Virus record (IMG/VR): IMGVR_UViG_3300020194_001498
Coordinates: 1 to 25,442 of that record
Length of the DNA: 25,442 bases
Source: a virus
Reading direction: 5' to 3' (one strand)
Below are positions 1 to 25,442 of the stretch, in pieces; the first letter of the stretch is position 1, and each line of letters starts with the position of its first letter. A program made the translations under genes and the position numbers. The notes below the pieces were generated by a model. That model did no database searches, was not told the DNA's origin, and saw only the letters and a list, made by a program, of their open reading frames with translations.

Positions 1-2
1 GA

Positions 3-269
3 AATGAGTATGATTTATTTGACATTTGTTTGTTATTAAGTTATACTATTATATTAACTGATAATTTTAAGAAAGAAAATGTTAAGATACATACAGTTTA
101 TAAAAAGGAATGTGATTCCAACAACCGTAAGTTTAGTTATATTATTGAAATGAAAAACAGTTTGATAGACGCATATAGTATGGCAAAATTAAACAATTTA
201 GAGTTTGACAATAATTACATTCTGCATTATACTACCGACATACACAAAACGATAAATATTAAGAACTAA
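3..269 (+). CDS. Hypothetical protein, 5' end outside the window
   Basis: The frame is open from the window edge (first full codon at base 3) and ends with TAA at 267-269. A TTG at base 30 could start a 79-aa product, but the reading frame continues upstream without a stop, so the true start is probably outside. The visible 88 residues are hydrophilic with many Lys and Asn and show no motif I recognise. It ends 29 bp before nrdA and may be the preceding member of the same transcription unit. Confidence 0.45.
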   Translation, partial: NEYDLFDICLLLSYTIILTDNFKKENVKIHTVYKKECDSNNRKFSYIIEMKNSLIDAYSMAKLNNLEFDNNYILHYTTDIHKTINIKN

Positions 270-298
270 TAGGGAATAAGAATAAGAATAGGAATACA

Positions 299-2719
299 AT
301 GGAATTGACTGCGTCTAAGGAACAAATCACAAATACTTCCACAATAAAAATTAAAAAAAGAGATGGTAGATTAGAGCCATTAGATATCGATAAAATTCAT
401 TTTGTCGTAGAAGAGGCTTGCGAAGGTTTAGCAGGCGTGTCTAGTTCACAAATAGAGATTAATGCCAACATTCAATTCTATGACGGCATGACAACAAAAG
501 AAGTTCAACAAATTTTAGTAAGATCGGCGAATGATCTTATTTCATTGGATGCACCCAACTATCAGTTTGCCGCGGCAAGATTACTTTCGTATGATGTAAG
601 AAAAGAAGCACATGGGCAATATGAATATTTGCCGTTGTTAAAGTTAATACTAAGAAATATTAAAGCCGGTGTATATGACAGAGGCATTGTAGAAAAATAC
701 AATAAGACTGAAATTAAAAAAATGAACACTTGGATCAAACGTGAAAGAGATTTAGATTTTACATACGCAGGATTGAGACAGGTGGTAGACAAGTATCTTG
801 TTCAAGATAGATCATCAGGAGATTTATTTGAAACTCCTCAAGATATGTACATGATGATAGCGGCAACATTGTTTGCTGAATATCCTGCCAAAACAAGAAT
901 GAGTTATGTTAAAAAATATTACGATGCGATATCAACATTCAAAATTAATATTCCTACGCCGGTAATGGCAGGAGTAAGAACACCTATTAGACAATTTGCG
1001 TCATGTGTTTTAATAGATTCAGATGATACACTACCTTCAATTTTTTCAAGCGACATGGCAATTGGTTTATACGTTGCCAGACGTGCTGGTATAGGAATCA
1101 ATGCAGGACGTATCAGAGGTATCAATGCTAAAATAAGAGGAGGAGAGGTTCAGCACACAGGAGTCATTCCGTTCCTTAAAAAATTCGAATCCACTGTGAG
1201 ATGTTGTACACAGAATGGTGTGCGTGGTGGATCAGCAACTGTACACTTTCCAATATGGCACCAAGAGATTGAAGACATACTGGTATTAAAAAACAACAAA
1301 GGCACAGAAGACAACAGAGTGCGTAAGTTGGATTATTCTATTCAGATAACAAAACTGTTCTATGAAAGATTTATGAACGATGAAGACATCACACTGTTTT
1401 CTCCACATGATGCACCTGGATTGTATGAGTCATTTGGCACAGACAAGTTTGATGCTTTATATAAAAAATATGAAAAAGATTCATCAATCAAAAAGAAAAC
1501 AATTCCAGCACAGGAACTGTTCAGCGACCTTTTAAAAGAAAGAGCAGAAACAGGACGTATCTACATAATGAATTTGGATCATTGTAACTCACACTCATCA
1601 TTCAAAGATAAAGTTAATATGTCAAATCTTTGTCAAGAGATCACACTGCCTACAACACCTATCAGTTCAATAGATGACTCACAAGGCGAAATAGCATTGT
1701 GTATATTGAGTGCTATCAATGTGGGACAATTAAACAATCTAGATGACTTGGAAAATTTATGTGACTTGGCTGTTAGAGCATTGGAAGAAATTATAGAGTA
1801 TCAAGATTATCCAGTCAAAGCGGCAGAAATCAGCACTAAAAAACGTAGAAGTTTAGGTATTGGTTATATTGGATTGGCGCACTATCTTGCCAAACAGGGT
1901 TTCAAGTATTCAGACAAAGGTGCTTGGGACAGTGTAGATAGATTATCCGAAGCATTTCAATTCTATCTTTTAAGAGCAAGTAACAACATCGCAAAAGAAA
2001 AAGGTGCGTGTGAAGGATTTTCTAGCACAAAATATGCAGATGGCTTGTTACCCATAGACCACTACAAAAAAGATGTGGACGAAATTGTGCCACACAAACA
2101 GAGAATGGCATGGGAAACTTTAAGAAAAGATATTGCCAAACACGGATTAAGACACAGCACACTGTCAGCACAGATGCCATCGGAATCAAGTTCAGTGGTC
2201 TCAAACGAGACAAATGGCATTGAACCACCAAGAGCATTGTTATCCATTAAGAAAAGTAAAAAAGGACCACTCAAACAGATAGTGCCAGGCTTTCCTAAAT
2301 TAAAAAATGCCTACACACTGCTTTGGGAAATGCCCAGCAATGAAGGATACATTAATGTTGTGGCAATGATGCAGAAGTATTTCGACCAAGCCATATCAGG
2401 CAACTGGAGTTACAATCCATTACAATTTGATAACAATGAAGTACCAATTTCAGTGATGGCTCAAGATATGCTGACAGCATACAAATATGGTTGGAAAACT
2501 TCTTATTATCAAAACACTTACGACTTCAAAGGTGAAGAAGAAGATGTGCAACCAGCAGGCATTGATATCGAACAAGCAGTTGAATCTAAACGATTAAATG
2601 GACACATGAATGGTGAACATACCAACGGAGCAAATGGCGAACACATAAATGGTGACGCCACTGTAGAAGAACAATTAGCAGAGTTGGAAGATGGCGAATG
2701 CGACGCCTGTACAATATAG
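299..2719 (+). CDS. nrdA: Ribonucleoside-diphosphate reductase class Ia, alpha (large) subunit
   Basis: Catalytic subunit that reduces ribonucleoside diphosphates to deoxy forms for phage DNA synthesis, working with the NrdB partner encoded next. An ATP-cone-like region occupies about residues 15-105. The active-site cysteines are visible: C236 (FASCVLI), C445 in NMSNLCQEI with N443 and E447, and C468 (ALCILSAIN). The radical-transfer pair is Y736-Y737 (KTSYYQNT). The C-terminal redox tail ends CDACTI (C801, C804). These match E. coli C225, N437/C439/E441, C462, Y730/Y731 and the tail pair. At 806 aa it is longer than the usual 750-760, mainly through an Asn-Gly-rich linker at residues 767-785 before the tail. 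No intron or intein interrupts it. A weak SD (AGGA near 290) precedes the ATG. Confidence 0.97.
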   Translation: MELTASKEQITNTSTIKIKKRDGRLEPLDIDKIHFVVEEACEGLAGVSSSQIEINANIQFYDGMTTKEVQQILVRSANDLISLDAPNYQFAAARLLSYDVRKEAHGQYEYLPLLKLILRNIKAGVYDRGIVEKYNKTEIKKMNTWIKRERDLDFTYAGLRQVVDKYLVQDRSSGDLFETPQDMYMMIAATLFAEYPAKTRMSYVKKYYDAISTFKINIPTPVMAGVRTPIRQFASCVLIDSDDTLPSIFSSDMAIGLYVARRAGIGINAGRIRGINAKIRGGEVQHTGVIPFLKKFESTVRCCTQNGVRGGSATVHFPIWHQEIEDILVLKNNKGTEDNRVRKLDYSIQITKLFYERFMNDEDITLFSPHDAPGLYESFGTDKFDALYKKYEKDSSIKKKTIPAQELFSDLLKERAETGRIYIMNLDHCNSHSSFKDKVNMSNLCQEITLPTTPISSIDDSQGEIALCILSAINVGQLNNLDDLENLCDLAVRALEEIIEYQDYPVKAAEISTKKRRSLGIGYIGLAHYLAKQGFKYSDKGAWDSVDRLSEAFQFYLLRASNNIAKEKGACEGFSSTKYADGLLPIDHYKKDVDEIVPHKQRMAWETLRKDIAKHGLRHSTLSAQMPSESSSVVSNETNGIEPPRALLSIKKSKKGPLKQIVPGFPKLKNAYTLLWEMPSNEGYINVVAMMQKYFDQAISGNWSYNPLQFDNNEVPISVMAQDMLTAYKYGWKTSYYQNTYDFKGEEEDVQPAGIDIEQAVESKRLNGHMNGEHTNGANGEHINGDATVEEQLAELEDGECDACTI

Positions 2720-2721
2720 AG

Positions 2722-2749
2722 TTGACAAAATCAAAAAAAGAAATAGTAT
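2722..2749 (+). promoter_or_regulatory. Possible weak sigma70 promoter before nrdB
   Basis: TTGACA at 2722-2727 is followed after 16 bp by TAGTAT (2744-2749). The -35 is perfect but the -10 is poor. NrdB lacks an obvious SD. The element is similar in form to the stronger promoters elsewhere in the window, but could be chance in AT-rich sequence. Confidence 0.3.
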
Positions 2750-2767
2750 TAGATAATTAATTTAGAT

Positions 2768-3868
2768 ATGACAAAAACTGTTTTTAACAAAAATAATATA
2801 GATTTTACCAAACAGCCCATGTTCTTTGGTGAGGATGGTGGCGTACAAAGATACGACGATTTTAAATATCCTCAGTTTGACAAGTTGAATCAAACTATGA
2901 TTGGTTACTTTTGGAGACCAGAAGAAGTTTCATTACAAAAAGACAGAGCAGATTATCAAGGATTCAGACCAGAACAAAAACACATATTCACAAGCAATCT
3001 AAAATATCAAACACTGTTGGATTCAGTGCAAGGCAGAGGACCAAGTCTTATGTTCCTACCGTATGTTTCAAATCCAGAGTTGGAAGGCTGTATTGTGACT
3101 TGGGATTTCTTTGAAACCATACACTCTAGATCATACACACACATAATGAAAAACGTTTACAGTGATCCTGCAGAAGTTTTTGATACTATTTTAGATGATA
3201 AAGAAATTTTAAAAAGAGCACAGTCAGTTACCGGAGAGTATGATAAGTTTGGTAAAATGGCATTAGATTATGCTGTTGGTAAAAAAGTGGATATGGTTGA
3301 TCTTAAAAGACAACTGTATCTAGCAATGAACACTGTGAACTTGTTAGAAGGTTTAAGATTTTATATTTCATTTGCTTGTACATTTGCGTTTGGTGAACTA
3401 AAACTTATGGAAGGTTCAGCAAAAATACTTTCATTGATTGCTAGAGATGAAGCAACACACTTGAATCTATCCACACACATTATCAAAGCATGGCACAAAG
3501 GAGATGATTCTGAAATGACCAAAGCAATCAAAGGCACAGAAAAAACTGTGATTCAAATGTTTAAAGATTGTGTAGATGAAGAAAAAGCCTGGGCAAAGCA
3601 TTTATTCAAGGATGGTTCTTTAATTGGATTAAACGAAAAATTGTTGGGACAGTATGTGGAATGGATTGCTAACAAAAGATTGAGAGCATTAGGTTACGAT
3701 CCAATATATGATGTGTCAGCATCACAAAATCCTCTGCCTTGGACACAGCATTGGTTATCATCAAAAGGTATGCAGGTGGCTCCTCAAGAAACTGAAGTCG
3801 AATCTTATATCGTTGGTGGTATCAAACAAGACGTTCAAAAAGATCAATTTAAAAAATTTAAATTATAA
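2768..3868 (+). CDS. nrdB: Ribonucleoside-diphosphate reductase class Ia, beta (radical) subunit
   Basis: Small subunit carrying the di-iron/tyrosyl radical cofactor that activates NrdA. The ligand block ETIHSRSYTHI gives E116 and H119 as iron ligands and Y123 as the radical tyrosine, aligned with E. coli E115/H118/Y122. The second ligand block is LIARDEATHL, and an upstream Glu lies in FAFGELKLMEG. The C-terminal tail ends KKFKL, resembling the NrdA-docking tail of E. coli NrdB (FQL). Its 366-aa length is close to the E. coli protein. It lies 48 bp after nrdA, as expected for an nrdAB unit. No clear SD precedes the ATG. The stop codon overlaps the start of the next small gene (ATAATG). Confidence 0.97.
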   Translation: MTKTVFNKNNIDFTKQPMFFGEDGGVQRYDDFKYPQFDKLNQTMIGYFWRPEEVSLQKDRADYQGFRPEQKHIFTSNLKYQTLLDSVQGRGPSLMFLPYVSNPELEGCIVTWDFFETIHSRSYTHIMKNVYSDPAEVFDTILDDKEILKRAQSVTGEYDKFGKMALDYAVGKKVDMVDLKRQLYLAMNTVNLLEGLRFYISFACTFAFGELKLMEGSAKILSLIARDEATHLNLSTHIIKAWHKGDDSEMTKAIKGTEKTVIQMFKDCVDEEKAWAKHLFKDGSLIGLNEKLLGQYVEWIANKRLRALGYDPIYDVSASQNPLPWTQHWLSSKGMQVAPQETEVESYIVGGIKQDVQKDQFKKFKL

Positions 3869-4047
3869 TGATAGATTATTCTTCCATGAATGGACTAGAA
3901 GTGTTACTGCTGTTGCTGACTAGCAGAGAAGGATATTTTCTTTGGGGCATAATGGGAGCCGCTATCATAATTTGGATAGCAAGTCTTGTATCAGATAATT
4001 CTGAAGAATATTCCAAGCACATCAAAAACGACGAACACCCTTATTAA
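3868..4047 (+). CDS. Small single-pass membrane protein (59 aa)
   Basis: ATG at 3868 overlaps the nrdB stop (TAATG), a translational-coupling arrangement common in this window. The product begins MIDYSSMNGLEVLLLLL and contains a hydrophobic stretch, roughly residues 25-43 (YFLWGIMGAAIIIWIASLV). It ends with a charged tail rich in Asp, Glu and Lys. I do not recognise the family. The tight junction with nrdB and the typical single-TM layout support a real gene; no function can be inferred. Confidence 0.6.
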   Translation: MIDYSSMNGLEVLLLLLTSREGYFLWGIMGAAIIIWIASLVSDNSEEYSKHIKNDEHPY

Positions 4048-4053
4048 ATACTA

Positions 4054-4082
4054 TTGACTTTGATCAATATATAAGTTATAAT
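4054..4082 (+). promoter_or_regulatory. Sigma70-type promoter for the DUF1178 gene
   Basis: TTGACT (4054-4059), 17-bp spacer, TATAAT (4077-4082). Only 5 nt separate the -10 from the ATG at 4088, so transcription should begin at or next to the start codon, giving a leaderless mRNA. A TAAATA motif (4045-4050) lies just upstream. Confidence 0.75.
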
Positions 4083-4087
4083 AAAGA

Positions 4088-4501
4088 ATGCCTAAATACA
4101 ATTTACTATGTTCTCGGGATCACGAATTTGAAGGTTGGTTCGATTCTGAAAAATCATATATAAATCAAAAACAAAAAAAGTTAATCGGATGTCCGATATG
4201 CGATGATACATTGATACGTAGGGCAGTCATGTCACCTAACATAAGTCCAAAAACTAAAAAAATCACAAGTAAAAAAAGCAATACTGCTTTTTATAATAGC
4301 AGATCTACTCTTCAACATTTGAAGACCTGGGTCGAAAAAAATTGTGAAAATGTAGGTGATCGATTTGCCAAGGAGGCTCGTAAAGCGTCTTTGGGAGAAC
4401 GTGATGATCATATATACGGTACAGCATCAGATAAAGAAATAAAAGAACTTCATGAAGAAGGAATAGGAGCAATAAGAATACCAAATGTCAAAGATAACTG
4501 A
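4088..4501 (+). CDS. DUF1178 family protein
   Basis: The 137-aa protein matches the DUF1178 pattern as I recall it from alphaproteobacteria. It has an N-terminal C..HEFEGWF segment (residues 8-19), a CPIC zinc-knuckle-like pair (about residues 35-38), a poorly conserved linker, and a C-terminal EARK..LGE..IYG..S..E.KEL.EEGI block. The biochemical role of the family is unknown. The gene is read from a strong promoter with almost no leader and overlaps the glutaredoxin gene by 17 bp. Because DUF1178 is mostly an alphaproteobacterial family, it looks like a host-acquired gene. Confidence 0.8.
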   Translation: MPKYNLLCSRDHEFEGWFDSEKSYINQKQKKLIGCPICDDTLIRRAVMSPNISPKTKKITSKKSNTAFYNSRSTLQHLKTWVEKNCENVGDRFAKEARKASLGERDDHIYGTASDKEIKELHEEGIGAIRIPNVKDN

Positions 4502-4736
4502 AGTAATAGTTTGGAGTAAGCCAATGTGTCCATATTGTGATATGGCAAAAGCCTTGCTTAAACAAAAAGAAATACAATACGAAGAAAGAAAAATTGGTGA
4601 AGGTTGGACCAAAGAACAACTGCTTGAAGCATTACCCAATGTTAGAAGTGTACCACAAATCATAATCAACGGAAACTCTATTGGAGGATTTCAGGAATTG
4701 AAAGCCTTCTTTGAAAAAGGAGAACATAATGGCTAG
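4485..4736 (+). CDS. grx: Glutaredoxin
   Basis: An 83-aa thioredoxin-fold oxidoreductase with the dithiol active site C15-P-Y-C18. The cis-proline segment is SVPQIIING, followed by the GG..EL glutathione-binding motif (SIGGFQELKAFF). It probably re-reduces the NrdA C-terminal cysteines and so serves dNTP synthesis, as expected near nrdAB. It overlaps the upstream DUF1178 gene and the downstream gene by 17 and 8 bp, pointing to co-translation. Confidence 0.92.
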   Translation: MSKITEVIVWSKPMCPYCDMAKALLKQKEIQYEERKIGEGWTKEQLLEALPNVRSVPQIIINGNSIGGFQELKAFFEKGEHNG

Positions 4737-5016
4737 ACCACAAGCAGGAGACACAATAACTATCAAACTGATGAGCGGTGAGGAAGTAATAGCACGTTTA
4801 GAAGAAGATCAAGAAGAGAAGTTAGTAGTAGCAAAACCAAGAGCTATTGTTAATATCCCTAACAAAGGAATAGGTCTTGGACCATTTGTGTTTACCATAC
4901 CACAAAATGCTTCAATTGAAATCTACAAAAAGAATGTGGTGTGTTATACTGAAACTGAAGATGGCATGGCTAGACAATACACACAAGGTACAACAGGTTT
5001 AACACTGCCTAAATAA
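4729..5016 (+). CDS. Small beta-rich protein, possibly Sm-like
   Basis: I chose the ATG at 4729 because AAGGAG (4717-4722) sits 6 nt upstream; an in-frame codon at 4711 would lie upstream of that SD. The 95-aa product has an N-terminal segment (TITIKLMSGEEVIARLEED) that resembles the strand pattern of Sm/LSm-like barrels, where a chain binds RNA through SG.E. motifs. This is a fold-level impression, not a family match. It lies between glutaredoxin and the HAD phosphatase, with the stop shared as TAATG. Confidence 0.6.
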   Translation: MARPQAGDTITIKLMSGEEVIARLEEDQEEKLVVAKPRAIVNIPNKGIGLGPFVFTIPQNASIEIYKKNVVCYTETEDGMARQYTQGTTGLTLPK

Positions 5017-5603
5017 TGTCAAAAATTATAGCCACAGACTGCGATGGTGTACTGCTCAAATGGGAGCAAAGTTTCGATGCTTGGATGAAGTTTCAAGGCT
5101 TTCCCAAATTGGCCAATGATCACTATGAAATGCACATGAACTATCATATGAATAAAGGTCAATGTGAAGTGTTGATTAAAATATTCAACGAGAGTGCTTG
5201 GATGAAAGATCTAGAACCTATAGATGGTGCTGTGGAAAATGTTAAAAAAATCGCTGATTTAGGATACAAGTTTCATGTGATCACTAGTCAGACGTTGGAC
5301 ATCAAAGCAAATCAATTGAGAGAACAGAATCTTAAGGAAGTGTTCGGTGATGTGTTTGAAACAATAGAGTGTTTGGACACAGGAGCGGACAAAGATGAAG
5401 CACTATCCAAAATACCAGAAGGTACCGTTTGGATAGAAGACAAACCGGTTAATGCCGAATTAGGTGCTGACATGGGTTTGGTAGCATTACTACTTGACCA
5501 TGCACACAATTCAGTGTATAATACAGTTAATTCAGTCCGAAGAGTAAAAGATTGGACTGAAATTTATAACGTTATAAAGGAGAAACATCATGGCAACACA
5601 TGA
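5016..5603 (+). CDS. HAD-superfamily phosphatase, 5'-deoxynucleotidase-like
   Basis: A 195-aa haloacid-dehalogenase-fold protein. Motif I is D8-C-D10-G-V (nucleophile D8), motif II is the T90/S91 region (HVITSQT), and the C-terminal acidic motif is VWIEDKPVNAELGADMGL with E141-D142. The cap insertion after motif I and the small size resemble 5'(3')-deoxyribonucleotidases. A role in nucleotide recycling next to nrdAB and grx is plausible, but the substrate cannot be read from sequence. Its start overlaps the previous stop by 1 nt, and its end overlaps the next gene by 14 nt. Confidence 0.75.
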   Translation: MSKIIATDCDGVLLKWEQSFDAWMKFQGFPKLANDHYEMHMNYHMNKGQCEVLIKIFNESAWMKDLEPIDGAVENVKKIADLGYKFHVITSQTLDIKANQLREQNLKEVFGDVFETIECLDTGADKDEALSKIPEGTVWIEDKPVNAELGADMGLVALLLDHAHNSVYNTVNSVRRVKDWTEIYNVIKEKHHGNT

Positions 5604-5766
5604 AGAAATAAAAACTGCTTTTGAATCTTACATCGCTGAGTCAGAAGCCTTTGAAACAAAAGGTGTAAAAGCGGCGGCGGCTAGAGCTAGAAAGGCTTTA
5701 GGCATTTTAGGTAAAGCGGTAAAATTAAGAAGAAAAGAAATACAAGAGAAGAAAAACTCTATGTAA
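5590..5766 (+). CDS. Histone H1-like (Hc1-type) small basic protein
   Basis: A 58-aa gene starting at ATG 5590 behind AAGGAG (about 5577-5582), overlapping the HAD gene by 14 nt. The sequence has the pattern of small phage histone-H1/Hc1-like proteins: an N-terminal F..YI.E.E.F.TKG segment, then KAAAARARKALGILGKAVK and a basic tail (LRRKEIQEKK). Such proteins are thought to bind DNA or nucleoprotein non-specifically. A 12-bp hairpin follows the stop. The family call rests on remembered resemblance. Confidence 0.65.
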   Translation: MATHEEIKTAFESYIAESEAFETKGVKAAAARARKALGILGKAVKLRRKEIQEKKNSM

Positions 5767-5773
5767 TTATTCA

Positions 5774-5803
5774 AGTGTCGCGGATGTAATAATCCGCGGC
5801 ACT
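5774..5803 (+). terminator. Strong GC-rich hairpin, possible terminator without U-tract
   Basis: AGTGTCGCGGAT (5774-5785), loop GTAATA, ATCCGCGGCACT (5792-5803). This is a 12-bp stem with a single G-U pair, 8 nt past the stop codon. No T-run follows, so it could instead be an RNA-stability or processing hairpin. Confidence 0.5.
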
Positions 5804-5827
5804 ACACACAAAATTTCATTAAATCGC

Positions 5828-5833
5828 TAAATA
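5828..5833 (+). promoter_or_regulatory. TAAATA motif, possible late promoter
   Basis: The motif lies 28 bp before the csp start. It resembles the core of T4-type late promoters (TATAAATA). No sigma70-type promoter is visible for this gene, which makes the motif more attractive, but AT-rich sequence yields such hexamers by chance. Confidence 0.3.
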
Positions 5834-5861
5834 AGAGTATTAAGGAACAACAAGAAAAAGT

Positions 5862-6071
5862 ATGGCAAAAGGTAAAATTAAATGGTTCAACTCTGCTAAA
5901 GGATTTGGATTCATTACACCAGACAACGAAGGTAAAGACGTGTTCTTACATATCTCTGCTCTTAAAGCCGCTAACATCAAAGAAGTGATGGATGGCGAAG
6001 TGGTTGAATATGAACTACAAGAATTCAGAGGTAGAGAAGTTGCTACCGATATCAAAATCATCAAAGAATAA
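5862..6071 (+). CDS. csp: Cold-shock domain protein (first copy)
   Basis: A 69-aa CspA-type single-stranded nucleic-acid-binding protein. RNP1 is KGFGFI (residues 13-18) and RNP2 is VFLHI (27-31), with the canonical GKIKWFN opening. The family melts RNA secondary structure and can act as antiterminator. A second, divergent copy lies at 22120-22320. A hairpin and a TAAATA motif precede the gene. Confidence 0.95.
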   Translation: MAKGKIKWFNSAKGFGFITPDNEGKDVFLHISALKAANIKEVMDGEVVEYELQEFRGREVATDIKIIKE

Positions 6072-6075
6072 TCAC

Positions 6076-6104
6076 TTGACACTGTTGTAATAATATGCTA
6101 TGTT
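6076..6104 (+). promoter_or_regulatory. Sigma70-type promoter
   Basis: TTGACA (6076-6081), 17 bp, TATGTT (6099-6104). The ATG of the next gene is at 6111, only 6 nt past the -10, again suggesting a leaderless transcript. Confidence 0.65.
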
Positions 6105-6110
6105 TATGAC

Positions 6111-6308
6111 ATGGCAATAAAATTTTACAAGAATAAAATAGTGATAGAAGACTTCCAGAATCATTGGAAGGAAGACAGCAAACATGGACACATATTCAAA
6201 TTTGCTCACGGTAAAACATTCAAGGACACGAAACCATTCATCATAGAAGTAAAGCATCCAGACAAAGTGCGTAGTTCTGATGGTAGATGGCACAAAGTTA
6301 AAAAATAA
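6111..6308 (+). CDS. Hypothetical protein, small and basic (65 aa)
   Basis: The compact product is rich in Lys, His and Phe (MAIKFYKNKIVIEDF at the start, RSSDGRWHKVKK at the end). It has no signal peptide or membrane segment and no motif I recognise. Own promoter with no room for an SD; the ATG is probably at the mRNA 5' end. It immediately precedes the tmRNA promoter, whose -35 begins 2 bp after its stop codon. Confidence 0.65.
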   Translation: MAIKFYKNKIVIEDFQNHWKEDSKHGHIFKFAHGKTFKDTKPFIIEVKHPDKVRSSDGRWHKVKK

Positions 6309-6309
6309 C

Positions 6310-6338
6310 TTGACTTTCATTAAAATATCTGTTTAAAT
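6310..6338 (+). promoter_or_regulatory. Promoter of the tmRNA gene
   Basis: TTGACT (6310-6315), 17 bp, TTAAAT (6333-6338). The -35 context TTGACTTTC and the -10 TTAAAT are shared with the promoter at 22380 ahead of the tRNA, so the two RNA genes have like promoters. The same -10 overlaps a TAAATA motif (6334-6339). Confidence 0.55.
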
Positions 6339-6344
6339 ACACGT

Positions 6345-6668
6345 GTAGACGATGAAGTGTGTGTAATACACTTTTGGGACGTCGGGGCAGTACCGACCAC
6401 CTCCACCAAATCAGTCACGCAAAACATATTAGGTAATATGCTTTACGGGGGTGATACAGGTTCGACCAGAGTTTAAAAGCACATGGAGTTTATCAGTCAG
6501 ACCTCTGTAAAGGGTCAATCATAAATGCAAACGCATTTAAACCAGAAGTGACAGTTCCTGTCAGCGTATTCGCTGATGCGGAATTGGTTGCCGCTTAATA
6601 ACCGGCCACTTGGCGGTTGATCTACCGGGCAACAGAACAGATCAGGTGTGGGAGTTTCGGCTCCCACA
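6345..6668 (+). ncRNA. ssrA: Circularly permuted (two-piece) tmRNA
   Basis: Transfer-messenger RNA rescues stalled ribosomes and tags the nascent peptide for proteolysis. The acceptor half comes first: hairpin 6355-6373, T-arm GTCGG/CCGAC (6381-6385, 6393-6397) around loop GGCAGTA, acceptor strand CACCTCC (6398-6404), discriminator A, encoded CCA (6406-6408). After a 38-nt spacer with hairpin CATATT/AATATG (6425-6440), the coding half begins GGGGGTG (6447-6453). This pairs over 7 bp with the upstream CACCTCC, and is followed by the tmRNA signature ATACAGGTTCGACC. The tag reading frame is 6527-6598. Downstream helices are AACCG/CGGTT (6600-6618) and TGATCT/AGATCA (6618-6644). This order matches permuted tmRNA genes of alphaproteobacteria and some cyanobacteria, in which the spacer is removed. 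The exact mature ends are not determined. Confidence 0.93.
6527..6598 (+). other. tmRNA proteolysis-tag reading frame
   Basis: The resume codon is GCA at 6527. The frame reads ANAFKPEV... and ends ...DAELVAA, 23 residues before tandem TAA stops (6596-6601). The hydrophobic -VAA end is what ClpXP/ClpAP-type proteases recognise. The tag is about twice the usual 10-12 residues. Two mutually exclusive hairpins can form within it: TGACAG/CTGTCA (6549-6563) and TCAGCG/CGCTGA (6561-6576). Confidence 0.85.
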
Positions 6669-6671
6669 TTT
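6647..6671 (+). terminator. Hairpin closing the tmRNA gene
   Basis: TGTGGGAG (6647-6654), loop TTTCGG, CTCCCACA (6661-6668), then TTT. The 8-bp GC-rich stem with a stable loop fits an intrinsic terminator or the 3' hairpin of the coding piece; the T-run is short. Beyond it, 6672-6722 shows nothing I can identify. Confidence 0.6.
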
Positions 6672-6722
6672 AAAGCACAACATTATCATTAAACCATCAC
6701 TTAACATTCGGATACCGATATC

Positions 6723-6728
6723 TAAATA
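6723..6728 (+). promoter_or_regulatory. TAAATA motif, possible late promoter
   Basis: Lies 22 bp before the ATG at 6750, which also has a strong SD (AAAGGAG, about 6735-6741). No sigma70-type promoter is visible between the tmRNA and this gene. Confidence 0.35.
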
Positions 6729-6749
6729 ATTGTATGAAAGGAGTCGCTT

Positions 6750-7019
6750 ATGGCTCGTCCTACAAGAAAGAAAACGTCACAGTTTTCTAAATGGAAGAAG
6801 AAGGCGCCTCGTGTGCCAGACATTACCTGCCCAATAATAGACGATGTGTTGTTACGATTAGACAAACACTATGAACAACACAAATTGTTTTCAAAACATC
6901 AATGGAATATAATCCACAAAAGAATGGAACAACTGCGTACAGATAATGAACTACTGAGGGAAAGTGGTCAATATTGGTATGAAATTTGTAAAGAGCATCT
7001 CAAAAACCCAAAGAAATAG
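6750..7019 (+). CDS. Hypothetical protein (89 aa), basic N-terminus
   Basis: Preceded by AAAGGAG at a good distance from the ATG. The N-terminus is strongly basic (MARPTRKKTSQFSKWKKKA). The rest is predicted helical with Trp and charged residues (KHQWNIIHKRMEQLRTDNELL). A nucleic-acid-binding role is possible from charge only. I do not recognise the family. Confidence 0.7.
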   Translation: MARPTRKKTSQFSKWKKKAPRVPDITCPIIDDVLLRLDKHYEQHKLFSKHQWNIIHKRMEQLRTDNELLRESGQYWYEICKEHLKNPKK

Positions 7020-7033
7020 CGATTAATTTGCTC

Positions 7034-7061
7034 TTGATTTATATCTAAAATAGTATATACT
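7034..7061 (+). promoter_or_regulatory. Sigma70-type promoter for the glucosaminidase gene
   Basis: TTGATT (7034-7039), 16 bp, TATACT (7056-7061). The -10 lies in a perfect 10-bp palindrome AGTATATACT (7052-7061). The ATG at 7068 is 6 nt after the -10, so a leaderless mRNA is likely. Confidence 0.6.
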
Positions 7062-7067
7062 ATTTGT

Positions 7068-7802
7068 ATGGCTATTTGGTATAAAAAGTATGTGATAGAC
7101 AAACTGAAAAAAGCAAAAGATTCAGTGGAGGATAAAGTGCGAGAAGCATTTCCAAGACGTACCATAAACAAAATAAAAATATTTCTTTACAAAGTGTTGG
7201 CAGTGATTGTGGTGATTTTTGCCGCATACATCTACGGCACATTCAATCCCAATTCAATCATGGTGGACAAAATCCGTAAGCAGGAAGACAAGCGGATGGT
7301 TGAGATGGCAAAAAACTTTGGGCTACATGAACCTGAATTCAAATACGATGGTCCTAAGACTTTCGTAAAATCAATGAACCAGTGTATAGATTATCTCAAC
7401 TGGACACTGCCTGTGGATCAGAGGATACCAAGAGACATTCTGGTAGCAATGGCAATCATAGAATCCGACTATGGCAAATCAAGATTTGCGGTGGAAGGCA
7501 ATGCTCTGTTTGGAGTGCGAACTTGGGATTTAGATAAAGTCCCTCACATGAAACCTGCCGCCATACCTAATGCTAGATTTGGTGTTAAAAAATACCTAAC
7601 CAAATGTCAGAGTGTGGAAGATGTGATCGCAATCATCAATAGGCACCCTGCCTATCAATCCTTTAGAGATGTGAGAAAAAAATCCACATATGAACAACCT
7701 GATATTAGAGCAATGGTGGATGGATTGAGTGCTTGGAGCACCAATGAGGATTACGCCAACATTATTTTGGACAAAATTCAATCATTGACAAACAGTAAAT
7801 AA
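7068..7802 (+). CDS. Membrane-anchored Bax-type glucosaminidase
   Basis: A 244-aa protein with a basic cytoplasmic N-terminus, one transmembrane helix at about residues 36-57, and an extracytoplasmic domain. The domain carries the signature of Bax/endo-beta-N-acetylglucosaminidase-like peptidoglycan hydrolases: ILVAMAIIESDYGKSRFA (catalytic Glu E132), then EGNALFGVRTWD, then the HPAYQSFR segment and a C-terminal LSAWSTNEDYAN..LDKI block. It would cut the glycan strands of peptidoglycan from the periplasmic side, in lysis or in cell-wall remodelling. It is anchored, and no holin-like protein adjoins it, so it may not be the main endolysin. Confidence 0.82.
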   Translation: MAIWYKKYVIDKLKKAKDSVEDKVREAFPRRTINKIKIFLYKVLAVIVVIFAAYIYGTFNPNSIMVDKIRKQEDKRMVEMAKNFGLHEPEFKYDGPKTFVKSMNQCIDYLNWTLPVDQRIPRDILVAMAIIESDYGKSRFAVEGNALFGVRTWDLDKVPHMKPAAIPNARFGVKKYLTKCQSVEDVIAIINRHPAYQSFRDVRKKSTYEQPDIRAMVDGLSAWSTNEDYANIILDKIQSLTNSK

Positions 7803-7819
7803 CACAATACAATAATAGA

Positions 7820-8203
7820 ATGGGATTTATTATTTTGAAGCAACCTAAAAGAGTCAAACACAGATTACCCAACACAGCATCACTGCGAAAGGCTCGTGAG
7901 GAACACAAGGCTTGGTTGAAGGAGAGAGGCTTGGACAACATCAAACCAAGACCTAAAAAGTCTGAAACATTACAGTTTGAAAAGATTGTTGATAGACAAG
8001 GCATTCCTTGTGGTGACAAAGTGCCTGTGATGGAAAAGGGTGTGGGCAGTAAGAGAGAAGAAATGCGTTACACAGGTAAACGTAGATTGATAGGTATTGC
8101 CACCATGCATAAATCCAATCAGGTGCCTGTGTTTGCTGATGACGATGATGTATCAGGCAGAAAAGCCGCCACAGAAATCACACTGATGAAAGGTAATAAA
8201 TGA
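7820..8203 (+). CDS. Conserved phage protein of unknown function (127 aa)
   Basis: Begins MGFIILKQPKRVKHRLPN and is rich in Lys, Arg and Asp. The central part (KARLKE-like helical region, then KPRPKKSETLQFEKIVDRQG) is followed by a segment with TGKRRLIGIATMHKSNQVPVF. No catalytic motif is evident. I associate this type of sequence with hypothetical proteins of marine T4-like phages, without a name. Its stop overlaps the next start as ATGA. Confidence 0.7.
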   Translation: MGFIILKQPKRVKHRLPNTASLRKAREEHKAWLKERGLDNIKPRPKKSETLQFEKIVDRQGIPCGDKVPVMEKGVGSKREEMRYTGKRRLIGIATMHKSNQVPVFADDDDVSGRKAATEITLMKGNK

Positions 8204-8382
8204 GCGAAGAAAAAGAAACTTTTTGGAATTTTATTTGTTGGGATTGTAAATGGAGAGGTGTTGCTCAAGAATTAGAAAAAGACGAGACACTGGAAGAATT
8301 TTATTGTTGTCCTAAATGTAGCAGTGAAAACTTCGAAGATGTAGGTTGGCACAAAGGTGATAAAAAATACACAGGAGAATAA
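8200..8382 (+). CDS. Small zinc-ribbon-like protein (60 aa)
   Basis: Starts at ATGA overlapping the previous stop. Two CxxC knuckles, C13-W-D-C16 and C37-P-K-C40, are spaced as in small zinc ribbons and follow an acidic N-terminus. This suggests a structural zinc site and a protein- or nucleic-acid-binding role; the specific function is unknown. It is followed 0 nt later by the next small gene. Confidence 0.7.
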   Translation: MSEEKETFWNFICWDCKWRGVAQELEKDETLEEFYCCPKCSSENFEDVGWHKGDKKYTGE

Positions 8383-8481
8383 ATGTTAGGTTTGTTTTTT
8401 ATAGGAATAGTTTTTAGTGTGGCAGTGATGGCATTATTATTACACATAAGGAAGTATGATGACCACCACGAAGAAAATTAA
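8383..8481 (+). CDS. Very small single-pass membrane protein (32 aa)
   Basis: ATG 8383 follows AGGAG (about 8372-8376) at a suitable distance and starts directly after the previous stop. The product is MLGLFFIGIVFSVAVMALLL followed by HIRKYDDHHEEN: one hydrophobic helix plus a short polar tail. It overlaps the next gene by 26 nt in another frame. Small TM proteins of this size are common in phages. Support is moderate: SD, position and amphipathic layout. Confidence 0.5.
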   Translation: MLGLFFIGIVFSVAVMALLLHIRKYDDHHEEN

Positions 8482-8971
8482 ATCTTGGTTCAATTTCGAT
8501 TGGTTAAAGAAGTCTGAGTTGATTGAACTCAAACAGGTTGATTGCTCACAGGATCCTGTGAGACCAGAACTGGATATTAAATTCAGAACATCTTACGGTA
8601 GAAAAATTTACGGACTCAAACACAATGGAGAAATCAAAGCAGTGATGTGTTTTGGCTTTGTGAATGAAATACCCACCACTGTGGAAGAATTGGATCTGTT
8701 TTCTAAAGACGCCTATCTACAAGCCACCCATAGAGCAGGCATACAAGGTTCTATTGCTATTGCCTACACTGTGTGGAGTCTCAAAAAAGGCGGTGGCAAA
8801 ATGATTGTTAACGAAGTGTACAAAATGATTAAGAAGTCTAATCATCTCAATAGATTAATCACACTGTCTCCGTTGACCCAAATGGCAGAAAGATTTCATT
8901 TGAAAAACGGTGCTCGTCTTATTCAAAAGAACGAAACCTCCCAAAACTTCGAATACACTGTTTCCAAATAG
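8456..8971 (+). CDS. Possible GNAT-type acetyltransferase
   Basis: The 171-aa protein has an N-terminal segment with beta-strand pattern (YGLKHNGEIKAVMCFGF), a hydrophobic strand (SIAIAYTVWSLKKGGGKMIV), and a helix-strand C-terminal part (HLNRLITLSPLTQMAERFHLKNGARLI) that resembles the end of GNAT folds. The acetyl-CoA loop (Q/RxxGxG/A) is not textbook; KKGGGK is the closest match. The substrate is unknown. No SD adjoins the ATGATG start. Confidence 0.5.
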   Translation: MMTTTKKIKSWFNFDWLKKSELIELKQVDCSQDPVRPELDIKFRTSYGRKIYGLKHNGEIKAVMCFGFVNEIPTTVEELDLFSKDAYLQATHRAGIQGSIAIAYTVWSLKKGGGKMIVNEVYKMIKKSNHLNRLITLSPLTQMAERFHLKNGARLIQKNETSQNFEYTVSK

Positions 8972-9034
8972 ATATTTTGGTAACATTAAAACAAAAACTC
9001 AATAACGACGCCATTTCTTTTTGGTATTCAATGC

Positions 9035-9063
9035 TTGACTATTTTGGCTGATTCTTATATACT
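9035..9063 (+). promoter_or_regulatory. Sigma70-type promoter of the lipoprotein operon
   Basis: TTGACT (9035-9040), 17 bp, TATACT (9058-9063). Here a leader with a strong SD (AAAGGAGG, about 9075-9081) precedes ATG 9085. The preceding 60 bp shows nothing else. Confidence 0.7.
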
Positions 9064-9084
9064 ATACACTTACAAAGGAGGCTT

Positions 9085-9672
9085 ATGAAAAGGCACATTA
9101 ATATAATAATGGTACTTGTATTAGGTTTTGTTTTATCTGCTTGTTCAGGTAGAATGGTACAATTACCAACAGAAAACACAAAAGGAAAACAGGTACCTGC
9201 TTGGTATCTTAAACACGCAGATACTGGCAAAGAAGGTATCATATTTAGAGATGGATTCTACTACGCAGTAGCAGTGGCAGTATCTCCAGATATGGAAATG
9301 TCTCAAAAGAAGGCAGTTCTTAAAGCCAAGGCAAAGATCACAGACAGAATAAATGGTGAGATGAACAATAAGACATCCATCAACTATTCAGAAAAAGGTG
9401 CATCGGAGTCTATGACTGGAACTGTTGAAGCACAAGACGTGATTGTGAATATGATCAAACAGACTGTGTTGAGAACATATTCTGTGGAGAAGAAGATCAC
9501 TCTTTACAACACAGACAAAAACAATTACAGATCGTTTGTGTTGATGAAAATCTCTAAGAAAGATGTTGATGCTATCGTTCAATTGGTTGAGGACAAAAAC
9601 AATAAAAAGTTACTCAGCAAAGTGAAAGTCAGCGATACTTCCGACAAAGTGTTAAAACAGTCTGAGAGGTAA
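9085..9672 (+). CDS. LPP20-like outer-membrane lipoprotein
   Basis: A 195-aa protein with a signal peptide and lipobox LSAC; the lipidated cysteine is C20. The mature region (VPAWY, then YYAVAVAVSPDMEMSQKKAV, KAKAKITDRI) resembles the LPP20 domain, whose members are surface lipoproteins of unknown function. A strong SD and own promoter indicate abundant expression. It leads a run of envelope genes to 10421. Phage lipoproteins often block superinfection or modify the envelope, but that role here is inference. Confidence 0.75.
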   Translation: MKRHINIIMVLVLGFVLSACSGRMVQLPTENTKGKQVPAWYLKHADTGKEGIIFRDGFYYAVAVAVSPDMEMSQKKAVLKAKAKITDRINGEMNNKTSINYSEKGASESMTGTVEAQDVIVNMIKQTVLRTYSVEKKITLYNTDKNNYRSFVLMKISKKDVDAIVQLVEDKNNKKLLSKVKVSDTSDKVLKQSER

Positions 9673-9673
9673 T

Positions 9674-10024
9674 ATGCGAAACCTACTCTACGCGATTGCT
9701 CTGATTATGTTATCGCTTGGTATGATACTATTTTTTATAGGATCGTCAGCCACAGCAGGTGGTGTATGGAGTGATCAATACTGTAATGCTCAAACAGAGA
9801 CCGTTATCATTAAGAACGATAAAGGTCAAATACTCGACAAGCAGATAGTAGAAAAAATGGTGTGCGATGATGGTGCTAAAGACTTTTTAGCATATTCAGG
9901 CATTGCCAAAGAATGTAGAGAGTATTGGTTCGATATGTTTGTTAACAACGAATGGATAAGGAAAAAAGGATATGTCTGTCAAAAATTTGATGGCTCTTGG
10001 GAAATGGTTAATCCTAGGCAGTAG
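9674..10024 (+). CDS. Secreted or membrane-anchored protein with four cysteines
   Basis: The 116-aa protein has an N-terminal hydrophobic stretch (about residues 4-26), likely a signal peptide or anchor, then a short exported domain with four cysteines (C37, C64, C81, C102) that could form two disulfides. It starts 2 nt after the upstream lipoprotein gene and is part of the same operon. I recognise no family. The 3' end overlaps the next lipoprotein gene by 53 nt. Confidence 0.7.
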   Translation: MRNLLYAIALIMLSLGMILFFIGSSATAGGVWSDQYCNAQTETVIIKNDKGQILDKQIVEKMVCDDGAKDFLAYSGIAKECREYWFDMFVNNEWIRKKGYVCQKFDGSWEMVNPRQ

Positions 10025-10421
10025 TTTACTATTAACTGCCTGTGGCACCACTACCAGTGTGAACAAAAGTGTTAGCACAGAAAAAAGTGTTGTTCACAAT
10101 TATACACACGCAGGAACTGGTGTAGAATTGTGGTACAACTTTATGCGACACAACATGGGAAAGTTATCCAAAGAGGACAGTAAAAAGCAGAATCAAGCAG
10201 TATTTTTTGCCTTAGATAATCTTGAAGAAGGCAAGATAGTTGCTTGGCATAATATGAAGACTGATACTCATGGATTTGTAAAAATTGTGATGAGTTACCC
10301 ACACGGCAGTGGTTATTGCAGAGTTGTGTTTACGCAAATAAAAAAGAAAAGCAACGCAAGAGATTTCAAAGAAACTGCCTGTAGAGATGTTGCATACCAA
10401 GGGTGGCAATTTATTAGGTAA
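9972..10421 (+). CDS. Surface-antigen-like lipoprotein
   Basis: The 149-aa protein has a signal peptide and lipobox LTAC, lipidated at C24. Its C-terminal half (MGKLSKEDSKKQNQAVFFAL, then GYCRVVFTQIKKK and ETACRDVAYQGWQFI) resembles the C-terminal domain of 17-kDa surface-antigen-like proteins of alphaproteobacteria, with a Cys pair and terminal Trp. It overlaps the preceding gene; an in-frame ATG at 9990 is an alternative start. The domain resemblance is remembered, not searched. Confidence 0.65.
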   Translation: MSVKNLMALGKWLILGSSLLLTACGTTTSVNKSVSTEKSVVHNYTHAGTGVELWYNFMRHNMGKLSKEDSKKQNQAVFFALDNLEEGKIVAWHNMKTDTHGFVKIVMSYPHGSGYCRVVFTQIKKKSNARDFKETACRDVAYQGWQFIR

Positions 10422-10428
10422 AATTAGG

Positions 10429-10434
10429 TAAATA
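10429..10434 (+). promoter_or_regulatory. TAAATA motif, possible late promoter
   Basis: Lies 23 bp before ATG 10457 in a 35-bp gap. No -35/-10 pair is visible. The gap also holds an AAATTAGGTA/TTATTAGGTA-like direct repeat just after the previous stop. Confidence 0.35.
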
Positions 10435-10456
10435 CAGCATACGAAAAGAGTAAAGT

Positions 10457-11998
10457 ATGCTATTTGGACTTATTACATTTTTAACCGCACTTACAATATC
10501 AGGTGTAGCAATTTATTATTCAGTCGCAGGACTAGTGGCTATTTTTGCCGCGGCGGCTGTACCAATCATCATAATGGGCACTTCATTAGAAGTGGGCAAA
10601 TTGGTTACAGCAGTGTGGCTCCATAAGAATTGGAAAAAAGCACCTTTATTTCTAAAAACATATCTTTCAATTGCAGTGTTGGTGTTGATGTTGATAACAT
10701 CCATGGGTATATTTGGATTTCTATCCAAAGCACACGTGGATCAAAATTTATCCTCAGACACAGTTACCCAAAGAATTGAAATCATAGACAACAAAATTAA
10801 AGCAGAGAACAGTTACATAGTGCGTCAAAAAGACGTATTAACACGTCTATCAGGGCAAGACAAGGGCAACGAATCTAGATTTAACCAAGACATCCAGATA
10901 GAACAAAAGAAGATAGACGACGCTTACAAACGTCTTGAAGTGTTAGATGCTGATGTTAAAGCATATACAGATCAAGGATCAGGATTCCTAAAAGGTGATA
11001 ATGTTAAAAGAGGATTGGAAGTTCGTAAAAGTCAACAACCTGAAAGAGACAGAATCAATCAACAGATCACAGTAGCACAAGAAAACATCAACAAGTTAAG
11101 AGCTCAAATAAACTCCACATTGGCATCAAACACTGTGGAAATCAAAACCATTGAAAAGAACATATTCGATGCTCAAGGCAGAATTGAAACTCTGATTATA
11201 GAACAAGAACCATTAAAAGGACAGTTAATGAAACTGGAATCAGAAGTGGGTCCGATCAGATACATCGCTGAATTTGTGTATGGAGAACAAGCAGATAGAA
11301 ATCTATTAGAAGAAGCAGTGCGTTGGGTCATCATCACAATCATATTTGTGTTTGATCCATTAGCAGTATTATTGTTGATTGCTTCACAATACACATTCAG
11401 ATGGAGATATATCGACACCCATGGAGAAGACCCAGATGCTCCTAAAACTCCACCAGCACCTAAGACTCCACCTAAAGCACCAACACCTGCACCCATACCA
11501 AGTGGCGGACAGAGTTTGAGTAAAATTGTGGAAAAACAAAAAGAAGTACAGGGTAAAACTAAAGCAATAAAGTTAAGTGATATCGCCAAAAAAAAAGAAG
11601 TGAAAACCACACCTAGTCCAGAAGTAATACAAAATTTTAAAGCACGGGAACAAAAAGAAGCAGAAGATTTAAGACGTATATCTTACGAAGCCAAAGAAGA
11701 ACATTGGCAAAAATCCAAAACTGCTTGGAAAGAGGCTAATCCATCTGACACCATTCATAGACACAAAGAGCTATACATCAAGGGTGCTATTGACACATTA
11801 CCTTGGGAAAACTTTGAAATAAAAGAAGAACAACCACCAATGCCGTTGGATCAATGGAACAAAATGATCGAAGAAGCAGAAAAACAAGCACAAATTGAAA
11901 AAGAAGAACAAGCAAAAAAAAAGACTTCAGCATACATAATCAGAGAGCAGGATCAACAAGTCAAAAAGAAGATTCAGGAAGAATCAAACCAAACTTAA
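10457..11998 (+). CDS. Large membrane/coiled-coil protein of unknown function
   Basis: A 513-aa protein with three hydrophobic segments near the N-terminus (about residues 4-20, 22-42, 68-88). A long helical, Gln/Lys/Glu-rich coiled-coil region follows (about 95-260), then a fourth hydrophobic segment near 287-308 (VIITIIFVFDPLAVLLLIA). The tail is proline-rich (PPAPKTPPKAPTPAPIP) and then basic/acidic helical. The layout suggests an inner-membrane scaffold or a periplasm-spanning structure; I cannot name a family. The annotated frame ends 24 codons after an A9 run, whereas the -1 frame stays open to 12078 and looks coding (separate entry). Confidence 0.8.
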   Translation: MLFGLITFLTALTISGVAIYYSVAGLVAIFAAAAVPIIIMGTSLEVGKLVTAVWLHKNWKKAPLFLKTYLSIAVLVLMLITSMGIFGFLSKAHVDQNLSSDTVTQRIEIIDNKIKAENSYIVRQKDVLTRLSGQDKGNESRFNQDIQIEQKKIDDAYKRLEVLDADVKAYTDQGSGFLKGDNVKRGLEVRKSQQPERDRINQQITVAQENINKLRAQINSTLASNTVEIKTIEKNIFDAQGRIETLIIEQEPLKGQLMKLESEVGPIRYIAEFVYGEQADRNLLEEAVRWVIITIIFVFDPLAVLLLIASQYTFRWRYIDTHGEDPDAPKTPPAPKTPPKAPTPAPIPSGGQSLSKIVEKQKEVQGKTKAIKLSDIAKKKEVKTTPSPEVIQNFKAREQKEAEDLRRISYEAKEEHWQKSKTAWKEANPSDTIHRHKELYIKGAIDTLPWENFEIKEEQPPMPLDQWNKMIEEAEKQAQIEKEEQAKKKTSAYIIREQDQQVKKKIQEESNQT

Positions 11999-12078
11999 CG
12001 GAATTGGTATATCCAGAATCCTACCATCAAAACGAAGAACAATCTGAAGGTTCACATTGGAAAAAACTATACGAATAA
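11917..12078 (+). other. Candidate -1 frameshift extension of the membrane protein
   Basis: In the zero frame the codons are GCA AAA AAA AAG ACT, giving the heptamer A-AAA-AAG at 11917-11923, the classic efficient -1 slippery site of E. coli dnaX. After slipping, the frame reads DFSIHNQRAGSTSQKEDSGR, then ...KPNLTELVYPESYH and ...SEGSHWKKLYE, ending TAA at 12076-12078. This would add about 51 residues instead of the 24 in the normal frame. The composition past the zero-frame stop is protein-like and no start codon explains it. The alternative is a sequencing or assembly error in the A9 run. Confidence 0.5.
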
Positions 12079-12094
12079 CAGAATAATTATTTGT

Positions 12095-12493
12095 ATGCCC
12101 AAATTAAATTTGATCACAGAACCAGACAAACTATACAATGAAAATCGCAGTATTCTATTGATTACTCCGTCAATTAGTTGCAAAGCAGATTTCAATGAAA
12201 GAGCCAAACAGTTCGAAAATGATGTTAACGTGTATATGTTCGAAACAAATGATCCAGACGAGCAACAAAATTTAAAATGGTTAATTGAAGTAGCAAACAC
12301 TGTTGACCTAATAATATTTGATATGAATGGTATATTCAAAGACAGGTGGTTAATAGGTTACATCCTTAATAAATCAAACTGTTTTTACTTATGGAGTGGC
12401 AGTGACGCTTTTGAATTTCATTTGATTAACAGCAATAGAATTTATGATTTAGAATTTTTACCAAACAAAATTAAAGAACTGGAGAACAAATAA
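12095..12493 (+). CDS. Hypothetical protein (132 aa), Rossmann-like
   Basis: Alternating strand/helix pattern: RSILLITPSI, NVYMFETNDP, then the helix NLKWLIEVANTVDLIIFDMN and YILNKSNCFYLWSG. This suggests a small alpha/beta fold of the kind seen in 2-deoxyribosyltransferase or TIR-like domains, with no catalytic residue set I can verify. Its stop overlaps the next ATG by 1 nt (TAATG). It follows the membrane-protein gene closely and is probably co-transcribed with the oxygenase that follows. Confidence 0.7.
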   Translation: MPKLNLITEPDKLYNENRSILLITPSISCKADFNERAKQFENDVNVYMFETNDPDEQQNLKWLIEVANTVDLIIFDMNGIFKDRWLIGYILNKSNCFYLWSGSDAFEFHLINSNRIYDLEFLPNKIKELENK

Positions 12494-13137
12494 TGCCAAT
12501 GAAAGCCGACCTGTGGTTTCCAACAGTGATATGGAACGATGAACTAAAACATATCAACAATTCAGAACTTAAAGAATATGTTGAAAAATTAAACAAAGAT
12601 GACACAGGCAAAGTGGCTTCGAACTATGGTGGTTGGCAAAGTAAATCTTATGATATTCTATCTGAAAGACCAATTGCTATTGAAAGATTTATTCAGTCCA
12701 TTCAAAAGAATATAAACGATTGTACTAAAATGGCAGGCTTAATGGATTTACAAATAAGTGATTATTGGTGGAACATTAATAAAAAAGGCGACTATAATCA
12801 TCTACACGATCACAGAGACAGTATTTTAAGTGGAGTGTACTATATCGATATTCCAGATGAAAATATGGGTAACATTCATTTTGAAAGAGAAGATAACGCT
12901 GAGTTCTTTTTACCTAGAGTCATGCCAAAAAGAAATCATATTTCGGCTGTGAGAGCAACCTATAAACCGATGTCAGGGGGTCTACTGATTTTTCCTAGTT
13001 GGGTTAGACATTCTGTAGATGGAAACAAATCAGATAAACCAAGAATATCAATGAGTTTCAACACATCAATTGCAATGACTCCTGACAATGACGAACTGGC
13101 AAAATTGAATGGGTTTCCGCCATTGACAGGCGAATAA
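12493..13137 (+). CDS. 2OG-Fe(II) oxygenase, PF13759/TIGR02466-like
   Basis: The 214-aa protein shows the double-stranded beta-helix metal triad: H107-x-D109 in HDHRDSILSGVYYIDIP, then H173 in FPSWVRHSV, and the 2-oxoglutarate-binding R184 in PRISMSFN. The SGVYY segment and the FPSW..H..RIS.SFN spacing are typical of the putative 2OG oxygenases that are frequent in marine T4-like phages. The substrate is unknown. Its 3' end contains the promoter for the next gene (13123-13151). Confidence 0.9.
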   Translation: MPMKADLWFPTVIWNDELKHINNSELKEYVEKLNKDDTGKVASNYGGWQSKSYDILSERPIAIERFIQSIQKNINDCTKMAGLMDLQISDYWWNINKKGDYNHLHDHRDSILSGVYYIDIPDENMGNIHFEREDNAEFFLPRVMPKRNHISAVRATYKPMSGGLLIFPSWVRHSVDGNKSDKPRISMSFNTSIAMTPDNDELAKLNGFPPLTGE

Positions 13138-13151
13138 AGTTGTGTTAGTAT
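13123..13151 (+). promoter_or_regulatory. Sigma70-type promoter with overlapping inverted repeat
   Basis: TTGACA (13123-13128), 17 bp, TAGTAT (13146-13151), with ATG at 13159. The arms TAAAGTT (13135-13141) and AACTTTA (13152-13158) form a 7-bp inverted repeat spanning the -10 and ending at the start codon. It could be an operator or an mRNA hairpin. Confidence 0.5.
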
Positions 13152-13158
13152 AACTTTA

Positions 13159-13872
13159 ATGGTTAGTACTGAAGAAAAACGCAAACTTTTAGAACGCATT
13201 AAAAACGAGCCTAAACATTACGAAATCAGATTAGAAGGTAAAGGTTGTGAAACTGTGATGGGTTTTATAACAAAAGAAGCATATCGATTTTGGTCCAAAA
13301 AAAAAGATAAAGAACTTGGCAATTATCTATCTCAATATAGAGATATGAATATGTTAGGTAAAATACCTGCTAAAGCACAGTTACAAAAAGAATGGTATGA
13401 ACACGATGACATTGCTCATGTGTCAGGTGTATTATTAAACAGTTCTAATAAAATTTATATTGATCAATATAATAGTAAATTTCAGTTGGAAGACACTGTG
13501 TTCAGATCAGAACTGGATTTGAACGAGTTAGCAAAAAAGGGTATAAGAATGGTATCCACATTAGCATCTAACTATGATGCTCCACAGATGATAGACAAAC
13601 ATTTCTTTTTTGGAATCAGTAAAGAGTCCGGCTGTTGGTATACAGAAGAAAAGATTAAAACTAAACTGTATGATTTTGATCTACAGAAACTGTGGTTACG
13701 ATACAGCACTGTGAATGGAGTTAATGTGATACACGAAATTGAATATGACGGACTAGAGTATTACCTTACAGCAGATACAAAAGGATTAGAATTTGATATT
13801 GGTGTTAAAAAAGGCATCAGTTATAAAGATTTTGGTAAAAAAAATATGAAAAATATATGGATTAACTCTTGA
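13159..13872 (+). CDS. Hypothetical protein (237 aa)
   Basis: A mixed alpha/beta protein with a basic N-terminus (MVSTEEKRKLLERIKNEP), no membrane segment and no cysteine motif. Notable stretches are GCETVMGFITKEAYRFW and the aromatic HFFFGISKESGCWYTEE. I recognise no family. Read from its own promoter with almost no leader. Its TGA stop overlaps the -35 of the hsp20 promoter. Confidence 0.7.
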   Translation: MVSTEEKRKLLERIKNEPKHYEIRLEGKGCETVMGFITKEAYRFWSKKKDKELGNYLSQYRDMNMLGKIPAKAQLQKEWYEHDDIAHVSGVLLNSSNKIYIDQYNSKFQLEDTVFRSELDLNELAKKGIRMVSTLASNYDAPQMIDKHFFFGISKESGCWYTEEKIKTKLYDFDLQKLWLRYSTVNGVNVIHEIEYDGLEYYLTADTKGLEFDIGVKKGISYKDFGKKNMKNIWINS

Positions 13873-13898
13873 TTTTTATGAATGAGTTATTATATAAT
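13869..13898 (+). promoter_or_regulatory. Sigma70-type promoter for hsp20
   Basis: TTGATT (13869-13874), 18 bp, TATAAT (13893-13898). The 95-nt leader contains GATAAATA (13922-13929), a good T4-type late-promoter core, and GTAAG/CTTAC inverted-repeat arms before the SD (AAGGAG) at about 13980. Confidence 0.6.
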
Positions 13899-13921
13899 AC
13901 AGTATCAAGCACAATAAACTT

Positions 13922-13929
13922 GATAAATA
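13922..13929 (+). promoter_or_regulatory. GATAAATA, possible late promoter of hsp20
   Basis: The closest match in the intergenic regions to the T4-type late element TATAAATA / cyanophage NATAAATA. It lies 64 bp before the hsp20 ATG, downstream of the sigma70-type promoter, so hsp20 may have two promoters. Confidence 0.4.
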
Positions 13930-13992
13930 CCCGTGTAAGTTGCTTAGATAGGGCTTACATAACATTAACTTGCTTAAAAAAGGAGAAAAACA

Positions 13993-14433
13993 ATGAAAAA
14001 TAATCTATCTATATTCAATCAATTAAGACCAGTAACTGTAGGATTCGACTCTATGTTCGATAGATTCGAAAAGATGTTTGATGAGGATTTTATCAACATT
14101 CCAACAGTAAACTATCCACCATACAATATTGTAAAAACAGGTGATTACACCTACGATATTGAACTTGCATTGGCTGGATTTAACAAGAAGGACATTGAAG
14201 TGGAGTATGCAGATAACCTACTTACAATCAAGTCTGTTAAATCTGAAGAAGCGAAAGCAGAAACAGATGGTGTCATTCACAGAGGTATCTCTAAGAGACA
14301 ATTTACTAGATCATTTACAATAGCAGATGATGTAGAAGTTAGAGGTGCTGAACTGAAAGATGGTCTTTTAAAAGTTTCTTTGGAAAGAATTATTCCAGAG
14401 AGCAAGAAGGCAAGATCAATCGAAGTTAAGTAA
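13993..14433 (+). CDS. hsp20: Small heat-shock protein, Hsp20/alpha-crystallin family
   Basis: A 146-aa ATP-independent chaperone that holds unfolding proteins. The alpha-crystallin domain spans about residues 38-135: an opening strand (TYDIELALAGFNKKDIEVEY), LLTIK, the FTRSFTI segment, and the conserved GLLKVSLERIIPE close. A strong SD (AAAAAGGAG) precedes the start. Hsp20 genes are a near-constant feature of marine T4-like phages. It heads the cluster hsp20-clpS-HO-pcyX. Confidence 0.95.
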   Translation: MKNNLSIFNQLRPVTVGFDSMFDRFEKMFDEDFINIPTVNYPPYNIVKTGDYTYDIELALAGFNKKDIEVEYADNLLTIKSVKSEEAKAETDGVIHRGISKRQFTRSFTIADDVEVRGAELKDGLLKVSLERIIPESKKARSIEVK

Positions 14434-14447
14434 CTTTAGAAAGAATA

Positions 14448-14473
14448 TGGGTAGGGTGGCAACATCCTACCCA
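14448..14473 (+). other. Hairpin between hsp20 and clpS
   Basis: TGGGTAGG (14448-14455), 10-nt loop, CCTACCCA (14466-14473): a perfect 8-bp stem without a T-run. An in-frame ATG at 14447 lies at its base, which argues for the later clpS start at 14486. It may be a weak terminator or a processing site. Confidence 0.5.
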
Positions 14474-14485
14474 ATAAATAAAATT

Positions 14486-14791
14486 ATGACCACAGAACTA
14501 GACGTTAAAGTAGACTCCAAAGTAAAACAAATAGTTAAGACTCCAAAAAATTATCACGTAATTCTTTTGAATGACGAAGTTACACCTATGGATTTTGTGG
14601 TGGAACTTTTAGTAAAAATATTTAGACACACTCCAGAAACAGCCAAAGACCTTACACTGAAGATCCACAAGGAAGGATCAGCCATTGTAGGAACGTATAC
14701 ATATGAATTAGCAGAACAAAAAGGCACTGAGGCAACACAAGAAAGCAGAGATAGAGGATTTCCTTTACAAGTTAAAGTAGAACAGGAATGA
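14486..14791 (+). CDS. clpS: ClpS, N-end-rule adaptor of the Clp protease
   Basis: A 101-aa adaptor that delivers proteins with N-terminal Phe, Leu, Tyr or Trp to ClpAP and alters the fate of ssrA-tagged substrates. The motif LLNDEVTPMDFV gives N29-D30 of the N-degron pocket (E. coli N34-D35), M35 as gatekeeper, and H61 (IHKEGSAIVGTYT) matching E. coli H66. The binding pocket therefore looks intact. The family length is about 105 aa. Start chosen past the hairpin at 14448. Stop overlaps the next start as ATGA. Confidence 0.92.
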   Translation: MTTELDVKVDSKVKQIVKTPKNYHVILLNDEVTPMDFVVELLVKIFRHTPETAKDLTLKIHKEGSAIVGTYTYELAEQKGTEATQESRDRGFPLQVKVEQE

Positions 14792-14931
14792 AAACTTATT
14801 ACTTTTGGGTGAGATTACCCAACAAAGGACCAATGAAAGTTGCTGAACAAGGAAGAACTGCCAGCGAAGCAAAACAGATTGTGGAGGCAAGATTTCCTGA
14901 AGCGTCAGTGATGTTTGCAGAAGGATTTTAA
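14788..14931 (+). CDS. Small conserved phage protein (47 aa)
   Basis: ATG at 14788 overlaps the clpS TGA. The product begins MKTYYFWVRLPNKGPMKVAE and continues with SEAKQIVEARFPEASVMF. It resembles small phage proteins with the pattern 'strand - basic loop - A.EA.QI.EARYP', seen in cyanophage and other phage genomes, of unknown role. It is tightly wedged between clpS and heme oxygenase and is likely translationally coupled to both. Confidence 0.6.
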   Translation: MKTYYFWVRLPNKGPMKVAEQGRTASEAKQIVEARFPEASVMFAEGF

Positions 14932-14932
14932 T

Positions 14933-15484
14933 ATGGGACTTAAAGAATTAACCAAAGAAGTACACCAAGACGCAGAACGTCAAGAGTTTGTTAAAACATT
15001 GATGAGTGGCAATATGAGTGACGAAATGTATGCAGAGTTCTTGTACAATCAACACGCCATATACAATCTATTAGAAGCCTGTGCTATGAGTCATGGCTTA
15101 TTGAACGATTTCCCACAAATTAGAAGAGCACCAAGCATATTGGCAGACTTTCAAGAACTTTGGAAAAAAGAAGATATGCCTAAGATAACTGAGAGCACTG
15201 AACGTTATATCAAACATATGTACACTATAAAAGAAGACCCAAAAAAACTTATGGCACACATCTACGTGAGACACATGGGAGATTTGAGTGGTGGGCAAAT
15301 GATTAAAAAGAGAGCACCAGGATCAGGCACAATGTATGACTTTGGACGAGCCGATGTAAAAGAAATAAAAGAAAGAATTAGAAGTAAAACAGACGACAGC
15401 ATGGCTGATGAGGCTAGACTGTGTTTTGGTTATGCCGCTGAATTATTCAAAGAATTACACAATGCCCAGAAAAAAGAAGTTTAA
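14933..15484 (+). CDS. ho1: Heme oxygenase (biliverdin-producing)
   Basis: Opens heme to biliverdin IXalpha, CO and Fe2+. The ATG at 14933 follows AAGGA (14921-14925); a TTG at 14915 is less likely. The proximal heme ligand is H11 in LTKEVHQDAE, matching the family's LK..T..vH..AE start. The distal-helix signature is HIYVRHMGDLSGGQMIKK (cf. YVRYLGDLSGGQ in HO-1). At 183 aa it is shorter than typical cyanobacterial HO (about 240) but the core is complete. The gene overlaps the next small gene, and a bilin reductase follows. Confidence 0.93.
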   Translation: MGLKELTKEVHQDAERQEFVKTLMSGNMSDEMYAEFLYNQHAIYNLLEACAMSHGLLNDFPQIRRAPSILADFQELWKKEDMPKITESTERYIKHMYTIKEDPKKLMAHIYVRHMGDLSGGQMIKKRAPGSGTMYDFGRADVKEIKERIRSKTDDSMADEARLCFGYAAELFKELHNAQKKEV

Positions 15485-15683
15485 AGACTTTCCAGGAAAC
15501 CTGATCAAAATAAAAGTTTTAGAAGACGAAATTAAATTTTTTAAAAGTTTAATTCAAGAAACCGATACCGGACATATTTACACCACAATAGACAGTTTAG
15601 AAACAAGAGTTAAACAACTAAAAGGAATACCCACTGACGATCCTTTTATACAAGATAGAGAAAGTGACGTAAACGATATATGA
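15462..15683 (+). CDS. Small charged protein between heme oxygenase and bilin reductase (73 aa)
   Basis: Start set at ATG 15462, overlapping the heme oxygenase end by 23 nt. The basic opening (MPRKKKFKDF) is followed by a helical/charged region (LEDEIKFFKSLIQET, SLETRVKQL) that could form a short coiled coil. No known family. Its position inside the bilin operon suggests a link to HO or the bilin reductase, for example as a partner, but nothing in the sequence shows this. Stop and pcyX start overlap as ATGA. Confidence 0.6.
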   Translation: MPRKKKFKDFPGNLIKIKVLEDEIKFFKSLIQETDTGHIYTTIDSLETRVKQLKGIPTDDPFIQDRESDVNDI

Positions 15684-16375
15684 GTTTTATTTGGGACACC
15701 CTGATAGATTGTAAAGAACAAATTATTGCCGAGTTCGATAAACGCGGTGAAGAGATTCAAGAAGAAGGTATGAGTCAATTCAATCAACCAGACAATGGTT
15801 GGATTAACAGAGTATGGCGCACCAAGGATTGTAGACGTTGTCACATAGATGTAGTAGATGCTAGAGAATCCAAATCACTGTGGATGATGCACGTGTGTAT
15901 CTTTCCTAACCTAGACAACAACGGACCCATATATGGCTTTGATGTTATAGCAGGTAAAAACAAAATGACCGGCGCTTTTCATGATTTTTCAAAAAGTTCT
16001 GGTGGAGAAGAACATCCACTTATAGATTGGTTTAAAGAAGCAGTAGAAGAATTTATACCTAGCAAGAAACGTGAATTACCTCAATGGGCCTTGAATATTT
16101 TCAGTGGTAGTATGGTAGCGGCAGGTAATGTTAAGACTGATGAAGAAGCCAAAGCCATTGTGGACTTGGCAATTAGCAATCTAAAAGTGTATTTTGATTC
16201 TATTGGACAATACAATAACACGGCTAAACCAGAAGATACTGTAGAAGCACAAAACTATTATTGCCATAATCAACAGCAAAACCCACACACACCAAGGGTA
16301 ATGAAATCGCTTGGATTGGCTGAAAAAGATGTGGAAATCTTTTGCACTGATGCACTGTTCCCAAAAATACAATAA
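15680..16375 (+). CDS. pcyX: Ferredoxin-dependent bilin reductase, PcyX-like
   Basis: The 231-aa protein fits the ferredoxin-dependent bilin reductase family. The active-site pair is H71 in HVCIFP and D88 in PIYGFDVI, spaced 17 residues apart exactly like H88-D105 of PcyA. The C-terminal QNYYCHNQQQNPHTPRVM...TDALFP block matches the family's end. Such enzymes reduce biliverdin with ferredoxin; the phage PcyX type gives phycoerythrobilin in a four-electron reaction, whereas PcyA gives phycocyanobilin. It sits just after heme oxygenase, so the pair makes bilin from heme. PcyX versus PcyA cannot be settled without a tree or an assay. Confidence 0.85.
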   Translation: MSFIWDTLIDCKEQIIAEFDKRGEEIQEEGMSQFNQPDNGWINRVWRTKDCRRCHIDVVDARESKSLWMMHVCIFPNLDNNGPIYGFDVIAGKNKMTGAFHDFSKSSGGEEHPLIDWFKEAVEEFIPSKKRELPQWALNIFSGSMVAAGNVKTDEEAKAIVDLAISNLKVYFDSIGQYNNTAKPEDTVEAQNYYCHNQQQNPHTPRVMKSLGLAEKDVEIFCTDALFPKIQ

Positions 16376-16385
16376 TCTTTCTGTA

Positions 16386-16414
16386 TTGACACTGTAGGTA
16401 AATTGTGTTATATT
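16386..16414 (+). promoter_or_regulatory. Sigma70-type promoter
   Basis: TTGACA (16386-16391), 17 bp, TATATT (16409-16414). The ATG at 16424 is 9 nt past the -10, so the leader should be 0-3 nt. Confidence 0.7.
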
Positions 16415-16423
16415 AATACTGTT

Positions 16424-16594
16424 ATGATACATTCAATTAAAAATGTAATGACAAAAATAACTGCAATGAAACAAAAAAGCCTTGAGATAGAAAAAGCAAT
16501 AAAAGAAGGCAAGCATCCAGAAGAAATTAAGTTTATGACTGATGAATTAAAACAATTGGGCCTTGAAGTTGCTAGTATAAGAGTACTTAGATGA
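16424..16594 (+). CDS. Small coiled-coil-like protein (56 aa)
   Basis: Starts at ATG 16424 directly downstream of the promoter. Rich in Lys, Glu, Met and Ile with helix-heptad character (MTKITAMKQKSLEIEKAIKE, then FMTDELKQLGLEV). No domain recognised. Its TGA overlaps the next gene's ATG (ATGA), indicating coupling to the metalloprotease-like gene. Confidence 0.6.
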   Translation: MIHSIKNVMTKITAMKQKSLEIEKAIKEGKHPEEIKFMTDELKQLGLEVASIRVLR

Positions 16595-17070
16595 TTATAA
16601 ACATTGAAGGCGGCAACAAGCAATTAAGAGAATTATCTGAAAGTATTGCTGAATTTTGTGCCAGCAAGTTATTTTCTAAAAAATTATCCCACACACTTAC
16701 TTTAGATATAGAACTATCAAAAACTTTACTCAAAGAAGATGGTATACTTGGTGAAATAGATTTTGATGATTCTAATCATAGACCTAAAGAGTTTACCATG
16801 ACTGTGGATTGCTCCGTATCAAAAAGAAAAATAATGGAAACCATTGCTCATGAAATGGTACATCTGAAGCAATATGCCAAAGGTGAGTTGGTGGACCTTG
16901 AACGATGCGGATCAACAACTTGGCAAAAAACTAAAATTAACTCCGAAACCAACTACTGGGATCTGCCCTGGGAAGTTGAAGCACACGGAAAAGAATTGGG
17001 ACTTTTTGTGAGATGGGCGGAACACAATCACCTGGGTAATCAGGACTGGACTCAAGAAAAGTACGCATAG
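16591..17070 (+). CDS. Minimal zinc metallopeptidase, HExxH family
   Basis: The 159-aa protein has the zinc motif H87-E88-M-V-H91 (ETIAHEMVHLKQYAKGEL) and a further acidic/His stretch PWEVEAHGKELGLF (E128, E130, H132) that could supply the third ligand. It resembles SprT-like or minigluzincin proteins. Biological role unknown; candidates include cleavage of host or DNA-crosslinked proteins. It is one of two HExxH proteins 560 bp apart, the other being at 17154. Confidence 0.75.
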   Translation: MIINIEGGNKQLRELSESIAEFCASKLFSKKLSHTLTLDIELSKTLLKEDGILGEIDFDDSNHRPKEFTMTVDCSVSKRKIMETIAHEMVHLKQYAKGELVDLERCGSTTWQKTKINSETNYWDLPWEVEAHGKELGLFVRWAEHNHLGNQDWTQEKYA

Positions 17071-17084
17071 AACTCCAAAATAAT

Positions 17085-17112
17085 TTGAATTAACTGCTAC
17101 TATAACTAATAT
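17085..17112 (+). promoter_or_regulatory. Possible promoter of the SprT-like gene
   Basis: TTGAAT (17085-17090), 16 bp, TAATAT (17107-17112), with CTATA/TATAG inverted-repeat arms over the -10. A TAAATA motif is at 17143-17148, 11 nt before ATG 17154. Confidence 0.35.
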
Positions 17113-17153
17113 AGTGCTGTGTTTAACCACGAGCTCAGTCGTTAAATATTAGT

Positions 17154-17606
17154 ATGAAAAGTCGCAGATACTACAAGCAGAAGATTCGCAAAGCATTAAC
17201 TGTGAGAGGCAATGAAAAAAACTATTACCCAACACAGGAGAGTGCTGTTAGATGGTTTCACATCTTGAATAGAAGTCTGTTTGAAAATAAACTTAAACCT
17301 ATCAAAATATCAATAAGACGAATGAAAGGTTGTATGGGTGTACTGCTGATAGACTGGGACGCAAGAAAAACTCCCAAAGGCACCTGTGATCAAAGCAAAC
17401 TTCCTTATCACAATCCAACAATACATTGGGATATGACACTTCATTCCAAATTCAAAACATGGAGAGACTTTTTAGAAACATTGGCACATGAAATGGTGCA
17501 TCAATATCAAGTGGAAGTAATCAAAGATCCTTACGCAAATCACAATAAAAATTTCTATGCTTGGCGAGAAAAGTTTGCTAGGTATGGATTAAAAATCTGT
17601 TATTAA
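17154..17606 (+). CDS. SprT-like zinc metalloprotein
   Basis: The 150-aa protein has the zinc motif H112-E113-M-V-H116 (LETLAHEMVHQYQVEV) and a downstream H130 in NHNKNFYAWREKF, the expected third ligand of SprT/Spartan-type proteases. The C-terminal zinc ribbon of host SprT is absent. In the SprT family such proteases cut DNA-protein crosslinks, so a DNA-repair or host-takeover role is possible. It converges with the minus-strand gene 18 bp downstream. Confidence 0.85.
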   Translation: MKSRRYYKQKIRKALTVRGNEKNYYPTQESAVRWFHILNRSLFENKLKPIKISIRRMKGCMGVLLIDWDARKTPKGTCDQSKLPYHNPTIHWDMTLHSKFKTWRDFLETLAHEMVHQYQVEVIKDPYANHNKNFYAWREKFARYGLKICY

Positions 17607-17623
17607 CAATAAAATTACAAGTG

Positions 17624-17806
17624 CTATTTATCAAAATCTGGATTAGTCAGATCATCTAGGGTGATTATGTGGGATTTTGGAAAAGTTCTTGTTCCTTCTT
17701 TTGGCTCTTCAATCACACCTTTTGGTTTACGACGAGACTGATTACGAACTTGTTTATTGGCTTTCTTCTGCTCTCTACGGATAACCCTGTCAGATTTTTT
17801 TGCCAT
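17624..17806 (-). CDS. Basic hypothetical protein on the minus strand (60 aa)
   Basis: The only convincing minus-strand gene in the window. It has GGAG (complement of 17815-17818) 8 nt before its ATG at 17806 and a TAAATA motif (complement of 17824-17829) further upstream. The product begins MAKKSDRVIRREQKKANKQV and is very basic through RNQSRRKPKG, then turns acidic (EEPKEG...LDDLTNPDFDK). This suggests nucleic-acid or ribosome binding. It converges on the SprT-like gene with no clear bidirectional terminator. Confidence 0.65.
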   Translation of the reverse strand: MAKKSDRVIRREQKKANKQVRNQSRRKPKGVIEEPKEGTRTFPKSHIITLDDLTNPDFDK

Positions 17807-17837
17807 TTAAACATCTCCAAAAGTATTTAATTACCTA

Positions 17838-17866
17838 TTGACTTTACCGCCAAATAGTGTTATATT
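17838..17866 (+). promoter_or_regulatory. Sigma70-type promoter of the bS21 unit
   Basis: TTGACT (17838-17843), 17 bp, TATATT (17861-17866). A leader of about 50 nt follows, holding a short upstream ORF and a perfect SD. The region is divergent from the minus-strand gene. Confidence 0.75.
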
Positions 17867-17897
17867 TTAGTTAATTTAGGACAACCGGCAAATAAAA

Positions 17898-17924
17898 ATG
17901 AATGCTATAAAGGAGGCATATTGA
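17898..17924 (+). CDS. Possible 8-codon leader peptide before bS21
   Basis: ATG AAT GCT ATA AAG GAG GCA TAT TGA encodes MNAIKEAY. The SD AGGAGG of the bS21 gene lies inside it, and its TGA overlaps the bS21 TTG start (TTGA). No SD of its own is evident. If translated it would place a ribosome on the bS21 start site and could control it; it could equally be fortuitous. Confidence 0.3.
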
Positions 17925-18118
17925 AAATAGAAGTAAGAAATAACAACGTTGAGAAAGCACTCAGGGTGATGAAAAAGAAACTGAAAAAAGAAGGTATCTT
18001 TGACGAAATGAAAGAAAGAAGATATTATCAGAAGCCAAGTGAAAAGAGACGTGAAGCAAAGAAACGTGGTTACGTTAATATTAAAAAAGCAGAAAGATTA
18101 AGAAGAAATTCTTTATAA
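17921..18118 (+). CDS. rpsU: 30S ribosomal protein bS21
   Basis: A 65-aa homologue of ribosomal protein S21, which sits by the anti-Shine-Dalgarno region of 16S rRNA and aids initiation. The family signature is clear: [18 protein letters not shown], then [20 protein letters not shown], ending in a basic tail. The start codon is TTG behind a perfect AGGAGG (17911-17916) with a 4-nt gap. Phage-encoded bS21 is known, including from SAR11 phages. It could exchange into host ribosomes and bias initiation towards phage mRNAs. Confidence 0.95.
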
Positions 18119-18119
18119 A

Positions 18120-18335
18120 ATGAACACTTGGTTGTATTGGGCAGTACCCGAGAACAGAGCAACTCATTACTTGGTATTGATGTGTATGGCATTATTTGTA
18201 TTGCCTTACATCCTTGGTATCAGATATACTTTACTTGGATATTTGTTTAATATGATTTGGTTAGATTTAATTTATTATTGGACTTATAAGTTTTCTGAAA
18301 AGAACAAAAAGGATAAAGATGACAACACATTTTGA
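18120..18335 (+). CDS. Small membrane protein, two hydrophobic segments (71 aa)
   Basis: Begins 1 nt after the bS21 stop. Two hydrophobic stretches, about residues 17-34 (YLVLMCMALFVLPYILGI) and 37-56 (TLLGYLFNMIWLDLIYYW), then a charged tail (KFSEKNKKDKDDN). This is a hairpin-like inner-membrane protein of unknown function, likely co-expressed with bS21. The end overlaps the next gene by 17 nt. Confidence 0.65.
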   Translation: MNTWLYWAVPENRATHYLVLMCMALFVLPYILGIRYTLLGYLFNMIWLDLIYYWTYKFSEKNKKDKDDNTF

Positions 18336-18552
18336 TGACAAGTGTATAATCGAGTGTACCAACAATGATAGAAAAGTTGAGGCAGAAGTGATGTCTTTTA
18401 AAGAGGGAGATTTTTTATCTGTGAGTATTCAACGTTTTATCAAAATCAATATGCAGTACAATGAAAGAAAAGGTGTGTATATTGGTAATCAGGGAGGACT
18501 CGAATTCATTACCGATGGTCCACAAAAATACGTAAGTAACGATACAAGATAA
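18319..18552 (+). CDS. Hypothetical protein (77 aa), beta-rich
   Basis: The 77-aa soluble product has alternating strand character (CIIECTNNDRKVEAEVMSF, LSVSIQRFIKINMQY, KGVYIGNQGGLEF). No signal peptide, membrane segment or known motif. It overlaps the upstream membrane-protein gene and ends 3 nt before the dehydrogenase gene, so it is probably translated from the same mRNA. Confidence 0.6.
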   Translation: MTTHFDDKCIIECTNNDRKVEAEVMSFKEGDFLSVSIQRFIKINMQYNERKGVYIGNQGGLEFITDGPQKYVSNDTR

Positions 18553-18555
18553 CTT

Positions 18556-19587
18556 ATGAAAAAAATATGTGTAATAGGTGCCGGTAAAATCGGCAGAACC
18601 ATTAATGCTTACCTTAAACTGCAAGGTCATGAAGTGTTTTTGGTTGACTCAAATCCTAATATTAAAAACGCAATTCATATTGATGCTAATGATGAACAGG
18701 CAGTTAGCGAATTTATTAAGGATAAAGATATCGTAGTTTCATCAGCACCATACAATGTGAACATCACTATCGCTGACAGTTGTGCCGCTCATGATGTGGC
18801 ATACTTTGACCTCACAGAAGATGTGGAAGTTTGTCAGCACATTAAGAATTTAAAAACAGACACCTTCATGATGCCACAATGCGGATTGGCTCCAGGTGCT
18901 GTGAATATCATTGCCGCTGATCTGATCAAACAATTCAGCAGAGTAGACAAAGTCAAAATGAGAGTGGGTGCATTGCCCATGTACACTGCCAACTCAATGG
19001 CATACTACTTGACTTGGTCCACATCAGGATTAATCAATGAATATGTGAATGAAGTGGATGTCATTTCAGGTGGCAAACACATCAAAGCACAACCGTTGGA
19101 TGGATTAGAAACTATCTATATAGATGGCAACAGATATGAAGCATTCAACACTTCAGGCGGTGTAGCAACCATGTGTGAAACATTCAAAGACAAAGTGTAT
19201 AACATGAGTTACAAAACAATAAGATATCCAGGTCATCACGACTCTATGAAATTCTTATTGGAAGATTTAAATTTAAAACACAACAAGGAAAAATTTATCG
19301 ATCTGTTTGATCAAGAAGTGCCTTACACAACCAAAGATGTTGTGGTGATGTTTATCACTGTGATAGGACAGAAAGACGGAATACTCCAAGAACTAACATA
19401 TCATAAAAAAATCTATGGAGATAAAGCACTTAACGGAATTCAAAAAACAACTGCCTCTGGCGTGTGTGCTGTGGTAGAAGCCTATGCAGAAGGCAAACTA
19501 TCTGGCAAAGGATTTCAATGCCAAGAAGATGTTCCTTTTGAAGTGTTCACAAGCAATAAATTTGGGAAATTATATGAACAGGAATGA
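18556..19587 (+). CDS. Saccharopine-dehydrogenase-family enzyme, lysine 6-dehydrogenase-like
   Basis: A 343-aa NAD(P)-dependent oxidoreductase. The Rossmann motif is IGAGKIGRTI (G8-A-G10-x-x-G13). Conserved blocks MPQCGLAPGAVNI (about 106-118), NSMAYYLTWSTSGLINEY (about 146-163), EAFNTSGGVATMCETF (about 195-210) and YKTIRYPGH (about 219-227) follow the lysine 6-dehydrogenase pattern. That enzyme oxidises the epsilon-amine of lysine to 2-aminoadipate semialdehyde with release of ammonia. The length fits lysine 6-dehydrogenase (about 360-385 aa) better than saccharopine dehydrogenases (440+ aa). The following ALDH7 gene would use its product. A saccharopine-cleaving activity remains possible. 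Confidence 0.8.
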   Translation: MKKICVIGAGKIGRTINAYLKLQGHEVFLVDSNPNIKNAIHIDANDEQAVSEFIKDKDIVVSSAPYNVNITIADSCAAHDVAYFDLTEDVEVCQHIKNLKTDTFMMPQCGLAPGAVNIIAADLIKQFSRVDKVKMRVGALPMYTANSMAYYLTWSTSGLINEYVNEVDVISGGKHIKAQPLDGLETIYIDGNRYEAFNTSGGVATMCETFKDKVYNMSYKTIRYPGHHDSMKFLLEDLNLKHNKEKFIDLFDQEVPYTTKDVVVMFITVIGQKDGILQELTYHKKIYGDKALNGIQKTTASGVCAVVEAYAEGKLSGKGFQCQEDVPFEVFTSNKFGKLYEQE

Positions 19588-20953
19588 TTACGATACAGTT
19601 ATAACAAAAGCAATCACAATTCAAAAACAATGGCGTCAGGTGCCTGCACCTAAAAGAGGTGAATTGATTAGAGTGTTTGGTAACCATTTGAGACAAGATA
19701 TAGAAACAATTGGTTCAGCCATAATGAAAGATGCCAAAAAGATTCATGCAGAAGCAATTGGCGAAGTTCAAGAAGCAGTTGATATGTGTGATTTTGCTGT
19801 GGGACTTTCAAGACAGTTGTATGGATTAACCATTCAGAGTGAAAGACCAGAACACAAACTACAAGAAGTTTATAATCCATTAGGAGTTGTTGGTGTGATT
19901 TCAGCATTCAATTTTCCTTGTGCCGTTTGGGCATGGAATCATTGTTTAGCCATTGTGTGCGGAAACAGTGTGGTATGGAAAGGTTCTCCTAAATCAGCCC
20001 AGGTGACAACTGCTTGTAAAACAGCATGGGACAAAGCAGTGGATGAATGTTTGCCCAATACCGAATACAAAGATTTACTACAAATAGTTGACGGAGATAA
20101 AGAACAAGCAGAATGGATGGCAGATGATGTCAGAATCAATCTATTAAGTGCTACAGGTTCAACTGAGATGGGCAAAGCATTAGCACCGCGAGTGTCAGCA
20201 AGAATGGGCAGAGCATTGTATGAGTTAGGTGGCAACAATGGAATGATTGTGTCCAAACACGCCAACATAGATTTGGCTGTGAGAGGTATTGTGTTTGGTG
20301 CAGTTGGTACAGCAGGACAAAGATGTACCACATTGAGAAGATTAATTGTGCATGAATCTGTGTATGATGAATTGATGTCTAAATTGAAACCAGCATATGA
20401 AAGTTTACCTGTGGGAGATAATTTCAAACCAGAAACATTGGTTGGACCTCTAATCAATTCTGTTGCAGTGGACAAAATGCAGAGTGCTCTCAGCACCGCT
20501 AGAACAAAAGGATACACAGTGCATGGTGGCACAGTGATTGACGAAGCACAGTGTTTGGTTACTCCAGCCATTGTGGAAGCCACAGAACAGTGTGATCTAG
20601 TGAAGACAGAAACATTTGCACCTATTTTGTATGTGTTAAAATATTCAGAATTAGCAGAGGCTATAAATATTCATAACGCAGTTCCGCAGGGATTGAGTTC
20701 TTGTATATTCACAGACAACATACAAGAAGCAGAAACTTTCACATCAGCAGTAGGTTCTGATTGTGGTATAGTGAATGTGAACATTGGACCAAGTGGTGCG
20801 GAAATTGGCGGAGCCTTTGGTGGTGAAAAAGACACTGGTGGTGGACGTGAGTCTGGTTCTGATGCATGGAAACAGTATATGCGTAGAAGCACAGTCACAA
20901 TCAACTACGGTAAGTCTTTACCATTGGCCCAAGGTATTAAGTTTGGAGATTAA
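19574..20953 (+). CDS. ALDH7-type aldehyde dehydrogenase (2-aminoadipate semialdehyde dehydrogenase)
   Basis: The ATG at 19574 overlaps the dehydrogenase end by 14 nt, giving 459 aa. Catalytic residues: N113 (SAFNFPCAVWAWN), E217 (YELGGNN), nucleophile C251 (GTAGQRCTTLRRL). The C-terminal half is strikingly like ALDH7A1 (antiquitin): TETFAPILYV, QGLSS.IFT, GSDCGIVNVNI, SGAEIGGAFGGEKDTGGG, QYMRRSTVTINY, LPLAQGIKF. ALDH7 oxidises 2-aminoadipate 6-semialdehyde, in equilibrium with piperideine-6-carboxylate, to 2-aminoadipate with NAD(P)+. The enzyme is shorter at the N-terminus than the usual ~500 aa but its core appears complete. Confidence 0.93.
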   Translation: MNRNDYDTVITKAITIQKQWRQVPAPKRGELIRVFGNHLRQDIETIGSAIMKDAKKIHAEAIGEVQEAVDMCDFAVGLSRQLYGLTIQSERPEHKLQEVYNPLGVVGVISAFNFPCAVWAWNHCLAIVCGNSVVWKGSPKSAQVTTACKTAWDKAVDECLPNTEYKDLLQIVDGDKEQAEWMADDVRINLLSATGSTEMGKALAPRVSARMGRALYELGGNNGMIVSKHANIDLAVRGIVFGAVGTAGQRCTTLRRLIVHESVYDELMSKLKPAYESLPVGDNFKPETLVGPLINSVAVDKMQSALSTARTKGYTVHGGTVIDEAQCLVTPAIVEATEQCDLVKTETFAPILYVLKYSELAEAINIHNAVPQGLSSCIFTDNIQEAETFTSAVGSDCGIVNVNIGPSGAEIGGAFGGEKDTGGGRESGSDAWKQYMRRSTVTINYGKSLPLAQGIKFGD

Positions 20954-20956
20954 TAT

Positions 20957-21550
20957 ATGCCTAAAGGTTTTTACATAGACCCCGAAATCAAATTCGATGT
21001 TGAGCAATTACAATCAGCATTGGCAGAAGTTGATTCAAGAGTAGCACGACAATCACCGCTGGGTGAAAGAGACATCAATGCTATTTGCTTAAATCAGATT
21101 CCTGGAGATCCCAATTCAATCACAGGCGGCAATGTGCGTGGACTGTTTTGGACTCGTCCGGATCACACAGGTGTAGAAGTTCAACGTGAACAACCAATCG
21201 ATGAAGCAAAATATTCTGAATTTGTTAAACTGTTTGAAGATACCTATTTCAAAGAAGTGTATGATACACTTACCAAAAAATACCAACTTGGTAGAGTTAG
21301 GTTACTTTGGAAATTGCCAAGAACCACTTTGAGCTGGCATAGAGATCCAGAACCAAGATTACACATACCCATCATTACCAATCCAGGTGCTCATATGATT
21401 ATTGAATCAGTAAATCATCATATGCCAGCAGACGGTGGAGTATGGATTACCAATAATACACGTTATCACAATGCCTTCAACGGTGGAGAAGAAGACAGAG
21501 TTCACTTGGTGGCTACGGTTTTGAATTGTGATATGAGTATTTTTGAATAA
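20957..21550 (+). CDS. Fe(II)/2-oxoglutarate hydroxylase, Asp/Asn beta-hydroxylase type
   Basis: The 197-aa protein has H128-R-D130 in LSWHRDPEPRLHIPI, the second-shell R134/H136, the distal H171 in TRYHNAFNGG and R181 in EEDRVHLVATV. This spacing is that of the aspartyl/asparaginyl beta-hydroxylase family (PF05118), which includes amino-acid hydroxylases such as proline cis-4-hydroxylase. It begins 3 nt after the ALDH stop, so it may act on lysine or 2-aminoadipate, but that is inference; it could also modify a protein. Confidence 0.8.
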   Translation: MPKGFYIDPEIKFDVEQLQSALAEVDSRVARQSPLGERDINAICLNQIPGDPNSITGGNVRGLFWTRPDHTGVEVQREQPIDEAKYSEFVKLFEDTYFKEVYDTLTKKYQLGRVRLLWKLPRTTLSWHRDPEPRLHIPIITNPGAHMIIESVNHHMPADGGVWITNNTRYHNAFNGGEEDRVHLVATVLNCDMSIFE

Positions 21551-21568
21551 TTTGGTAAACCTACCTTA

Positions 21569-21597
21569 TTGACTATTTCCTGTAAAGAATGTATATT
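21569..21597 (+). promoter_or_regulatory. Sigma70-type promoter
   Basis: TTGACT (21569-21574), 17 bp, TATATT (21592-21597), immediately followed by ATG codons at 21598 and 21607. Transcription should begin near 21604. Confidence 0.7.
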
Positions 21598-21687
21598 ATG
21601 TTTAATATGTTAAAAACAATAAAAAATATGTTTTCATCTGTATCGAACATTGAGCAGACGAAGACAGCAGAACAAGGAGTTAGCGTA

Positions 21688-21951
21688 ATGGCTAAAAGAA
21701 AAACTATGACTATACAAAAAAGAGTAGAGACTGCTCTATTAAACGGCGAAGCATTAACATCAAGTGCTATTAAAAATAGATTTGGTGCTGGTAATCCAGG
21801 TGCTGTAATTCAAGCATTAAGATTCAAAGGTTTACCTGTGTTCTTAAACACTAACAAAAGAACTGGTGTTAAAGTATACAGAACAGGTAAAGCACCTAGA
21901 GCGGTTGTAGGTTTAGGATACAAAGCATTAGCAAAAGGTATCTCTCTATAA
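21688..21951 (+). CDS. Small basic protein, possible winged-helix DNA-binding (87 aa)
   Basis: Start chosen at ATG 21688 because AAGGAG (21674-21679) lies 8 nt upstream. The same frame is open from 21607, adding about 27 residues (MLKTIKNMFSSVSN...) that could be a leaderless alternative. The domain has an N-terminal helix (TIQKRVETALLNGEALTSS), a helix-turn-helix-like segment (SAIKNRFGAGNPGAVIQAL), then a strand-turn-strand wing (GLPVFLNTNKRTGVKVYRTG). This suggests nucleic-acid binding. A strong terminator follows. No family is known to me. Confidence 0.65.
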   Translation: MAKRKTMTIQKRVETALLNGEALTSSAIKNRFGAGNPGAVIQALRFKGLPVFLNTNKRTGVKVYRTGKAPRAVVGLGYKALAKGISL

Positions 21952-21970
21952 TTTATAGTTAGTAAACTTC

Positions 21971-22001
21971 AAAAAAAGGCGGCTTCATGGTCGCCTTTTT
22001 T
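21971..22001 (+). terminator. Rho-independent terminator
   Basis: AAAAAAAGGCG, loop, CGCCTTTTTT: a GC-rich core flanked by an A-run and a T-run, able to work in both directions. Near-identical to the terminator at 22334-22363. Confidence 0.85.
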
Positions 22002-22006
22002 ATGAC

Positions 22007-22012
22007 TAAATA
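22007..22012 (+). promoter_or_regulatory. TAAATA motif, possible late promoter of the second csp
   Basis: Directly after the terminator and 108 bp before the csp ATG. The leader between (22013-22119) holds no clear SD or stable hairpin that I can see, but is long, as in cold-shock genes with RNA thermosensors. Confidence 0.35.
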
Positions 22013-22119
22013 GATATGAGACAAGAGTAATAAGACAAGACGCAGTAGAATTAACAAACCTCCCGCCCTAATTTTAGATACAAACTTCCTCAAATATAAA
22101 CACTAAAGAAAGAACAAAT

Positions 22120-22320
22120 ATGAGTAATCAAGGAACAGTAAAATGGTTCAATGCCTCTAAAGGTTTTGGATTCATCACTTGTGAAAACAAAGATGTTTTC
22201 GTACATATTTCAGCAGTAGAAGCCGCAGGCTTGCATTCGTTGAATGAAGGTGATGCTGTGACGTTCGAAACACAGGACGGACCAAAAGGTCCAAGTGCTG
22301 TGAATCTATCGATCAAATAG
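22120..22320 (+). CDS. csp: Cold-shock domain protein (second copy)
   Basis: A 66-aa CspA-type protein: QGTVKWFN opening, RNP1 KGFGFI (14-19), RNP2 VFVHI (26-30). It differs from the first copy (5862) in the loop and the C-terminal [19 protein letters not shown], so the two are distinct lineages or old duplicates. It is transcribed as a single gene between two terminators, with a long leader. Confidence 0.95.
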
Positions 22321-22333
22321 CATTCAAGTAACC

Positions 22334-22363
22334 AAAAAAAGGCGGCTTAGGTCGCCTTTTTTT
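22334..22363 (+). terminator. Rho-independent terminator
   Basis: AAAAAAAGGCG, loop GCTTAGGT, CGCCTTTTTTT, 14 nt past the csp stop. Same core as the terminator at 21971-22001. Confidence 0.88.
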
Positions 22364-22379
22364 ATGGCTATCTAATCTG

Positions 22380-22408
22380 TTGACTTTCCAGCCAACATAG
22401 TATTAAAT
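22380..22408 (+). promoter_or_regulatory. Promoter of the tRNA transcript
   Basis: TTGACT (22380-22385), 17 bp, TTAAAT (22403-22408). Same -35 context and -10 as the tmRNA promoter at 6310. Overlaps a TAAATA motif (22404-22409). Confidence 0.6.
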
Positions 22409-22414
22409 AGTGTT

Positions 22415-22598
22415 ACGACGGCTACAAAGCCAATGCTAGAACTTACGAAGACTAGCGGTGAACTTGAATGCCATCTTGGTGAACAGTATTTGTGTACAAC
22501 ACGACTGGTGACAAGAGAGGTTGAAGAGGTGACGTTTCAGTTTCTACTAATCTAGTATTGACCAGCAACGGCAGACATAGACGCTCGGTTTATGACTC
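22415..22598 (+). other. Non-coding leader of the tRNA transcript, possible small RNA
   Basis: About 185 nt with no ORF and higher GC than the neighbouring genes. Local hairpins: GGCT/AGCC (about 22430-22441) and GCTAG/CTAGC (about 22453-22474). At the 3' end is a longer one, CGGCAGACATA (22569-22579) with TATG-AC-TCTGCCG (22591-22603). That one invades the 5' strand of the tRNA acceptor stem. No TpsiC arm is present, so it is not a second tRNA. Identity unknown. Confidence 0.4.
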
Positions 22599-22672
22599 TG
22601 CCGGTTCGGCTAATGGTAGGCCGTCTCTTTCCGAAAGAGAATACGTTGGTTCGATTCCAACACCGGCAACCA
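22599..22672 (+). tRNA. tRNA-Arg (anticodon CCG)
   Basis: A 74-nt cloverleaf. The acceptor TGCCGGT/ACCGGCA pairs over 7 bp and has an encoded CCA (22670-22672) after discriminator A. D-arm GGCT-AATGGTA-GGCC, anticodon arm TCTCT-TTCCGAA-AGAGA with CCG at 22631-22633, variable loop ATAC, T-arm GTTGG-TTCGATT-CCAAC. C35 fits arginine identity, but D-loop position 20 is U, not the A20 of E. coli. It would read CGG, a codon that should be rare in this AT-rich genome. Confidence 0.9.
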
Positions 22673-22675
22673 AAA

Positions 22676-22712
22676 AAACGGTTGTGTGTTTGTGTTGACA
22701 AACACACCGTTT
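22676..22712 (+). repeat. Long inverted repeat spanning the next promoter's -35
   Basis: AAACGG (22676-22681), TTG bulge, TGTGTTTG (22685-22692), loop TGTTGA, CAAACACA (22699-22706), CCGTTT (22707-22712): 14 bp with a 3-nt bulge. It overlaps TTGACA at 22695 and follows the tRNA by 4 nt, so it could be an operator, a tRNA 3' terminator/processing hairpin, or both. No T-run follows. Confidence 0.6.
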
Positions 22713-22723
22713 GGCTGTATAAT
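22695..22723 (+). promoter_or_regulatory. Consensus sigma70 promoter
   Basis: TTGACA (22695-22700), 17 bp, TATAAT (22718-22723): a perfect consensus. ATG at 22731 is 7 nt beyond, so the transcript is probably leaderless. Confidence 0.8.
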
Positions 22724-22730
22724 ATTAAGT

Positions 22731-22991
22731 ATGAGCGAATTTAAACAAGGTATATTCAATTTATTAAAACGCCTAATAGGTGGTAACAGTTTCACACTGG
22801 CGGCAATATACACCATAGGACACATTATCATTGCCATGATCTGTAACAATCTGATCACAGGTGCTAGATTTGATTTAGCGGCGGCAGATGCCATCATAGA
22901 ACCCTTGATCAACGGTGTTTGGTTCTATCTGCTACACAAATTATATAGAAAATACACAGGCGATCCCAACGCCAAAGCATTCAAAGACTAA
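22731..22991 (+). CDS. DUF2061-like small membrane protein (86 aa)
   Basis: I start at ATG 22731. The protein has two hydrophobic helices, about residues 22-44 and 53-68. The pattern (SFTLAAIYTIGHIIIAMICN, NLITGARFDLAAADAIIEPL, then WFYLLHKLY) follows the DUF2061 family (KS..KAI.YR..GT...., LITG, E...K..LYYLHE). The family is an uncharacterised integral membrane group. The perfect promoter implies strong early expression. Confidence 0.65.
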   Translation: MSEFKQGIFNLLKRLIGGNSFTLAAIYTIGHIIIAMICNNLITGARFDLAAADAIIEPLINGVWFYLLHKLYRKYTGDPNAKAFKD

Positions 22992-23022
22992 AAATCCGCA
23001 CAATCATTGACATTTTAGACAG

Positions 23023-23051
23023 TTGACTTTTTTGCATTAAGAAGTTATAAT
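23023..23051 (+). promoter_or_regulatory. Sigma70-type promoter of the ParB-like/HNH pair
   Basis: TTGACT (23023-23028), 17 bp, TATAAT (23046-23051). Followed by a structured leader of about 60 nt. A second TTGACA at 23007 has no matching -10. Confidence 0.75.
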
Positions 23052-23060
23052 TTTAATTAA

Positions 23061-23097
23061 GGCAAGTGAAGCCATAACTTATGGACAAGTGAAGTCC
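23061..23097 (+). promoter_or_regulatory. Tandem leader hairpins with an identical loop
   Basis: GGC-AAGTGAA-GCC (23061-23073) and GGAC-AAGTGAA-GTCC (23083-23097). The stems differ but each is self-complementary around the same 7-nt loop, and between them is the 13-bp palindrome CCATAACTTATGG (23072-23084). The leader then has AAGGAG (23103-23108) before ATG 23117. This suggests a protein- or ligand-binding RNA element controlling translation of the next gene. Confidence 0.5.
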
Positions 23098-23116
23098 GCA
23101 AAAAGGAGAATGTCGT

Positions 23117-24271
23117 ATGATGACAACAAAAAGTCATGCTCAGACAATAAACGAGCAATACAATAAAACTGAATCCAATTTTATCAGTCTAAATGACAGA
23201 TTAAAAGAAGCATTGGATCTATCACCTATGTACAACAACACACTCACAGCAGTGGTTGATGAATTCAAAAGAAGAAATACTCAATGGAAAAAATTTTCCG
23301 ATCTTCATCTTTGCGAAGCAGTTCAAGTAGCAATGAAAGATATATGGATAGATACCACAATGCAGAGAAATGTGAACATGGAACACATCACAGATATTTT
23401 ACAATACTTCAGCGAAACAATGGTAATGCCCATACAGGTGTACAAAGATGAAGATAGATACATTGCCTGGGACGGACAACACACTGCCATAGTATTATAC
23501 ATTTTGCTGACTAGAGTGTTTGGTGAAAGACTGGCAGACGCTATTGTGCCTGTAGTGGTATATTCAACCAAACAGAAAACAGAGATACGTAGAAACTTTA
23601 TCTTGTTGAATGGTAATGCCAAGAAACCTTTGGAGTTTATAGACATATACAAACAGCAGGTGTATGGTGTTAAGGTAGATGGATCCAATGATCCTGAATG
23701 GACAGCAACCGCACAGAAGAATGATTACTTCGCAGAAGCAGGATTATTTGTAACCAACAATAAATTTGGTGATGAAGATCAACCTGGTGCTTTCACACTG
23801 TTGGCAGATACATTGATGAGTAAATCATTGAAGACAAGAAAAGATCCTGAAGTGGCAAAAATGTTTGCTCAATACTGGACCTATCTCAATCAAAAACGTC
23901 CTGTGGATCCCAAGGAGGCTAGGCAATTGTTTGAATATTTTAATCTATGCCATGAACAAGACATCAAAGTGGATGAGCAATATCTTCTGGATTTTGTGGC
24001 ATTCACCAAAGAATACTTTGAAGCAGACTTCAGTCCCAATGGACCTTTTTGGCAAAAAGTCAGTCAAGCATACACCAACTGGTATGTGAAAAAGAATGAA
24101 GGCACAGATGATTTGGACAAAGATGGTAACATCATTGTGAGAGGGTTCACAACAGAGATGAGATGTGGACTGCCGTTCATAATTGCTCAAATCAAAAAGA
24201 GCACCAAACTGAAAGCACCCAAGTACACACCCAACAATGGTTTCGCAGTTAGTAAGGATATGTTATGGTAA
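23117..24271 (+). CDS. ParB/DUF262-like protein
   Basis: The 384-aa protein carries a ParB-type N-terminal core: MPIQVYKDEDRYIAWDGQHT (D119-G-Q-H122) followed by a helix, then IVPVVVY and RRNFILLNGNAKKPL. The DGQH box is like the DGQ/HR box of ParB, DndB and DUF262 proteins, which can bind NTP or DNA. The remaining ~200 residues are helical, with no motif I recognise. The start is ATGATG behind AAGGAG (23103-23108). It overlaps an HNH nuclease gene by 7 nt. Exact family uncertain. Confidence 0.7.
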   Translation: MMTTKSHAQTINEQYNKTESNFISLNDRLKEALDLSPMYNNTLTAVVDEFKRRNTQWKKFSDLHLCEAVQVAMKDIWIDTTMQRNVNMEHITDILQYFSETMVMPIQVYKDEDRYIAWDGQHTAIVLYILLTRVFGERLADAIVPVVVYSTKQKTEIRRNFILLNGNAKKPLEFIDIYKQQVYGVKVDGSNDPEWTATAQKNDYFAEAGLFVTNNKFGDEDQPGAFTLLADTLMSKSLKTRKDPEVAKMFAQYWTYLNQKRPVDPKEARQLFEYFNLCHEQDIKVDEQYLLDFVAFTKEYFEADFSPNGPFWQKVSQAYTNWYVKKNEGTDDLDKDGNIIVRGFTTEMRCGLPFIIAQIKKSTKLKAPKYTPNNGFAVSKDMLW

Positions 24272-24729
24272 AATTGAGAGATCCAAACAAAGACGAACGT
24301 AAAAGTATCGCAGTGCTGAAAGAACAGCATCGCAAGAACAAAACCTGTGCGTTGGTGGATTGTGATGAACCCATATCGGTTTTCGAAGGACCTGGTTCAG
24401 ATTCATTGTGTAGAGCACATCAATTGGAGTGTGTGGAATATGGTGGTATGGGTAAAGCAGAAAGACCACACACATTCTACAGAGGCTGGGAGTGTGCCAA
24501 TTGCGGATATGATCCTAGAACAGATGATTTAAGATTTGGACACATAGAAGATGAGTATCACAAACTGAGAGCCATGCGTGGTGTGATGCACGGTGATCAT
24601 ATTCACCTAAAAAGCAGAGGTGGAGATGATTCCAAAACCAACATTCAAACCCTGTGTGTGCTGTGTCATATGGCAAAAACCTATGGCGAAAAGGACTATT
24701 TGGGCAAAAAAAAGTTATCCACAGACTAA
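24265..24729 (+). CDS. HNH endonuclease
   Basis: A 154-aa nuclease. The beta-beta-alpha metal core is MHGDHIHLKSRGGDDSKTN (H109, D111, H112 and N126), then TLCVLCHMAKT (C131, C134, H135); C77-x-x-C80 (ECANCGY) supplies zinc ligands. N-terminal zinc-like cysteines (C28, C33, C49) precede it. HNH proteins cut DNA and occur as homing nucleases or packaging/restriction partners. It is coupled to the ParB-like gene, so it may act with it rather than as a free-standing homing enzyme. Confidence 0.88.
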   Translation: MVKLRDPNKDERKSIAVLKEQHRKNKTCALVDCDEPISVFEGPGSDSLCRAHQLECVEYGGMGKAERPHTFYRGWECANCGYDPRTDDLRFGHIEDEYHKLRAMRGVMHGDHIHLKSRGGDDSKTNIQTLCVLCHMAKTYGEKDYLGKKKLSTD

Positions 24730-24769
24730 AAACCCGCATAGAATGGGATTTCTTTTAGGTAACTTTTGG

Positions 24770-24799
24770 TTGACTTTTTGGTACTTCAGACTGTATAAT
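24770..24799 (+). promoter_or_regulatory. Sigma70-type promoter
   Basis: TTGACT (24770-24775), 18 bp, TATAAT (24794-24799), 35 bp ahead of ATG 24834. Upstream AACCC/GGG and a T-rich stretch (about 24730-24757) could be a weak terminator of the HNH transcript. Confidence 0.65.
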
Positions 24800-24833
24800 A
24801 AAACTATAACAAGGCAACAAAAAGAGGCACAAA

Positions 24834-25238
24834 ATGGCATACGTAATATACAGAACAGACACAACAGAAATAGTAAGTGAAAAGCAATATGCTTACTCAG
24901 GACAAATCCACAGAGAACTAGGACACGCAAAAGCATCTTTAACTAGAATTAAGAAAAAGTTTGCAGAAGGTTTTGCTAAAAGAGAACCATATTCAACTTT
25001 TAGATTTGAAGGTTTAGGTTTACACGAAAATGGTAAAACTGGCAGACAAGCAGAAGGTGAATTAACAGGCGAAATGGTTGAGATGAAAATCGTTGATTTA
25101 GAAACTTACAGAAAATCAATTGAAGCAACTGAAATTGTTTACAGCATATTTGACAAGGATCAAAAGAAACCTATCAAGCAGTCAGTGAACACTCCACACT
25201 TTTTATCACCAAGTTCAGAAACATATTGGAGTATGTAA
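24834..25238 (+). CDS. Hypothetical protein (134 aa)
   Basis: The 134-aa soluble protein opens MAYVIYRTDTTEIVSEKQYA. It has a basic helical middle (GHAKASLTRIKKKFAEGFAK), a strand-rich part, and a tail ending FLSPSSETYWSM. No domain or active site recognised. It has its own strong promoter; its stop overlaps the next start (TAATG). Confidence 0.7.
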   Translation: MAYVIYRTDTTEIVSEKQYAYSGQIHRELGHAKASLTRIKKKFAEGFAKREPYSTFRFEGLGLHENGKTGRQAEGELTGEMVEMKIVDLETYRKSIEATEIVYSIFDKDQKKPIKQSVNTPHFLSPSSETYWSM

Positions 25239-25442
25239 TGGATATAGAGAGTGCAGAAAAATGGTTAGACACATTAATGAATCAATTTAACAAAAACACA
25301 AATCAAAAGGAAGGAAACACTATGTTAAAAGAAGATGTAAAACAAGTAATAAAATTTGTAAACGCAAAAGTAGAACCCATGCAGATGTGGGGTGTAGCCA
25401 GAGAGGCGGCTGTTGATGCTGTTGATACCTACATGGAAGGCA
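25238..25442 (+). CDS. Hypothetical protein, 3' end outside the window
   Basis: ATG 25238 overlaps the previous stop and the frame is open to the window end (68 codons visible). A second in-frame ATG at 25322 has its own SD (AAGGAAGG, about 25307-25314), so two products may be made or the true start may be the later one. The visible sequence is MDIESAEKWLDTLMNQF, then LKEDVKQVIKFVNAKVEP and REAAVDAVDTYMEG. No family recognised. Confidence 0.55.
   Translation, partial: MDIESAEKWLDTLMNQFNKNTNQKEGNTMLKEDVKQVIKFVNAKVEPMQMWGVAREAAVDAVDTYMEG

Follow-up and report, generated by a model that had tools for sequence, protein, structure and literature searches.

Gene organization of the cassette

The window, i.e. 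the whole stretch of DNA analyzed, is an entire virus record of 25,442 bases, and the rest of the phage lies outside it. Three genes on the plus strand form the cassette. The first (18556..19587) encodes a lysine 6-dehydrogenase-like enzyme of 343 residues, assigned from the Sacchrp_dh_NADP and Sacchrp_dh_C domains, sequence and fold matches in the PDB, gene context, and a tree. The second (19574..20953) encodes a 459-residue ALDH7 resembling piperideine-6-carboxylate (P6C) or 2-aminoadipate semialdehyde dehydrogenases, assigned from Pfam, NCBIfam, and PDB matches and from substrate-binding residues. The longest open reading frame for this gene begins at 19484; the start common to its relatives lies at about 19574, and adoption of this start results in a 14-nt overlap with the dehydrogenase gene. 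The third gene (20957..21550) starts 3 nt past the ALDH7 stop codon and encodes a 197-residue 2OG-Fe(II) hydroxylase of the Asp_Arg_Hydrox family, assigned from PF05118, motif residues, and Foldseek. The arrangement proposed in an earlier note, a dehydrogenase-like gene overlapping an ALDH7 gene with a hydroxylase gene 3 nt further on, was thus borne out.

Gene spacing was measured in 19 contigs carrying all three genes (the window and 18 others). The dehydrogenase and ALDH7 genes overlapped by 4, 8, or 14 nt in 13 of them and were separated by a 208-nt gap in the remaining six, and the distance between the ALDH7 and hydroxylase genes was –2 to 20 nt in all 19. Comparison of the window with five relatives gave dN/dS values of 0.04 to 0.14 in 13 of 15 comparisons, dS being saturated in two, indicating that the cassette genes, including that of the hydroxylase, are under purifying selection. 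Spacing this regular goes beyond chance. The two enzymes and the hydroxylase are encoded by one tight gene unit in some large phages.

The cassette is flanked on the plus strand by two small open reading frames. One lies just upstream (18319..18552, 77 residues) and the other downstream (21589..21951, 120 residues; phrog_4973, which bears the function label 'unknown'); of 35 related loci, 13 have a homologue of the former and 18 of the latter. A ClpS protease adaptor is encoded at 14447..14791 on the plus strand (PF02617, 1.8e-29, and neighborhood clustering), and in 23 of the 35 loci the anchor gene had a ClpS homologue no more than 9 kb away. Hsp20 and SprT-like genes also lie near the cassette in the window, as do ClpP and SbmA/BacA genes in relatives. 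PADLOC returned no defence match for seven proteins, including the three cassette proteins, and a defence role was rejected. Promoter-like sites occurred in the window at chance level (16 found versus 17.8 expected). Terminator-like sites numbered nine (4.0 expected, standard deviation 2.0).

Identity of the dehydrogenase and of ALDH7

The first enzyme combines an NAD(P)-binding domain (PF03435, 6e-09, 36.8 bits, cut-off 25.1) with a saccharopine-dehydrogenase C-terminal domain (PF16653, Sacchrp_dh_C, 4.4e-19, 70.1 bits, cut-off 31), the composition expected of lysine dehydrogenases (LysDH). The best PDB match in a phmmer search was the L-lysine dehydrogenase of Pyrococcus horikoshii (3abi, 4e-20), followed by 3ic5, a 118-residue fragment labelled 'putative saccharopine dehydrogenase' (5e-10), and yeast saccharopine dehydrogenase (8e-05). 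A profile search gave the same order of kinds (7e-26, 7e-17, and 4e-07). Foldseek analysis of a structure model (pLDDT 72.6, with weak stretches between residues 144 and 257) also ranked 3abi (3.1e-23) ahead of carboxyspermidine dehydrogenase (4.6e-17) and saccharopine dehydrogenase (1.1e-16). The length of 343 residues is close to that of LysDH (349) and below that of saccharopine dehydrogenases (435 to 449); neither the extended catalytic domain of the latter enzymes (ca. 440 residues) nor a best match to a verified member was found. The earlier note would have been refuted by a position in another saccharopine-family branch; in these searches the enzyme does not side with verified saccharopine dehydrogenases, and both the match ranking and the size make a saccharopine or carboxyspermidine dehydrogenase less likely. 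The P. horikoshii enzyme, although the best match by fold and sequence and of the same size, is only about 22% identical to the phage protein. Since the NCBIfam search gave no LysDH model, the identity of the dehydrogenase rests on fold, size, and context.

Core motifs of the dehydrogenase are common to homologues from SAR86, rhizobia, and Opitutae. In the dehydrogenase tree, in which the window is represented by an identical sequence (L002) and from which other identical rows, rows shorter than 250 residues, and some listed loci were left out, the main phage dehydrogenases had SAR86 proteins as their sister group (support 98/98). The 3abi fragment sat on a branch of length 7.16 and could not be placed, and the LysDH sequence of Ruegeria pomeroyi was absent from the tree. 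Three outgroup proteins, which by eye we take to resemble homospermidine synthase, lay far off, and this identity was rejected for the phage enzyme.

ALDH7 matched PF00171 (2.2e-110) and, in the PDB, Pcd and antiquitin. Residues C251, E217, and N113, presumably the catalytic Cys, Glu, and Asn, were invariant in 16 aligned rows. The best NCBIfam model was L-piperidine-6-carboxylate dehydrogenase (NF050084), which aligned from model position 18 and scored 697.3 bits, below its cut-off of 730; the next model scored 238.4 bits. The same cut-off was missed by the SAR86 protein (677.8) and by L053 (692.7), L045 (689.4), L028 (611.5), and L054, and was passed by the ALDH7 proteins of a 328-kb phage (L043, 747.7), Agrobacterium fabrum (810.6), and phage LR756504 (800.3). 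Since the cut-off was missed, we claim for the window protein a P6C-dehydrogenase-like function and not the equivalog label. Eight residues of human ALDH7A1 contacting 2-aminoadipate have been named (PMC11362210); mapped by reading the 2jg7 alignment, all eight were identical in the phage enzyme (E67, R250, T252, G408, A409, F114, W121, and F415). E67 was lost in the distant L028 row. In a tree rooted on eight chosen rows, phage and SAR86 ALDH7 proteins formed one clade (100/100); the row labelled 'cell' (L169) corresponds to phage G001. In both trees the phage clade also contained L053, a 7.7-kb contig from a gammaproteobacterial MAG that may itself be phage DNA. The aldehyde dehydrogenases of records G043 and G044 were distant (297 and 313 bits; 33% identity in L159) and were not counted as ALDH7.

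Distribution in phages and bacterial counterparts

The dehydrogenase gene was sought next to a related ALDH7 in 40 viral contigs: it was located directly upstream in 21, 13 lacked it despite sufficient room, and six were too short to tell. The conservation of the pair in related phages, on which the earlier note had made its proposal depend, thus holds for about half of the contigs. The hydroxylase gene was directly downstream in 28 contigs and missing from 10, the other two being cut at this position. The genes also occurred apart: the dehydrogenase and ALDH7 were both present but unlinked in two large records (G004 and G005), all three genes were unlinked in a 328-kb record, and the hydroxylase and dehydrogenase were unlinked in records of 71 and 70 kb. 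No dehydrogenase was found in a 242-kb record with ALDH7, and no ALDH7 in any of the nine records (G020–G028, 24 to 71 kb) retrieved via a dehydrogenase lacking an adjacent ALDH7. Of 21 records examined for gp23, four had the gene, and two of these four (G003 and G004) carry ALDH7. Being conserved in virus records beside phage genes, with homologues in cells, the cassette qualifies as a set of phage auxiliary metabolic genes.

The hydroxylase scored 34.6 bits with PF05118 (2.2e-08, cut-off 22.6, model positions 69–154 of 157), and H128, D130, H171, and R181, which we take to form the His/Asp/His and Arg motif, were invariant in 16 rows, as expected for an Asp/Asn β-hydroxylase-like 2OG oxygenase. 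The best Foldseek matches were 7v4m and 7v4f (nucleoside-antibiotic hydroxylase, 7e-11), followed by proline cis-4-hydroxylase with bound pipecolate or proline (about 1e-05; a weak match of 14% identity) and AspH (8e-05). Both other genes were missing from 11 of 16 hydroxylase-bearing records tested, including records of 235 and 158 kb, in which the hydroxylase remained 76 to 83% identical. Likewise, the same searches found only the hydroxylase in Pelagibacter phage Mosig. The hydroxylase is therefore not an obligate part of the cassette. Its equal conservation in the absence of the cassette indicates that its substrate is probably not a cassette product. The copy linked to the other two genes probably has a substrate of its own.

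A single dehydrogenase match was obtained among 50,697 named phage records, in the uncultured phage LR756504.1 (636 kb, record without annotation; 27% identity). Like the window, this phage has genes for a P6C dehydrogenase and for a protein resembling lysine dehydrogenases. Its dehydrogenase, in contrast, is of the 3abi type (4.8e-69, versus 4.6e-16 for saccharopine reductase) and lies about 75 kb from the ALDH7 gene, whose product is 53% identical to that of the window and exceeds the P6C-dehydrogenase cut-off. The pairing of a different type of dehydrogenase with a P6C dehydrogenase in an unrelated phage argues that the same two steps were recruited independently.

In bacteria, ALDH7 adjoined the dehydrogenase relative in 10 of 10 SAR86 loci and was adjacent to or near such relatives in 15 of 22 genome loci; these counts are minima since in GC-rich loci picking of the longest open reading frame hid real genes, in L066, L181, and L183 even that of the dehydrogenase. 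The SAR86 pair resembles that of the phages by its position in both trees and its similarly short ALDH7, but the gene order is reversed and no hydroxylase was labelled in the 10 loci. The dehydrogenase homologue of A. fabrum pRiA4b (42% identity) lies near genes for an Lrp regulator, a P6C dehydrogenase (810.6 bits), an aminotransferase, HglS (750.8 bits), and an FAD/FeS protein, the P6C dehydrogenase and HglS both scoring over cut-off. These neighbors make up a complete gene set for lysine catabolism. The first two enzymes are homologous to the phage pair, whereas pRiA4b also carries an Lrp/AsnC gene and genes that we read as leading onward to 2-oxoglutarate. Neither the window nor 40 related phage loci yielded homologues of these later-step enzymes (aminotransferase, HglS, and D-2-hydroxyglutarate-dehydrogenase-like proteins) or of Lrp/AsnC. 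No ALDH7 was found in two bacteria with dehydrogenase homologues of 36 to 37% identity, and a 480-residue open reading frame beside an Opitutae homologue had no Pfam or NCBIfam match. The R. pomeroyi genes lysdh and aasadh, with functions annotated from experiments, carry the consecutive locus numbers SPO0234 and SPO0235 (PMC4334477). By description, not by sequence, these two genes correspond to the same predicted steps from lysine to 2-aminoadipate; they are bacterial, whereas the phage genes overlap and are accompanied by a hydroxylase gene.

Proposed role and alternatives

On the basis of sequence comparisons, and in support of the reading in the earlier note, we propose, with a probability of about 0.68, that the cassette serves as an auxiliary metabolic operon for oxidizing lysine, with 2-aminoadipate, ammonium, and two reduced cofactors as the products. 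By homology, the dehydrogenase would use NAD(P)+ to remove the ε-amino group of L-lysine, yielding NH4+, NAD(P)H, and 2-aminoadipate semialdehyde, which would cyclize to piperideine-6-carboxylate. ALDH7, as the retained substrate residues suggest, would then oxidize the semialdehyde to 2-aminoadipate with formation of a second NAD(P)H. As later-step enzymes were not found, 2-aminoadipate would pass to host transaminases or remain as a solute. In an infected cell, the phage might in this way draw ammonium and reducing power for its own synthesis from lysine, taken either from degraded host protein or from the free pool. The neighboring ClpS, together with ClpP and SbmA/BacA in relatives, would fit a supply fed by proteolysis, and the proximity of ClpS hints at protein-derived lysine, although it may reflect shared ancestry of the region rather than function.

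The products themselves could be the benefit, 2-aminoadipate (or pipecolate formed via host ProC in dehydrogenase-only phages) acting as a compatible solute that keeps the infected cell working, nitrogen release being secondary. R. pomeroyi is reported to favor the LysDH pathway at high salt, with the osmolyte aminoadipate as the outcome (PMC4334477), and LysDH and ProC together are reported to produce the osmoprotectant pipecolate (PMC6397837); records with the dehydrogenase but without ALDH7 do exist. However, these records may be fragments, and the window open reading frames scanned against Pfam included Hsp20, ClpS, and SprT-like genes near the cassette but none named for osmotic stress, making this explanation rather unlikely. 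We have stronger doubts about synthesis of a modified amino acid, in which the hydroxylase would act on pipecolate or on the P6C or 2-aminoadipate provided by the other two enzymes. Adjacency of the hydroxylase in 28 of 38 informative contigs, purifying selection, co-occurrence of unlinked genes in the 328-, 71-, and 70-kb records, and best fold matches to small-molecule pathway enzymes ahead of AspH speak for such a synthesis, but the 11 of 16 records and phage Mosig with the hydroxylase alone, as well as the weakness of the proline-hydroxylase match, speak against it.

It is improbable that the dehydrogenase is another enzyme of the saccharopine family, acting on saccharopine, carboxyspermidine, or another amine, with ALDH7 as a general aldehyde detoxifier. 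The superfamily does share a common fold, NCBIfam made no LysDH assignment, 3ic5 ranked second by sequence, and some bacteria with homologues of 36 to 37% identity lack ALDH7. Against this stand the match ranking and size, the lysine catabolic neighbors in SAR86 and Agrobacterium, the retained 2-aminoadipate-binding residues of ALDH7, and the pairing of a clear LysDH with a clear P6C dehydrogenase in LR756504. Conversely, the lysine-oxidation reading could be extended to a three-enzyme pathway fed by ClpS-directed breakdown of host protein. Lysine from this source would yield ammonium and reducing power, together with a new metabolite, a hydroxylated amino acid derived from lysine. Hosts lacking the pathway would thereby receive a virus-encoded means of salvaging nitrogen from protein, and unrelated large phages would have recruited it at least twice; we regard this full combination as improbable.

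The earlier note knew of no described phage module of this kind. This stands for the operon, since searches of an open-access library returned no such lysine-oxidation operon in phages, but not for the enzymes of lysine degradation at large: in a gut study, phages are credited with alpha-aminoadipate semialdehyde synthase (K14157) as one of their auxiliary metabolic genes (PMC13205691). That case is similar in assigning a lysine-degradation enzyme to phages and differs in being a single KO label of the saccharopine route, where the present genes form a two-step operon of the LysDH route that is conserved. A term search for 'lysine' in a review on viruses and marine nitrogen cycling gave no hit (PMC9083009). 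The cassette points to an amino-acid salvage route for which these searches returned no earlier description from phages. If lysine oxidation is correct, some large phages oxidize an amino acid in infection, probably fed by proteolysis, unrelated phages took up the same two steps with different dehydrogenases, and an amino-acid catabolic branch is added to viral effects on nitrogen flow.

The phages are probably of marine origin. When the phage tmRNA was compared with 385 alphaproteobacterial genomes, 12 matched, over 34 to 54 bases only, and 10 of the 12 genomes were no larger than 1.7 Mb. Eleven had neither a P6C dehydrogenase over cut-off nor a LysDH match, and one had both. These matches are suggestive of, and too weak to claim, a streamlined host devoid of the lysine pathway.

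Organization and conservation of the cassette

The window spans an entire IMG/VR virus record (25,442 bases). The cassette consists of three plus-strand genes encoding a lysine 6-dehydrogenase-like enzyme (18556-19587, 343 aa; Pfam Sacchrp_dh_C and Sacchrp_dh_NADP), an ALDH7 similar to piperideine-6-carboxylate (P6C) dehydrogenases (19574-20953, 459 aa; Pfam Aldedh), and a 2OG-Fe(II) hydroxylase (20957-21550, 197 aa; Pfam Asp_Arg_Hydrox). The ORF finder located the start of ALDH7 at 19484; the ATG common to its relatives, at 19574, was adopted. Counted from this ATG, the dehydrogenase overlaps ALDH7 by 14 nt, and the hydroxylase starts, as described in the earlier note, 3 nt past the ALDH7 stop. 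This tight arrangement was found in other contigs. In 19 contigs (the window and 18 others), the first two genes overlapped by 4, 8, or 14 nt in 13 cases and were separated by 208 nt in six, and the ALDH7-hydroxylase spacing ranged from -2 to 20 nt in all 19. Purifying selection on the genes was evident from dN/dS ratios of 0.04-0.14 in 13 of 15 comparisons of the window with five relatives, the other two being saturated.

Conservation of the dehydrogenase-ALDH7 pair in related phages, proposed earlier as a check of the lysine-oxidation reading, was examined by calling neighbors with tblastn in 40 viral contigs harboring ALDH7, all from one scan. The dehydrogenase was directly upstream in 21 of them (cut by the contig end in one) and absent from 13 despite approximately 1 kb or more of upstream sequence; the remaining six were too short upstream to be scored, leaving 34 informative contigs. 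The hydroxylase was directly downstream from ALDH7 in 28 contigs, lacking in 10, and cut in two. Among large, possibly partial viral records, the complete cassette was present in G001 (148 kb) and G002 (124 kb), G004 (328 kb) and G005 (124 kb) encoded the dehydrogenase and ALDH7 at unlinked places, and G003 (242 kb) encoded ALDH7 and the hydroxylase without the dehydrogenase. ALDH7 was detected in none of nine records of 24-71 kb, possibly partial, that were found through a dehydrogenase lacking an adjacent ALDH7 (G020-G028); two of these harbored the hydroxylase (82-84%).

The hydroxylase was also followed independently (54 loci in one scan). Both other genes were absent from 11 of 16 such records tested (hydroxylase 76-83%), including records of 235 and 158 kb; the other five contained a cut ALDH7 end (two records), an ALDH7 located 18 kb away (one), or distant versions of all three genes (two). 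Pelagibacter phage Mosig encodes the hydroxylase (approximately 56%), with no match to the dehydrogenase or ALDH7. The hydroxylase is thus associated with ALDH7 without depending on it. Residues H128, D130, H171, and R181 were invariant in 16 rows. The closest fold to its structure model (pLDDT 82.9) was the nucleoside-antibiotic hydroxylase 7v4m (7e-11), followed by pipecolate- and proline-bound proline cis-4-hydroxylase (approximately 1e-05) and AspH (8e-05). A second 2OG-Fe(II) oxygenase is encoded at 12493-13137 of the window (PF13759, phrog_81).

Assignment of the dehydrogenase and of ALDH7

In phmmer searches of the PDB, the dehydrogenase matched first the L-lysine dehydrogenase of Pyrococcus horikoshii (3abi, 4e-20), then 3ic5 (5e-10), a 118-aa fragment whose label, 'putative saccharopine dehydrogenase', is a name only, and yeast saccharopine dehydrogenase (8e-05). 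A profile of 12 phage sequences retrieved 3abi (7e-26), 3ic5 (7e-17), and human aminoadipate semialdehyde synthase (4e-07). The AlphaFold model built from 12 sequences (pLDDT 72.6, with weak stretches between residues 144 and 257) matched the folds of 3abi (3e-23), carboxyspermidine dehydrogenase (5e-17), and saccharopine dehydrogenase (1e-16). Motifs that it has in common with bacterial homologues were located at approximately residues 83-89, 107-114, 136-141, 150-163, 195-202, and 219-227.

Human ALDH7A1 contacts 2-aminoadipate through Glu121, Arg301, Thr303, Gly461, Ala462, Phe168, Trp175, and Phe468 (PMC11362210). Mapped by hand through an alignment with antiquitin 2jg7, the counterparts in the window (E67, R250, T252, G408, A409, F114, W121, and F415) were identical at all eight positions, six being invariant and two nearly so in a 16-row alignment. 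The protein scored 697.3 bits against the NCBIfam P6C dehydrogenase model, aligning from model position 18, below the cut-off of 730. Also below were the ALDH7 of SAR86 (677.8) and of loci L053 (692.7), L045 (689.4), and L028 (611.5); the relative encoded by the 328-kb phage passed (747.7).

We consider the predicted conversion of lysine into 2-aminoadipate by the cassette probable (about 0.8), although the lack of the dehydrogenase in 13 of the 34 informative contigs and the sub-threshold NCBIfam score count against it. That this chemistry might salvage nitrogen and reducing power from lysine supplied by proteolysis is a tentative proposal, with odds slightly short of even.

Among 50,697 named phage records, the dehydrogenase had a match at 1e-5 in a single one, the 636-kb uncultured phage LR756504.1 (27%), which also provided the best ALDH7 match (53%). 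This phage is unrelated to that of the window. Its record is unannotated. Its 372-aa dehydrogenase (L220:1501-2619) matched 3abi at 4.8e-69, then saccharopine reductase at 4.6e-16, and its ALDH7 (L221:1354-2868), encoded approximately 75 kb away, passed the P6C dehydrogenase cut-off (800.3 bits). Since this dehydrogenase is of the 3abi type, unlike that of the window, two types of dehydrogenase are paired with ALDH7 in phages.

Bacterial relatives and common ancestry

In 22 bacterial loci from one scan of genome contigs, ALDH7 was beside or near the dehydrogenase homologue in 15 and was not seen in seven; the 15 are a lower bound, since the gene picking used can miss genes in GC-rich sequence. 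The 15 comprised all ten SAR86 loci, with ALDH7 preceding the dehydrogenase, three Opitutae loci (L064, L069, and L074), L073, and the MAG contig L053, the last with the gene order of the phage. With E-values of at most 0.001, the dehydrogenase matched 71 of 385 alphaproteobacterial genomes; among the best 15 loci (flanks of approximately 1.5 kb), ALDH7 was present in three and a divergent Lrp/AsnC regulator in five. Plasmid matches comprised 83 records, 38 from Rhizobium (best approximately 44%). On A. fabrum pRiA4b, the homologue (42%) lies near genes for an Lrp regulator, an FAD/FeS protein read as D-2-hydroxyglutarate dehydrogenase, an aminotransferase, P6C dehydrogenase, and HglS, the last two scoring 810.6 and 750.8 bits against cut-offs of 730 and 550, respectively. 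Roseicyclus and a Rhodospirillales MAG provide a counter-example, with 36-37% homologues but no ALDH7. In Ruegeria pomeroyi, experiments underlie the annotation of SPO0234 as lysdh and of SPO0235 as aasadh (PMC4334477).

In a 67-row dehydrogenase tree, in which the identical row L002 represents the window, 25 phage rows and L053 formed a single clade (97/95), sister to SAR86 (98/98); 3abi was not placeable. In a 51-row ALDH7 tree, rooted on eight bacterial rows of our choice, the phage rows, SAR86, and L053 formed one clade (100/100). Since both trees join the phage and SAR86 genes, the two pairs share ancestry, and transfer may have occurred in either direction. Three more phage groups (L101, L104, and L154/L159) were placed elsewhere in the dehydrogenase tree, reflecting either more than one acquisition by phages or a long-branch artifact, the latter flagged by the program. 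Both genes of the L053 pair, which is on a gammaproteobacterial MAG contig, grouped within the phage clade of their respective trees.

No description of a phage LysDH-ALDH7 operon was found in the accessible parts of the open-access PMC literature, a scope mostly excluding subscription papers, nor was any paper there on saccharopine dehydrogenase as an auxiliary metabolic gene. One paper there links auxiliary metabolic genes with lysine degradation and aminoadipate, attributing alpha-aminoadipate semialdehyde synthase to gut phages (PMC13205691). In a looser search of the same literature, 'lysine degradation' appeared in none of the matches listed (12 of 200). Entries on lysine 6-dehydrogenase and phage include work on viral polyamine enzymes.

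Phage type and genomic context

The ribonucleotide reductase shares approximately 69% identity with its counterpart in Synechococcus phages, which are T4-like. The gp23 capsid gene was found in four of 21 records tested (G003, G004, G034, and G042), not including G000, G001, or G002. The window contains a permuted tmRNA gene of the alphaproteobacterial type (6306-6646; RF01849, 101.8 bits), also present in G001, and both predicted tags contain ADAELVAA. Together, the reductase kinship, the gp23 records, and the tmRNA suggest T4-like phages of alphaproteobacteria. Their relatives (SAR86, Synechococcus and Pelagibacter phages) point to a marine origin.

Homologues of ClpS and Hsp20 were present in 23 and 21 of 35 loci (the window and 34 chosen), respectively, at distances of up to 9 kb from the anchor (ALDH7, or the hydroxylase if ALDH7 was lacking). 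Given the relatedness of many of these loci and the shortness of some, the counts do not represent independent events. In the window, ClpS (14447-14791; PF02617, 1.8e-29) adjoins Hsp20, the two spanning 13993-14791. In other lineages, neighbors of ALDH7 included ClpP, an FeS-assembly DUF59 protein, SbmA/BacA, SufB, and a class-V aminotransferase read as SufS. Large-phage relatives (L025, L039-L046, and L050) had varying sets of SufB, SufS-like aminotransferase, DUF59, SbmA/BacA, ClpP, ClpS, and DnaK-like genes around ALDH7. The A. fabrum HglS, aminotransferase, FAD/FeS protein, and Lrp had no match in the 40 ALDH7 loci or the window.

The window also encodes a 513-aa protein (10457-11998) whose sole match is a sub-threshold tetraspanin, a 384-aa protein (23117-24271) with a weak DndB match below the cut-off and no match in the 50,697 phage records, and two SprT-like proteins in tandem (16591-17606), the first below the Pfam cut-off. 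At 14915-16375, a heme oxygenase gene precedes one for a PcyA-like ferredoxin-dependent bilin reductase (PF05996, 2.9e-16; 82.8 bits against the NCBIfam phycocyanobilin:ferredoxin oxidoreductase cut-off of 206), which resembles the phage PcyX type.
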